Origin: Clostridia bacterium
GTDB taxonomy: Bacteria; Bacillota; Clostridia; Christensenellales; Borkfalkiaceae
Direction of reading: 5' to 3'
Assembly: GCA_017463105.1 (NCBI GenBank)
Contig: JAFTPU010000005.1
Location: 1 to 50,782 of the forward strand
DNA length: 50,782 nucleotides
The notes below the pieces were generated by a model. That model saw nothing but the letters and a program-made list of their open reading frames with translations, was not told the origin of the DNA and ran no database searches. Position numbers and translations under genes: made by a program. Shown here in pieces: positions 1-50,782 of the stretch; the stretch's first letter is position 1, and the number at the start of each line of letters is the position of its first letter.

Positions 1-33
1 AGTCGCTTAACTTTCCTTTATTTAGCCTTTCCC

Positions 34-57
34 AAGTCAACGCAATTGCGCTGACTT
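34..57 (-). other. Hairpin beyond the end of the oxidoreductase gene
   Basis: A near-perfect palindrome, AAGTCA-x-CGCAATTGCG-x-TGACTT. The single imperfect pair is A/C if read from the plus strand but G·U if read from the minus strand, so the RNA that folds best comes from the minus strand, downstream of the 143-1153 gene. There is no T run after it in that direction, so it is a weak terminator or a 3' stabilising hairpin. The rest of the first 142 bases is AT-rich with no gene I can support. Confidence 0.35.
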
Positions 58-142
58 GCTTTTGCTTGCAGATTTTACGCTTAAAAATTTTTTTGAAATT
101 TCTTGTTTATTTTACTTGACTTTTATTTGCAGGTCTTTTTCT

Positions 143-1153
143 TTAATTTTTGCTATAAATTTTGTCTACGACCCTCTGTACCTGCACGGCGCGCTCCGCG
201 TAGAAATAATCGGGTTTACCGCTTCTTACCTTTTCACAGAACGCCGAAAGCTGTTTCAAATACAGATCTTCGCCCGCGCCCGTGTATTCGACGGGCTTAT
301 CCACACTGCGATTTTGCATTGCCGAATAATCGCCTTGCGGCGCATACAGATAAGAAAGCGTACCCGTTTCCTCCTGTCCGAGCGTGCCTTTACAGATCGC
401 ATAGCCCTTGCTTCCGTACAGTTCGAACTTGCTTTCCGACGCATTGTCTGGAATATTGAAATGCACGTCGATATGCCCTAAAACGCCACTCTGCGTTTTG
501 AACAGGATCACCGCACCGTCCTCCACCTCGTAGGAAAACGTACGGGTGGAATAGAAGCTCTTGACCTCCGCAATCTCTTCGCCGAGAACGAATTCGATCA
601 ATTCGATACAATGCACGCCGAGATCCATGACCGCGCCTCCGCCGCCGAGCGACTTTTTCTGCCGCCATGCGCCGGGGATATCGGGATACCAGCAAGAGAA
701 CTGCGCGCGCACGTCATTGACCTGACCGATCCCGCCGCTTTGCACGATCTCCTTTACCTTTTCGTGCAGGTTATGATGTTTCATCATATACCCGACCGTA
801 AACTGCTTGCCCGCCTTTTTGAAAGCCTCGACGAGTCTTTCGCCCTCGTCCGCCGTGAGCGCAACGGGTTTCTCCACAAACACGTGCTTGCCGTATTCCA
901 GCGCGACGCTCGCCTGCTCGAAATGACAGGAAACGGGCGTGCCGATATACACCGCGTCGCATTCGACGGTTTTGAGCATTTCCTCCTCATCGGAAAAATA
1001 TGGTACGCCGTATTTTTCCCCGACGTTTTCCGCCGTTGCGGGTGCTCTGTCCATTACGGCAACGAGTTCGTTGTCTTTATCCTTTAAAATCGCAGGGATC
1101 GTTCTTCTGTCGGCGATCCCCCCTGCGCCGATCACGCACCATTTGATCTTCAT
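143..1153 (-). CDS. Gfo/Idh/MocA family NAD(P)-dependent oxidoreductase
   Basis: A 336-residue cytoplasmic dehydrogenase of the Gfo/Idh/MocA type, which oxidises or reduces sugars, inositols or amino sugars. The N-terminal Rossmann motif is VIGAGGIADRR (residues 7-17) and the signature EKP, with its catalytic lysine, is near residue 94 (HVFVEKPVAL). The C-terminal alpha/beta domain has the usual length. The start has an AAGGAGG ribosome binding site 6 nt upstream. It lies 13 bp after the PIG-L deacetylase gene and is surely co-transcribed, which suggests that the pair deacetylates and then oxidises an N-acetylated sugar or glycoside. The divergent AraC protein is the likely local regulator. 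The family is certain; the substrate cannot be read from sequence. Confidence 0.93.
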   Translation of the reverse strand: MKIKWCVIGAGGIADRRTIPAILKDKDNELVAVMDRAPATAENVGEKYGVPYFSDEEEMLKTVECDAVYIGTPVSCHFEQASVALEYGKHVFVEKPVALTADEGERLVEAFKKAGKQFTVGYMMKHHNLHEKVKEIVQSGGIGQVNDVRAQFSCWYPDIPGAWRQKKSLGGGGAVMDLGVHCIELIEFVLGEEIAEVKSFYSTRTFSYEVEDGAVILFKTQSGVLGHIDVHFNIPDNASESKFELYGSKGYAICKGTLGQEETGTLSYLYAPQGDYSAMQNRSVDKPVEYTGAGEDLYLKQLSAFCEKVRSGKPDYFYAERAVQVQRVVDKIYSKN

Positions 1154-1166
1154 TTCCGTATCCTCC

Positions 1167-1871
1167 TTACGGCAACAGGCGTTTCGCCGTGCCCTTCAAA
1201 TATACCTGACACTGACGGAAACCCTCCGCATAATCGACGCCGCATTGATAACCGCGGTATCTCGAACAGGTTTTTACCATATCCGCGAAATCGATATTGT
1301 CGTGCTCGCGCATCCAAACGAGCTGGCTTTCGTGACATTCGAGCATTCTGATCTTAAGATCGATCTCCTCGGAAACGTCTACGAATTCCGTGGGGTTGAA
1401 GTTTACGCCCGCAAGCGTATCCATATAGTAAATGGGTACGAGCTTCGCCGTCTTTTTTACCTTGGTGGGATAATTGGGCAACGTTGCCGTAAAGCTTGCG
1501 TCGAACACCAACTTCGAAACCGCCGTATGGTCGGGCATATAGTCGTCGGGAGCGTGCGTGATGATCACGTCGGGATCGGCGTAGCGGATAATATCCACCA
1601 TCTTATCCCTCGCCTCTTTGTTATTATCGTAAATTTCCAGATCGTCAAAACCGCCGTAGATAACTTCGATACCCGCCATCGCACCCGCTTTTTTCGCTTC
1701 GTTCGCGCGGATCACGCGAAGCTCGTCGGGGGGAATGACGACGTGCCCGAGATTACCGGACGACGCGTGACAAACGATCACCGTGTCCCCGCGTTTTACG
1801 CATTTTGCAAGCGTACCGCTGCACGCGATCTCGACGTCGTCGGGATGACAACCTACCGCCAATACTCTCAT
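1167..1871 (-). CDS. PIG-L (LmbE) family zinc N-deacetylase
   Basis: A 234-residue member of the PIG-L/LmbE family, metal-dependent enzymes that remove N-acetyl groups from GlcNAc-type sugars and conjugates (BshB, MshB and PIG-L are relatives). The metal site is visible: the N-terminal CHPDDVE motif (usual form AHPDDE) at residues 8-14, and APDDYMPDHTAV near residue 108, which supplies the second histidine. Length is typical. The start follows AAGGAG with 9 nt spacing and a sigma-A promoter at 1901-1929. It is the first gene of a two-gene operon with the oxidoreductase at 143-1153 and is divergent from an AraC gene. A bacillithiol role (BshB) is possible but unsupported, because no bshA or bshC is nearby. 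Confidence 0.9.
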   Translation of the reverse strand: MRVLAVGCHPDDVEIACSGTLAKCVKRGDTVIVCHASSGNLGHVVIPPDELRVIRANEAKKAGAMAGIEVIYGGFDDLEIYDNNKEARDKMVDIIRYADPDVIITHAPDDYMPDHTAVSKLVFDASFTATLPNYPTKVKKTAKLVPIYYMDTLAGVNFNPTEFVDVSEEIDLKIRMLECHESQLVWMREHDNIDFADMVKTCSRYRGYQCGVDYAEGFRQCQVYLKGTAKRLLP

Positions 1872-1900
1872 ATATATATTCTCCTTGTTTTTTTTGTTTT

Positions 1901-1929
1901 ATTGTATCACAATTTATTTTCGATTTCAA
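1901..1929 (-). promoter_or_regulatory. Sigma-A promoter of the deacetylase operon
   Basis: On the minus strand, -35 TTGAAA (1924-1929), a 17-nt spacer and -10 TACAAT (1901-1906). It lies 30 nt before the AAGGAG-led start at 1871 and runs divergently from the AraC promoter, whose -35 begins 59 bp away. Confidence 0.75.
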
Positions 1930-1987
1930 TAGCCCACAATACACAAAAAGGGTAAAAAAATACACTATTATTTTTGCGCGTATTTTA

Positions 1988-2016
1988 TTGACATTTTCAC
2001 TCTTTGGGTCTATAAT
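1988..2016 (+). promoter_or_regulatory. Sigma-A promoter of the AraC gene, predicted leaderless
   Basis: -35 TTGACA (1988-1993), a 17-nt spacer and -10 TATAAT (2011-2016): a perfect consensus. Only 6 nt separate the -10 box from the ATG at 2023, so the expected transcription start coincides with the start codon. There is no Shine-Dalgarno sequence. The mRNA is predicted to be leaderless. Confidence 0.8.
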
Positions 2017-2022
2017 GAAAGC

Positions 2023-2910
2023 ATGAATCAAACCTATTACAAACATAAAATAGAAAATCTTCTGATCGTAAGCAAGATCGCGACGATACACTATCTCGAG
2101 CTGGAAAAGGATTTTTCGAACGCGGGCGAGCGCCACGATTTTTGGGAGCTCGTCTACGCGGACAAATCCTCCGTCGTCTGTACGGCGGAGGACAAGGAAA
2201 TAACGCTTGGCGAGGGCGAGGTGCTGTTCCATAAGCCGAACGAGTTTCACAGGCTTTCGGCGAACTCCCGTTCCGCGCCGAACGTGGTAATCATCTCGTT
2301 CGTATGCAAAAGCGAAGCGATACACTTTTTCGAGGGCAAGCGTTTTAAGCTGAATAAGAATAATTTAAAGTATCTTTATATGATCGTCGAGGAAAGCAAA
2401 AAGACCTTCGACCTGCCCTATTCCGACCCCGATCTTAAGAAAATGCCCTTACAGAAACGCCCTACGCTCGGAGGAATGCAACTGATCAAAAATCTTCTCG
2501 AGATCCTGCTTGTCAATATAATGCGGGACGAGACGGAGAAAGAAAACACGAATTCTACCTTTCTGTTCAAGGAGGATTTCGACGGGTACGTAGCGAAAAA
2601 GATCATCGGCGTTTTAAACGAAAGCGTGCACGGTACGCTCTGCGTCGACGAGCTTTGCGAAAAACTGAATTATAACAAATCCTACCTTTTCCGACAATTC
2701 AAGGCGGCGACGGGCAGAACGATCATGTCCTATTTTACCAACCTCAAGGTCGAGGGAGCAAAAAAGATGTTGCGGGAAAGCGACGGCACCGTGGCGCAGA
2801 TCGCGGCGGCGTTTGCCTTCGATACGCCCAACTACTTCTCCAAGACGTTCAAAAAAATAACGGGATATACTCCGTTGCAATACAAAAAAATACACCGACG
2901 CAAAAATTAA
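2023..2910 (+). CDS. AraC family transcriptional regulator
   Basis: A 295-residue regulator. The N-terminal third looks like a cupin sensor (RHDFWELVYAD, then GEGEVLFHKPNEFH around residues 66-79, the usual ligand-pocket strands). The C-terminal 100 residues hold two helix-turn-helix motifs: DELCEKLNYNKSYLFRQFK and, near the end, VAQIAAAFAFDTPNYFSKTFKKITGYTPLQYK, the AraC signature. It is divergent from the deacetylase/oxidoreductase operon, its most likely target. A consensus promoter ends 6 nt before the ATG and no ribosome binding site is visible, so translation is probably leaderless. No alternative start fits, since the N-terminus aligns well with the cupin domain. The ligand is unknown and is probably a sugar. 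Confidence 0.93.
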   Translation: MNQTYYKHKIENLLIVSKIATIHYLELEKDFSNAGERHDFWELVYADKSSVVCTAEDKEITLGEGEVLFHKPNEFHRLSANSRSAPNVVIISFVCKSEAIHFFEGKRFKLNKNNLKYLYMIVEESKKTFDLPYSDPDLKKMPLQKRPTLGGMQLIKNLLEILLVNIMRDETEKENTNSTFLFKEDFDGYVAKKIIGVLNESVHGTLCVDELCEKLNYNKSYLFRQFKAATGRTIMSYFTNLKVEGAKKMLRESDGTVAQIAAAFAFDTPNYFSKTFKKITGYTPLQYKKIHRRKN

Positions 2911-2941
2911 AGACGGCTTCTCGCCGTCTTTGCTTTTTTTC
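2910..2941. terminator. Bidirectional intrinsic terminator
   Basis: Stem AAGACGGC (2910-2917), a 5-nt loop and GCCGTCTT (2923-2930), with T-rich flanks on both sides. It sits between the convergent ends of the AraC gene and glgP and can serve both. Confidence 0.85.
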
Positions 2942-5246
2942 AGATATTCCAAATATGCTCGGCGTACTCCTTCACTGATCGGTCGGCGGAGAATTTGCCC
3001 GCATTCGTCATATTGACGAGACATTTCGTCGTAAACGTTTCGCTGCCGTATTCGGCGTTGAGATAGAGTTTCGTGAGGATATAGTCCTCGAAATCGTATA
3101 AAACGAGATATTTATCCGCGTCCGCGCCCGAAAGCAGACTGTCGTAAACGGCTTTCAATTCGTCCCTGCCGCCCTCGAACGTGCCGTCGATCAGGCTCTC
3201 GACCGCTTTTTTGAGTTTGGGATTTTTCTCGAGTATCTTTTTCGGATCGTACGATTTTTTCACGGTGGCGACCTCGTCGACCGTCGCGCCGAAAATATAA
3301 TTGTTTTCCTTGCCCGCCTCCTCGCAGATCTCGACGTTTGCGCCGTCGAGCGTACCGAGCGTGACCGTGCCGTTGAGCATAAACTTCATATTTCCCGTAC
3401 CGCTCGCCTCCATGCCCGCCATCGAGATCTGTTCGGATACGTCCGCCGCGCACACGATCTTTTCCGCATAAGAAACGTTATAGTTGCGGATAAACGCCAC
3501 GCGTAGCTTGTCCGTCACCGTTTCGTCGTTATTGACGAGCTCCGCAATCCCGTTTATAAACTTGATGATCGCTTTGGCGAGATAATACCCGGGCGCGGCT
3601 TTCGCGCCGAAAATGAACGCCGTGGGCTTGAAATCGGGCAGGTTCCCGCTTTTGAGTTCGTTATAGATATACAGAACGGACAACGCGTTGAGAAGCTGGC
3701 GTTTGTATTCGTGCAACCGTTTCACCTGTACGTCGAAGATGAAATGCTCGGGGATATCGACGCCCTCGTGGTCGCGGATATGATCGGCAAGCCGTCGTTT
3801 ATTTTCCCGTTTGATCGAAACGAAGCGTTCGCGGAAAACGGGGTCGTCGATATAGGCTGCAAGCTTTTTAAGCTCGGGCAGATCGGTCTCCCAGCCTTGT
3901 CCGATACGTGCGGTGATCTCCGCCGCCATTTTCGGATTATTGAGCAAAAACCACCGTCGCGGCGTAATGCCGTTCGTCACGTTTGCGATCTTGTTTTCAT
4001 CCCACGCGTGCCAATCCTTGAATACGTCGCGTTTCAATATCTCCGTGTGGATCTGCGCCACGCCGTTGACCGCGCCGCAAACGTATACGGCAAGATTCGC
4101 CATATGCACCGTACCGTCCTTGACGATATAATATTTTTCTTTGTCGAGCCCCTCTTTTTCGAGTCGGGCTTGTATTTTTCCGATCACCGTCCAGATCTCG
4201 GGCAAGATCGACTTTACCGTTTCCCCGCGCCATTTTTCGAGCGCCTCGCCCATAATGGTATGATTGGTGAAACGGAATATCTTACGACAAATTTCAAACG
4301 CCGTTTCAAAAGGGATCCCGTCTTTCTCCAAAAGCCGTATCAGCTCGGGCACGGCGAGCACGGGATGGGTGTCGTTGAGCTGTAGCACCACCCGTTCGCA
4401 AAGATTCGTCGCATACCTGCCCCCTTCCTTTTGCTTGCGAAGAATACTTTGCAAGGATGCGGAAACGAGAAAATACTGCTGGCGGAGCCGCAATATTTTA
4501 CCCTCCTCCGTATTGTCGTTGGGATATAAAACGGCGGTGATCTCCGTGGCATTGAAATTTTCCCTTGCGATCTCCTCGCCCCGCATTGCGTCGAATTTAT
4601 CGAAATCGAAAGGATGGATCGGTTCGCTCTGCCAAAGTCGCAGCGTGTTGATCACGCCGCTTTTATAGCCGATCACGGGCGTATCGTAGGGTACGGCGTA
4701 CACGGAAAAATCCGCAAAATCCACGCGCACGCGTTCCTCCTCTTTTCTTACGCTCCACGGGTCGCCCCATTTCAGCCAATCGTCCGCAAGCTCTTTTTGA
4801 CAACCGTCCTCGAAGGTCTGACGGAACAACCCGTAGCGGTAGCGGAGCCCGTACCCGTCAAGGGGAATATTCTGCGTTGCCGCACTTTCCAAGAAACAGG
4901 CGGCAAGTCTGCCCAAGCCTCCGTTGCCGAGGGCGGCGTCCTCCACCTCCTCGAAACGGTTGATATCGATTCCCCGCACCGCCAGCACCTCGCGGATATC
5001 CTGCAATATACCGAGATTGAGAAGGTTCGAAAAGATCGCCCTGCCGACGAGAAATTCGGCGGAAAAATACCCGCAACGACGGGTCGCGCGCCGTCCGCTT
5101 TTTTCCCAATCGCAAAAGACCTTTGCCATCACCGCTTTCGAAAGCGCGTTGTAAAGCGTTCTCGTATCCGCATGTTCCGCGTCCGTACCCTCCGTACGGA
5201 GAAGATATTCGAAATCGTTTAAAAACTCGTTTTTGTCAAAATACAT
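2940..5246 (-). CDS. glgP: Glycogen/alpha-glucan phosphorylase
   Basis: A 768-residue glycosyltransferase family 35 enzyme that releases glucose-1-phosphate from the ends of storage alpha-glucans. Diagnostic blocks are VGRAIFSNLLNLG near the N-terminus, DAALGNGGLGRLAACFLES, QLNDTHPVLAVPEL, and the pyridoxal-phosphate region EASGTGNMKFMLNG followed by TLDGANVEI, which carries the cofactor lysine. The length is slightly short for GlgP but normal for clostridial forms. The start follows a GGAAGG site. It stands alone, without other glg genes. A variable loop just before QLNDTHP contains EGGRYATN, encoded by one copy of the dispersed repeat (4405-4424). Confidence 0.97.
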   Translation of the reverse strand: MYFDKNEFLNDFEYLLRTEGTDAEHADTRTLYNALSKAVMAKVFCDWEKSGRRATRRCGYFSAEFLVGRAIFSNLLNLGILQDIREVLAVRGIDINRFEEVEDAALGNGGLGRLAACFLESAATQNIPLDGYGLRYRYGLFRQTFEDGCQKELADDWLKWGDPWSVRKEEERVRVDFADFSVYAVPYDTPVIGYKSGVINTLRLWQSEPIHPFDFDKFDAMRGEEIARENFNATEITAVLYPNDNTEEGKILRLRQQYFLVSASLQSILRKQKEGGRYATNLCERVVLQLNDTHPVLAVPELIRLLEKDGIPFETAFEICRKIFRFTNHTIMGEALEKWRGETVKSILPEIWTVIGKIQARLEKEGLDKEKYYIVKDGTVHMANLAVYVCGAVNGVAQIHTEILKRDVFKDWHAWDENKIANVTNGITPRRWFLLNNPKMAAEITARIGQGWETDLPELKKLAAYIDDPVFRERFVSIKRENKRRLADHIRDHEGVDIPEHFIFDVQVKRLHEYKRQLLNALSVLYIYNELKSGNLPDFKPTAFIFGAKAAPGYYLAKAIIKFINGIAELVNNDETVTDKLRVAFIRNYNVSYAEKIVCAADVSEQISMAGMEASGTGNMKFMLNGTVTLGTLDGANVEICEEAGKENNYIFGATVDEVATVKKSYDPKKILEKNPKLKKAVESLIDGTFEGGRDELKAVYDSLLSGADADKYLVLYDFEDYILTKLYLNAEYGSETFTTKCLVNMTNAGKFSADRSVKEYAEHIWNI
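4405..4424 (-). repeat. Dispersed CAGGTAYGCG repeat, copy 1 (inside glgP)
   Basis: Minus strand GGGGGCAGGTATGCGACGAA, identical over 20 nt to copy 2 at 18052-18071. It is read in frame within a variable loop of glgP. Confidence 0.75.
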
Positions 5247-5436
5247 CGTGCCACCTTCCCTTATTCTTAATTTCGTTTACCGATATTTTTTACTTCTTTA
5301 CGGTTTTTTAATCGTGATTTTCGTTTTTATACGCAAAAAGAACGGAAAATAAATTCCCGCTCTTTCGTATTGTCCAAAACCTTATAGGAAGTTTTTCGAT
5401 TTTAACGCCCGACGCGCGGTACGGCGCGTAAAAAGG

Positions 5437-5465
5437 TTGCAATTTTTTACGGAACGTGTTATAAT
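5437..5465 (+). promoter_or_regulatory. Sigma-A promoter, predicted leaderless
   Basis: -35 TTGCAA (5437-5442), a 17-nt spacer and -10 TATAAT (5460-5465). The next ATG (5472) comes only 6 nt after the -10 box, the same geometry as the AraC gene. No Shine-Dalgarno sequence can fit. In the rest of the 225-bp gap between glgP and this gene I see no clear glgP promoter. Confidence 0.75.
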
Positions 5466-5471
5466 ACGGGT

Positions 5472-5969
5472 ATGAAAAAGAACGAAAGCAAGCCTACGGG
5501 CGTTTTTAAAATCAAATTTTCCGTCACGATCGTTTTACTCTGCGTCGCCGTGTACGTGCTTTGCGCCGTGGGAATAGGCGTCTCCGTATGGCGGATCGTA
5601 CGCTTCGGCGTAAAAGAATTTTCCGACGTGCTCAAATACCCTTTCCTGATTTTGGTCTGTCTCCTGTGTATCGTTTTGGTGACCTCTATCCTCATCAAAT
5701 CGCAATACGCTGTCGACGATAAATATTTTATCTCGCAATACGGCTTGGTGAAAAGTAAATTTTTGATAAAGGATATTACTTCTATCACGCTCGATACGGA
5801 ATCCAAAAAACTGACGGTGAATTTCGGCGAACAATTTATGGTGTTATCCGTATCCCCCGATTTCAGCGAGCCGCTCGTCCGCGCGTTGCTTGCCGTTAAG
5901 CCCGATATCGATTACGGCTTCACGCTTGCCGAAAACAAGCCTACGGGCGAGGACGAGAATAAAAAATAA
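5472..5969 (+). CDS. Small membrane protein with a PH-like C-terminal domain
   Basis: 165 residues. Two hydrophobic segments (about residues 14-40 and 52-75) are followed by a soluble, strand-rich stretch of about 70 residues: DDKYFISQYGLVKSKFLIKD, then ITLDTESKKLTVNFGEQF, then VLSVSP. That order (two membrane helices, then short beta strands ending in a helix) is typical of small bacterial PH-like domain proteins of unknown function. No RBS is visible; the -10 box lies 6 nt before the ATG, so a leaderless transcript is predicted. It is monocistronic, with its own promoter and terminator, and stands between glgP and the sugar locus without an evident link to either. Confidence 0.7.
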   Translation: MKKNESKPTGVFKIKFSVTIVLLCVAVYVLCAVGIGVSVWRIVRFGVKEFSDVLKYPFLILVCLLCIVLVTSILIKSQYAVDDKYFISQYGLVKSKFLIKDITSITLDTESKKLTVNFGEQFMVLSVSPDFSEPLVRALLAVKPDIDYGFTLAENKPTGEDENKK

Positions 5970-5984
5970 AGCTTGAAAACAATT

Positions 5985-6013
5985 AAAGCTAGGTTTGAAA
6001 CCGAGCTTTTTTT
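5985..6013 (+). terminator. Intrinsic terminator after the PH-like gene
   Basis: Stem AAAGCT-x-GG paired with CC-x-AGCTTT around a short loop, followed by seven T residues (6007-6013). The T run overlaps the stop region of the convergent FGGY kinase gene. Confidence 0.7.
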
Positions 6014-7433
6014 ATAATTCTTTTCGGCTTAAAAGCAAGCCGTCCAAAGCAAGATACCGTTTATATAAGGCGTCCGCCGTCGTTTTGTCCGTTTTCGGCT
6101 CCGTTACGGTGTTCGTTTCCACCAGCTTTTTCACGGCGCCGTCGATATCCGCGTACAAGCCGCACCCGTAGCCCGCGTAGATCGCCGTACCCAAACAGCC
6201 CGTTTCTTTGTTTTTCAGAGTAACGACCTTTTTTCCCGTAATATCCGCTTTGATCTGTCGCCACAACGGGCTTTTCGCCCCGCCGCCGATAGACACGACT
6301 TCTTCCACGGGAATGGAAAGACACTCGAGATACTGCCTTAAAAGGCAAGCGATCGATTCCATAATGGCACGGGTGAAATGTCCGCGCGTATGCTTCAAGT
6401 CGACGCCGTAAACACCGCCCTTCAGATCGGGGTCATTTTCGGGCATAACGCTGCCGCGCATATTGGGGGAGACCGTCAAGCCCTCCGAACCGAACGGCAC
6501 CTTTTCCGCCTCCTCGTTGATAAGCGAATAATCGGCGTTGTTATAGAAATTTTTTCTATACCATTCCATGACCATGCCTGCCGTCGGCGCCCACATCAAG
6601 AGGCAATATTTGTCCTTTGCCACGTAGTACGCGGGGACTTTTATCCCCTCGAAATACGGCGGGATCGTCCTCGAAAGCGCGCAGACGGCAAGCGCCGTGC
6701 CCGTCGTTTCGCTGACGAACCCTTCCCGAACGATCCCCGAGCCGATAAAGCACGCGATCTGATCGAGCGCGCCCGTACAAACGGCTGCGCCGTTATATTC
6801 GCCGACCTTTTCCCCGCTTTCGCGGAGCTTGGGCAAACGGCTTTCGTCTATGCCGATAAAATCGAGCATTTCTTTCCAATATCCGCCCGTGCGAATATCC
6901 AAATACAGCGTGGAGGAGTACAGCGATCTTTCGCATACGAATTTCCCCGTGATACGGTACAGCAGGTAATCCTCGAGCAATACGATCTTATCCAGCTTTT
7001 CGAAAATTTCGGGCTCGTTGTTTTTCAGCCAAAGCACCTTCGGCGCGGGATAGCCCGCGGGGACTTCCGTCTGTCCCGTGATCTCGTAGACGGTCTTTAA
7101 GCCGAATTTATCCTCGATCGCTTTCGCTTCCTCTTCCGCGCGGTTGTCCAGCCAAACGATCGCGTTCGTCAAGGGCTTGCCTTCGCGGTCCAAAAATATC
7201 ATCGTTTCGCCCTGCGTATCGATCGCAAAGGCGTCGATCTTTCCCGTTTTCGAAAGCTCGTCGTACGCTTCCTTGAAGAGCTCGAAATACTTTTCCGCGG
7301 GAAACTCCACCCGATCGTTCTCGGTGATGAGCGTATACGCTTTCGTCACCGAAGCGAGCTCGTTTCCGTTTTCGTCGAATACGCAACCCTTCAACGAGGT
7401 CGTACCGATATCTATGCCCAACATACGTTTCAT
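6012..7433 (-). CDS. FGGY family carbohydrate kinase (xylulokinase-like)
   Basis: A 473-residue sugar kinase. The phosphate loop is GIDIGTTSLKG (residues 6-16). WLDNRAEEE and AIDTQGETMIF mark the substrate side, GALDQIACFIG holds the probable catalytic aspartate, and SIGGGAKSPLW is the adenosine site near the C-terminus. The arrangement is closest to xylulokinases and other ketose kinases, but FGGY specificity cannot be decided by eye. It is the last gene of a leftward operon (TIM-like, YjbQ, AEC transporter, kinase) and starts after AGGAG, 20 bp from the transporter. With rpe and an FSA aldolase in the facing operon, it probably phosphorylates the incoming ketose. Confidence 0.9.
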   Translation of the reverse strand: MKRMLGIDIGTTSLKGCVFDENGNELASVTKAYTLITENDRVEFPAEKYFELFKEAYDELSKTGKIDAFAIDTQGETMIFLDREGKPLTNAIVWLDNRAEEEAKAIEDKFGLKTVYEITGQTEVPAGYPAPKVLWLKNNEPEIFEKLDKIVLLEDYLLYRITGKFVCERSLYSSTLYLDIRTGGYWKEMLDFIGIDESRLPKLRESGEKVGEYNGAAVCTGALDQIACFIGSGIVREGFVSETTGTALAVCALSRTIPPYFEGIKVPAYYVAKDKYCLLMWAPTAGMVMEWYRKNFYNNADYSLINEEAEKVPFGSEGLTVSPNMRGSVMPENDPDLKGGVYGVDLKHTRGHFTRAIMESIACLLRQYLECLSIPVEEVVSIGGGAKSPLWRQIKADITGKKVVTLKNKETGCLGTAIYAGYGCGLYADIDGAVKKLVETNTVTEPKTDKTTADALYKRYLALDGLLLSRKEL

Positions 7434-7453
7434 TTTATCACTCCTGATTTTCC

Positions 7454-8452
7454 TTAAAAGCCTTTTGCAACCGTTTCCATCAACATAAACACGAGCGGCA
7501 TCGTACCCAATGCGAGAATGTACGACATAAAACAGGTCTTTGCGCCCTCCGTGCTATCCTGTCCCACCGATTCGGGGAACACGACGGTGTTCATTCCTAC
7601 GGGCAACGCGGCAACGATCACCGACAGTCTGAACGCCAACACGAACGTTTCGCCCGTTGCACTGCAAAGGTGTACCGCAAAAAATACCGCGCCCACGATC
7701 ACAGGCAAGATCAGCAAGCGTATCGCGCCGACCGCGTACGGTCGCCACGAGGTGAACAGCTTTTTAAACGGAACACCCGCAAGCACCGCGCCCGTAAGTA
7801 ACATCGCGGGCGCGCTTTGACAATTCCCCGCGATCGTCAGTACGTCGGTAAGTAACGTCGGAAGCGTGAAATGCAATCCGCTGGAAAGAAGCCCCAGCGT
7901 CACGCCCGCGTAACAGCCCAGCATCGGCGGCGCCCAAAGGAAAGACAGTCTTTGCTTCCAAGACTTCTTTTGGCTCGTCGCATTTTGCGTGATACCCGTG
8001 GTTAATATGTAATAGCCGTACGTATAGATCGCAATCGACATCGGCAGACAAAACAGCATCATTTGCGCGCGCATTACTTCGCCGAAGATCGCTGCCACAA
8101 CGGGATAACCGAAATAGCCGATATTGCTGAACGAAAAACCGTAAATCAAAATATTGCGTTGCACTTTTTCCTTAGAGATTACCCGAGCAAAAAGCATCGC
8201 AAGCAAAATCCCCACGACGGCAACCGCCGCGCCTACGATAAGCAAAACTATATATTGCACGATATCCCGCACGTTGACGATCGTCGATAGGCTCATCACG
8301 GTGTAGCAAGGTGCGAATAAATACACCAAAAGCTTGGATAAAACCTTTTTCCCGCCCTCCGTGATGATTTCTTTTTTACGCAGAAAATAGCCTACGAATA
8401 TAAAGATCAATAGCACGGCGACCTGCTGTAACGTAGTCAAAAACAGTTCCAT
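7454..8452 (-). CDS. AEC (auxin efflux carrier) family transporter
   Basis: About 332 residues with some ten hydrophobic helices, beginning MELFLTTLQQVAVLLIFIFVGYFLRKK, the usual AEC N-terminus. FSFSNIGYFGYPV near residue 105 is the conserved motif of the first repeat. Later blocks (LLTGAVLAGVPFKK, LPVGMNTVVFPE) fit the inverted second repeat. The family moves small organic anions or related solutes across the membrane. I start it at the ATG at 8452, which has GGAAGGA 8 nt upstream; an in-frame upstream extension would run through the inverted repeat at 8492-8527 and lacks a ribosome site. Its place between YjbQ and the kinase suggests that it carries a substrate or product of the pathway. 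Confidence 0.88.
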   Translation of the reverse strand: MELFLTTLQQVAVLLIFIFVGYFLRKKEIITEGGKKVLSKLLVYLFAPCYTVMSLSTIVNVRDIVQYIVLLIVGAAVAVVGILLAMLFARVISKEKVQRNILIYGFSFSNIGYFGYPVVAAIFGEVMRAQMMLFCLPMSIAIYTYGYYILTTGITQNATSQKKSWKQRLSFLWAPPMLGCYAGVTLGLLSSGLHFTLPTLLTDVLTIAGNCQSAPAMLLTGAVLAGVPFKKLFTSWRPYAVGAIRLLILPVIVGAVFFAVHLCSATGETFVLAFRLSVIVAALPVGMNTVVFPESVGQDSTEGAKTCFMSYILALGTMPLVFMLMETVAKGF

Positions 8453-8491
8453 GACAACAATCCTTCCATGAAAATCCCGTGTTATAACATA

Positions 8492-8527
8492 AATTGTCAA
8501 ACCGCGACTTTGCACGGTTTGACAATT
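8492..8527 (-). promoter_or_regulatory. Perfect 13-bp inverted repeat inside the operon
   Basis: AATTGTCAAACCG, a 10-nt loop, then CGGTTTGACAATT, in the 94-bp gap between the YjbQ gene and the transporter gene. No T run follows it in the direction of the operon, so it is not an ordinary terminator for these genes. It could be an operator for internal control or an RNA hairpin that sets the relative expression of the two halves. Confidence 0.6.
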
Positions 8528-8546
8528 CGCACGATTTTTTTTGCGA

Positions 8547-9167
8547 TTAACGTTTCAACTGCAGATCGTAGTGAACGTCGTATTCCTTCTCTTCGTCGAG
8601 GAACTTGTGCTTGGTATCGATCACTTCGCCGTTGTTCCACTTACGATCGCCGACGTCGTCCGTCGTACCCATGACCGTGATGTTCACCTGACGGCGACGC
8701 GCAAGCACGTGGTCCCAGTCGATGAAATAAACGTGTGCGAATTTACCGCCGTCCACAACGCCGTCTTTGATCGTCATTGTTTCGCTGCGACCGAAGAAGC
8801 AGGAACGAAGGTGTCCGTCCGTGTTCATCGAGGAGAAGTCGCCCGGTTCGTTTACGTAACGGCCGTATTTCGCGTGAATGGGACCGGGATGACGGTAATC
8901 GCCCTCGTTCGTATAGTCGGGGATCATCTTACGCATGATGTCGAGCAGGTCGTGCTGCAAATATTCGAGGTCGAACGAGTCGATATCGTGAGAACATTCC
9001 TGCACCATGACCGAGCAAGTCGTGTGGTGGGAAACGATCGCTACCGTGCCGTTTTTAATACCCGAAGCCGCTACGATTTCGTTTACTTCTTTCGAGATGT
9101 CGTGGAAGGTGGGCACCCAGCCTCTCGACTGCAATTCTACTTCTTTTTGAAAAATTTTAAATTCCAT
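8547..9167 (-). CDS. YjbQ (UPF0047) family protein
   Basis: A 206-residue member of the YjbQ family, small cytoplasmic enzymes with weak thiamine-phosphate synthase activity reported for some members but no settled main role. The family hallmarks are present: SHHTTCSVMVQE (residues 46-57), DSFDLEYLQHDLLDIMRK, and NTDGHLRSCFFGRSETM, with the conserved histidine before the glycine-bearing loop. It is longer than the usual 130-140 residues; the extra length falls between the second and third blocks and at the C-terminus. GGAGG precedes the start. A sugar-catabolic operon is an unexpected home for a thiamine enzyme and argues for a role on a phosphorylated sugar. Confidence 0.85.
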   Translation of the reverse strand: MEFKIFQKEVELQSRGWVPTFHDISKEVNEIVAASGIKNGTVAIVSHHTTCSVMVQECSHDIDSFDLEYLQHDLLDIMRKMIPDYTNEGDYRHPGPIHAKYGRYVNEPGDFSSMNTDGHLRSCFFGRSETMTIKDGVVDGGKFAHVYFIDWDHVLARRRQVNITVMGTTDDVGDRKWNNGEVIDTKHKFLDEEKEYDVHYDLQLKR

Positions 9168-9212
9168 TTTTTTATCCTCCGATAAATTTTATTTTTTATT
9201 TTGTTTATAGCG

Positions 9213-9911
9213 TCAGTTGTGGCGTTCATCCCACGCGCGACGTACGGCGGAGATCATCTCGTCCACCATCGCGGCTCTGTCCTTCGCCTTGGCTACGCCC
9301 GACGACGAACCCGTCGCGTCCGCGCCCGCAACGATCGTATTGTAAACGTCCTCGCCGTTGGAAATTCCCGCCGCGGTAAGCACCAAAATTTCGGGATTGA
9401 CGTCCTTTACCGATTTGGTAGCCGCCTCGACGTATTCTTTGCCTACGCTCACGCCCGTGCCAATCAGCTCGGAGGGCTCCGCCACGATGATATCGGGGGC
9501 AAGCGTTGCGATCTTGCTCGCTTCCGCCAAGGAATCCGCGCAAACGATCGTCGTCAACCCCACTTCGTTCGCCCTTGCGATCGTCGCCGCAAGCGTCTCG
9601 AAGGAGATCGGCTTTTCCACGTGATTGAGCATTACGCCGTCCGCGCCCGCCGCCACGAGAGACTCGGGCAATACGTCGGCGAGACCTCTGCCGGGAACGA
9701 TCGGATCCATATGCGGCGCGAATACGTGAATGTTTTTCGTCGCTTCTCTTACCCTACGGATATCCACGATCGGCGTCGTGAAAATAATGTCTACGCCGTA
9801 TTTTTCCGAAGCCGCGTCCGCAGCCTTCGCCAATTCGAGAATATCGTCCCCGTACAGATACGACTTGGGACCGATCTCGAAAAACGGCAATTTCACTTTT
9901 TTTACGTTCAT
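9213..9911 (-). CDS. Triosephosphate isomerase-like protein (archaeal-type TIM)
   Basis: 232 residues, most like archaeal-type TIM: FAPHMDPIVPGRGLADVLPE, MLNHVEKPIS (catalytic histidine position), AEPSELIGTG (catalytic glutamate and phosphate loop), TAAGISNGEDV and GADATGSSSGVAKAKD. At the N-terminus, where TIM has N-x-K, the sequence reads IGPKSYLYG: the lysine (residue 16) is kept but the asparagine is a glycine. That change suggests a different phospho-sugar substrate, as in tetrulose-phosphate isomerases that descend from TIM. It is the first gene of the leftward operon, with AAAGAGGT 9 nt before ATG. The cell's housekeeping TIM is presumably elsewhere. Confidence 0.85.
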   Translation of the reverse strand: MNVKKVKLPFFEIGPKSYLYGDDILELAKAADAASEKYGVDIIFTTPIVDIRRVREATKNIHVFAPHMDPIVPGRGLADVLPESLVAAGADGVMLNHVEKPISFETLAATIARANEVGLTTIVCADSLAEASKIATLAPDIIVAEPSELIGTGVSVGKEYVEAATKSVKDVNPEILVLTAAGISNGEDVYNTIVAGADATGSSSGVAKAKDRAAMVDEMISAVRRAWDERHN

Positions 9912-9946
9912 AACGAAATGACCTCTTTACATTTTTTAACGGTTAT

Positions 9947-10054
9947 AGTATACACGATTTTTTTCGTTTAGTCAAGAATTTTCAAGCATTTTTTTTCGAA
10001 AAACAATACTTTCTTTCGGGAATGAAAATTTTTATTTTCTTTTTGCAAAATTTT
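9947..10054 (-). promoter_or_regulatory. Promoter and conserved upstream block A (leftward sugar operon)
   Basis: On the minus strand, -35 TTGACT (9970-9975), a 17-nt spacer and -10 TATACT (9947-9952). The 79 nt upstream, beginning AAAATTTTGC at 10054, are rich in A tracts and align along their whole length with block B upstream of nagA. A 12-bp perfect palindrome, GCAAAATTTTGC (10045-10056), lies at the far end, next to the rightward promoter. This is a candidate binding region for the DeoR protein encoded at 10730-11449. Confidence 0.8.
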
Positions 10055-10056
10055 GC

Positions 10057-10085
10057 TTGCCAAAACCGATCGAATGTGTTATAAT
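10057..10085 (+). promoter_or_regulatory. Sigma-A promoter of the SIS-deoR-fsa-rpe operon
   Basis: -35 TTGCCA (10057-10062), a 17-nt spacer and -10 TATAAT (10080-10085), then a normal leader with AAGGAG before ATG 10120. The -35 box abuts block A, so one bound regulator could act on both divergent promoters. Confidence 0.8.
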
Positions 10086-10119
10086 ATATATAAGTAAGAA
10101 CGTTAAGGAGAGTCACGCC

Positions 10120-10725
10120 ATGTTAAGCGAAAACGCATTGAACGCCGCGCGGACGGCATACGACATCGAATCCGAGTGTATTCGGGAGATGAAAAAATAT
10201 TTCAACGAGGAGGCGTTTTCCAAAGCGGTCGCGTTGCTTTGCAAAGCCGAGCGTATCGGCGCGGCGGGCTGCGGACACTCGGGGATCGCGTGTCAACATT
10301 TCGCGCACCTGATGTGCTGTATCGAACGCCCCGCGAAATTCATTTCCCCCGCGGAAGCGGTACACGGCGGCACGGGCTTTTTGCAAAAGGGCGACGTGAT
10401 GGTCTTTGCCTCCCGCGGCGGCGCGACGAAGGAGCTGTTCCCCATTCTCGACATCTGCAAGGCGAAGGGCGTTTCCACGATCACGATCACGGAAAATCTC
10501 GAATCCCCCCTTGCGAAAGCGGCGGACGTCGTCCTCAAACAGTACGTCAATCGCGAAACGGATAAATATAATATGCAAGGCACGACGAGCACCACCGCGC
10601 TTTGCATGCTTTTCCACGCGTTACAGACGGCGGTCATCGAGGAGACCGATTATCAAAAAGAACAGTTCGCGCTCATCCACCCCGGCGGGGCGGTCGGCGA
10701 AAGACTGAATAAAAAGGAGAGTTGA
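10120..10725 (+). CDS. SIS domain sugar-phosphate isomerase (KpsF/GutQ-like, no CBS domains)
   Basis: About 201 residues, a single SIS domain. GAAGCGHSGIACQHFAHLM replaces the usual GxGKSG loop, and ISPAEAVHGGTGFL, FASRGGATKELFP and ALIHPGGAVGERL follow. The last block is characteristic of arabinose-5-phosphate isomerases of the KpsF/GutQ group, which interconvert arabinose-5-P and ribulose-5-P. Both C-terminal CBS domains of the classical enzymes are absent. I start at the ATG at 10120 because AAGGAG lies just upstream; an in-frame upstream start would overlap the promoter. It is the first gene of the rightward operon, 4 bp from deoR. With rpe downstream, an aldose/ketose phosphate isomerase role fits, though the exact substrate is unknown. 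Confidence 0.85.
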   Translation: MLSENALNAARTAYDIESECIREMKKYFNEEAFSKAVALLCKAERIGAAGCGHSGIACQHFAHLMCCIERPAKFISPAEAVHGGTGFLQKGDVMVFASRGGATKELFPILDICKAKGVSTITITENLESPLAKAADVVLKQYVNRETDKYNMQGTTSTTALCMLFHALQTAVIEETDYQKEQFALIHPGGAVGERLNKKES

Positions 10726-10729
10726 GAAT

Positions 10730-11449
10730 ATGACAAGCAAGATCGGTCAGGGCAAGATCGGTATTCGGCGGAATAAAATATTGGATATCCTCCGCAAAGA
10801 GAAAAAGGTTTATATTGCGGAGCTGAGCCAAAGCTTGGGCGCGTCTTTGGTGACGATACGAAGCGACCTCGACGCCTTGGCGAGCGAGGGAAAGCTGGTA
10901 AGAATGGCGGGCGGCGCGATATTGCCGAGCGACGAGACAGCCTCGCGCGAGCATGCGATCGAAAACCGCGACCAAAAGCGGGAGATCGCGTTAGCCGCCG
11001 CGCAAATGATACGGGACGGCGACACGTTGTTTATCAATTCGGGCACGACGACCCTGCTCGTTGCCGAAGAGCTGAAGGCGCGGAAAAATCTGAGCGTCGT
11101 AACCAATTCTTTATCGGTCGCGACGACGCTCGGAAGCGTTCCCTCCTTCCGCGTGATCCTGCTCGGCGGGTCTATCAATTCGCAGTATAACTTCACTTAC
11201 GGCGCGGACACGCAGGATCATTTAAACCGTTTCGGCGCCGATTGGGCGATTTTGTCCGTAGACGGCGTAAGTTCCGACGGAGAAATATCGACCTGTCACG
11301 CGGAAGAGGCGATCCTCGACCGCATCATGATCGCGAGAGCGAAAAAAGTGCTGATCGTCGCCGATTCGACCAAGATCGGGCGCACGGGTTTTTCCTACGT
11401 GAGCCGTTGCGACGACAAAATCAAAATTCTGACAAACAAAAAATCTTAA
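10730..11449 (+). CDS. DeoR/GlpR family transcriptional regulator
   Basis: 239 residues. The N-terminal winged helix (residues 11-62, IRRNKILDILRKEKKVYIAE ... VTIRSDLDALASEGKLVR) has the DeoR signature. The C-terminal sugar-phosphate sensor carries INSGTTTLLVAEEL, VTNSLSVATTL and DSTKIGRTGF, as in GlpR and related repressors. AAGGAG precedes the ATG. It lies inside the operon that it probably controls. The shared promoter blocks A (9947-10054) and B (12906-13012) are the best candidate operators. DeoR proteins usually repress and are released by a phosphorylated pathway intermediate; which one is not evident here. Confidence 0.93.
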   Translation: MTSKIGQGKIGIRRNKILDILRKEKKVYIAELSQSLGASLVTIRSDLDALASEGKLVRMAGGAILPSDETASREHAIENRDQKREIALAAAQMIRDGDTLFINSGTTTLLVAEELKARKNLSVVTNSLSVATTLGSVPSFRVILLGGSINSQYNFTYGADTQDHLNRFGADWAILSVDGVSSDGEISTCHAEEAILDRIMIARAKKVLIVADSTKIGRTGFSYVSRCDDKIKILTNKKS

Positions 11450-11465
11450 TTTCGAGGTATGAAAT

Positions 11466-12149
11466 ATGAAACTTCTTATTGACGACGCAAACATCGAAAA
11501 GATCAAAAAGATCTACCGTTACTACCCCATCGACGGCGTAACGACCAACCCCTCCATTCTCGCCAAGAGCGGACGCAAGCCTTACGAAGTGCTGAAAGAG
11601 ATCCGCGCTTTCATCGGCGACGAAGCGGAGCTGCACGCGCAGGTCATTTCGCGCGACGCGGAAGGCATGATCGCCGAAGCGCAAAAAATGGCGGAGATCT
11701 TGGGCAAAAACACCTATATTAAAGTTCCCACCGTTCCCGAAGGATTGAAAGCCATGAAAGCCTTATCCGCAGAGGGCTTCAGGATCACGGCGACCGCGAT
11801 TTACACCCCCATGCAAGCGTATTTGGCGGCGAAAGCGGGCGCAGACTATGCCGCGCCTTACGTGAACCGTATCGACAACCTCGGCGCAAACGGTATCGAA
11901 AGCACGAAGATGATTCAAAACATCTTTGAAAACAACGGCTTCAAAACGCAAATTTTGGCGGCGAGCTTCAAAAACTCCAATCAGGTGCAGGAGCTTTGCG
12001 CATACGGCGTAGGCGCGGCGACCGTAGCCCCCGACGTCATCGAAAACCTTATCAAGAACGCTTGCGTGACCGGCGCCGTCGAGGATTTCATTCGCGACTT
12101 CGAGGGACTTTGCGGCGAAGGCAAAACGATGCTCGATTGCGACGCATAA
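11466..12149 (+). CDS. Transaldolase/fructose-6-phosphate aldolase (FSA/TalC) family protein
   Basis: A 227-residue class I aldolase of the short transaldolase group. Visible blocks are LLIDDANIEKIKKI, DGVTTNPSILAKSGR, TYIKVPTVPEGLKAMKAL with the Schiff-base lysine (about residue 87), TATAIYTPMQAYLAAKAGADYAAPYVNRI, and ILAASFKNSNQVQEL. FSA-type enzymes cleave or form fructose-6-phosphate from dihydroxyacetone and glyceraldehyde-3-phosphate; close relatives are transaldolases, and others act on sulfosugars. The gene has a GAGGT site, 16 bp after deoR. In this operon it probably performs the carbon-carbon cleavage of the catabolic route. Distinguishing aldolase from transaldolase needs biochemistry. 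Confidence 0.9.
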   Translation: MKLLIDDANIEKIKKIYRYYPIDGVTTNPSILAKSGRKPYEVLKEIRAFIGDEAELHAQVISRDAEGMIAEAQKMAEILGKNTYIKVPTVPEGLKAMKALSAEGFRITATAIYTPMQAYLAAKAGADYAAPYVNRIDNLGANGIESTKMIQNIFENNGFKTQILAASFKNSNQVQELCAYGVGAATVAPDVIENLIKNACVTGAVEDFIRDFEGLCGEGKTMLDCDA

Positions 12150-12159
12150 GGAGAAATTT

Positions 12160-12810
12160 ATGAATATTGTAGCACCTTCTTTATTGGCAGCCGATCCCAT
12201 GAATATGGAACGGGACGTAAAAACCTTGGAACAGGCGGGAGCGAAATGGTTTCACGTAGACGTGATGGACGGCTTGTTCGTACCCAATTTTTCCTTTGGC
12301 TACTCCACTGTTTCTGCGCTCCGTAAAATCACCGACCGCGTATTGGATGTACATCTGATGATCGACCGTCCCCTTCGCTACGTGGAACAATTCTGTAAAG
12401 CGGGCTCGGATTATCTCACGATCCACGTGGAATCGGATACGCCCGAAAATATCGCGGCAACATTGGACAAGATCGCCTCTTTCGGCGTGAAAGCGGGCAT
12501 TTCCGTCAAACCGAAAACGCCCGTGGAAGCGATCGAGCCGTATCTTGAAAAATGCGATCTGATACTCGTGATGACCGTAGAACCCGGTTTCGGCGGACAA
12601 AGCTTCATGGCGGACATGATGCCGAAAGTCGCTTTATTGAAAGAAAAGCTCGCAAAAGTCAACCCCGCGTGCAAGCTCGAGGTGGACGGCGGCGTGGATA
12701 TGCGCACGGCTGAAGTTTGCAAAGCAAACGGCGCAAACGTGCTCGTTGCGGGCTCCGCGTGTTTAAAAGCCGCGGACAAAGCCGAATTTATCCGCTCGCT
12801 CGAGCGCTGA
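12160..12810 (+). CDS. rpe: Ribulose-phosphate 3-epimerase family protein
   Basis: A 216-residue TIM-barrel epimerase. The metal and acid-base residues are visible in FHVDVMDGLFVPN, VLDVHLMI, IHVES, TVEPGFGGQSF and EVDGGVD, in the right order and spacing. It interconverts ribulose-5-P and xylulose-5-P; close paralogues act on allulose-6-P or tetrulose phosphates. AAGGAG lies 7 nt before the ATG, 10 bp after the aldolase gene. It is the last gene of the rightward operon and ends at a terminator hairpin. Being in a sugar operon, not beside rsgA and the thiamine genes as the housekeeping copy often is, it may be a pathway-specific paralogue. Confidence 0.9.
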   Translation: MNIVAPSLLAADPMNMERDVKTLEQAGAKWFHVDVMDGLFVPNFSFGYSTVSALRKITDRVLDVHLMIDRPLRYVEQFCKAGSDYLTIHVESDTPENIAATLDKIASFGVKAGISVKPKTPVEAIEPYLEKCDLILVMTVEPGFGGQSFMADMMPKVALLKEKLAKVNPACKLEVDGGVDMRTAEVCKANGANVLVAGSACLKAADKAEFIRSLER

Positions 12811-12829
12811 TTTTTCCGCAAAATCCGAT

Positions 12830-12856
12830 AAGCTCTCCGAACGTTTCGGAGAGCTT
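12830..12856 (+). terminator. Intrinsic terminator after rpe
   Basis: A 12-bp perfect stem, AAGCTCTCCGAA / TTCGGAGAGCTT, with a 3-nt loop, then an AT-rich tail (12857-12870) without a long T run. It closes the SIS-deoR-fsa-rpe operon. Confidence 0.75.
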
Positions 12857-12905
12857 ATTATATTATCTTTCCGTCCGTCCGATTTTTCGACGTTGGTTTT
12901 TAACG

Positions 12906-13012
12906 AAAATTTTGCGAAAAGAAAATAAAAACTTTCCTATTGCAAAGAAAAACTGTTTTTTAAAAAAAGTTGTTGAAAAATTCTTGACTAAACGAAAAAA
13001 AATATGTATAAT
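12906..13012 (+). promoter_or_regulatory. Promoter and conserved upstream block B (nagA operon)
   Basis: -35 TTGACT (12984-12989), a 17-nt spacer and -10 TATAAT (13007-13012). The 78 nt upstream start AAAATTTTGC and continue with AAAAGAAAATAAAAA, as in block A. The -35 context TTCTTGACTAAACGAAAAAA is the same in both. The two blocks have the same length to within one base. The nagA operon and the leftward TIM/YjbQ/kinase operon therefore appear to be co-regulated. Confidence 0.8.
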
Positions 13013-13068
13013 AATAATCGGTAATTATCCATAGTGAAAATTGCCGTCGAAAGTCAAAGAGGTACGTT

Positions 13069-14202
13069 ATGAAAGCGATAATAAACGCAACCGTCGTAAT
13101 GCGGGATCACCTTATCCCCAACGGCGTGATTTTAATAGAAGGCGAAAGGATCGCGCGTTTCGGAAAAGCGAAAGACGTAGCTATCCCCGAAGGTTGCGAG
13201 ATCGTGGACGCCGAAGGTCTGTACGTAGGACCCGGTCTGATCGATATCCATACCCATGCGGCGGATAACAAATGGATCTTCGAGGAGCCGAAAGCGACTT
13301 CCGAATATCTTTTGAGTCACGGCGTTACGGGCGTGCTCCCCGCGCTTTACAACAATCTCAATAAAGAGGCTTACTTAAAAGCCGCAGACGATATCCTTGC
13401 CGCGAGAGATAACGGCGATTTCAAGAACTTCGTCGGCTTCTATATGGAGGGCCCCTATCTGAGCCCCAACTTCGGTTGCGAACGGGATAAAAACGTATGG
13501 AAGGACGCCGTCGTGCGCGAGGAATATATCGATATCGTAAAACGAGTCAAAGACAGTGCGAAGGTATGGTGCTTTGCACCCGAGCGCGAAGGCATCGAGC
13601 AATTCGTCCGCGACGTCAAGGCGGAGATCCCCAATATCGTTTTCGCCGTAGCGCACAGCGAAGCGACTCCCCAACAAGTGGAGAAATATATTCCCTACGG
13701 TTTGAAGATCGCGACCCACCACACCAACGCCACGGGCACGATCGAGCATTATTCCGAATGTCGCGGCGTATGCGTCGACGAGGCGGTGAATTATAACAAG
13801 GAAATTTATGCCGAGCTCATCTCGGACAGAATGGGTATTCACGTCGTCCCCTATATGCAACGGCTCGTACGCCGTATCAAAGGCGACGACCGTATTATTT
13901 TGATAGCCGATCAATTCGTTTGCGACGGTCCTATCCCCGCGGGCTTCGAGGAAGCGACCGACATTCATTTCGACAACGCGGGCGAGATCGCGGGCTCGGG
14001 GCTTACATTGGATATCGCTTGCGGCAACTTCATGGTGCACACGGGCTGTTCGGTGGTAGACGCGTTCCGCTTCGGATCGTATAACCCCTCGAGGGTTTTG
14101 AACCTTGCGGACGTAGGCTATATCGAAGAAGGAAATTACGCCAACCTGATCATGGTCGACGACAAATTCAACGTTAAGAAAATTATATTTAAAGGAGAAT
14201 AA
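13069..14202 (+). CDS. nagA: N-acetylglucosamine-6-phosphate deacetylase family amidohydrolase
   Basis: A 377-residue amidohydrolase of the NagA type, which converts GlcNAc-6-P to glucosamine-6-P and acetate. Metal-binding and catalytic stretches are PGLIDIHTHAADNKW (residues 54-68), the conserved FYMEGPYLSP, VAHSEATPQQ, ATHHTNATGTIEH and ILIADQFVCDG (the catalytic aspartate region, usual form TDAMxAxG). The GPYL loop and length are typical of NagA. The start follows AGAGG. It heads a three-gene operon with a NagB-like protein (3 bp downstream) and a ceramidase-family hydrolase. The departures in the catalytic aspartate loop and in its NagB partner leave room for a modified amino sugar as substrate. 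Confidence 0.88.
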   Translation: MKAIINATVVMRDHLIPNGVILIEGERIARFGKAKDVAIPEGCEIVDAEGLYVGPGLIDIHTHAADNKWIFEEPKATSEYLLSHGVTGVLPALYNNLNKEAYLKAADDILAARDNGDFKNFVGFYMEGPYLSPNFGCERDKNVWKDAVVREEYIDIVKRVKDSAKVWCFAPEREGIEQFVRDVKAEIPNIVFAVAHSEATPQQVEKYIPYGLKIATHHTNATGTIEHYSECRGVCVDEAVNYNKEIYAELISDRMGIHVVPYMQRLVRRIKGDDRIILIADQFVCDGPIPAGFEEATDIHFDNAGEIAGSGLTLDIACGNFMVHTGCSVVDAFRFGSYNPSRVLNLADVGYIEEGNYANLIMVDDKFNVKKIIFKGE

Positions 14203-14205
14203 AAA

Positions 14206-15195
14206 ATGAACAAAATTTTTGACCCCGCAACCGATTTCAATTTTACCCCCGCGAGCTTCGTGCCTTTCAAGGACAGAGAGCTTTGCGAAAAATTGAGAAA
14301 GCTCAGCGGTACGGAGCTGGAGAAGCACCCCAACCCCGATTTTAACATCAAGGTTATGATGAACCCCCACCCCGTTCTTATCGCAACGCTTTTCTCGAGA
14401 ATCAAAGAAGCGTCCGAAAACAACAGAAAGATCACGCTTATCCTCGGCAACCCCGAGCCCGATACGTATATCCCCCTTGCACAGCTTATCAACTACTTCA
14501 AGGTGGATTGTAAAAACGTACACCTCTTCGCAATGGACGAATGGGCGGATCAGGACGGCAACATCGCGCCCGAGACCTACAAAGCGGGTTTCGCGCACTC
14601 GATGCTGAAATATCTCGTATATCAAATCGACGAAAAGCTTCGTATGCCCATGTCGAACGTCCACTATCCCACCAACAAGAACATTGCGCATTATTCGGAT
14701 ATGATCACCGAATGCGGCGAAGGCGGCGCGGATATCTGTAGCTCCTCCCCCGGTTGGACGGGGCACATGGCGTTCATCGACCCCGTTCCCGATTTCTTCC
14801 CCGAAGGCTTCGACCCCGCCGTAGAGCCCACCAAGGCGCAGATCGACGAGTGGCTTAATATGAAGGCGCGTATCGTCGACCTCCATCCCCTCACCGTTGC
14901 GCAGAACTCCCTGCACGGCGTGTTCGGTCAGTCCGGTTACATTGCGGACGTTCCCCCCAAGGCGGCTACGATCGGTCCCGTGGACGTAAAGAACGCAAGA
15001 GAAAGAATCGAAGTGCACGCACTGCTTACCAACAGCACGTTCTCTTCTTGGCAGAGAATGACCAGCCGTCTCGTGCTTCACGGACCCGTTACCCCGCTTA
15101 TCCCCAGCTCCATGCTGCAAACGATGAAAACGCAGGTTTTGGTGAGCGACGAGATCGCGGCGCCCTTCGATTGCTGGGAAAAGGTAGGCTATTGA
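14206..15195 (+). CDS. Glucosamine-6-phosphate deaminase-like protein (NagB superfamily), long form
   Basis: 329 residues against about 240-270 for NagB; most of the excess is an N-terminal extension of some 60 residues. The core matches NagB/6-phosphogluconolactonase: TLILGNPEPDTYIPL, HLFAMDEWAD (NagB LDEY) and SPGWTGHMAFIDP. In NagB the last block reads DGHIAFNEP; here the histidine general acid is kept, but Asn becomes Ile and Glu becomes Asp. The lid region also differs. It follows nagA by 3 bp with an AAAGGAG site. It probably isomerises or deaminates an amino-sugar phosphate made by the NagA protein, perhaps not plain GlcN-6-P. Confidence 0.8.
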   Translation: MNKIFDPATDFNFTPASFVPFKDRELCEKLRKLSGTELEKHPNPDFNIKVMMNPHPVLIATLFSRIKEASENNRKITLILGNPEPDTYIPLAQLINYFKVDCKNVHLFAMDEWADQDGNIAPETYKAGFAHSMLKYLVYQIDEKLRMPMSNVHYPTNKNIAHYSDMITECGEGGADICSSSPGWTGHMAFIDPVPDFFPEGFDPAVEPTKAQIDEWLNMKARIVDLHPLTVAQNSLHGVFGQSGYIADVPPKAATIGPVDVKNARERIEVHALLTNSTFSSWQRMTSRLVLHGPVTPLIPSSMLQTMKTQVLVSDEIAAPFDCWEKVGY

Positions 15196-15219
15196 TAGCT
15201 TAAGGAGCAGAAGCAGACA

Positions 15220-16578
15220 ATGATCAATTACGATTTGAAAGTCGGCTTTTCCAGAATCGAGATCAATCCTCCGCTCGGCGTAAACGTAACGGGCTATTTC
15301 CTCAAGCGTTACGCCGACGGTATTTTGGACGATACCGAGATCAATACCGTTGCCATCGGCAAAGGCGGTAAAACGGTTATTTTGATCACGCTCGATTGCA
15401 TGGAAGTCACCACCGATTTTTGTACTTCCGCAAGGGAAGCCGTTGCAAAAGCGACGGGCGTGGACAAGGACGCCGTCTTTATCCATGCGCTTCATCCCCA
15501 TACGGGTATGACGTTTGCCATGGAAGCGGAAATGGAGTTTGAAAGCGAAAAGGAATATATTTCCTTGGTAAGAAGAAAGATCGCGGATTCCGCCGTGTAT
15601 GCTATCAAGGATATGAACCCCGCGAGAATGGGCGTTGCCGTCGGCAAGGCGGAACGTATCGGCTTCAATCGTCGTTATCTTATGAAGGACGGTTCCGTTC
15701 AGACCAACCCCGGCGTAAACAATCCCGATATCGTCAAATCGATCGGCTTGCTTGACGAACGCGTAAACGTTATCCGCTTCGAAAGAGAATGCGGCGACAA
15801 CGTGGTGCTCGGCAATTACGGCAACCACCCCGACGTGATCGGCGGTTGCTCGATCTCTGCCGATTGGCCCGGTTTTACCCGCAGGATCTTCGAGCGTGCC
15901 GTGGACGACGCGAAATGCGTATTCTTTAACGGTGCGCAAGGCGACATCAACCACGTAAACGTTGCGCCCAAGGGCGGCGATCTCAACGGAATGTTCAACG
16001 ACTTCGACGACGTTACGAGAGGTTATGCACATTCCCGTCATATGGGCAACGTCGTTGCGGCGGCGATCATGTCCGTATACGAAAAGGTAGAATTTATCCC
16101 TGCCGATTCGCTCGATTTCGTGCAAAAAGATATCATGATCGCTTCCAATATGCCCAAGCCCGAAGATATGGAGCAGGCGCGTTATATCGATAAACTGCAC
16201 AACGAAGGCAGAGACGCGGAGCTTCCTTACAAGGGAATGATGCTGACGACCGTAGTCGCGGAAGCGGGCAGAATGTTGAGATTGGAACACGGTCCCGAAT
16301 ACTTCCCCCTGCATTTAAGCGCGATCAAGATCGGCGACGTGGCTTTCATCGGTATCCCCGGCGAGCCCTTTACGGGGATCGGTTTGGGCTTGAAGGACGC
16401 CGAAGATTGGAAAATGGTCTGTCCTACCTGTATAACCAACGGATACAGCGGATATTTCCCGATGAAAGATTCGTACGACGAAGGCGGTTACGAGGCAAGA
16501 TCGTCCATCTATAAGGCGGGCGTTGCCGAAACGATCATCGAGGAAGGCAAAAAGATTTTGAACGGTTTGAGAAAATAA
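15220..16578 (+). CDS. Neutral/alkaline ceramidase-family hydrolase, cytoplasmic
   Basis: 452 residues matching the N-terminal catalytic domain of neutral ceramidases: VGFSRIEINPPLGVNVTGYF, HALHPHTGMT (the zinc HxH region, ASHTHSGP in classical enzymes), NYGNHPDVIGGCSISADWPG, VFFNGAQGDINHVN and FIGIPGEPFTGIG. The family hydrolyses amide bonds using zinc. There is no signal peptide and no C-terminal immunoglobulin-like domain, unlike secreted ceramidases. AAGGAG stands before the ATG, 24 bp after the NagB-like gene. In this operon it may act on an N-acylated sugar or a sugar amide, not on a sphingolipid; this is inference. It ends at a strong terminator. Confidence 0.85.
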   Translation: MINYDLKVGFSRIEINPPLGVNVTGYFLKRYADGILDDTEINTVAIGKGGKTVILITLDCMEVTTDFCTSAREAVAKATGVDKDAVFIHALHPHTGMTFAMEAEMEFESEKEYISLVRRKIADSAVYAIKDMNPARMGVAVGKAERIGFNRRYLMKDGSVQTNPGVNNPDIVKSIGLLDERVNVIRFERECGDNVVLGNYGNHPDVIGGCSISADWPGFTRRIFERAVDDAKCVFFNGAQGDINHVNVAPKGGDLNGMFNDFDDVTRGYAHSRHMGNVVAAAIMSVYEKVEFIPADSLDFVQKDIMIASNMPKPEDMEQARYIDKLHNEGRDAELPYKGMMLTTVVAEAGRMLRLEHGPEYFPLHLSAIKIGDVAFIGIPGEPFTGIGLGLKDAEDWKMVCPTCITNGYSGYFPMKDSYDEGGYEARSSIYKAGVAETIIEEGKKILNGLRK

Positions 16579-16592
16579 TCGTTTCATAGACG

Positions 16593-16622
16593 AAGCGGTG
16601 CGAATATTCGCACCGCTTTTTT
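16593..16622. terminator. Strong intrinsic terminator after the nagA operon
   Basis: AAGCGGTGCGAA (16593-16604) pairs perfectly with TTCGCACCGCTT (16607-16618) and runs into six T residues. It separates the convergent ferritin-like gene. Confidence 0.85.
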
Positions 16623-16624
16623 CG

Positions 16625-17905
16625 TTAGTCCTCGTTACAGAAAAATTTTGTAGATTCCGCCGCGTCGGGCTTTCTGCCCACGCTCGTGTTGTCCTGTCGA
16701 CGATTCCGAAGCTCGGGCACGGGTCCCTGCGAGACCTGATAGCGATAATCGGCGCCGTGACGGCGGATAAACGTTTCGATCACGCAATGCGAGGGCACGA
16801 TCTGCGTCGTGGGGTTGGTGATTTCCTGAAAGCGGAAGAAATCGGCGTTTTCGGAAAGCGCGTTGATCTTTTTATAACTGTCCTTCACCGTGGTGAATTG
16901 CACCGTTTCGCCCAATATCTTGCGCACGTAATCGATATTTTCATGCAAGGAGATCGGCTCGGGGAAGGTACCCTCTTTAATGACTTCCTGCCAATCTTTC
17001 TTCTCGTATTTTTTCAAAAGATCCGCCGCCTTGTGGAGATGAGAAATTTCGAAATCGAGATTCTGTTCCCAGAATTTGCGGATACGGGAATCCGTTTCCG
17101 TTTTATAGCACGACCAATAGAGATAACATTCGCAATATTCGTGCCACAAAAGCATTTCCAGCCACGTGGCGTTGGTGTCCATAAGCGACTCGTAATGCGT
17201 AACGTGTTCCTCTTCGACGAGCGCGATCTCCTGATACAGCTTCCGCCCGAGATCGGAAGCGGCGAAATTCGTAACGTTCATATAATAATTCATCGTCTGC
17301 TGTTCCGCCGCAGTGATGATCATGGTGTCGAGCACCGTCTGCACGTCCGCCTCTTTGGCGTTGATTCCCTTACGCACGTTATCCTTGGGGAAACGGTGAT
17401 GCGCGATGGTCGGTCTACCCGGCATGATCTCCGTGTACCGCCCCACCAGCCATTCGGCGTATACGCCCTGCTCCATTTCCAAAAGATTCGCATAGCGATA
17501 CAAGTGGTCGAAGTCCTCAAGCAAAGCAAAGTCGAGCGCGGTTTTCACGTTGCAATCGAGTTCACGTTTGGCAAGCTCCGCCGTGAGATCGACGGCGAGC
17601 TGTTCGTATCCGATCGTATGCTCGAGTATCGTTTCGTTCTGCGGTTTGAGAAGGGATATTTTCAGTTGTTGCTGTTTTTCGACTTCCCGCGCAAGCGCCA
17701 GATCGCGACGCAGGTCGTTGTTGTCCGTATGACGGGCAAACTGATGAGAAAACCAATTCGATTCGAATTCCGTTCCGTTCATTAAAATAATACGGGTCTT
17801 GGTATACGGATCGACGTCGCGTTTGTCGTAGGGTTTGGGGTAAAGTTCCTTCCAATTTTGCAATGCACTTTCTATCGGTTGCGCTTTTTCTTCAAACGGG
17901 TTCAT
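16625..17905 (-). CDS. Ferritin-like helical protein of unknown function
   Basis: 426 residues, soluble and strongly helical. Several metal-ligand-like motifs of the four-helix ferritin fold appear: E at residue ~101, LLEDFDHLYR (~129-138), AAEQQ (~199), VEEEHVTHYE (ExxH, ~230-239) and DFEISHLHKAADLL (ExxH, ~284-297). An unusual aromatic- and Cys-rich stretch, HEYCECYLYWSCY, lies at ~255-267. The two ExxH motifs suggest a di-metal centre. I place the start at the ATG at 17905, which has AAGGAG 9 nt upstream; the TTG two codons earlier is too close to it. Monocistronic between the nagA operon and the spoIVA region. I do not recognise a named family. Confidence 0.6.
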   Translation of the reverse strand: MNPFEEKAQPIESALQNWKELYPKPYDKRDVDPYTKTRIILMNGTEFESNWFSHQFARHTDNNDLRRDLALAREVEKQQQLKISLLKPQNETILEHTIGYEQLAVDLTAELAKRELDCNVKTALDFALLEDFDHLYRYANLLEMEQGVYAEWLVGRYTEIMPGRPTIAHHRFPKDNVRKGINAKEADVQTVLDTMIITAAEQQTMNYYMNVTNFAASDLGRKLYQEIALVEEEHVTHYESLMDTNATWLEMLLWHEYCECYLYWSCYKTETDSRIRKFWEQNLDFEISHLHKAADLLKKYEKKDWQEVIKEGTFPEPISLHENIDYVRKILGETVQFTTVKDSYKKINALSENADFFRFQEITNPTTQIVPSHCVIETFIRRHGADYRYQVSQGPVPELRNRRQDNTSVGRKPDAAESTKFFCNED

Positions 17906-17969
17906 GGGCAAATTCTCCTTTTATTATTCTTACCTATAATATGCCCAAAAGGAAAAATTTGTATACGGA

Positions 17970-17996
17970 AATCGCGGAGCAAAATGCCCCGCGATT
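17970..17996. terminator. Hairpin terminator after the 53-aa gene
   Basis: AATCGCGGAGC pairs with GCCCCGCGATT over 11 bp, with one G·U pair on the minus-strand transcript. It lies directly after the stop of the 53-aa gene. The T-rich tail is interrupted in that direction and cleaner on the plus strand. Confidence 0.6.
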
Positions 17997-17997
17997 T

Positions 17998-18159
17998 TTA
18001 AACCGTTTTTTCCGTATTCTCCGCTCGCGTTTGTAAGGGCGGAATTTCGCGTTCGTCGCATACCTGCCCCCCGTCTTTTAGAGAAGAGAGGTAGTTCACG
18101 TATTCCTCCTCCGTAATTTTCGGCACCTTGTTTTTCTTGTTTTTAGACGACTTTCCCAT
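17998..18159 (-). CDS. Small charged protein (53 aa) downstream of spoIVA
   Basis: 53 residues, starting MGKSSKNKKNKVPKITEEEYVNYLSSL. It has a lysine- and asparagine-rich start, a short acidic helix and a polar tail ending NTEKTV. A strong GGAGG lies 8 nt before the ATG and a hairpin follows the stop at once, so it looks like a real gene despite its size. It lies 93 bp downstream of spoIVA on the same strand and could be read through from it. The stretch KDGGQVCDE is encoded by dispersed repeat copy 2. No family is recognised. Small basic proteins are frequent in spores, but the tie to sporulation is only positional. Confidence 0.65.
   Translation of the reverse strand: MGKSSKNKKNKVPKITEEEYVNYLSSLKDGGQVCDEREIPPLQTRAENTEKTV
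18052..18072 (-). repeat. Dispersed CAGGTAYGCG repeat, copy 2 (inside the 53-aa gene)
   Basis: Minus strand G(6)CAGGTATGCGACGAA, sharing a 20-nt identical core with copy 1 in glgP, 13.6 kb away. Confidence 0.75.
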
Positions 18160-18252
18160 ACAAAATCCTCCGATCGGAATTTTGTAAAAGTATGTCCCTA
18201 TCCTTACGCTTTTATTCTTAGACTATATCACAATAATCCGTAAGAGACTGCA

Positions 18253-19722
18253 TTAAAATACAATACACAGCACGTTGTTTTTTCCTTCGTTGACGACGCG
18301 CGTTAAGACGCGGCGCATTTTGCGTCTGAGCTCGATCGGCATTGCGTTCGATTTTCCCGACAGCTCGTCGCTCACCAATGCGCGGAGGGATTTGCCGAAA
18401 ATATTCGTTTCCCAAATTTCTCCCCCGCCGTTTTCGTACGCTTGCGTCGCTTCGCCCACGAACTCCTCGCTCTGTTGCTTCGTACCGATAATGGGACTGA
18501 CCGAGCCCGAAACGCCCACCTTTACGACGTGATAGCTCGTGGCGTTCGCCTTGAATTTCACCCCGTACCCCGCGTTCTTTTTGACGAGCTGCGGTTTTTC
18601 CAGCTCGTATTCCGCCTCGTCGGGATATACGATGCCGTAACCATTCTTCTCCGCCTCCGAAAACGCGTCCTTTACCTTATCGTAGCCGCGTTTTACCTCG
18701 GACAGTGCGCAAACGTACCGCATGAGCGCAAGCTCGTTTTCGATCGGTTCGCCGCACGCCTCGCTCACCACGCGGAAGAAAAGATCCTCTTTCACTCCGA
18801 GCGTTATCTCCGCTCTACCCTTGCCGAGCTCCATGCGTATCTCTGCGGGGTTGAGAAAATCCGCGTCCTCGTCGAAAAGTGTTTCGAGCGCAAAGCAATC
18901 GCGCATTTTTTTCACGTTCGGCGTCACCCTCTTCAGCGCGGAAAGCAGCGAAGCGATCGCGCCGTTATCTTCGGGGAAGGATTGCAACCATTTGGGGATT
19001 TTCACCTCGATACTCGTAACGGGGAACTCGAAAAGCGCCGTTTGCAGGATAGACAACAGCTCCGCTTCCCCCATCGTTTCCACGTTGACAGCCAAAACGG
19101 GCGCGCCGTATTTTTCCGCGAGCGAATCTTTGAGCGCCGTCTGCGACGCAGGGTCCTTGCAATTGAGCAGGATCACGAACGGTTTCCCGATCTCTTGAAG
19201 CTCGGCTACCGCGCGTTCCTCCGCCGTAACATAATTGTTGCGGGGGATATCCGTCACGCTTCCGTCGGTCGTGACGAGCACGCCGATCGTGGAATGTTCT
19301 TTGATCACCTTTTCCGTACCCCATTCCGCCGCTTTCTCAAAGGGCATGGGTTCCTCCCGCCACGGCGTTTTGACGAGTCGCGGTGCGCCGTCCTCCTCGA
19401 AGCCGTTCGCGCCCTCCACGGCAAAGCCCACGCAATCGACGAGGCGCACCGACGCCTCCGCGCCCTTTGCCACGGAAATACGCATCGCCTTCGCGGGCAC
19501 GAACTTCGGTTCGGTTGTCATCACCGTTTTTCCCGCCGCGGATTGCGGCAATTCGTCCGTCATCACGGCGCGTTCGCCCTCCGCCGCCAAGGGCAGAACG
19601 AGCGTTTCCATAAAACGTTTGATAAAAGTGGATTTACCCGTGCGCACGGGACCGACTACGCCAATATAGATATCCCCTCCCGTACGATTTGCAATGTCTT
19701 CGTATACGCTGTAATTTTCCAT
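18253..19722 (-). CDS. spoIVA: Stage IV sporulation protein A, spore coat morphogenetic ATPase
   Basis: A 489-residue SpoIVA, the ATPase that polymerises on the forespore surface in the mother cell as the coat basement layer. The Walker A motif is GVVGPVRTGKSTFIKRF (about residues 21-37). VDCVGFAVEGANGFEEDG, VTTDGSVTDIPRNNYV and ILLNCKDP are family blocks of the GTPase-like domain. The C-terminal domain ends in a short hydrophobic tail (NNVLCIVF) as in other SpoIVA. Length is normal. GGGAGG precedes the ATG. A sigma-E-like promoter at 19805-19833 agrees with mother-cell expression. This is the clearest mark of an endospore former in the window. Confidence 0.97.
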   Translation of the reverse strand: MENYSVYEDIANRTGGDIYIGVVGPVRTGKSTFIKRFMETLVLPLAAEGERAVMTDELPQSAAGKTVMTTEPKFVPAKAMRISVAKGAEASVRLVDCVGFAVEGANGFEEDGAPRLVKTPWREEPMPFEKAAEWGTEKVIKEHSTIGVLVTTDGSVTDIPRNNYVTAEERAVAELQEIGKPFVILLNCKDPASQTALKDSLAEKYGAPVLAVNVETMGEAELLSILQTALFEFPVTSIEVKIPKWLQSFPEDNGAIASLLSALKRVTPNVKKMRDCFALETLFDEDADFLNPAEIRMELGKGRAEITLGVKEDLFFRVVSEACGEPIENELALMRYVCALSEVKRGYDKVKDAFSEAEKNGYGIVYPDEAEYELEKPQLVKKNAGYGVKFKANATSYHVVKVGVSGSVSPIIGTKQQSEEFVGEATQAYENGGGEIWETNIFGKSLRALVSDELSGKSNAMPIELRRKMRRVLTRVVNEGKNNVLCIVF

Positions 19723-19804
19723 CGACGACCTCCCATCGTGTCCGCGCGGAGATCCGTTGGATTTTTCGTTAAAAAAATCTCCGCCGATAAACCTTGTACG
19801 GTTT

Positions 19805-19833
19805 ACTATATGCGGAGAATTTTTCTCTTATGC
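19805..19833 (-). promoter_or_regulatory. Candidate sigma-E promoter of spoIVA
   Basis: Minus strand -35 GCATAA (19828-19833), a 15-nt spacer and -10 CATATAGT (19805-19812), close to the sigma-E consensus (ATA core, 14-15 nt, CATAnAnT). No sigma-A promoter with comparable scores is visible in the 121-bp gap. The leader of about 75 nt contains a small AAACC/GGTTT hairpin. Confidence 0.6.
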
Positions 19834-19843
19834 TTATTTTTCG

Positions 19844-20680
19844 TCAGCTTCGGGGCAGGTTTTCCTCTTTCGCGGAGGCAAGCTTCGACGTCGCCGCCTC
19901 TACGGCGAGATAATCTTTATCGTCCGTAAAATCGCGCGGCTCATCGTATTCCCCGCCCAACGCTTCGATCGCATATTTCAGTTCCTGAAACTCGATAAAG
20001 CCGATCGAACGGTCCTCGATCTTTTCCAACAGCACGGGCAAAGCGCGTTCGTCGCCGTATTCGGCAAGGTAGCTTGCGCGCATAGGCGTTTCCTCGCCCG
20101 AAAGAAACGCGGCAAGCAATATCTCGTAAATGCGTTCCTCGCGCGCCTTCACACGGGAAAGTATCTCCAACATCGCCTCTTTCGCGACGCCCTCCGCGTA
20201 CGCTTTTAATACCCGTTCTTTCTCTTCGTCCGCATGCATTTTGAAAATATCGACGATATCGCTTCTGATCTCCTCGTCCGCACGGTTTTCCGTAAGGATC
20301 GCAAAATATTCGTCGAACGCGCGTTTATCGTCGCCGAGAAGATTGATCGCGTACGAAATCGCGCTCGTATCCTTGTCCGATAACAGAGACATAAGCTCCT
20401 CTGCGATATCGCGGCTTTCGATTTCCGCACAGAGAAATTCGGGCGTGGGAACGTCCTCTTTCAAATGCGCGCGCAGACAGTCGACCAACTCGCCGTCGCT
20501 CATTTTCGCGTAATATTCCTTGGGCGTGCATTTTACCTTCGCCACGTACGTATCGCCGAATTTTTTATACAGCTTGGGAATGATATCCTCCCACTGTTTT
20601 TCCGTATATTTATTCTTGTTGGCTTCCATAAGCTCGGTGAGCTTTTCGTCGAACAATCCGTCGAAATCGATCAATTTCAT
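19844..20680 (-). CDS. Helical repeat (HEAT-like) protein of unknown function
   Basis: 278 residues, acidic, no membrane segment. The middle looks like paired helices of about 30-35 residues (IAEELMSLLSDKDTSAISYAINLLGDDKRAF; LEILSRVKAREERIYEILLAAFLSGEETPMRASYLAEYGDERALPVLLEK), resembling HEAT or Armadillo repeats used for protein contacts. The ATG follows the stop of the TPR gene with no gap (TAAATG), so the two are translationally coupled and may form a complex. I do not recognise a named family. Confidence 0.6.
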   Translation of the reverse strand: MKLIDFDGLFDEKLTELMEANKNKYTEKQWEDIIPKLYKKFGDTYVAKVKCTPKEYYAKMSDGELVDCLRAHLKEDVPTPEFLCAEIESRDIAEELMSLLSDKDTSAISYAINLLGDDKRAFDEYFAILTENRADEEIRSDIVDIFKMHADEEKERVLKAYAEGVAKEAMLEILSRVKAREERIYEILLAAFLSGEETPMRASYLAEYGDERALPVLLEKIEDRSIGFIEFQELKYAIEALGGEYDEPRDFTDDKDYLAVEAATSKLASAKEENLPRS

Positions 20681-22411
20681 TTATTTTTCTTCCTCTTGCG
20701 TAGTTTCTTTATTCATAAATTTATCGCTCGCGACTTCGGTCAAAAGCACCCGCACCTTCGCCACGTTCGCTTCGAACGCCGCCGCTACCGTTTCCACGTT
20801 CCCGCGCAGTTCTTTCAAGCCCGAAAGCAGAAAAACAGCGCACGCGCAATCGTCGGAGCTATCGACAAGATCAAGGCTGTTGTTTGCTTCCAAAGCACGA
20901 TAAAGATCCTCCGCCGCCTGTTTGAGCTTTTTCCCGTAATGATCGTTGATCACGACGAATTTCGAAGCAACTTTGCCGTAAGCTTCCAGAAAACGCTTGC
21001 GTTTTTTGCGCCCGATCGAGATTCTCAAAAGCTTTATGCGGCGATAAATATGACAAAGCACCAATCCGAACTCCGCGTCCTCGTTACGCTCGTACAACAT
21101 TCTCAGCGTTTCCACCTTGAGGATATCGATCACCTCGTCATCGAGCAGGACCTCCCGCAAAAAGTCGTCCGCGCGAACGTGCTCCGCCGTGACAAGCGCG
21201 AGGTATTGCAGATCGTGATCGCCGCCGTCCATTTCGTCGAAGCACCAGCGGAAATAGCCGTCGTGCCAAGCGAGCAGTCCGAACAATTGCGCTTCGTCTT
21301 TCGCGCACTCCTTGATATGAACCAGCGTGCGGCAACGCGCTTCCCGTTCCTCCTGCGGCAGATGATAAAAATAATTGGGTTCGGGGGGAAGCTCGGCACT
21401 TTCGTTCCCCGCCGCCTTTTCCTCATTGTATACGCGCAACGCACGGAGATAATATTTCGCCACCTCCGCGTCGGGATAAACGGTACACAGCTCGTCGAAC
21501 GCACGCTCCGATTCGATCAGCCGCCCGCTCTTAAACGCCGCAACCGCTTTGAAATATAACATTCTGCCGTCGAAAGGAAGCTTCTCTTCCAGCTCGGAGA
21601 ATTTTTCGTACGCCGCTTCGTGCAAGCCGTTTTCGCAACAGACCGTCGCCACCTTGTACATATCGTCGGTATCCGTAAGCGGAATATCGCAAAGCTTTTC
21701 CGCGATCGCCCGCGCCTCCTCCGTTTTCCCTTGCTCGAGATAGGTCGCGGCAAGCGTCGCAAGCACCCGCACGTCGTCGGGATCGTCTTTTAAAAGCGTT
21801 TCGCATATCTCCTGCGCCCTGTCCGATTCACCCGCAAGCAGATATGCCACCGCCTGCATTTCCTGCGCCGAATTGTAATCTTTCGAGCCTTTTTCCACAA
21901 CGGACAAAAAGGAAATGGCGCGTTTACAATCGCCCGCTTTAAGCGCGCGCGAGCCCGCGTCTATCTCGCGGGAATAGTCGGCGAGTCGAGGCGGATATAC
22001 GAAACGGAAGCCGCTCTTTTTGTTCTTCGAAAAGGCTTGCGCGATATCCATTTTCGTTTCCTCGGGCAACGTTTCGTCCGCGTCGATCAGTCGGTTGTAA
22101 TAGTACGCCGAAGCCGTTTCGTTGCCCATATTGAGGTAGTTTACCGCCAAACCCTCGTAAATATCGGGAAGGTCCTCCTCTTCGGCAACGTCGAGAAAAC
22201 GGAACCACCAATTGATCGCCGAGCCGTGCAAACCCATACCCTCGTAAATATCCGAAAAACGGGCGCAAACGTCGCCGTCGCAACCGTACAATTCGAGTTC
22301 CTTGTACGCAAGACGAAGCGCGGGGAGATATTTCTCCTCGTTATAATATTTATCCGCGCGCGAAGCGATCCGCGAACGACTGAAATCGATTTTTTTAACC
22401 TTCTTACTCAT
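20681..22411 (-). CDS. Tetratricopeptide repeat protein
   Basis: 576 residues. Several TPR-type helical pairs are seen: EEKYLPALRLAYKELELYGCDGDVCARFSDIYEGMGLHGSAINWWFRFL near the N-terminus, then DDPDDVRVLATLAATYLEQGKTEEARAIAEKL and MYKVATVCCENGLHEAAYEKFSELEEKLP in the middle. The last third is a different helical domain with RISIGRKKRKRFLEAYGKVASKF. No signal peptide. A cytoplasmic scaffold or adaptor is likely. It is tightly linked with the HEAT-like gene downstream and hslO upstream. It is unrelated to SpoIVA by sequence, although it precedes spoIVA. Confidence 0.75.
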   Translation of the reverse strand: MSKKVKKIDFSRSRIASRADKYYNEEKYLPALRLAYKELELYGCDGDVCARFSDIYEGMGLHGSAINWWFRFLDVAEEEDLPDIYEGLAVNYLNMGNETASAYYYNRLIDADETLPEETKMDIAQAFSKNKKSGFRFVYPPRLADYSREIDAGSRALKAGDCKRAISFLSVVEKGSKDYNSAQEMQAVAYLLAGESDRAQEICETLLKDDPDDVRVLATLAATYLEQGKTEEARAIAEKLCDIPLTDTDDMYKVATVCCENGLHEAAYEKFSELEEKLPFDGRMLYFKAVAAFKSGRLIESERAFDELCTVYPDAEVAKYYLRALRVYNEEKAAGNESAELPPEPNYFYHLPQEEREARCRTLVHIKECAKDEAQLFGLLAWHDGYFRWCFDEMDGGDHDLQYLALVTAEHVRADDFLREVLLDDEVIDILKVETLRMLYERNEDAEFGLVLCHIYRRIKLLRISIGRKKRKRFLEAYGKVASKFVVINDHYGKKLKQAAEDLYRALEANNSLDLVDSSDDCACAVFLLSGLKELRGNVETVAAAFEANVAKVRVLLTEVASDKFMNKETTQEEEK

Positions 22412-22433
22412 AAGCCGTCTTGCCCTGTTTCGG

Positions 22434-23276
22434 TTACGGAAATATCCGTTTTTCGTCCTCTTCCGTAAATTGATAGTCTTTATTGCAATAATGGCAGTGC
22501 ACGCGCACCGCGCCGTCCTCTTCGATGATCCTGTGCATTTGCTCTTTGCCGAGCGTCACGAGCACGCGCGTCAGGTACTCCCGCGAGCAATTGCATTTAT
22601 ATAAGGACTCCCGCGTTTCCCATACCGTTTTATCGGGTGCGAAATACGTTTCCGCACAAGCCTCTACGCCCTTTTCCTTAACGGCATCGAGCAACGTTTC
22701 CAAGGACGTCTCCCGCGTCTTTTTCAACGTATTTTCATCCGCGAACGGAAGCGGCTGCAATACCGCCGCGCCCGCAAAAACAAGCTTGCCTTCCCCGTCG
22801 AATTCGACCGCCGTTTTCATATACGTGGGAAGCTGTTCGCTTATACGGTAATATTCCTCGAACGCCTCGTCCACCCCGCCGATTTCGGGCAACGCGCACG
22901 CGCCCACGAACGGACGGCTGTACCCGTCGTCCCGCACGATCGTAAGCGAGCCCGTTTTTCCGAACACCTGCTTTTCATCCGCCCTTTCGCTTGCGTCGGG
23001 TTGGGCGATATATCCGCGCAGAAACAGTTTCTTATTTCCCGAAACGCCGATATCTCCCCCCTCGCCGTCGCTCTTGACGGACAGGGATATCTCGCCCGTT
23101 TCCTCTTTCAAACACGCGCTCATGAAAGTCATCGCCGACAGCGTTTTCCCCAAAACGAGCGCGGAGGAACGGGATAGTTTATGCAGTTTTATCGCTTCCG
23201 CCACCGTCTCCGTCGTATCGGCAAGCGTCAGCGACACTTTAGAATCGAACACGAGCGTGCGCAAAAGATTCGTCAT
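22434..23276 (-). CDS. hslO: Redox-regulated chaperone Hsp33
   Basis: A 280-residue Hsp33, a cytoplasmic holdase switched on by oxidation. The four zinc-binding cysteines are near the C-terminus: YKCNCSREYL (CxC) and CHYCNKDYQF (CxxC). The N-terminal domain blocks SRSSALVLGKTLSAMTFMSACLK and LSVKSDGEGGDIGVSGN are family-typical. GGGAG precedes the ATG, 4 bp after the methyltransferase gene. Confidence 0.96.
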   Translation of the reverse strand: MTNLLRTLVFDSKVSLTLADTTETVAEAIKLHKLSRSSALVLGKTLSAMTFMSACLKEETGEISLSVKSDGEGGDIGVSGNKKLFLRGYIAQPDASERADEKQVFGKTGSLTIVRDDGYSRPFVGACALPEIGGVDEAFEEYYRISEQLPTYMKTAVEFDGEGKLVFAGAAVLQPLPFADENTLKKTRETSLETLLDAVKEKGVEACAETYFAPDKTVWETRESLYKCNCSREYLTRVLVTLGKEQMHRIIEEDGAVRVHCHYCNKDYQFTEEDEKRIFP

Positions 23277-23280
23277 TTTT

Positions 23281-24018
23281 TTACACTCCCTTTTTTGCGA
23301 GGAAACAAAGTCTGTCGCTCGTCGTTTTATCCTCGCCGAGATGTCCCTCGACGGCGAGCGGCGTGAAGCCCGCTTCTTTCAATGCGGAAACGATCTCTTC
23401 TTCCGTATAAATATATTGTACGTGCGTCTCGTCCGTGCGGGTAAACGCGCCGTCGGCGCGACGGGCGAACAGCGTCACGTCCATGATCGCCTTGTCTCCC
23501 TCGACGCGGTTGAAGGAAAGATAGGTGACGTCCTCCCGATCGTCGGCGCTTACAGTATTGGCAATTTTATTTTCAAACTTACGCGGCGAACTGATATCGA
23601 AAAGGAACACGCCGTTTTTCCCCAGCGCGCCCGCCACGTTTTTAAAAGCGGACGGCAATTTGTTTTTCGGTATATAATTGACGCAATCGTTGATCGCCGT
23701 CGCGAAATCGAACCGTTTCGGAGGCTTTTTCGCCGCAATGTCGCCGAGAATATATTCTCCGCGCGCGCCCTCCTTCAAGGCTTTCCGCTGTGCACAATCG
23801 AGCATTTGGGGAGAAACGTCCATGCCCGTCATTCGATACCCCGCCCGCGTAAACGCACGGGTAAACCATCCGCCGCCGCAGCCGACGTCCAATCCGCTTT
23901 CGAGCGGGAAGGCTTTCAGCTTCGAAATTAAATACTGCGACCAATTTTCATAGCCGCAGTCGTCGTTTAAATATTCAAACCATTCGGCAAGATTCGTATA
24001 CGCCGCTGTGTCAGACAT
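23281..24018 (-). CDS. Class I SAM-dependent methyltransferase
   Basis: 245 residues. Motif I, LDVGCGGGWFTRAFTRAGYRMTGMDVS, binds S-adenosylmethionine; FDFATAINDCVNYI is motif II, and GVFLFDISSPRKFENKIAN follows. The C-terminal half is rich in beta strands, as in the Methyltransf_11/25 group of small-molecule methylases. AAAGGAA stands before the ATG. It lies between a membrane protein gene and hslO in a leftward cluster. The substrate cannot be inferred. Confidence 0.88.
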   Translation of the reverse strand: MSDTAAYTNLAEWFEYLNDDCGYENWSQYLISKLKAFPLESGLDVGCGGGWFTRAFTRAGYRMTGMDVSPQMLDCAQRKALKEGARGEYILGDIAAKKPPKRFDFATAINDCVNYIPKNKLPSAFKNVAGALGKNGVFLFDISSPRKFENKIANTVSADDREDVTYLSFNRVEGDKAIMDVTLFARRADGAFTRTDETHVQYIYTEEEIVSALKEAGFTPLAVEGHLGEDKTTSDRLCFLAKKGV

Positions 24019-24047
24019 ATTTATTTCCTTTGCTTTTATTCCGCATA

Positions 24048-25343
24048 TTACTGCCCGAGCAATTTGGGCGGTTTGCGCTTTTTCTTCTTTCCGTTCTTGT
24101 CCACTTCGTCCTGAAGCGCCTTTTCGCGTTCCTCGAACTGTTTGTTGTATTCCACGTAACGGATATCGTTCTTATGCTCTTCTGCGTACGCTTCGGAATC
24201 CTCGACGATATTCTGCTTGCTGTCACGCAAGCGTTTCAGATCCTCACGCGTGAACGCCGCGGGCAATTCGTAGACCTGCAACGAGTCGTCGATGGGTTTG
24301 ATCGGGCGTGCCACGAGCTTGGATTTTCCGTAGGAAAGGAGCGTGCGCTGATATTCGATCGCCGCCGCGCTGTCGTCGCCCGTAAGCGTAGGCGAGCCGT
24401 CCTTATTATAGATACCTCTGCCCACCTTCGCGCCTTCGATCTTCGGGTTGATATATTTATCGAATACCCACTGCGCGAAATCGAGCCAAACGAGAAGCGC
24501 GTACGCAAGCCCGAACAGCAGCACGAGTATCACCGCGACGACCGTGAACAACGAACCGCCGAGCAGGAACAGTGCGAACGGAATCAAAGCGATCACGCCG
24601 AAAAACACCGTCTGCGGAAGCGTACCGATCGTAAGCAGGAATGCGTTTCTTACCATCGCGAAGAATTTGAATTTATAGTTTACGCCGAGCGCGATCATCC
24701 AAAGGGACATCATCGCCGCCAGCAAGAGCAAAATATAGCTGATCACCTGCGATATGCGCATCCAAACGGTCTGCCCCGTCGAAAGAGCGCCCGCCGCGAT
24801 CGTGAAGTCGGCGAGATTGATCATCGAGCCGCAGAGCGCAAGCACCACGCAGAAGAAAAGACAGGTCTGCAACGCGTTTTTATAATTGAGCCTGATCCCG
24901 CGCCAAAAATCGTTCGAAACGAAAATACCTTCCGTCCAAACCATATTACGGATAACGTACATGCCGCCCGAAAGCCCGAGAGCCGCGATAAACGCCGTAA
25001 GGACAAGCCCGATATAAAGTATGAAATTATTGCTCATTACAAGGCTTTCCGCCAATCCCGGTTGCAAGGGCGCGGCGGGATAACCGACGCCGAGGTTTGC
25101 GCCGAAAGGATATAAAAGCCCGTTGCTTTCCGCCATCAATACGCGCAGGACCACGACGAGAATAAGCGGGATAAAGAAAAGCAAGGTCAATAAATTCACC
25201 TTGACGATCTTGCCGAAGTTACCCTTGAATATATCCCAAAAAAGTTGCCAGCGATTGGTGGGCAGCGTGCTTCTCGCGTACTCCTCGCTTCTTTCCTTCC
25301 CTTCGAGAAGGCGGGTGATGAGCCCTTTCTTTTGTTGCGCCAT
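24048..25343 (-). CDS. Polytopic membrane protein of unknown function
   Basis: 431 residues. About six hydrophobic helices lie between residues 45 and 290, the first being KVNLLTLLFFIPLILVVVL. A long, charged cytoplasmic tail (about residues 290-431) ends in a lysine-rich run. The N-terminus, with TNRWQLFWDIFKGNFGKIVKVNLLTLLFFIP, resembles DUF624-type proteins found in clostridia, but the match is not firm. GGGAG precedes the ATG and a sigma-A promoter lies at 25377-25405. First gene of the leftward cluster ending at spoIVA. Confidence 0.7.
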   Translation of the reverse strand: MAQQKKGLITRLLEGKERSEEYARSTLPTNRWQLFWDIFKGNFGKIVKVNLLTLLFFIPLILVVVLRVLMAESNGLLYPFGANLGVGYPAAPLQPGLAESLVMSNNFILYIGLVLTAFIAALGLSGGMYVIRNMVWTEGIFVSNDFWRGIRLNYKNALQTCLFFCVVLALCGSMINLADFTIAAGALSTGQTVWMRISQVISYILLLLAAMMSLWMIALGVNYKFKFFAMVRNAFLLTIGTLPQTVFFGVIALIPFALFLLGGSLFTVVAVILVLLFGLAYALLVWLDFAQWVFDKYINPKIEGAKVGRGIYNKDGSPTLTGDDSAAAIEYQRTLLSYGKSKLVARPIKPIDDSLQVYELPAAFTREDLKRLRDSKQNIVEDSEAYAEEHKNDIRYVEYNKQFEEREKALQDEVDKNGKKKKRKPPKLLGQ

Positions 25344-25376
25344 TGAAATTCTCCCGATTCGATTTTATAATACGGT

Positions 25377-25405
25377 AATATATACCACCTTTTTTCCGAT
25401 TCCAA
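25377..25405 (-). promoter_or_regulatory. Sigma-A promoter of the membrane protein-hslO-TPR cluster
   Basis: Minus strand -35 TTGGAA (25400-25405), a 17-nt spacer and -10 TATATT (25377-25382). The remaining 150 bp up to the riboswitch promoter are AT-rich with no other feature I can support. Confidence 0.55.
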
Positions 25406-25561
25406 ACGCCGCGCGCGAAAAAAAGTTTGCGTACGGGAAACCGTCCTCTCTATTTTACTACAAAATTGTGATTATTTCAAGGAATTTTCGAAAAAATTTG
25501 AAATAAAATTCCCGCCGCGTCAATTTTTTTTCCGCAAGCGTAAAAAACAGCCGTAAAATCT

Positions 25562-25590
25562 TTGACTTTTCCCCTTTTATGTGATACAAT
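25562..25590 (+). promoter_or_regulatory. Sigma-A promoter of the lysine-biosynthesis operon
   Basis: -35 TTGACT (25562-25567), a 17-nt spacer and -10 TACAAT (25585-25590). Transcription should start at about 25597, exactly at the first paired base of the riboswitch. Confidence 0.85.
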
Positions 25591-25596
25591 AAAAAC

Positions 25597-25776
25597 GCTG
25601 AATAGAGGAGCGGGTGAACATCAGTACCCCTCAGCCGAGCGCATCGGGGACGGTCGCGCGTTTGTAGGCGAGGGCGAAAGGGTATCTCCGCCGAAGTGCG
25701 TTTTTCGTTCCCTTACGCGCTGGGCATACGGGAGAACACCCGTATGACTGTCACCGTCCAGTGAAGCACTTTCGGC
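25597..25776 (+). promoter_or_regulatory. Lysine riboswitch (L box)
   Basis: The conserved landmarks occur in the right order: AGAGGAGCG near the 5' end, AGTA, GCGAAAGGG, CCGCCGAAG, GCTGGGCA and GACTGTCACCG. Outer stem P1 is GCTGAA (25597-25602) with TTCGGC (25771-25776). Lysine binding normally favours a downstream terminator, and one is present at 25817-25842, before asd. The RNA senses the end product of the pathway encoded downstream. Confidence 0.93.
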
Positions 25777-25816
25777 TTATGAAATTCCCGTAAAAGGAAT
25801 TCCGATTTGCTTTTTC

Positions 25817-25842
25817 AAGACGGTAAGTCCGTCTTTTATTTT
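25817..25842 (+). terminator. Riboswitch-controlled intrinsic terminator
   Basis: AAGACGG, a 5-nt loop and CCGTCTT followed by TTATTTTT. It lies 44 nt before the asd start. A competing small stem, AATTCC/GGAATT (25781-25804), stands between it and the aptamer and may belong to the switching structure. Confidence 0.8.
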
Positions 25843-25885
25843 TACTTCGTTACAAATTTTTCCAACAAATAAGGAGATTATTATT

Positions 25886-26965
25886 ATGAAACAATTTAAC
25901 GTAGGCGTTATCGGCGCGACGGGTATGGTCGGACAGAGATTTATGCTTCTGCTCGAAAACCACCCTTGGTTCAACGTGACGGTGCTCGCGGCGTCCGCAC
26001 GCTCCGCAGGCAAGACCTATGCGGAAGCGGTCGGCGAAAAATGGGCGTTCGATTGCGCTATGCCCGAAAAATACCGTTCCATGAGCGTTATGGACGCGGA
26101 AGCGGATATCGACGAGATCGCAAAGAAAGTCGATTTCGTGTTCTGCGCCGTCAATATGGATAAAGCAAAGATCCGCGCGCTGGAAGAAGCGTATGCAAAA
26201 AAGGAAGTGCCCGTCGTTTCCAACAACTCGGCGCACCGCTTTACCGCGGACGTCCCGATGGTCATTCCCGAGATCAACCCCGAGCATATCGAGGTGATCG
26301 CCTCGCAAAAAGCGCGTCTTGGCACCAAGCGCGGCTTCATCGCGGTAAAATCGAATTGCTCGCTGCAATCGTACGTGCCCCTTCTGCACCCGCTGAAGGC
26401 GTTCGGAATCAAGCAAGCGGCGGTCTGCACCTATCAGGCGATCAGCGGCGCAGGCAAAACGTTCAAGACCATGCCCGAGATCCTCGACAACGTGATCCCC
26501 TATATCGGGGGCGAGGAAGAAAAGAGCGAGAAAGAACCGCTCAAGATCTGGGGCAAGCTCGAAAACGGCGAGATCGTTTCGGCGGAAGGTCCTTCGATCA
26601 CGGCGCAATGTCTGCGCGTGCCCGTCTCCGACGGACATACGGCGGCGGTGTTCGTAAGCTTTGAAAAGAAGCCCTCGAAAGAGGAGATACTCTCCGCGTG
26701 GGCAAATTATGCGGGCGTTCCGCAGGAATTGAAGCTTCCCTCCGCTCCCGCGCAGTTTATCCGTTATTTCGAAGAGGATAACCGTCCGCAAGCGAAGCTG
26801 GACAGAATGGAAGGCAACGGCATGAGCGTAACGGCGGGTCGGCTCCGCGAGGACACCGTATTCGATTATAAATTCGTGGGACTTTCTCACAACACCCTCC
26901 GCGGCGCGGCGGGCGGCGCGGTGCTTCTTGCCGAGCTTCTTGCGGCGAAGGGGTATTTCGACTGA
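25886..26965 (+). CDS. asd: Aspartate-semialdehyde dehydrogenase (archaeal/fungal-type)
   Basis: A 359-residue enzyme that reduces aspartyl phosphate to aspartate semialdehyde, the branch point of the lysine and threonine pathways. The NADP loop is [14 protein letters not shown] (residues 6-19); the catalytic cysteine is in [12 protein letters not shown], with [12 protein letters not shown] and [14 protein letters not shown] after it. The cysteine context and length match the archaeal/fungal-type branch, not the classical bacterial one. AAGGAG lies before the ATG. It heads asd-dapA-dapB under the lysine riboswitch. Confidence 0.96.
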
Positions 26966-27017
26966 GCTTCACAAATCGGTTGAAAAACGAATAGTATAAA
27001 CAAGGGAGCGTAAATAT

Positions 27018-27908
27018 ATGAAAGGATTTTTCAAAGGGAGCGCTACGGCACTCATTACCCCGTTTTGCGAAACGGGCGTAAACTACGGCGTTTTAGACGA
27101 GCTGATCGAATATCAGATCGCAGGCGGCACGGACGCGATCGTGTTTTTAGGCACGACGGGCGAGCCGTCCACGATGACGTTCGAGGAAGAACACGTCCTT
27201 ATGGAATACGCCGTAAAGAAAGTAAACGGCAGAGCGAAAGTCATTTTCGGTTGCGGAAGCAATTGTACGGCAGACGCGGTGATGACGGCGAAAGCGGCGC
27301 AAAGCTTCGGGGCGGACGGTCTACTTGCCGTGACCCCCTATTATAACAAATGCACGCAAAACGGTCTCGTCGCCTATTACAAGGCGATCTGCGAGGCGGT
27401 ATCCATCCCCGTGATCGCATACAACGTACCCGGTCGTACGGGCGTAGAGATACAGCCCGCCACCATGGCGAAGATCGCGGAGATCCCGAATATCGCGGGT
27501 ATTAAGGACGCGGGCGGCAATATGAGCAAGACGATGGAAACGCTTCGCCTCGTACGCGAAAAATGCGACGTGTACTCGGGCGAGGACGCGCTGAACTTCC
27601 CGATCCTTGCGGTCGGCGGCGCGGGCGTGATCTCGGTCGTATCCAATATCGCGCCGAAGGAAGTGAAAGCCCTTTGCACGCTGGTTTCGGAAAATAAGCT
27701 TGCGGAAGCGGCGGCGTTAAACGATAAGCTTCTCCCCCTCGCGAACGCTTGCTTCGTGGAGGTAAATCCTATCCCTGTGAAAGAGGCGGTGAACCTGCTT
27801 GGCTTTAACGCGGGCGCGCCCCGCGCTCCCCTCACCGCTATGGAGCCGCAGAACCGTGAAAAGCTGATCGCGGCAATGCAAAATTTCGGTTTGGAGATCA
27901 AGGCGTAA
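27018..27908 (+). CDS. dapA: 4-hydroxy-tetrahydrodipicolinate synthase
   Basis: A 296-residue TIM-barrel aldolase that condenses pyruvate with aspartate semialdehyde, the first committed lysine and dipicolinate step. FLGTTGEPSTM, TPYYNKCTQNGL, the catalytic tyrosine in AYNVPGRTGVE, and the Schiff-base lysine in IAGIKDAGGNM are all present. The usual GTTGESPT reads GTTGEPST. Its product also feeds spore dipicolinate, fitting an endospore former. The stop overlaps the dapB start by one base. Confidence 0.96.
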   Translation: MKGFFKGSATALITPFCETGVNYGVLDELIEYQIAGGTDAIVFLGTTGEPSTMTFEEEHVLMEYAVKKVNGRAKVIFGCGSNCTADAVMTAKAAQSFGADGLLAVTPYYNKCTQNGLVAYYKAICEAVSIPVIAYNVPGRTGVEIQPATMAKIAEIPNIAGIKDAGGNMSKTMETLRLVREKCDVYSGEDALNFPILAVGGAGVISVVSNIAPKEVKALCTLVSENKLAEAAALNDKLLPLANACFVEVNPIPVKEAVNLLGFNAGAPRAPLTAMEPQNREKLIAAMQNFGLEIKA

Positions 27909-28672
27909 TGAAAACGAGAATCATACTTTGCGGCGCATGCGGTAAAATGGGCGGAAACGTCCTCTCTCTGCTTGCGGAAGATAACGAAGCGGTTGCCGTT
28001 TGCGGCGTCGATCTGTACCCCAAGGAGATCGGCGTACCCGTTTACAAGCGTTTTGCCGATATTAAGGAAGAAGCGGACGTGATCGTCGACTTTTCGTCGG
28101 CGGAAAACCTCGCCGAACGACTGGAATATGCAAAAACGCACAAATTGGGTATCGTGCTTGCCTCGACGGGCTTCACTTCGGACGACCTCGCGCTGATCGA
28201 CGAATACGCGAAATCGGTCGCGATCTTCAAAACGGCGAATCTGTCTTTGGGCGTAAACCTTATGGAAGCCCTTATAAAGACGGCGGCAAGCGTGCTCAGC
28301 GATAACTTTGACGTGGAGATCATCGAACGGCACCACAACCTGAAAAAGGACGCGCCCAGCGGTACGGCGTTGATGTTGGCAGACGCGGTGAACGCGGCGT
28401 TTGAAGAAAAGAAAAACATCGTAAACGGTCGCGAGGGTATTGTGGGCGCGAGAACGAAAAACGAGATCGGTATGCATGCCGTGCGCGGCGGCACGATCGT
28501 CGGCGAACACGAAGTCATGTTTGCGGGCGAGGACGAGATCATTACCATTTCGCACAGTGCAAGATCGAAGCGGGCCTTTGCGGTCGGCGCGATCCGCGCG
28601 GCGAAGTTCCTGAAAGGAAAAGCGGCGGGCAGGTACGAGATGAAAGACCTTTTAGCCGAAGAAAACAAATAA
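27908..28672 (+). CDS. dapB: 4-hydroxy-tetrahydrodipicolinate reductase
   Basis: A 254-residue reductase. The NAD(P) loop is CGACGKMGGNV (near residue 8), followed by VDFSSAENL, STGFTSDD and the catalytic signature ERHHNLKKDAPSGTAL. The C-terminus has AVGAIRAAKFL before GRYEMKDLL. It overlaps dapA (TAATG-type junction) and ends the riboswitch-controlled operon. Confidence 0.96.
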   Translation: MKTRIILCGACGKMGGNVLSLLAEDNEAVAVCGVDLYPKEIGVPVYKRFADIKEEADVIVDFSSAENLAERLEYAKTHKLGIVLASTGFTSDDLALIDEYAKSVAIFKTANLSLGVNLMEALIKTAASVLSDNFDVEIIERHHNLKKDAPSGTALMLADAVNAAFEEKKNIVNGREGIVGARTKNEIGMHAVRGGTIVGEHEVMFAGEDEIITISHSARSKRAFAVGAIRAAKFLKGKAAGRYEMKDLLAEENK

Positions 28673-28679
28673 AAAATTA

Positions 28680-28712
28680 TTCCCGACTTGGTTCACAAGT
28701 CGGGAATTTTTT
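28680..28712. terminator. Intrinsic terminator after dapB
   Basis: TTCCCGACTTG pairs with CAAGTCGGGAA over 11 bp, loop GTTCA, then six T residues. The opposite strand also has a partial T run, so it may serve gltX as well. Confidence 0.9.
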
Positions 28713-28721
28713 ATGCCAAAT

Positions 28722-30362
28722 TTAAAGGTTTTCGATCGCTTTTTCCAAACGGGCGAGGGTCCTGTCTTTGCCCAAAATCTGCATGATCGTCCAAAGATCG
28801 GGAGTGTTCGCAAGTCCCGTCGTGGCGATCCGCAGCATTTCCGCTACGTCGGAAACGTTGCCGGGATAATTTTCGGGGTTCGCTTTATACGCTTTCATAT
28901 CCGTCGCAAAGCCGTTCTCTCCCGCCACCGCTTTCACTTTCTCGAACCATACCGAACAATCGTCCGCATAGTCGTAAACCGCTTTAAAACCTTGCAATAT
29001 CTCTTTTACCGCATCGTTTTCGAAACGGTAAGCGTATTCGGGCTTGAACGTGTCGTCGAAGAAATACGAGATCATCTCCACCGCTTGCTTCGCGCAAACG
29101 AAGTCCTTTCTCCGCTTTTTGCCTCCGATACCCATACACAGCACGAGTACCTTGCAAAGATACTCTTTATCCGCGAAATACGCTTTCTGCTCGTCTGTGC
29201 CGAACTCATCCGCCCAACCCTTCAGGAAATCGTACATTTCCGTTTCCGAAAGCTTCGACATATAGGTTTTGGAAATGTCGTTCAGCTTCAGAATATCGAA
29301 CAGCGCGCCGCTCTTGCCCATTTTGCCGATAGAATATTTAAACTCGTCGATGGGTTTGTCGGGGAATTTCAACAGCCATTCCTCGAAATTGGAATTGAGC
29401 AGGGTCATCATATACGTGCGCACCGCCTCGGGGTGATAGCCCTGTTCGCGGTAATAATTGAGCGACGCTTCGGGGTCCTTACGCTTGGAAAGTTTACGGC
29501 GCGTTTCCCCGTCGATCTTTTGAATGGAACAGTTATGACCGTACTTGGGCAAACGGAAACCGAGCACCTTGAAAAGCTCGATATGGATAGGCAAGGAGGA
29601 CAGCCATTCCTCGCCGCGGATCACAAGCGTCGTGCGCATGAAATGATCGTCGATCGCGTGCGCGAAATGGTACGTGGGGATCCCGTCCGATTTCAAAATA
29701 ACGACGTCCTGATTGTTTTCCGTCACCGTGATCTCGCCTTTCACCTCGTCGCGGAAGGTGTGTTTCACGTTCACGTCGCCTTGCGATCTCAAACGGATAA
29801 CGTACGGTTTGCCCGCCTTCAGGTTTTCGTATATCTCCTCTTCCGTAAGATTTCTGCATTTTGCAAACTCGCCGTAATACCCGGGCAAAAGCTTGTTCTC
29901 CGTCTGACGTTCGCGGGTCTTTTCGAGGTCCTCCTCCGTACAGAAGCAAGGGTATGCGAGCCCTTTCCTTATCAGCTCTTTTGCGTACGCGTGATAGATC
30001 TCCGCGCGTTGGCGTTGATAATAGGGACCGTATTCGCCGCAAAGGTCTGCGCCTTCGTCGAATTTCACGCCGAAATATTTAAGTGATTTGTGAATGACTT
30101 CCACCGCGCCCTCGACCTTGCGCTTCTCGTCCGTATCCTCGATACGGAGATAAAAAACGCCGCCGCTTTGGTGCGCGATACGCTCGTTTGCGAGCGCCAC
30201 ATACAAATTACCGATGTGCATAAAGCCCGTGGGGCTGGGTGCAAGGCGGGTTACCTGCGCGCCCTTTTCCAAGGCGCGTTCGGGGTAAAGCTTTTCATAC
30301 TCTTCGAGCGGTTTTACGTTTTCGTCGGGCACAAGCGCGTCCGCCAATTTATTCAGATCCAT
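28722..30362 (-). CDS. gltX: Glutamyl-tRNA synthetase
   Basis: A 546-residue class I synthetase. The HIGH motif reads PSPTGFMHIGNLY (about residues 43-55) and the KMSKS motif reads RKLSKRKDPE. Compared with most GluRS it carries about 35 extra N-terminal residues before the catalytic start TRLAPSPTG. The anticodon-binding helical domain is complete, ending LARLEKAIENL. It lies 34 bp after panE, the last gene of a long leftward run. Confidence 0.96.
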   Translation of the reverse strand: MDLNKLADALVPDENVKPLEEYEKLYPERALEKGAQVTRLAPSPTGFMHIGNLYVALANERIAHQSGGVFYLRIEDTDEKRKVEGAVEVIHKSLKYFGVKFDEGADLCGEYGPYYQRQRAEIYHAYAKELIRKGLAYPCFCTEEDLEKTRERQTENKLLPGYYGEFAKCRNLTEEEIYENLKAGKPYVIRLRSQGDVNVKHTFRDEVKGEITVTENNQDVVILKSDGIPTYHFAHAIDDHFMRTTLVIRGEEWLSSLPIHIELFKVLGFRLPKYGHNCSIQKIDGETRRKLSKRKDPEASLNYYREQGYHPEAVRTYMMTLLNSNFEEWLLKFPDKPIDEFKYSIGKMGKSGALFDILKLNDISKTYMSKLSETEMYDFLKGWADEFGTDEQKAYFADKEYLCKVLVLCMGIGGKKRRKDFVCAKQAVEMISYFFDDTFKPEYAYRFENDAVKEILQGFKAVYDYADDCSVWFEKVKAVAGENGFATDMKAYKANPENYPGNVSDVAEMLRIATTGLANTPDLWTIMQILGKDRTLARLEKAIENL

Positions 30363-30396
30363 ATCTATTTACCTTCTTTCTTTATTTTTCTTTTCG

Positions 30397-31449
30397 TTAG
30401 ATTTCGAAAAAATCCGTATTGCTATACGAGATTTCGTACAGTCCGTTTTCGATGCCGTGGACCAGCTCGACCACCTTTTCGCAAAGGGGCGTCGGCGTGC
30501 CCGTTTCCTTGCCCGTGCGCACCACCGCGCCGTTGATATAATCGATCTCGCATTTTCTGCCCGCCTGTACGTCCTTGAGCATGCCCGAAACGAGCTTTTT
30601 ATGCTTTTTCATGGCAATGGGCAACGCGAACAAGGCGAAGCGGGTTTTGAAAAAACTTCTGTTGCCGAGCAATTTCTGCATATCGTGCCCCTGCATTTTT
30701 TCAAGCGTTACGCCCGCGGCGTTCGCCACGTCCATACATTCCCGCAATATTCCGAGCGCGATCTTACGGGATTTTTTACGTTTGGCGATTTCGCCGAACG
30801 TACAGCCCGTTACGACCGAAAGTCCCGAAAACGCCGCGTTGATCGCAAGCTTGCTCCAGCGGGCGCCCGCGAGATTATCCGTAGCCTTTGCAAAATCGGG
30901 GTTGCCCGCCGCCTTGCCAGCATACGCTAAAATCTCCTTAAGCAACGCCGTTTTCGAATTGTCGTTCCGATACCCCGAAACCTGCATGCCCATACCGTCG
31001 AATTTGGAGGTCATCGCGACCCTGCCCCCGCCGATAAAGGTTGCCCCAAAGCTTGCGACCCCGCCGTAAGTGCGTTCCGCACCGACGATTTGCGCCACCG
31101 ATTTTTCGGGCAGACCGTTCTGAGTCGTTACCACCGCGCCGTCCTCTTTTAAATACGGCAATAAAAATTCGAGGATTTCGGCGTTGCTTTTCTGTTTGGT
31201 CATCAGAAAGATCACGTCGTATTTTTCCGTCATTTCCTTTGGCAAAAGCGCGGTAACCTTTACGGTGAGCTCAGTGCTTTCCGCTTCGCAAACGATCTGC
31301 GCGCCCTTTTCGTTCATGCCGTTCACGTGGTCGACGTTGCGGGTGATCAGGTGTACGTTTTTCAAGCCCCCGAGCGTTAAAAACGAGCCGAGTACCGTGC
31401 CCATCGCGCCCGCGCCGTAGATAGCGATCTTTGCGTTTTCAACCGTCAT
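30397..31449 (-). CDS. panE: Ketopantoate reductase family protein (PanE/ApbA)
   Basis: A 350-residue NADPH-dependent reductase of the 2-dehydropantoate 2-reductase family (pantothenate and CoA synthesis). The dinucleotide loop is IAIYGAGAMGTVLGS (residues 8-22). LMTKQ, TTQNGLPE, and the C-terminal NAAFSGLSVVTG and KCEIDYINGAVVRTGKETGTPTP follow, containing the conserved lysine and Asn-Gly. It is somewhat longer than typical (about 300-310). Its ATG overlaps the aroK stop by 4 bases (ATGA). Other panB/C/D genes are not in the window, so a related 2-oxoacid substrate is possible. Confidence 0.88.
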   Translation of the reverse strand: MTVENAKIAIYGAGAMGTVLGSFLTLGGLKNVHLITRNVDHVNGMNEKGAQIVCEAESTELTVKVTALLPKEMTEKYDVIFLMTKQKSNAEILEFLLPYLKEDGAVVTTQNGLPEKSVAQIVGAERTYGGVASFGATFIGGGRVAMTSKFDGMGMQVSGYRNDNSKTALLKEILAYAGKAAGNPDFAKATDNLAGARWSKLAINAAFSGLSVVTGCTFGEIAKRKKSRKIALGILRECMDVANAAGVTLEKMQGHDMQKLLGNRSFFKTRFALFALPIAMKKHKKLVSGMLKDVQAGRKCEIDYINGAVVRTGKETGTPTPLCEKVVELVHGIENGLYEISYSNTDFFEI

Positions 31450-31949
31450 TTTTGCACCGCCTTTTTCAGTTTCTCCGCCGCCTCGAGGACGGTCGCCCCG
31501 TCCAGCTCGACCGCGATATCGGCGTATTTTTCATACAGCGGAGTGCGTTCTTCGTACAGATCTTTGAGCGTAAACCCCTCTTTGAGCGCAACGCCGCGCG
31601 CTTTCAAATCGCCGAGTCGGCTTGCGATCGTCTCGTAAGAAAGCTTCAGATAGACGACCGTACCCATCGTTTTAAGCTTTTCCATTGCGGCTTCTCGATA
31701 GATCACGCTGCCGCCCGTAGCGATCACGCAACGGTCCGCGCAAAGCTCGGAATTGATCTTCGCTTCGATATCGAGAAAATTTTCTCTGCCCACCTCGGCG
31801 ATCAGTTCGTTGAGTCGTTTCCCCTCGCGGGCGACGATCACGCTGTCGCTGTCGATATAACCGTAACCGATCAGCTCGGAAAGCTCCGTGCCGATCGTCG
31901 TTTTGCCGCACCCCGGCATGCCGATCAAAATGATATTACCTTTTTTCAT
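31446..31949 (-). CDS. aroK: Shikimate kinase
   Basis: A 167-residue kinase of aromatic amino acid synthesis. The Walker A loop is LIGMPGCGKTTIGTEL. YIDSDSVIVAREG replaces the usual DxD segment; VIATGGSVIYR binds shikimate, and the lid has EERTPLYEKYADI. I start at the ATG at 31949 (GGAGAG upstream). A longer in-frame extension would overlap the nudix gene and reads as low-quality, Arg-rich sequence. Five bases separate it from the nudix gene and its stop overlaps panE. Confidence 0.93.
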   Translation of the reverse strand: MKKGNIILIGMPGCGKTTIGTELSELIGYGYIDSDSVIVAREGKRLNELIAEVGRENFLDIEAKINSELCADRCVIATGGSVIYREAAMEKLKTMGTVVYLKLSYETIASRLGDLKARGVALKEGFTLKDLYEERTPLYEKYADIAVELDGATVLEAAEKLKKAVQK

Positions 31950-31954
31950 ATTTT

Positions 31955-32356
31955 TTACTCTCCGAATACCCGTTTCAGGCTTTCCAATATTTCCGCGTCG
32001 GCGGGCGCCCAATCCGCGGGCTCCAGTTCGCGCGGGGCAAACCACGTATAGCTTTCGTGCTCGTTGAGGACGAACCCCGACAACATTTCACATTCGTACA
32101 ACCAAAGCGTGACGGTGAAATCGGGGTATTCGTGCGTATGGCTGGCATAGAGATTACCGACTCTGACCTTCAAATCGAGCTCTTCCTCCAGCTCCCGTTT
32201 CACGGCGTCCTCGCCGCGCTCGCCCGCTTCGATCTTGCCGCCCGGAAACTCGTATTTATGCGCGACGTATTTATACGGCGACTCGCCCCGTTTCGTGGCG
32301 AATATTTTACCGTTTTCAAACAACAGCGCCGCCGCGACTTGGATATGTTTTTTCAT
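31955..32356 (-). CDS. NUDIX hydrolase (MutT-like)
   Basis: 133 residues. The Nudix box runs GGKIEAGERGEDAVKRELEEEL (about residues 39-60, with GKIEAGE, REL and EEEL in register). KRGESPYKYVAHKYEFPG in front and the C-terminal ELEPADWAPADAEILESL are typical of MutT/8-oxo-dGTP diphosphatase relatives, which clean the nucleotide pool. Repeat copy 3 lies in the leader, just before the ATG. No other ribosome site is obvious, so the repeat may matter for its translation. Confidence 0.9.
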   Translation of the reverse strand: MKKHIQVAAALLFENGKIFATKRGESPYKYVAHKYEFPGGKIEAGERGEDAVKRELEEELDLKVRVGNLYASHTHEYPDFTVTLWLYECEMLSGFVLNEHESYTWFAPRELEPADWAPADAEILESLKRVFGE

Positions 32357-32357
32357 T

Positions 32358-32373
32358 TCAACGCGTACCTGCC
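32358..32373 (-). repeat. Dispersed CAGGTAYGCG repeat, copy 3 (nudix leader)
   Basis: Minus strand GGCAGGTACGCGTTGA immediately before the nudix ATG at 32356. The G run is reduced (CCTAGGCAGG instead of GGGGGCAGG). Confidence 0.65.
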
Positions 32374-32421
32374 TAGGTGTTTTTATGTTTCAACGCCGCA
32401 AAAGCGCAGCATATTCTTCGT

Positions 32422-33153
32422 TTAATCGTGGCGTTCGTCCGAATCGAACGTCTCGCAAAACCTCGCCGCAAACGACGGCGGTTCGTTGCCCACGTACAGG
32501 TGCGTCAATTCCCCGAAACCGCAACAGCGGAAGCTTGCGATTCCCTTGCGTCTTTCCTCCGAATACAGCGTGGTGACGGAGGTCGGCAACGCCGTGAAGC
32601 CGTGTAAAAGCGGTATCGGCGAAACGCCGAAGATATGCGAAAGCAACACCATTTCTACCCCGAAATGGCAAAACAGCGCGATCGTATCCCTGTTCGATTT
32701 CTCCACGCGATAATATCCGCCCTCGCGCACGTAGCCGTGCGAAGCGAGCAAGCCGTTCAGCCCCTTGCCGACGAGCTCGTATTTTTCTTTCGTATGCGCC
32801 TCGCGGTGATAGTCCTGATCGAACCATTCGTTACGGTCGTACATTTTCTCGTCGTTCGACCACGTGGCGGGAAGCATATCCCATATGCGCGACGGTCTCC
32901 CGAGATCGGGCATGATCGGACGGGCGTCGAACTCCCGAAGCCAATCCTTCACCACCACCTCGTTTTCCCTCTTTAACGCCTTCGCTACGTACATACAGGT
33001 ATCTTTTGCACGACCGAGCGGAGACGAATAAATATAGTCGATTTTCTCTTTACTCAGCTTTTCCGCCAACAGCGCGGCTTCTCTTCTGCCCTTTTCGGTC
33101 AGGGTATCGTTTGCATAATCGGGATCGCCGTGGCGAACGATCAAAATTCTCAT
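32422..33153 (-). CDS. Histidine phosphatase family protein
   Basis: 243 residues. The catalytic RHG motif is in LIVRHGDPDYAND (residues 4-16). DYIYSSPLGRAKDTCMYVAKAL follows, and the second histidine is in ALFCHFGVEMVLLSHI. This is the phosphoglycerate mutase-like superfamily of broad phosphatases. It overlaps hemW by 4 bases (ATGA). The central insert (residues about 70-130, DLGRPSRIWDMLPATW) is longer than in CobC-like proteins. Substrate unknown. Confidence 0.88.
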   Translation of the reverse strand: MRILIVRHGDPDYANDTLTEKGRREAALLAEKLSKEKIDYIYSSPLGRAKDTCMYVAKALKRENEVVVKDWLREFDARPIMPDLGRPSRIWDMLPATWSNDEKMYDRNEWFDQDYHREAHTKEKYELVGKGLNGLLASHGYVREGGYYRVEKSNRDTIALFCHFGVEMVLLSHIFGVSPIPLLHGFTALPTSVTTLYSEERRKGIASFRCCGFGELTHLYVGNEPPSFAARFCETFDSDERHD

Positions 33154-34271
33154 TGTTCTATCTCCTCGATAAACGGCATCAAAATGCTGTTTTGTACATA
33201 TAAATATTCGTCCTTGATCGTGATCACGTCGCCGTTCAGGTCGAGATATTTCACCGATTTTTTCAAAGCGTTCGGGAAATCCTCCGCGAGCGAAGAACCG
33301 AATTTTGCTTTATATTCGTTCATCGAAACGCCGTATTTCGTGCGGAGCGCGAGCATGACAAACTCGAATTTCGCGTCCTTTTCGCTTACCTCCTCGCTCG
33401 TCACGGCGGGATAAAACCCCGAAATGATACACTTCATATACTCGTCCAGATCGAAGGTATTGGTAAAACGCTTGCCTTGCATAAACGAGCTTGCCGAAAC
33501 GCCCACGCCGATATATTCGCCCCGTTTCCAATAATTTAAATTGTGTCTGCTTTCAAAGCCCTCTTTGGCAAAATTGGAGACCTCGTAACGCTTGAAGCCC
33601 TTTTCCTCAAGAAGCTTTCTTCCGAAATCGTACAGCTCGGCGACCTCGTCCGAATCGGGCAGTTCGCCGTTGAGATAATCGGTATAAATGGGCGTGCCGT
33701 CCTCGACCGTGAGCGCGTACATCGAAATATGAGTCGAGCCGCAGGTCGCCGCCAATTCGATCGTTTTACGCACGTCCTCTTTCGTTTGGTTTTTCAGCCC
33801 GAGCATAACGTCCGTACTGAAATTCTGCCCTTTCAAAAGCTTGGTCGCGTACACGTAATCGCGGGCATTATGTATACGCCCGAGATCAGCGAGCTGTTCG
33901 TCGATCGCCGTCTGCAAGCCGATCGAAAAACGGTTGATCCCCGCTTGCAAATACGTCTGTACTTTCGCTTCGCCGATCGTCCCCGGGTTCAGCTCCAGCG
34001 TGACCTCGGCGTCTTTTTTCAAACGGAAGCATTTGCGTATCTGATTCATCGCGCCCAAAATGAGCTTGGGCGGGATATACGAGGGCGTGCCGCCGCCGAA
34101 ATACACGGTGTCGAATTCGTAATTTTTCAGCTCGTCCCCACGCATTTTGAGTTCTTTATACAGGCAAGCCATGTACGCTTCCGCATAATCGATCTTATCG
34201 GGAAACGAAACGAAATCGCAATAGCTGCACTTATGTCTGCAAAAAGGAACGTGAATATAAATTCCCGGCAT
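33150..34271 (-). CDS. hemW: Radical SAM heme chaperone HemW
   Basis: A 373-residue radical SAM protein. The cluster motif is FCRHKCSYCDF (CxxxCxxC, residues 10-20). VYFGGGTPSYIP and LELNPGTI follow, then INRFSIGLQTA, in which the family usually has GVQS. Formerly annotated as oxygen-independent coproporphyrinogen oxidase, HemW delivers heme. It lies close to lepA, a pairing conserved in Firmicutes, here separated by an MGMT-family gene. AAGGAAG precedes the ATG. Confidence 0.94.
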   Translation of the reverse strand: MPGIYIHVPFCRHKCSYCDFVSFPDKIDYAEAYMACLYKELKMRGDELKNYEFDTVYFGGGTPSYIPPKLILGAMNQIRKCFRLKKDAEVTLELNPGTIGEAKVQTYLQAGINRFSIGLQTAIDEQLADLGRIHNARDYVYATKLLKGQNFSTDVMLGLKNQTKEDVRKTIELAATCGSTHISMYALTVEDGTPIYTDYLNGELPDSDEVAELYDFGRKLLEEKGFKRYEVSNFAKEGFESRHNLNYWKRGEYIGVGVSASSFMQGKRFTNTFDLDEYMKCIISGFYPAVTSEEVSEKDAKFEFVMLALRTKYGVSMNEYKAKFGSSLAEDFPNALKKSVKYLDLNGDVITIKDEYLYVQNSILMPFIEEIEQ

Positions 34272-34289
34272 ATATCTTCCTTTGTCGGC

Positions 34290-34622
34290 TCATTCGCCGA
34301 CGATAAAATTTCCTTGATATAAATATTTACTCAGATCGACGACGTGGTTCCCGTCCACTTCCACTCCCTCGTTTTTCAACAATCCCGCCTGTACGTCCTC
34401 GCCGCCAAACGCGAATGCGGGCGCAAGCCGTCCGAAACGGTTGACTACGCGGTGACAGGGGATCACGAACGGTTCGGGATTGACGTGGAGTGCAAACCCC
34501 ACCTGTCTCGCCGCACGCGGGCTGCCGAGCGCGTACGCGATCTGTCCGTACGTAGCCACCTTGCCTTCGGGTATCTGTTTTACGACCTCGTAAACTCTTT
34601 CGAAAAAGTTCGTTGAACGCAT
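34290..34622 (-). CDS. Short MGMT-family alkylguanine transferase-like protein
   Basis: About 110 residues, only the DNA-binding and active-site domain: FFERVYEVVKQIPEGKVATYGQIAYALGSPRAARQVGFAL and VIPCHRVVNRFG. The cysteine of PCHRV is retained, unlike the tryptophan of ATL proteins, so methyl transfer from O6-alkylguanine is possible. The N-terminal domain of full Ogt is missing, as in other short clostridial copies. I start at the ATG at 34622, because the next residues match the family start exactly. That ATG lies inside dispersed repeat copy 4, whose G run is the only Shine-Dalgarno candidate. Confidence 0.85.
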   Translation of the reverse strand: MRSTNFFERVYEVVKQIPEGKVATYGQIAYALGSPRAARQVGFALHVNPEPFVIPCHRVVNRFGRLAPAFAFGGEDVQAGLLKNEGVEVDGNHVVDLSKYLYQGNFIVGE

Positions 34623-34640
34623 ACCTGCCCCCGTCGTTTT
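34609..34640 (-). repeat. Dispersed CAGGTAYGCG repeat, copy 4 (start of MGMT gene)
   Basis: Minus strand AAAACGAC, then GGGGGCAGGTATGCG, then TTCAACGAA. The ATG inside CAGGTATGCG is the start codon of the MGMT-family gene, and the repeat also fills the junction with the lepA stop (34639). Confidence 0.75.
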
Positions 34641-36447
34641 AATCCTTATTCGTCTTGAGTATCTCCATGAACACTTCGCTCGGGACGTCGACGGTGCCGA
34701 CCTTACGCATACGCTTTTTGCCCTCTTTCTGTTTTTCGAGAAGCTTGCGTTTTCTCGTGATGTCGCCGCCGTAGCACTTTGCAAGCACGTCCTTGCGTAC
34801 CGCTTTCACCGTTTCGCGCGCGATGATCTTGCCGCCTACCGCCGCCTGCACGGGAATTTCGAACAACTGACGGGGAATGGCGTCCTTTAAATTTTCGCAG
34901 AGGGTCCTGCCCCGCTCGTACGCTCTGTCCTCGAATACGATGATCGAAAGCGCGTCGCATATCTCGCCGTTAAGCAGGATATCCAACTTCACGAGCTTGG
35001 AGCGCTGATAGCCCGCCAGCTCGTAATCGAAGCTCGCGTAGCCTTTCGTTCGGGATTTGAGTCCGTCGAAAAAGTCGTACACGATCTCGTTGAGCGGAAG
35101 CGTATATTCCAGCTTCACGCGCCGCTCGTCGACGTAGGTCATATTCTTGAATACGCCGCGTTTTTCCTTGCAAAGGTCCATCACCGAGCCCATATAATCG
35201 GGCGGCGTGTACACCTCCGCTTTCACGATCGGCTCTTCCATATATTCAATATCGGACGGATCGGGCAAATGCGAGGGATTGTCCACGAACAGCTCCTCGC
35301 CGTTCGTCTTGTGCACAAGATAGCTTACGCTCGGCGCGGTCGTGATGATGTCGAGATTGAACTCACGTTCGATACGCTCCTGTATGATCTCCATGTGCAA
35401 AAGTCCCAAAAAGCCGCAACGGAAACCGAAACCGAGGGCGACCGAATTATCGGGCTCGAAAATGAGCGACGCGTCGTTGAGCTGTAATTTGAGTATCGCC
35501 TCTTTTAAATCGTTGAACTTACTCCCGTCCAGCGGATAGATACCGCAAAAGACGACGGGCTGGACCTTTTTATAACCGGGCAACGGTTCTTTCGCGGGGT
35601 TGGTCGCGGAAACGACCGTATCGCCTACGGCGACGTCCTGAATGGATTTGATCGAAGCGGCGATATAGCCCACCTCGCCCGCGCTCAGGCTGTCTTTGGG
35701 AAAGAGATTGGGCGCAAACACGCCGACCTCGGTGACGTCGTAAACGGCGCTCGATAAAAACGCTCTGATCTTGTCGCCCACCTTTACGGTGCCGTCCTTA
35801 ACGCGAACGAACAGGATAACGCCCTTATAATTATCGTAATAGCTATCGAAAATAAGCGCTTTGAGCGGCGCTTCCGTATCCCCCTCGGGCGCGGGGAAAT
35901 ATTGCGTGATCGCTTCCAACAGATCGCCGATATTCGTGCCCTCTTTTGCGGAAACGCAGGGAATCCCCTCCGCGTCCAGCCCGATGATATCTTCGATCTC
36001 CTTCTTTGCCTCCTCGATGCGCGCGCTAGGCAGGTCGATCTTATTGATCACGGGCAGTATCTCGAGATTGTTTTCCAAAGCGAGGTACACGTTGGCAAGC
36101 GTTTGCGCCTCAACGCCCTGCGTGGCGTCCACGACGAGGATCGCGCCCTCGCACGCCGCCAGCGAGCGGCTGACTTCGTAGGTGAAGTCGACGTGTCCCG
36201 GCGTATCGATGAGGTTGAAAAGATATTCCTGCCCGTCCTTTGCGGTGTAATACATTCTCACGGGCGTGAGCTTGATCGTAATACCGCGCTCGCGCTCGAT
36301 GTCCATGCTGTCGAGAAGCTGTTCTTCCATATCGCGGCTGGAAACCTGCCCCGTGCGCTCGATCAGACGATCGGCGAGAGTGCTTTTACCGTGGTCGATA
36401 TGGGCGATGATACAAAAATTCCTGATAAGCGGATTGGGTCTTGCCAT
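34639..36447 (-). CDS. lepA: Elongation factor 4 (LepA)
   Basis: A 602-residue translational GTPase, the full family length. G1 is [15 protein letters not shown], the effector region has [13 protein letters not shown]3 is [10 protein letters not shown] and G4 is NKIDLP. The LepA-specific C-terminus is present ([38 protein letters not shown]). It acts on stalled ribosomes. Located between lysR and the MGMT gene; the stop lies in repeat copy 4 territory. Confidence 0.97.
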
Positions 36448-36473
36448 AAATTTTTCTGCTTTTACCTTTTAAT

Positions 36474-37364
36474 TTATTCCTGACGGAAGCCGTCGATGAA
36501 GCAATGGAGCGCGTACGAGACGGGGGCGTGGCGGGGCAGGAGCATGCCCACCGACCGCGCGGGAAGCGCCGTGTCCGTCTTGATCTCGAACAGCGTCTTT
36601 TCTTCCAATCTTCGCGTTGCATACTCGCGCGGGATCACGCCGATCCCCATACCGCGGACCACCAACCGTTTCATAAGGTCCCAGCTTCCCACTTCGATGG
36701 ACGGAGAAAGCTCCAAGCCCAGCGAATCGAAGAAATTATCGAGCGACTTTCTCGCCACCGTATTTTTATCCATAAGGATTAGCGGATATTTTTTCAATTC
36801 GGAAAGCGAGACTTCCCCTTTCGTCAGCTCGGGGTATTTTTCGCCCGTGATAAAAATATCGTTCAGTCGCATGCAATTGCCGTACAGTTTTAATTCGGGA
36901 TCGGGAGAAATAGGCAGATTCACGAACGCCACGTCGCATTTATCCGCCTTTAATTTTTCGATCGTGTCAGGCGTAAAATCGGCAAGCAGATCGATCTTCA
37001 CCGCGGGGAAACGCTTATGGAAATCGACGATCTTATCCGCGAGGAAATATTCGAAAATGGTATCGCTTGCGCCGATACGGATCGTGCCCGTCGCGGAATT
37101 TTTCATTTCCGCAATGCGGTTTTCCGCCTCCTCCAAAAGATTCAGCGCGCGCTCGACCTCCTCGAAAATAACCTTCCCGCCCTGCGCGGAAAGCTGCATG
37201 CCGCGGTGCGTGCGGGTGAACAGCGAAACGCCGAGTTGCGTTTCCAACTGCTTGATCGAACGCGAAACGGCGGGTTGGGAAATGAAGAGTTCTTCCGCCG
37301 CCTTGGTCAAGCTACCGCTTTTCGCGACCGTGTAAAATACTCTGTATAGATCCAGATTTACCAT
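36474..37364 (-). CDS. LysR family transcriptional regulator
   Basis: About 296 residues. The N-terminal helix-turn-helix is LYRVFYTVAKSGSLTKAAEELFISQPAVSRSIKQLETQLG, with TRTHRGMQLSAQG following. The C-terminal effector domain starts near GTIRIGASDTIFEYFL and resembles CysL/CbbR types. I start at the ATG at 37364, with AAGG 8 nt upstream; the GTG three codons earlier overlaps that site. It lies inside a housekeeping run between mnmE and lepA, so its target is not shown by context. Confidence 0.92.
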   Translation of the reverse strand: MVNLDLYRVFYTVAKSGSLTKAAEELFISQPAVSRSIKQLETQLGVSLFTRTHRGMQLSAQGGKVIFEEVERALNLLEEAENRIAEMKNSATGTIRIGASDTIFEYFLADKIVDFHKRFPAVKIDLLADFTPDTIEKLKADKCDVAFVNLPISPDPELKLYGNCMRLNDIFITGEKYPELTKGEVSLSELKKYPLILMDKNTVARKSLDNFFDSLGLELSPSIEVGSWDLMKRLVVRGMGIGVIPREYATRRLEEKTLFEIKTDTALPARSVGMLLPRHAPVSYALHCFIDGFRQE

Positions 37365-37396
37365 ATGTGCCACCTTAGTCCCTTATCTTTCGTCGT

Positions 37397-38737
37397 TTAT
37401 TTACCTACGCAGAATTTGGAGAATATCTCCTCGATGATCGCTTCCGTCGCCGTTTCGCCCGTGATCTCGCCGAGCGCGTCCCACGCCGCTTTTACGTCTA
37501 TCCCGATCAGATCGAGCGGCTCCGTTCCGCATGCGTCGATCGCGCGCGCAAGGGAAGCCTTGCTTCTCGTCAGTGCGTCGTAATGCCGCTCCTCGATCAA
37601 AAACGCAGCGTCCTCACCGCGCGAACCGAAGCTCTTTTCGTATAAAAGCTCTTTCAGTCTTGCGATACCCTCGCCCGTCACGGCGGAGGTATGCACGTCC
37701 GCGTCCGTCTCCGTTTCGTCGTGCGTCGCGTCCGCTTTATTGAACACCTTGATAAGCGGCTTACCCGTCAGCATCTGCAATACCCGCGCGTCCTCTTCGT
37801 CCGTACCGCGGGAAAGGTCCGCCACGAACACCGCCACGTCCGCCGACCGAATGATCGCTTCCGCGCGTTCGATACCGATACTTTCTATTCTATCGGCGCA
37901 CTCGCGCACGCCCGCCGTGTCGTAGAGATTGAATTTTCTGCCCTCGATCTCGATCGTGCCTTCGACCGCGTCGCGCGTCGTACCCGCCGCGTCCGACACG
38001 ATCGCTTTGTCATAACCGAGCAATTTATTAAGCAGCGAGCTCTTGCCCGTATTCGGTTTCCCGCAGATCGCCACCGTCACGCCCGACTTTATCTTTTTGC
38101 CCGTCGCGTAGCCGTCCGTAAGCTTCGTCAGTTTATTTTTCAACGCGACCAACGCCTCGCGGAGCTCCTCCGTGTGTTGTTCCTCGACGTCCTCTTCGGG
38201 ATAGTCCACGGAAACGTCGATACCGGCAAGCAAGGTCTTGAGCTCGGCTTGAAGCTCGCGTGCGGCGTTCGTCAGTTTTTCACTGTATAAAAGATAGCCC
38301 GCCTTTACCTCCGCGTCCGATTCGCCGTTGATCATGTCCGCGACGCCCTCGGCGGAAGCGAGCGAAAGCTTGCCGTTTAAAAACGCGCGCTTCGTAAATT
38401 CGCCCTTGCCCGCACTGCGCGCGCCGTAACGGAAAGTCTGTTTCAAAATCCCGCGCGCGAGATTTTCCCCGCCGTGGCACTGAAACTCAACGACGTCCTC
38501 GCCCGTATAGCTGGCGGGTGCTTTGAAATAGACGCAAAGCCCGAAATCGGAAAAATTCCCGCCGTCGATCTTTCCCGGGTACATACGGTAGGGTTCGAAC
38601 TGAGAAACCTTCACCTTTCCGACGGGCGTGAACATCTTTTCCGCGAGCTGTAACGCGTTTTTTCCGCTCACGCGGACGATCGCCACGCCGCCCTTGCCCG
38701 CAGGGGTCGCGATCGCCGATATGTTTTCTTCCATCAT
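37397..38737 (-). CDS. mnmE: tRNA uridine-5-carboxymethylaminomethyl modification GTPase MnmE
   Basis: 446 residues, full length. The N-terminal folate-binding domain begins ISAIATPAGKGGVAIVRVSG. The embedded G domain has the G1 loop GKPNTGKSSLLNKL, AGTTRDAVEG and DTAGVRE. The C-terminus ends FSKFCVGK, with the family cysteine. With MnmG (not in the window) it modifies the wobble uridine of several tRNAs. GAGGAG precedes the double ATG start. Confidence 0.97.
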   Translation of the reverse strand: MMEENISAIATPAGKGGVAIVRVSGKNALQLAEKMFTPVGKVKVSQFEPYRMYPGKIDGGNFSDFGLCVYFKAPASYTGEDVVEFQCHGGENLARGILKQTFRYGARSAGKGEFTKRAFLNGKLSLASAEGVADMINGESDAEVKAGYLLYSEKLTNAARELQAELKTLLAGIDVSVDYPEEDVEEQHTEELREALVALKNKLTKLTDGYATGKKIKSGVTVAICGKPNTGKSSLLNKLLGYDKAIVSDAAGTTRDAVEGTIEIEGRKFNLYDTAGVRECADRIESIGIERAEAIIRSADVAVFVADLSRGTDEEDARVLQMLTGKPLIKVFNKADATHDETETDADVHTSAVTGEGIARLKELLYEKSFGSRGEDAAFLIEERHYDALTRSKASLARAIDACGTEPLDLIGIDVKAAWDALGEITGETATEAIIEEIFSKFCVGK

Positions 38738-38844
38738 ACGCGCCGTCTCCTCGTTTACTTATAACCTGTAATTATATCTACGTATAATTATACCACAGCG
38801 ACGGGCGATCTGTAAACCGTTTCAGCCCGTTTTTTACACAAAAA

Positions 38845-38880
38845 AAGACGGAAATATAAGTTTTCCTTATTTTCCGTCTT
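38845..38880. terminator. Bidirectional terminator
   Basis: AAGACGGAAA and TTTCCGTCTT close a long hairpin with an inner AATAAG/CTTAT-type stem. T runs stand on both sides. It terminates the YGNP-repeat gene on the minus strand and separates it from mnmE. Confidence 0.8.
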
Positions 38881-38899
38881 GTTTTTTCTTTTTCCTTCT

Positions 38900-39799
38900 T
38901 TAATTGAAAAAATCGTCGGTTCCGTTCCCGTTTTCCGAACCGCTTCCGCCGTCCGTATTTTCGCCCGAGCTCTTATCGGAATTAAACTCCGCAAACGGAT
39001 CTTCGGGCGGTTGCGGCGCTTGGTTCTGCGACGGTTGGTTATATGGATTACCGTAGGAATTACGGCTTCCGTAAGGATTGCCGTACGGGTTGCCGTAGGG
39101 ATTCCCGTAAGGGTTACCGTATTGCTGATGATAGCGGCGCATATATTCCTCGTGACGGGCGCGCATATACGCCTCGTAATCGAACGGCTCGCGGTTTCTC
39201 AAAACGAAGAACGCGACAAAGCGCGCGCCGGGCAATAAAAGTTCGAGAAAAGCAAGGAGCGTACTTCTTTTCGGCGCATATCTTTTATAAATTCCCAAAA
39301 CGAGGACGAACATCAGTATCTTACAGATGAGCTGGAAGATCGAGCCGATCATCGACGCCGTATTGAAAAAGTTGTATACGACGAGGGAAAAGCCCGTCAG
39401 ATCCGTCCAACCGTACGCCATAAAAGAAAGCTCTATGGGAGGTCCTTCCACTACGTAAAGATATATCTCCCCCGCGATCATAAGCGAATACAAAACGGTG
39501 ACGACGATCTGTGCGAGCATCGTATACAAGCCCGCGCGCTTCACCTTTTGTCCGAAGAAATTGCAATCGCCCGCAAGCTTGCCCATCAACCAAATATTGG
39601 CAAAAGGAACAAACGCAAGCGCGCGTTTTTTGATTCCGCGTTTTTTCGCCATTGCGCGCAACGCAAAGCCCTGTAAGATAAAGAGTGCGGTCCAAAGGAC
39701 GACCGCCGCGATCACGCCGTAAATTTTCGACTGCGTCGCACCGACGTTGAACAGCTGAAAAATGATCGACGCGTCCTGATAGAAGGAATATATTTCCAT
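38900..39799 (-). CDS. Membrane protein with YGNP-repeat tail
   Basis: 299 residues. Four or more hydrophobic segments lie between residues 25 and 195. A cytoplasmic or exposed tail then carries EEYMRRYHQQYGNPYGNPYG (the NPYG unit is repeated four times, then SRNSYGNPYNQPSQ), ending in an acidic, Gly/Ser-rich stretch. In the first half KKRGIKKRALAFVPFANIWLMGKL resembles clostridial small membrane proteins whose cores hold FIPF.N-type motifs. No function is recognised. The low-complexity tail suggests protein contact or condensation. Located downstream of truA. Confidence 0.65.
   Translation of the reverse strand: MEIYSFYQDASIIFQLFNVGATQSKIYGVIAAVVLWTALFILQGFALRAMAKKRGIKKRALAFVPFANIWLMGKLAGDCNFFGQKVKRAGLYTMLAQIVVTVLYSLMIAGEIYLYVVEGPPIELSFMAYGWTDLTGFSLVVYNFFNTASMIGSIFQLICKILMFVLVLGIYKRYAPKRSTLLAFLELLLPGARFVAFFVLRNREPFDYEAYMRARHEEYMRRYHQQYGNPYGNPYGNPYGNPYGSRNSYGNPYNQPSQNQAPQPPEDPFAEFNSDKSSGENTDGGSGSENGNGTDDFFN
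39069..39116 (-). repeat. Four 12-bp tandem units encoding YGNP repeats
   Basis: Four consecutive 12-nt units of the form CCGTANGGRTTN (plus strand), each encoding one Asn-Pro-Tyr-Gly on the minus strand. Third positions differ between copies, so the array is not a recent expansion. Confidence 0.8.
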
Positions 39800-39814
39800 A
39801 CCGTGTTTTTCCTT

Positions 39815-40570
39815 TTAACCGTTTTCGTAATGAACTTCCATCAAAGTCAAGCCCTTTGCGGGCATCGTTTTCCCCAAAAGCCCCCTGTCACCCGTTTGAA
39901 AAGCAAGCGCGAGGCTTTCTTCACTGCGTTTTCCGTTTGCGAGGTCGAGAAGCTCGCCCGCCATCGTGCGTACCATATTATACAAAAATCCGTTGCCCGT
40001 AACGAAGATCTTCAACTCCCGCAAGCCGTAGGACGTTCCCTCCTCCACGCGCACCTCGTATACCGTACGCACCGTCGTTTTCACCGACGAGCCGCTCGCG
40101 CAGAAGGCTTTGAAATCGTGTTCGCCCTCGAACAGCCTTGCCGCCGCCCGCAGCTTTTCCAAGCTCGGCGCGTTCTCCACGCGCACGGCGTAGCGCTCTT
40201 TAAGCGGCATTTCCCGCGAGGAAACGTATAACGAATAGCAATAGGTCTTGCGCTTTGCGCTACGGTTGCAATCGAAGCTTCCGTCCGCGCTCCACCCCTC
40301 CGACACGCGGATATCGGGCGGCAAAAAGCGATTGAGACAATCGGGCATCTTTTCGGGCGGAACGGTGATTCCGTCCGCGTCGAAATGGCAGGTCTGTCCT
40401 GCGGCGTGCACGCCCGCGTCCGTTCTGCCGCTGCCGGTCACGCGCGGAGATATGCCGAGCGCGGAAACGATCGCCTTTTCCAGCGTTTCCTGCACGGAGG
40501 GCGCGTTTTTCTGACACTGCCAGCCCGCGTAATCGGTACCGTCGTATGCTATTTTCAAAACGTATCGCAT
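39815..40570 (-). CDS. truA: tRNA pseudouridine synthase A
   Basis: 251 residues. The catalytic aspartate lies in GSGRTDAGVHAAGQTCHF (residues 46-63). IAYDGTDYAGWQ opens the protein and FLYNMVRTMAGELLDLANGKR is the conserved C-terminal block. It modifies uridines 38-40 of tRNA. It follows ecfT, as in many Firmicutes. Confidence 0.97.
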   Translation of the reverse strand: MRYVLKIAYDGTDYAGWQCQKNAPSVQETLEKAIVSALGISPRVTGSGRTDAGVHAAGQTCHFDADGITVPPEKMPDCLNRFLPPDIRVSEGWSADGSFDCNRSAKRKTYCYSLYVSSREMPLKERYAVRVENAPSLEKLRAAARLFEGEHDFKAFCASGSSVKTTVRTVYEVRVEEGTSYGLRELKIFVTGNGFLYNMVRTMAGELLDLANGKRSEESLALAFQTGDRGLLGKTMPAKGLTLMEVHYENG

Positions 40571-40590
40571 ATGTTTTTCCCGTTCGCTTC

Positions 40591-41403
40591 TCAGATGACC
40601 GCCGCCGTGAAGATACGGAGCAATATTACGCCCGCGAGCAACGCCGCAAGGAGCAACGCCGCAAGCAGATCGCGCCAGCCGAAGCGTAATTTTTTATATT
40701 TCGTGCGCGTTTTACTGCCCGAATAACATCTTGCGTCCATCGCGTCGCCGAGCTCGTCCGCCCGTCTGAACGCGCTGATGAGAAGCGGGATTAAAATGGG
40801 AACGACCGCTTTTACGCGCTTGATCAGTCCGCCCGTCTCGAAGTCGGCGCCGCGCGCTTTCTGCGCGTTTATGATACGCCCCGTTTCGTCCGTGAGAATG
40901 GGAATAAACCGAAGCGCGATCGACATGATGAGCGCGAGCTCGTGTACGGGGAAACGGATATATTTCAAGGGCTTGAGCAGACTTTCGATACCGTCGGTAA
41001 GCGCAACGGGCGTCGTCGTTAAGGTGAGCACCGCCGAGCCGAGCACGAGCAGAAACAAACGGATCGCGAGGAAAATCGTAAAATAGACCGCCTCTTTCGT
41101 GATCGTGATAAACTTCCACGACCAAAGCACCGTTTCGCCCGAATGGAAAAACAGATTGAGCACCGCCGTGAACAGCAGGAGGAAGAGTATTCCTTTCACC
41201 GAACGCAACAGGCTCTTAAACGGCACGCCCGAAAAGCACGCGATCGCGACGAACACGAGCGCGCACGCGCCGAGCGCGTAAAAGTTTTTCGCCAAAAATA
41301 CCGCGACGATATACACGATGAGGAACAGCAGCTTCGTGCGCGGATCGCATTTATGCACAAACGAGTTGGAGGGATAATACTGACCAAAGGAAACGTCACG
41401 CAT
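40591..41403 (-). CDS. ecfT: ECF transporter transmembrane protein EcfT
   Basis: A 270-residue membrane subunit. Signature features are FGQYYPSNSFVHKCDPRTKLLFLIVYIVAVFL at the N-terminus and the two Ala-Arg-Gly coupling regions (NAQKARGADF; RRADELGDAMDARCY). It links the ATPases to interchangeable S components for vitamins and metals. Its start overlaps the end of the fused ATPase gene by 8 bases. Confidence 0.95.
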   Translation of the reverse strand: MRDVSFGQYYPSNSFVHKCDPRTKLLFLIVYIVAVFLAKNFYALGACALVFVAIACFSGVPFKSLLRSVKGILFLLLFTAVLNLFFHSGETVLWSWKFITITKEAVYFTIFLAIRLFLLVLGSAVLTLTTTPVALTDGIESLLKPLKYIRFPVHELALIMSIALRFIPILTDETGRIINAQKARGADFETGGLIKRVKAVVPILIPLLISAFRRADELGDAMDARCYSGSKTRTKYKKLRFGWRDLLAALLLAALLAGVILLRIFTAAVI

Positions 41404-43252
41404 CGCTACGCCCTCCTTCCGCCGTTTTTTCGAGAAAATCCGCCGTCGTTAGATCGCAATCGATCTCTATGCCGCACGCCTTCAATTTTTCGACGAGCTT
41501 CGCCGTAAAGGGTATATCCAACCCCGCGCTATCCGCGATCGTACGGTCGGAAAACAACGATTTCGGCGTGCCGCAAGCGAGTATCTTCCCGTCGAAAAAG
41601 ACCGCCGCGCCCGTACAATTTTCCGCGATCTCGTCCATATCGTGCGATACGACGATCACGGTTTTGCACCAATCGGCGTGCAATTTGTGAAGCAACCGCA
41701 TGACGTCCCGTTTACCGAGGGGATCGAGCCCCGCGGCGGGTTCGTCCAATACGAGGATCTTGGGTTTCGTAACGATCACGCCCGCGATCGCAACGCGGCG
41801 GCGTTGACCGCCCGAAAGCTCGAACGGCGAAGCGTTTTTTACCTGCTCGAAATCAAGCCCGACCGTCTCGATCGCCTCGCGTACGGCGGAGGCGATCTCC
41901 GCCTCGGTCATCTCGCTTCGGAAGTTTTTCAAGCCGAACGCCACGTCCTCGAACACCGTTTCCGCAAACAGTTGATATTCGGGATATTGAAACACCATGC
42001 CCACGTCTTTTCTGAGCGCGCGGAAGTCCGTCGTCTTGTCGCCGAGATCGTATCCGCCGACCCGAAGTATCGTTTCGGGCTTTGCGGGCTCGTTCTTTTT
42101 ACGTTTTTTGGGTTTGTATTTTTTCTCGGCAGTCGGCAATTTGATGAGCGCGTTCAGGTGTTGGACGAACGTCGATTTACCGCTGCCCGTGTGTCCGATT
42201 ATGCCGAAAAATTCGCCTGTTTTTATCGTCAGATCGACGCTCTTCAACGCGTGCGTAGCAAACGGCGAGCGTTCGTTATAGGTATAAGAAAGGTCTTTCG
42301 CAACGATCTTGCCATCGTCGTCCGTTTCGTTTTTCGAAATTTTCGCCACGGGCATTTTTTCGTTTGAACGCGTACCTGCCCCCGCCTTTTTTAAAGCTTC
42401 GGCGATATTCTCCGCCACCGTCTCCGCGTCGAACGAAGGTTTTATTTCAAGTCCGCGCACTTTTAGAGCCTTGCAAACGGCGATCGGGCGGGGAAGCGTG
42501 AGCGAGCATTTTTCCAGCTCTTCCTCCCGCGTAAGCACGTCCTGCGGTTTTCCCTCCATCACGATCCTGCCGCGATTCATAACGACCGCGCGATCGGCAA
42601 GCAACGCTTCCTCGGGGAAATGCGTGATCAGAAGCACGGTCATATTTTCCTCTTTGTTCAGCTTCAGAACGACGTCCATGACCTCCTTTCTGCCGCGCGG
42701 ATCGAGCATTGCCGTCGATTCGTCCAAAATCATAACGCGGGGTTTGAGCGCCAGCACGCCCGCGATAGCGATGCGCTGTTTCTGCCCGCCCGAAAGGCGC
42801 GTCGTGGTCGCATGGCGATATTCGCGCATGCCTACGGCGTTCAACGCAAAATCGATACGTTTGCCGATCTCTTCCCGATCGACGCCGATATTTTCGGGTC
42901 CGAACGCCACGTCGTCCTCGACGATGGACGCGACCGTTTGATTATCGGGATTCTGAAAAACGATCCCCACGTTTTTGCGGATCTCGAACAGATTCTCCTC
43001 CGCCCCCGCGTCCATACCCAACACGGTGATCTTGCCGTCCTTGGGGCTGAGCAATCCGTTGGTCAGGCGGGCGAGGGTCGATTTCCCGCTTCCGTTATGA
43101 CCGAGCACGGCAACGAACTCACCCTCTTGCACGGAAAAATCGATCCCGTCCAACGCAAAAGCGGAATCGAAACCGAATACGTCCTCGTTTTCCGATCCCT
43201 CTTCCCCGTTGCGGTAAGAAAAATGCACTTTTTCGAATTTTATCGCTTCCAT
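41396..43252 (-). CDS. Fused ECF transporter ATPase (EcfA1-EcfA2)
   Basis: About 618 residues holding two complete ABC ATPases that are normally separate subunits. The first has VLGHNGSGKSTLARL, LSGGQKQRIAIAG and VMILDEST. The second has IIGHTGSGKSTFVQH, ELSGGQRRRVAIAG and ILVLDEPAAGLD. The joint, ALKKAGAGTRSNEKMPVAK, is encoded by dispersed repeat copy 5; the Met after it looks like the old start of EcfA2. I start at the ATG at 43252 (MEAIKFEKV, the usual EcfA1 start), with AAAGG about 15 nt upstream. An in-frame GTG and ATG at 43300 and 43297 sit right at the transcription start and would add 15-16 residues. It forms the ecfA-ecfT-truA module. Confidence 0.93.
   Translation of the reverse strand: MEAIKFEKVHFSYRNGEEGSENEDVFGFDSAFALDGIDFSVQEGEFVAVLGHNGSGKSTLARLTNGLLSPKDGKITVLGMDAGAEENLFEIRKNVGIVFQNPDNQTVASIVEDDVAFGPENIGVDREEIGKRIDFALNAVGMREYRHATTTRLSGGQKQRIAIAGVLALKPRVMILDESTAMLDPRGRKEVMDVVLKLNKEENMTVLLITHFPEEALLADRAVVMNRGRIVMEGKPQDVLTREEELEKCSLTLPRPIAVCKALKVRGLEIKPSFDAETVAENIAEALKKAGAGTRSNEKMPVAKISKNETDDDGKIVAKDLSYTYNERSPFATHALKSVDLTIKTGEFFGIIGHTGSGKSTFVQHLNALIKLPTAEKKYKPKKRKKNEPAKPETILRVGGYDLGDKTTDFRALRKDVGMVFQYPEYQLFAETVFEDVAFGLKNFRSEMTEAEIASAVREAIETVGLDFEQVKNASPFELSGGQRRRVAIAGVIVTKPKILVLDEPAAGLDPLGKRDVMRLLHKLHADWCKTVIVVSHDMDEIAENCTGAAVFFDGKILACGTPKSLFSDRTIADSAGLDIPFTAKLVEKLKACGIEIDCDLTTADFLEKTAEGGRSDA
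42361..42383 (-). repeat. Dispersed CAGGTAYGCG repeat, copy 5 (EcfA1-EcfA2 joint)
   Basis: Minus strand GGGGGCAGGTACGCGTTCAA, in frame, encoding the linker GAGTRSN between the two ATPase domains. The following ATG, eight bases past the copy's end, would be a natural EcfA2 start. Confidence 0.75.
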
Positions 43253-43305
43253 ACGTCTGTCGTTTGCCTTTCCGCCCGTTTCGAAGACGGGCTTCATCAC
43301 TGTAT

Positions 43306-43334
43306 ATTATAGCAAATTTTTCTCTTGATTACAA
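43306..43334 (-). promoter_or_regulatory. Promoter of the ecfA-ecfT-truA module
   Basis: Minus strand -35 TTGTAA (43329-43334), a 17-nt spacer and -10 TATAAT (43306-43311). The leader up to 43252 folds a GCCCGT/ACGGGC hairpin just after the predicted start. Confidence 0.65.
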
Positions 43335-43375
43335 TGAAAATCGCGTGAAATTATGTGTTATCAATTTAAAAGTTA

Positions 43376-44386
43376 TTACGCTTTTCCGTAAGTTTGGACC
43401 GACCATTTGCCCGAGCCCTTGGAAACGCTCACGATTACGCCGCCTTGCAGGTCGGTGCGATAAACGTCCGTACCGTTTGCCGTCAGCGCGACGAGCACCT
43501 CTGCCGTAGGGTGTCCGTATACGTTATTTTCCCCGCACGAGATCACCGCGGTTCTTACATGCAGATAGGAAAGAAAGTCCGAGCTTGTGGAATCCGCGCT
43601 GCCGTGATGCGCAACTTTGAGAATTTCCGTACTGTCCAGCTCCACGCCGAGATTATCGAGCAAGCCGAGTCGGTCGCTTCGCACGAGTCTCTCTTCCACT
43701 TCTTTAGGCGCGTCGCCCGTGAAAAGCGTACTTACGCCGTTATAATCCAACCATACGACAGCGGACGTCGCGTTGCTCTCCGCCTCCTCCGTCTTTTCCT
43801 CCCCGTAAGCAGACGGAGAAAGAAAGCTGAGCCGATAAGGCGTTTCGCTCTCCGTCGCGCCGAGCTGTATGCCGTTCTGCGAATAGGCGATCTCACAGCC
43901 TTCCTTTAAAAGGGCGGCGTAAAACTCCGCATATTCGTCGTTGACCGTTTCCGTTGTTCGCGGTACGAACGCGCGCTTGACGGTTTTAAATTCGAGCACC
44001 TTATCCAGCGAACCGCAATGATCGGAGTCCGCATGCGTGACGAGCAAATAATCGATCGTATCGATTTCCAACGCATTGAGATAACGCAGGACCGTATTTT
44101 CCGTACTCGACGCGGCGTCGCCGCCGTCGATGAGCATCGTTTTACCGTCGGGCAATTCCACGATCGTCGCGTCGCCCTGTCCCACGTCGAGGAAATGTAT
44201 CCGCAATTCCCCGTCCTCCCGTTTACCGGGCTTGGGCATGTTCAAATAATATTGCCACGCCGACGGCGGACAAAACGCGGATAATATCGCACCCGCGCAA
44301 AAAATCGGAATACAGAGGCAGATCAACACGGTAAGAATAAAGCGAATCTTCGCATTCCGTTTTCTTTTCTCAAACGCATATCCCAT
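43376..44386 (-). CDS. ComEC/Rec2-type metallo-beta-lactamase-fold hydrolase
   Basis: 336 residues. An N-terminal membrane anchor (about residues 14-38, RFILTVLICLCIPIFCAGAI) is followed by an extracytoplasmic MBL domain: HFLDVGQGDATIVELPDGKTMLIDGG, the metal motif LVTHADSDHCGSL (THADxDH), TGDAPKEVEE and VAHHGSADSTS. The family contains the nuclease-like domain of ComEC and stand-alone relatives; small secreted forms are common in Clostridia. It lies 28 bp after the Mrp gene and is probably co-transcribed. Confidence 0.88.
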   Translation of the reverse strand: MGYAFEKRKRNAKIRFILTVLICLCIPIFCAGAILSAFCPPSAWQYYLNMPKPGKREDGELRIHFLDVGQGDATIVELPDGKTMLIDGGDAASSTENTVLRYLNALEIDTIDYLLVTHADSDHCGSLDKVLEFKTVKRAFVPRTTETVNDEYAEFYAALLKEGCEIAYSQNGIQLGATESETPYRLSFLSPSAYGEEKTEEAESNATSAVVWLDYNGVSTLFTGDAPKEVEERLVRSDRLGLLDNLGVELDSTEILKVAHHGSADSTSSDFLSYLHVRTAVISCGENNVYGHPTAEVLVALTANGTDVYRTDLQGGVIVSVSKGSGKWSVQTYGKA

Positions 44387-44414
44387 CGTTTATCCGTCCG
44401 TATCTTCCGTAATT

Positions 44415-45257
44415 TTATTCCGCCTTTTTAGGCTGTGCCTTCTCGATCTGCTCGAATACCGCTTTAAGCTCGTCCGTTTCGTAGTCCTCGATCCGTCCCG
44501 CGTCCGCAAGCGCGGAAATTTTCGGATCGAGCGGCATACGCGCTACGGCGGGAATACCGTATTCCGCAGCGATCGATCTTGCCTTACTTGCGCCGAATAC
44601 CTCTATTTTCTTCCCGCAATCGGGGCAGGAAAGATAACTCATATTTTCCACCAATCCGAGCACGGGAATATTCATCATATTCGCCATATTCACCGCTTTT
44701 TCCACGACCATTTTTACGAGATCCTGCGGCGTCGTGACGATCACGATACCCGCAACGGGAATACTTTGGAATACGGTAAGCGGCACGTCGCCCGTTCCGG
44801 GCGGCATATCGATAAACAGCAGATCGACGTCCTTCCAGATCACGTCCGTCCAGAACTGCATTACCGTACCCGAAATAACCATGCCGCGCCATACGACGGG
44901 CGTCGTCTCGTCGTCGAGCAACAGGTTCATGGACATAAGCTGCATTCCCGACGGGCTTAAAACGGTGTCGATCCCGTCCTCGCTACCCGTCACGCGATCC
45001 TTTACTCCGAACATATGCGGAATGGACGGACCCGTGATATCGGCGTCCATGATCCCGACCGACTTGCCCTGTTTTTGCGCAAAGGACGCAAGCAAGGAGG
45101 TGGTGAGCGATTTTCCCACGCCGCCTTTACCGCTGACGATCCCGATCACCCTTTTTACCGACGATCTCTTATGCGGTTCTTTTAACATGCTTTCTTTTTT
45201 TTTCGACGAACAGTCCTTGCCGCAGCTCGAACAGTTGTGCGTACAATTTGTCGACAT
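44415..45257 (-). CDS. Mrp/NBP35 family iron-sulfur cluster carrier ATPase
   Basis: 280 residues. The deviant Walker A loop is GIVSGKGGVGKSLTTSLLASF (about residues 39-59). DADITGPSIPHMFG, MPPGTGD and TTPQDLVKMVVEKAVNM follow, with the cluster-binding C-terminal CPDCGKKIEVFG (CxxC). An additional N-terminal cysteine cluster, CTHNCSSCGKDC, is typical of the longer clostridial Mrp proteins. It assembles or carries Fe-S clusters. The promoter is consensus and AAGGAG lies before the ATG. Confidence 0.95.
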   Translation of the reverse strand: MSTNCTHNCSSCGKDCSSKKKESMLKEPHKRSSVKRVIGIVSGKGGVGKSLTTSLLASFAQKQGKSVGIMDADITGPSIPHMFGVKDRVTGSEDGIDTVLSPSGMQLMSMNLLLDDETTPVVWRGMVISGTVMQFWTDVIWKDVDLLFIDMPPGTGDVPLTVFQSIPVAGIVIVTTPQDLVKMVVEKAVNMANMMNIPVLGLVENMSYLSCPDCGKKIEVFGASKARSIAAEYGIPAVARMPLDPKISALADAGRIEDYETDELKAVFEQIEKAQPKKAE

Positions 45258-45282
45258 ATCCTATCTCCTTTTCACCTTTATT

Positions 45283-45311
45283 ATTATACCCTTTCCTACG
45301 CGGTTTGTCAA
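45283..45311 (-). promoter_or_regulatory. Sigma-A promoter of the Mrp gene
   Basis: Minus strand TTGACA (45306-45311), a 17-nt spacer and TATAAT (45283-45288): a perfect consensus, so strong expression is expected. From here to 45405 I see nothing further. Confidence 0.85.
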
Positions 45312-45405
45312 CGTATTCCCCCTTAAATGAAGGCGAGAAAAAAGTTTTTTGACAAAATCTTCCTTACTCAAAATGCAATCAACGGAAAAAAGCGAGTAAA
45401 AACGG

Positions 45406-45434
45406 TTGCATTCCGCCGAAAAATGCGGTATAAT
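45406..45434 (+). promoter_or_regulatory. Promoter of the SRP RNA
   Basis: -35 TTGCAT (45406-45411), a 17-nt spacer and -10 TATAAT (45429-45434). The predicted start at about 45441 is the first base of the outer stem of the RNA. Confidence 0.8.
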
Positions 45435-45440
45435 ATATAG

Positions 45441-45713
45441 GCTGCGCGTAGGCGGGGAGTTAGCGGCACCCTGTATCTGAAATCCGCTATATCAGAGCCG
45501 AATGCCTTTCCCGACGGAGTTTATGGAAGGCCGCGCGCCGTAAGGAACGTTGATAGCAAGGTCTTATGCAACGCAATGCCGCGAACCGTGTCAGGACGGG
45601 AACGTAGCAGCACTAAACGGAAGTTTGCGTGTGCCATAAGGTAGCTTTGAAGGAGTCACCTGCGGCGTTTCCGCTTCGGTAAACTTCGGCAAAAAAGGAT
45701 CGCGCAGTTTTTT
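45441..45713 (+). ncRNA. ffs: Signal recognition particle RNA, large type
   Basis: About 270 nt. The SRP54-binding apex is visible as CCGTGTCAGGACGGGAACGTAGCAGCAC. Outer ends pair (CTGCGCG at 45442 with CGCGCAG at 45701), and the 5' third can fold the Alu domain seen in Bacillus and Clostridium SRP RNA. The RNA ends in a run of six T (45708-45713), which serves as its terminator. Together with Ffh it targets nascent membrane proteins. Confidence 0.92.
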
Positions 45714-45729
45714 ATTTGCCATAACAGTT

Positions 45730-45771
45730 GAAGGACCATTCAAAAATCTACCGACTTTTGGATAGTCCTTC
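45730..45771. other. Long hairpin between the SRP RNA and dinB
   Basis: AAGGAC-x-ATTCAAAA pairs with TTTTGGAT-x-GTCCTT (14 pairs, one internal mismatch, one G·U) around a 10-nt loop, then CTTTATATT. It may terminate dinB on the minus strand or back up the SRP terminator. Confidence 0.5.
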
Positions 45772-45838
45772 TTTATATTCAAGCGTAAGAATTTTACTTC
45801 CCCCGCCGATAGAAACAGTATCTGCGGGTTTTTCTTTT

Positions 45839-47119
45839 TTATTCTTCCTTTTTCGGATTTTGCGCGCTGGGAGATATTTCCTCCTTCCGTCCGCGGATAT
45901 CCAGCCCGCCCAGCTTTTCGTCCTTAAACACAACGCCGCGTTGTAACGTGGCGTATCCGTATTTTTCCCTGATCTTTGCGACGGCGTTCTCCGCACGCTC
46001 CTTCTTCTCGTAGCTGATCACGCCCGTCTCCTCCGCGATCGCATTATCGAGCGAAAGCTGTTCCACGTGGTAATCGAATCCCGAAACGCTGACTCCCAAC
46101 ATACGCACGCGCGTGCCCGCGGGACAGTGTTTGCAAAACAATTCGAAAGCCGTCTTGGCGATATCTCCGCAAAGCGCGGTGGGCGAAACCTTGGTCTGCC
46201 ACGTAAAATCCTCCAATCGTTCGTTCCGTACGACGATATGTACGGTGCTCGCACGCCCCACGTCCGCCGCGCGTTGCCGCGCCGCCACACTCTCCGAAAG
46301 CGCGTATAACCACCGCTTCACGTCCTCTTTTTCCGTAATATCTTTCGGCAACGTGGCGGAATTCCCGATCGACTTCAGATCCTCTTTTCTTTTCTCCCAT
46401 TTCACGGGATCATCGTCCTCGCCGCGAGCGTAAACGCGTACCTGCCGCCCCCGTTTTCCCAAAACGCGGGTAAGAAGCGCCTCGTCTGCGTCCGCAAGCT
46501 GTCCGATCGTCCGTATGCCGAGCTTCGCAAGGATTTGCGCCGTCGCGCCGCCTACCGTCCAAAGCTCGCCCACGGGCAGAGGATAGACGATATCCCGAAA
46601 ATTCTCCTCGCTTATCACCGTCACCGCGTCGGGCTTTTTCAATTCGGAAGCCAGCTTGGCGAATACCTTGTTAAAGCTCACGCCGACCGATACGGTCAGT
46701 CCGAGCTCGGCTTTCACCGCTTGCCGTATCTCCTCGGCGATCTTTTCCCCATTTCCGAACAACGCAATACTTTCCGTCATATCGAGCGCACATTCGTCGA
46801 TGCTACATTCCTCGATCTTCTCAGTATACCGTTCATAGATCGCCCGCACCGCGCGAGAATAGCGCTTATATTCGTGAAAATGCGACCCGATCATCTGTAC
46901 CTGCGGACATTTTTTCAAGGCGGAATACACCGTTTCCGCCGTTTTGATCCCGTACTTTTTCGCCTCTTCGTTTTTGGCGAGAACGATCCCGTGACGTTCC
47001 TTGGGATCGCCGCACACGATGAGCGGTTTTCCGCCGAGCGTAGGATCGAGCGCAATCTCGACGGAAGCAAAAAAATTATTCAGATCGGAATGTAAGATCA
47101 CCCGTTTGCGTTCCGCCAC
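45839..47119 (-). CDS. dinB: DNA polymerase IV (Y-family)
   Basis: A 426-residue translesion polymerase. DLNNFFASVE holds the first catalytic aspartate and the steric gate; CSIDECALD holds the second acidic pair (Cys where Ala or Val is usual after the Glu). VSVGVSFNKVFAKLASELKKPD and the helix-hairpin-helix LWTVGGATAQILAKLGIRTIGQLA follow. The little-finger domain is complete, with a polar C-terminal tail that could hold a clamp-binding motif. The stretch RGRQVRVYARGEDDD overlaps a divergent copy (6) of the dispersed repeat, without a length change relative to the family. Confidence 0.94.
   Translation of the reverse strand: MAERKRVILHSDLNNFFASVEIALDPTLGGKPLIVCGDPKERHGIVLAKNEEAKKYGIKTAETVYSALKKCPQVQMIGSHFHEYKRYSRAVRAIYERYTEKIEECSIDECALDMTESIALFGNGEKIAEEIRQAVKAELGLTVSVGVSFNKVFAKLASELKKPDAVTVISEENFRDIVYPLPVGELWTVGGATAQILAKLGIRTIGQLADADEALLTRVLGKRGRQVRVYARGEDDDPVKWEKRKEDLKSIGNSATLPKDITEKEDVKRWLYALSESVAARQRAADVGRASTVHIVVRNERLEDFTWQTKVSPTALCGDIAKTAFELFCKHCPAGTRVRMLGVSVSGFDYHVEQLSLDNAIAEETGVISYEKKERAENAVAKIREKYGYATLQRGVVFKDEKLGGLDIRGRKEEISPSAQNPKKEE
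46433..46454 (-). repeat. Dispersed CAGGTAYGCG repeat, divergent copy 6 (inside dinB)
   Basis: Minus strand GGGGGCGGCAGGTACGCGTTT. It keeps CAGGTACGCGTT, as in copies 3 and 5, but has an extra GGC after the G run. It falls at a conserved-length place in dinB, so it could be a chance match. Confidence 0.45.
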
Positions 47120-47135
47120 GCTTCGCCCTCCTCGA

Positions 47136-48029
47136 TCAATCCTTCGTTTCCTGCTTTTTTCGTTCGCTGATAAACGCGCTCGCCGAATGTGCCGCTACGT
47201 TTCCCTCGCCGACCGCTTTTGCGTATTGATAGGGTCTGCCCGTGCAATCTCCCGCGGCGTAGCATCCGACGATATTCGTCTGCATATCCCGCGACACCTT
47301 CACGTGTCCGTCAAGCGTTTCCAAACCGCCCACAAGCGTTGCGGGCGAGACGCTTTCGCGAAGGGCGAACAGACCGTCGATCTCGAGCTCGCTTCCGATA
47401 TCCGCCGAGATCGGCGCGGCGAACACGAGCTTCTCCACGCGCATTTTTCCTTCAAGCTTTACGGGCATTTTACGAATGATCTGTATGTTTTCCCGTTCGA
47501 TCTCGACCTCTTTATACATGGGAATGAGATAAACTTTCGCCGCAAAATCGGCAAGAAACTCGATCTCATGCTCCAACCGTTTGCTCGTACAAAGGACGGC
47601 GACCGTTTTTCCCTTGTAAAGAAAACCGTCGCAGGTTGCGCAATAGCTCACGCCGCGCCCGACGAACTCCGTTTCCCCCTCGATCGTTTTTACCGATTCC
47701 ACGCCGCACGCGAGGATCACGGTACGGCTTTCGTAATAACCGCCCTCCTGCGTCGCCACGCCGAATTTGTCTTTGAGCGCATACACGCCCATCGCCCTTT
47801 CCTCTTTTACGACGATACTCGCCGCTTTGAGTTGGGCTTGTAACGCCTCGCAAAACGCTTTTCCCGTCACGTCTAAAAGCCCGGGATAATTGCGGATTTT
47901 TTCCGCCTTGGCGATTTTTTCGCTCAATCCCGTTTGTCCGAGCAATATAAAATTTTTACCGTTTGCCTGCAACGTAAGTGCCGCGGAAACGCCCGCCGTG
48001 CCGCTACCGATCACGATACAATCCTGCAT
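47136..48029 (-). CDS. trxB: Thioredoxin reductase-like flavoprotein lacking the NADPH motif
   Basis: 297 residues. FAD is bound by VIGSGTAGVSAALTL (residues 6-20) and AAGDCTGRPYQ near the C-terminus. The redox-active pair is CATC (130-133). In ordinary TrxB the second dinucleotide loop reads VVGGGDSA; here it is VAVLCTSKRLEHE (143-155), without the glycines or the NADPH-phosphate arginines. This matches what is known of ferredoxin-dependent flavin thioredoxin reductases of clostridia. AAGGAG precedes the ATG. It lies downstream of the WTSN operon but behind a terminator. Confidence 0.85.
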   Translation of the reverse strand: MQDCIVIGSGTAGVSAALTLQANGKNFILLGQTGLSEKIAKAEKIRNYPGLLDVTGKAFCEALQAQLKAASIVVKEERAMGVYALKDKFGVATQEGGYYESRTVILACGVESVKTIEGETEFVGRGVSYCATCDGFLYKGKTVAVLCTSKRLEHEIEFLADFAAKVYLIPMYKEVEIERENIQIIRKMPVKLEGKMRVEKLVFAAPISADIGSELEIDGLFALRESVSPATLVGGLETLDGHVKVSRDMQTNIVGCYAAGDCTGRPYQYAKAVGEGNVAAHSASAFISERKKQETKD

Positions 48030-48078
48030 AATTTTCTCCTTGTATCAAGTATACCCAAGCCGATTTCTTTATAAACCA

Positions 48079-48110
48079 AAACCCTTCTCGGCGAGTGCCG
48101 AAAAGGGTTT
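48079..48110. terminator. Terminator of the WTSN operon
   Basis: AAACCCTT-x-TCGGC and GCCGA-x-AAGGGTTT form a 13-pair stem with one mismatch and a 4-nt loop. T-rich flanks stand on both sides. It begins eight bases beyond the stop of the last WTSN gene. Confidence 0.8.
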
Positions 48111-48117
48111 GCTTTTT

Positions 48118-48258
48118 TTAAAAATTAGACGTCCAATGGTTGTCCTCTGCGTTCTGATTTCCGCCCGATCTATTATCGGAAGAATCGTTCGAATTACACC
48201 CGACAAACAGCGCAAAAGCACAAAAAACGCCCAGCACGAGTATTAAAAACCTTTTCAA
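48118..48258 (-). CDS. Small lipoprotein ending HWTSNF (WTSN operon, third gene)
   Basis: 46 residues with a TTG start, chosen because GGGGAG lies 7 nt upstream. A basic start (KRF) and a hydrophobic core LILVLGVFCAFALFVGC end in a lipobox-like FVGC, so the mature form would be a lipidated peptide of about 26 residues: CNSNDSSDNRSGGNQNAEDN followed by HWTSNF. The tail is shared with the two genes upstream. The body is polar, rich in Asn, Ser and Asp. It is 18 bp after the middle gene and stops at the operon terminator. No family is recognised. Confidence 0.75.
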   Translation of the reverse strand: MKRFLILVLGVFCAFALFVGCNSNDSSDNRSGGNQNAEDNHWTSNF

Positions 48259-48276
48259 TTTTTCACTCCCCGCCAC

Positions 48277-48405
48277 TTAATAGTTCGACGTCCAATTTCT
48301 TTCGTCATCGAGGTCCTCTACAGGTTCTCCCGAGTTTTCTAAAAATACGTCCTTGGCTTCCCACTCCGTGATATCCGCCTCGGGCGAAAGATATTTCTTT
48401 TTCAC
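48277..48405 (-). CDS. 42-aa peptide ending NWTSNY (WTSN operon, middle gene)
   Basis: A 42-residue peptide with a GTG start and AGGAGG 9 nt upstream; an ATG at 48423 would add six residues but has no ribosome site. It begins KKKYLSPEADITEWEAKDVF, a pattern (KKY..PE....FE..DV) seen in many small unannotated clostridial peptides, and then has an acidic linker and DDERNWTSNY at the end. There is no signal peptide or hydrophobic segment. It resembles a leader-plus-core precursor or a small partner protein. It lies between two lipoprotein genes with the same C-terminal motif; the spacing (36 and 18 bp) shows a single operon. Confidence 0.75.
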   Translation of the reverse strand: MKKKYLSPEADITEWEAKDVFLENSGEPVEDLDDERNWTSNY

Positions 48406-48441
48406 CTTTTTCTTCCTCCTCATATCAATTTCTTACTCGTC

Positions 48442-48894
48442 TTAATAATTCGAGGTCCAATGACTGTCATCATCTATATCCACATCCGAATCGCCGTCGT
48501 CTCCGCTCGAGTCGCTCGAATCGCTTGCGTCACCGTCGCTTGAATCGTTGTTATCGCCCGAATCCACGCTACTGTCGGCGTCCGAATCGGTATCTTCCGA
48601 ATCACTCGCCGAACCCGTGTTGCTATCGCCGTCGGTACCCGAATTTTCGGAATCGCTTTCCGTATCACCCGAGTCCATATCGCTTTCGGTCACGTCGCCG
48701 CCTACGTCATCGGTGTCCGTTTCGCTCGAAGCCGCGGTTTCCGTACCTTGTTCGCTTCCGTCCGAATCTGCGTTCGTACCCAACGTATCGCCTGCGGAAT
48801 ATTCGCTTTCGCTTCCCGGTTCTTCGGAGTTACAGGCGACGAAGGAAAACACGCTTGCCGTTATACATAAAAGAAAAATAAGAAATTTTTTCAT
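48442..48894 (-). CDS. Acidic Ser/Asp-rich lipoprotein ending HWTSNY (WTSN operon, first gene)
   Basis: About 150 residues. MKKFLIFLLCITASVFSFVAC is a lipoprotein signal with the cysteine in FVAC. The mature part is low-complexity, almost only Ser, Asp, Gly, Glu, Thr and Asn (for example DTESDSENSGTDGDSNTGSA), like the Ser-Asp stalks that hold surface proteins off the wall. It ends DDDSHWTSNY. I start at 48894, where the AGGGG at the leader is 10 nt away; the ATG at 48903 lies one nt from it. It is the first gene of the operon, behind a consensus promoter. The function is unknown. Confidence 0.8.
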   Translation of the reverse strand: MKKFLIFLLCITASVFSFVACNSEEPGSESEYSAGDTLGTNADSDGSEQGTETAASSETDTDDVGGDVTESDMDSGDTESDSENSGTDGDSNTGSASDSEDTDSDADSSVDSGDNNDSSDGDASDSSDSSGDDGDSDVDIDDDSHWTSNY

Positions 48895-48929
48895 TTTCGA
48901 CATACCCCTGCATTATCATTATTACAATT

Positions 48930-48958
48930 ATTTTACCACAGATATCGGGCTTTGTCAA
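48930..48958 (-). promoter_or_regulatory. Sigma-A promoter of the WTSN operon
   Basis: Minus strand TTGACA (48953-48958), a 17-nt spacer and TAAAAT (48930-48935). The only promoter found for the three genes. Confidence 0.8.
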
Positions 48959-49046
48959 TCCTATTTTTAATTTTTTCTTTGCTTTTTCAACTTTTTAATA
49001 TAAACAATATTTTCCATGTAGGAAATTGTTCAAAATGCCCAATTTT

Positions 49047-49814
49047 TCATCCAAGCGCCACGTCTAGTACCATCATCAATACGAAACCGAACATAAGCCC
49101 CCACGCCCCCGCTTTAAAATCATCGGATATGCGGGAATCGGGGATAAGATCCTGTGCCGTCACAAAAATCATTGTGCCTGCGGAAAACGCCAAAAGCCAA
49201 GGTTGTAAAGTTTTCAGTCCCGTCGCCAGAAAATATCCCATCACGGCGCAGATCGGCTCGATAAGTCCGCTCCCTACCCCCCATAAAAACGCTTTTTTAT
49301 TGTCTTTGAATACGTTTTTCATTGGTAAGGAAACCGCCGCACCCTCGGGAAAATTCTGCACCGCCATACCGATGGCGAGCCCGAACGCCGATAAAAACGC
49401 CGCCGTCGTACCGATCATCGCCGCCGCGCCGAACGCGAATCCAACCGCAAGTCCTTCGGGAATATTGTGCAAAGTGACCGCTAAAAAAAGCCGCCGCGGT
49501 TTGCTGTTTTTCGCTTTGCCGCAAAGCTTCGCCGTACACTTGTCGAGTAGAACGAGAAACGCGCCGCCCGCCAGAAAACCGATCGCGGCGGGTAAAAAGG
49601 CGAGCTTGCCGAAATACGTTTCCGCTTGCGCAAGCGAAGGCAGCAGAAGCGACCACACCGACGCGGCAAGCATAACGCCCGAAGCAAAACCGAGAAATAT
49701 CGCGTTTATTTTCGGGGAAATTTCCCCCTTAAACAAGAAAACGACCGCCGCGCCCAGCGCCGTCATTAAAAAAGTAAAGATTATTCCGAAAATGGTTATC
49801 CACACGTGTCCCAT
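49047..49814 (-). CDS. ZIP family metal transporter
   Basis: 255 residues, eight predicted helices. Helix 4 carries the ZIP signature HNIPEGLAVGFAFGAA with the His-Asn...Glu metal site, and helix 5 QNFPEGAAVSLPM is the second half of it. FASGVMLAASVWSLL near the N-terminus and the C-terminal FSAGTMIFVTAQDLIPDS are typical of the GufA-like subgroup. It imports zinc or another divalent cation. GGAGGA precedes the ATG. Monocistronic with its own promoter. Confidence 0.93.
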   Translation of the reverse strand: MGHVWITIFGIIFTFLMTALGAAVVFLFKGEISPKINAIFLGFASGVMLAASVWSLLLPSLAQAETYFGKLAFLPAAIGFLAGGAFLVLLDKCTAKLCGKAKNSKPRRLFLAVTLHNIPEGLAVGFAFGAAAMIGTTAAFLSAFGLAIGMAVQNFPEGAAVSLPMKNVFKDNKKAFLWGVGSGLIEPICAVMGYFLATGLKTLQPWLLAFSAGTMIFVTAQDLIPDSRISDDFKAGAWGLMFGFVLMMVLDVALG

Positions 49815-49861
49815 GATCTTCCTCCGTATTTCGAAAATGTAACGGGTATTCCCCGTTATTC

Positions 49862-49891
49862 ATTATATGCACGGAAGCGGAATAAGGACAA
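49862..49891 (-). promoter_or_regulatory. Promoter of the ZIP transporter
   Basis: Minus strand TTGTCC (49886-49891), an 18-nt spacer and TATAAT (49862-49867). The leader holds a small AACGGG/CCCGTT hairpin. I see no clear Zur-type palindrome. Confidence 0.6.
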
Positions 49892-49921
49892 AACGGGAGC
49901 GCGCCCGACGAACGCACTCCC
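49889..49921 (-). terminator. Terminator of the XRE gene
   Basis: Minus strand stem GGGAGTGCG / CGCGCTCCC with one mismatch and a 9-nt loop, then GTTTTG. It overlaps the -35 box of the next promoter. Confidence 0.6.
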
Positions 49922-49943
49922 CATTTTATATACTTTATTCTTT

Positions 49944-50159
49944 TCAGTAATCTTTTCTTCCTATTAAAAAATCGATCTCTTCGTTAAAATAATCGGCTAT
50001 TTTAACGAGATTTTCCAAGGTAATTTCCCTTTGACATAATAAATAACGGGAAATAGTCTGTTGCGGTATGCCCACCTTTTTTGAAAACTCCGTTATCGTC
50101 ATATTCCCCATCAAGGATTTTAAATTTTGTGCCAACGAAAACATATATTTATTTTCCAT
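49944..50159 (-). CDS. XRE family (Cro/CI-type) transcriptional repressor
   Basis: A 71-residue, single-domain helix-turn-helix protein: LAQNLKSLMGNMTITEFSKKVGIPQQTISRYLLCQREITLENLVKIADYFN. The recognition helix is PQQTISRYL. Its promoter region holds a 26-bp perfect palindrome whose half TAAAAT is also its probable -10 box, 6 nt before ATG. No ribosome site fits, so the mRNA appears leaderless and the gene autoregulated. It is divergent from a lipoprotein gene with a second copy of the operator. Confidence 0.9.
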   Translation of the reverse strand: MENKYMFSLAQNLKSLMGNMTITEFSKKVGIPQQTISRYLLCQREITLENLVKIADYFNEEIDFLIGRKDY

Positions 50160-50164
50160 ATTCT

Positions 50165-50190
50165 TATTTTACACCATTTGGTGTAAAATA
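50165..50190. promoter_or_regulatory. Operator O1, 26-bp palindrome
   Basis: TATTTTACACCA-TT-TGGTGTAAAATA, perfect 12-bp arms. It covers the promoter of the XRE gene and is probably bound by the XRE protein (autorepression). Confidence 0.85.
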
Positions 50191-50191
50191 C

Positions 50192-50221
50192 TTGACTTCA
50201 CACCAAACGGTGTGCTATAAT
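50192..50221 (+). promoter_or_regulatory. Promoter of the small lipoprotein gene
   Basis: -35 TTGACT (50192-50197), an 18-nt spacer and -10 TATAAT (50216-50221). Operator O2 fills the spacer. Confidence 0.85.
50199..50214. promoter_or_regulatory. Operator O2, in the promoter spacer
   Basis: CACACC-AAAC-GGTGTG, with the same ACACCA half-site as O1 and 24 bp from it centre to centre (about two DNA turns), so bound repressors can stack on the same face of the helix. Confidence 0.8.
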
Positions 50222-50253
50222 TTACATATAAAACACATGGAGGGTTTCTACAA

Positions 50254-50643
50254 ATGAAACATAGGATAAAATATCATTTTTTCACGCTCATTTTAACTAT
50301 TATTTTTTCGTATATGTTCGTCGGCTGTTTCTTTTCAAGCAGTAAGAGATACACTTTGGAACAATCGTATTCAAGCAATACTTTTCGAGGAACTTTCGAG
50401 CTTGATTTCAGTGGGAATATTCCTACCTATAAATACAGCGGGAACGACATTGATGCCTACTGTGATATGGGAATGATTGCCGTTACCATATACGGAGAGA
50501 TTGAAAAAGAGGGCTATCTTTACGACTGCGGAGAAAAACGAAACGGAAAAACGAAATATATGCCGAGTGGCATGGACTATTATTTATGGCTCAGCGAAGA
50601 CGAAAGCTTTCTTAGTTACGGTGGCTATGTTTTTGAAAATTAA
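50254..50643 (+). CDS. Small putative lipoprotein under XRE control
   Basis: 129 residues. The signal KYHFFTLILTIIFSYMFVGC ends in a lipobox (FVGC, cysteine at residue 25), followed by a polar FFSSSKRYTLEQSY and a strand-rich domain with many Tyr, Gly and Asp (YGEIEKEGYLYDCGEK). Two further cysteines (residues 70 and 92) could bond outside the cell. GGAGGG precedes the ATG. Codons are more AT-rich than in neighbours, which may point to recent acquisition together with the XRE gene. No family is recognised. Confidence 0.75.
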   Translation: MKHRIKYHFFTLILTIIFSYMFVGCFFSSSKRYTLEQSYSSNTFRGTFELDFSGNIPTYKYSGNDIDAYCDMGMIAVTIYGEIEKEGYLYDCGEKRNGKTKYMPSGMDYYLWLSEDESFLSYGGYVFEN

Positions 50644-50644
50644 A

Positions 50645-50666
50645 CCTTGTTCGGTTAAGAACAAGG
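50645..50666 (+). other. Hairpin after the lipoprotein gene
   Basis: CCTTGTTC / GAACAAGG (8 bp) with a 6-nt loop right after the stop. No T run follows, so it is a weak terminator or a 3' stabiliser. The remaining 115 bases to the window end hold nothing I can support. Confidence 0.45.
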
Positions 50667-50782
50667 CATAGCGGCGATAAATTTCCCAAAGGGAATATGT
50701 GGATAAAATAGATTTGCCTTGCTTGCAAGAGGGAAGAAAATGATTTCGGGTACGAAACGGGAGCTTGCTCATAGAGCCGTGC

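Follow-up and report, generated by a model that had tools for sequence, protein, structure and literature searches.

The locus described here raises the question of why three neighbouring genes encoding otherwise unlike proteins should end in the same few residues. The genes lie in a 50,782-nucleotide stretch of DNA from a Clostridia bacterium of the family Borkfalkiaceae (contig JAFTPU010000005.1; the whole stretch is referred to as the window), which belongs to the 1.29 Mb, 80% complete genome of an uncultured gut bacterium (G000).

Architecture of the window operon

Inspection of the open reading frames confirms that three consecutive minus-strand genes with unlike bodies share a C-terminal tail, as proposed in a sequence-only reading of the window, with the frames 48442-48903, 48277-48423, and 48118-48276 ending in DDDSHWTSNY, DDERNWTSNY, and AEDNHWTSNF respectively. 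The sizes proposed there (about 150, 42, and 46 residues) match the likely starts read by eye, namely ATG 48894, GTG 48405 following an AGGAGG, and TTG 48258, with ATG 48423 and GTG 48276 as alternative starts that would extend the middle peptide to 48 residues and the short protein to 52. The first gene (48442-48894) encodes a Ser/Asp-rich lipoprotein of 150 residues, with a signal peptide and lipobox (FVAC) evident by eye and the tail WTSNY at 48445-48459. The second (48277-48405) encodes a 42-residue peptide that its profile relatives mark as a putative precursor of the linear polyphosphorylated peptide (LPP) type, with the tail WTSNY at 48280-48294, and the third (48118-48258) a short Asn-rich lipoprotein of 46 residues with the lipobox FVGC and the tail WTSNF at 48121-48135. 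The DNA pattern for WTSN followed by Tyr or Phe matches three times in the whole 1.29 Mb genome, always within this operon, while the reversed control matches nowhere in the same 1.29 Mb. Comparison of the codons bears out the earlier remark that the tails are written in different synonymous codons (TGGACCTCGAATTAT, TGGACGTCGAACTAT, and TGGACGTCTAATTTT).

The middle peptide had been described as leaderless, however it carries the sequence YLSP (48382-48393, minus strand), an instance of the YxxP motif that the main text of Popov et al. 2026 (PMC13381572) describes in LPP leaders, and is therefore not leaderless in the RiPP sense. Six residues past the conserved Asp of the peptide lies a Ser (48331-48333, minus strand) that, judged by the family pattern and the LPP chemistry in the same text, is a candidate equivalent of the LPP phospho-Ser.

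The proposal of a single promoter and terminator holds in so far as like sites are found at both ends of the operon. The best promoter-like site on the 5' side is TTGACA-17-TAAAAT with a TG ahead of the second hexamer (48958-48930, minus strand; 11 of 12 positions matched), a consensus match only, and a terminator-like hairpin of 14 pairs lies on the 3' side (48110-48079, minus strand), although the scan of the stretch barely exceeds chance, with three promoter-like sites compared with 1.8 in shuffled sequences, and two terminator-like sites compared with 1.6. The operon is bordered by minus-strand genes for an FAD/NAD(P) oxidoreductase (47136-48029; Pfam Pyr_redox_2), matched in 53 of the 57 genomes of the genus, and a ZIP metal transporter (49047-49814; Pfam Zip). 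Both are treated as conserved neighbours, the former also as a locus marker, and neither is claimed as part of the system.

Searches of the three window proteins against Pfam and NCBIfam gave sub-threshold matches only, with that of the long lipoprotein probably reflecting composition. At E ≤ 0.01, PADLOC returned no match for the three window proteins, nor for the kinase, PqqD protein, and protease of relatives described below, and a role in anti-phage defence was dropped on this basis. Elsewhere in the window (49944-50643), a small regulator resembling phage repressors by eye is divergent from a 129-residue lipoprotein-like frame, with two ACACCnnnnGGTGT palindromes between them.

Conservation of the tail

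The sequence-only reading held that a motif found in one genome alone would count against a tag. The exact sequence WTSN[YF] followed by a stop is indeed limited to one of the 57 genomes of the genus, with none in the other 56, and the DNA pattern (TCN codons only for Ser) was useful nowhere else among 151 genomes of the family, two of which match only if TGG (Trp) is read as a stop. However, the idea of a tag survives because the architecture is retained in syntenic homologues together with a variant tail. These homologues were found by reading upstream of the neighbouring oxidoreductase gene in relatives, with the tail WTAFY on the peptide and WTAFY, WIGPF, and WTDFH on the lipoproteins of G168; WTAFY on the peptide and WTGWY and WTDFV on the lipoproteins of G188; and WTGFY on the peptide and WTGFY and WTDFH on the lipoproteins of G162. 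All three genomes encode tailed Ser-rich lipoproteins, the long lipoprotein being present in G168 as two near-identical copies, and the peptide gene comes first in each of these operons and in the middle in the window.

All three window proteins carry the tail, as first described, but it is not confined to them. In the looser form W[T/S/I]xx[Y/F/H/V], with Tyr for Trp once, it ends 36 proteins from at least 21 of the 57 genomes, a lower bound since only fetched stretches were read. Scans for tails and for the peptides described below covered both strands. Three tails that fail the acidic filter (in G172, G137, and G187) were added by hand to give the 36, and a minus-strand Sphingobacterium frame (L267) matching the pattern was left out as chance. 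Across the 36 tails the first position is Trp in 35 (Tyr in one), the second Thr in 33 and Ser in two more, the third any residue, the fourth Asn in 21 or Phe in 10, and the last Tyr in 28. Five kinds of body precede the tail, comprising the peptides, Ser/Asp-rich lipoproteins, short lipoproteins, Listeria-Bacteroides-repeat lipoproteins, and proteins with a single transmembrane segment (TM, assigned by eye). Tailed short lipoproteins occur alone or with repeat lipoproteins in G159, G187, G137, and G152, and tailed genes adjoin a ZIP gene in G169 and G171, with ZIP-like proteins recognised by eye beside them in these two genomes and G152. A profile of the short lipoproteins matches all 57 genomes at E ≤ 1, mostly through the signal peptide, and for this reason only hits whose tail was read by eye were kept.

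Among 16 short lipoproteins, one per genome, mean pairwise identity is 0.55 over the last five residues, an inflated, upper figure because possession of the tail was the basis for choosing the rows and G157, with a syntenic gene ending in FPEEWN, was left out. The same proteins share 0.35 identity over their first 15 residues, 0.14 over the ten residues before the tail, and 0.12 over the start-anchored linker. The selection on the tail peptide claimed earlier is upheld by this persistence in rows chosen for the tail, and selection seems, on these alignments, to act on the tail while the linkers diverge. At tail positions -3 and -2, likeness within genomes is 0.50 compared with 0.225 when shuffled (p 3e-4; 25 tails, 10 genomes), which may in part be paralogy, and a permutation of peptides against lipoproteins at these positions alone is weak (p 0.053, six genomes).

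A second class of tail, built around ELP, is found on lipoproteins at L123 3976-4328, L152 3991-4639, L149 3836-4289, and L150 1586-2103, and supports tail matching as such. A peptide with a long and a short lipoprotein repeats the design in G095, where the lipoproteins end in IELPEDKFD and IELPEDPF and the peptide lacks their ELP tail. In G163 the peptide ENELPLAPFAKS adjoins a lipoprotein ending in ENELPFVPVE, the ELP tail being common to both, and likeness between peptide and lipoprotein tails is partial in G156 and absent in G178.

The peptide family and its maturation genes

Members of the family to which the middle peptide belongs are about 35-55 residues long, with Tyr or Phe followed by Pro near the start, then Asp-Val, then Ser. 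The window peptide as a single query retrieves only weak relatives from this family (best 0.001). The 87 distinct members considered here were gathered with profiles built from tailed peptides and do not sample the family at random; [YF]xxP is present in 60 of them (YxxP in 54), a Ser lies 3-8 residues past the Asp in 81, and Trp occurs among the last 12 residues in 58. The WTxxY tail is found on seven, five of which share an operon with tailed lipoproteins (G000, G168, G188, G162, and G169) and two alone, in G126 (WTGIY) and in G182 (WTDNY, flanked by argH- and argC-like genes). Expressed by neighbourhood, the tail is present on 5/5 peptides with a tailed lipoprotein neighbour versus 2/82 of the others, assuming that peptides whose neighbours were partly seen have no tailed neighbour. 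The tailed lipoprotein of G126 sits at its pqqD locus, away from the tailed peptide, and tail and machinery are therefore matched at a distance in this genome. Family-profile matches at E ≤ 1 number up to 11 per genome, a figure that includes some lipoprotein tails or chance matches, and two further family peptides of the window genome end in GWGD.

Peptides of this family co-occur with a PqqD-type RRE protein. Both are present in 72 of 301 genomes (100 positive for the peptide at E ≤ 1, 108 for PqqD; Fisher p 7e-20), and in 30 of the 173 high-quality genomes (40 and 48 positive respectively; p 4e-13), with the statistics ignoring kinship and both searches taken to cover the same 301 genomes. 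The high-quality exceptions are 18 genomes with PqqD and no peptide, and 10 with a peptide and no PqqD, five of which, kept in the count, are probably false, their best peptide match lying within a long frame. The peptide gene stands directly 5' of that for PqqD in G011, and in G014 a secreted-protein gene is followed in order by those for the peptide, kinase, PqqD, and protease, an exporter being absent.

Hits of the short-lipoprotein profile led to a conserved cluster in relatives, encoding a P-loop kinase of about 240 residues, a PqqD protein of 87 residues, a signal-peptidase-like protease of about 155 residues, and an ABC exporter, with groEL/groES, a deaminase, a cyclophilin, and purB (names assigned by eye) typically ahead of the kinase. 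PqqD is found in 33 of the 57 genomes of the genus, and in 11 of the 12 high-quality ones. Thirty loci were read, and in 11 of the 27 with a visible upstream side an anchored protein with the tail is encoded directly before the kinase, the tail being canonical in ten (G160, G175, G179, G172, G155, G126, G095, G167, G049, and G174) and non-canonical in G157. In all 11 except G049 and G174, purB lies just ahead of the tailed gene. Two such genes are present in G172, a short lipoprotein ending in WSKNY and a Ser/Asp-rich one ending in WTKNY, resembling the lipoprotein pair of the window, while in G174 the tailed gene, kinase, PqqD, protease, exporter, and NTP_transf_5 genes follow in a row. The connection to a RiPP system suggested earlier is made likely by both the co-occurrence of family peptides with the RRE protein and the position of the tailed gene directly before the kinase, RRE, protease, and exporter genes.

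Tailed genes tend to occupy one of two places. In 26 genomes they are found at the kinase/PqqD locus only in 10, at the ZIP/oxidoreductase locus only in seven, at neither in nine, and at both in none (p 0.017), a table that leaves out G160 and G169 (one locus cut by a contig end) and G000 and G187 (no PqqD hit), and that, for the second place, covers stretches around the oxidoreductase, so that a tailed gene next to a ZIP gene lying apart from it (the case in G171) may have escaped notice in other genomes. The table is not independent of kinship, because the ZIP-locus label needs only three changes on the kinase tree, a pattern that points to a small number of relocations and not to numerous separate events.

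The RRE proteins match PF05402 at 1e-16 to 1e-17, with residues N35, D72, and F76 invariant among relatives. As a profile, they match TfuB1 (1.2e-5), PbaB1 (9.7e-5), and LppB (9x8z; 1.9e-4) in the PDB, a single RRE query matches PbaB1 and not LppB, and the best NCBIfam match is a lasso PqqD model, below its cut-off. The kinase has an invariant SGxGKSTH Walker A motif and NGDKP, with NCBIfam matches to ScmC (1.3e-7) and HprK-related models, all below cut-off, and the protease has invariant Ser29, His67, and Asp82 (in RGDN), with a match to sigpep_I_arch (4.7e-6) below the curated cut-off; for both enzymes there was no Pfam match, and profile searches of the PDB gave chance matches only. The exporter matches ABC_membrane and ABC_tran above cut-off and MsbA_lipidA (1.5e-78) below the curated cut-off. 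The next gene past the exporter, tested in four of the 11 clusters read that far, is NTP_transf_5 in two (G060 and G174, directly 3'), a glycosyl hydrolase in one, and without a clear match in one.

In the other genera viewed, the exporter, and often the protease too, is not beside the kinase-PqqD pair. At four loci in other genera of the family (L286, L287, L289, and L293), the place of the protease and exporter after the pair is taken by a gene for a DUF1846 protein (tested in L286) or for a similar-looking protein of 487-495 residues. In a second phylum, Bacteroidota, four loci (L247, L258, L268, and L284) may encode LPP-like systems, with a relative of the kinase found beside PqqD, ABC exporters, and a small protease of the S24/S26 type. 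NTP_transf_5 is also present in L247, and no cyclase was noticed by eye at any of the four.

Searches of the 80% complete window genome yielded neither PqqD nor the kinase nor purB, the kinase and purB searches being run without a positive control, and the link to RiPP maturation therefore rests on the relatives. A gap in the assembly is the likely explanation for the absent PqqD and kinase, since their usual neighbour purB is missing too.

Relationship to known systems

The closest published counterparts are the LPPs, a group of RiPPs whose gene clusters, according to the main text of Popov et al. 2026 (PMC13381572), encode a signal-peptidase-like LppS, an RRE protein LppB, an HprK-like kinase LppK, an MsbA-like exporter LppD, and an NTP transferase LppN. 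The precursors described there carry the motif YxxPxVLxHQxIxFETxxS, with the leader cut after the Thr, Ser3 of the core polyphosphorylated, and C-termini called highly variable; YxxP is the RRE-binding motif of both LPP and lasso precursors, held in LppB by N33, D70, and F74, and the catalytic-site residues compared for LppS are S29/H68/D93. The clostridial clusters likewise combine a kinase of the HprK type, a discrete RRE, an MsbA-like exporter, and a signal-peptidase-like protease, with an NTP transferase gene following that of the exporter in two relatives, and their putative precursors mostly have YxxP in the leader and a Ser past the leader motif, with variable C-termini. By spacing, N35, D72, and F76 of the RRE correspond to N33, D70, and F74 of LppB, with Asp at the Tyr-binding position (D72) as in LppB, whereas PbaB1 has Gln. 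On these likenesses, the system of the relatives probably works like the LPP pathway, as a clostridial relative of it.

In contrast to the Bacilli of PMC13381572, as far as its main text describes them, the organisms here are Clostridia with many scattered peptides per genome, often adjoining large secreted proteins. Their leader reads DVxxxS rather than FETxxS, the HQ..FET part being replaced by one ending in DV, and lipoproteins copy the tail of the peptide. A clean assignment to the LPPs is further opposed by the RRE, as the lasso proteins TfuB1 and PbaB1 match slightly better than LppB 9x8z. Paeninodin-type lasso systems also share the leader motif with a PqqD-like RRE, an HprK-like kinase, and an ABC exporter, and PbaB1 is the slightly better RRE match, however neither a macrolactam synthetase nor a B2 protease was noticed by eye in the clusters viewed. 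Similarly, the SynChlorMet cassette proteins ScmC/ScmD (NCBIfam) pair a kinase of the type matched here with a PqqD-type partner, although the kinase match is below the curated cut-off.

The sequence-only reading knew of no described system with this architecture, which stands for the lipoproteins, the word "lipoprotein" having 0 occurrences in the main text of PMC13381572, but not for the machinery, which resembles that of LPP RiPPs. A literature search for tail-matched lipoproteins found none, with unrelated work only among the matches listed, and a search by the LPP name gave PMC13381572 as the sole match. The kind of machinery has thus been known since 2026, whilst the tail-matched lipoproteins look new.

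Discussion

The explanation that we favour, and to which we would give an even chance, is that the operon is the tail-matched set of an LPP-type RiPP system, with the tail read outside the membrane by a common candidate partner. The set would consist of one LPP-like precursor, with a YxxP leader and an acidic core ending in WTSNY, together with a pair of lipoproteins in which an acidic or Asn-rich linker leads to the matching WTSN[YF]. By analogy with the pathway in the main text of PMC13381572, the RRE would bind the leader, the Ser of the peptide would be phosphorylated, and the peptide would leave by the ABC exporter once its leader was removed. The lipoproteins would leave through Sec, and because the two kinds of product take these different routes and would meet only outside the membrane after export, an extracytoplasmic partner is the simplest reading. 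One such partner would read the tail, the lipoproteins may hold it at the membrane, and the peptide may recruit it, compete for it, or signal through it. A common binding partner or a RiPP link, both offered in the sequence-only reading, is likely given the persistence of the tail and its placement before RiPP genes in relatives. More tentatively, the free end of a peptide may be copied onto membrane-tethered proteins, so that a mobile and an anchored form of one short tail make a matched pair, with interchangeable classes of tail (WTxxY, ELP..) from operon to operon and a shared receptor outside.

The encoding of a tailed lipoprotein beside the kinase, and the Thr or Ser that follows the Trp in nearly all tails (33 and two of 36), would also be expected if the LPP enzymes recognised or modified the tail in the cytoplasm, acting on its Thr, Trp, or Tyr in both peptide and lipoprotein precursors before these were exported by their separate routes. 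We consider this unlikely, as LppK acts on Ser3 of the core and does not phosphorylate the S3T and S3Y variants (main text of PMC13381572), which makes modification of the tail in the cytoplasm less likely. Furthermore, the lipoproteins have no RRE leader, and most other collected family peptides do not have this tail. It is quite unlikely, in our estimation, that the lipoproteins are tethered decoys providing self-protection by occupying a protein of the producer that senses or attacks the peptide. Such a role would suit anchored proteins with the same tail on low-complexity linkers, encoded directly before the maturation genes, however the biological role of LPPs is given as unknown in the Discussion of PMC13381572, and nine of the 26 genomes judged lack a tailed lipoprotein at either of the two loci.

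Substrates of sortases have an LPXTG-like motif, a C-terminal TM, and a positive tail. The tails described here resemble sortase and rhombosortase signals in being a short C-terminal motif on several unrelated surface proteins, and a sortase-like role had been raised for them, in which the tail would be cut and the protein joined to the envelope by a transpeptidase. On anatomy this finds no support and is disfavoured, with the sequences ending directly in WTSNY/F, lacking the LPXTG-like motif, the C-terminal membrane segment, and basic residues after it, on bodies that a lipobox or an N-terminal TM already anchors. The gene calls of the clusters viewed, read by eye, showed no transpeptidase, and C-terminal sorting is in our view very improbable. 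That the tails are alike merely through recent duplication or gene conversion between neighbours, as the two near-identical long lipoproteins of G168 might be taken to indicate, is scarcely credible, and was rejected on the different synonymous codons of the tails, the unlike bodies of peptide and lipoproteins, and the recurrence of the tail across the genus on diverged linkers; the second tail class in the same architecture also speaks against it.

Under the favoured reading, of a tail read outside the membrane, the C-terminus of an LPP-like precursor would be tied to dedicated surface proteins, providing a handle on the receptor and role of these peptides. A common family of tiny clostridial genes may furthermore represent RiPP precursors served by one central machine, many of which adjoin genes for large secreted proteins. 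Family peptides directly flank very large secreted-protein genes at L123, L127, L128, L131, L132, L133, and L136, and the same pairing is seen at L142, L143, L144, and L198.
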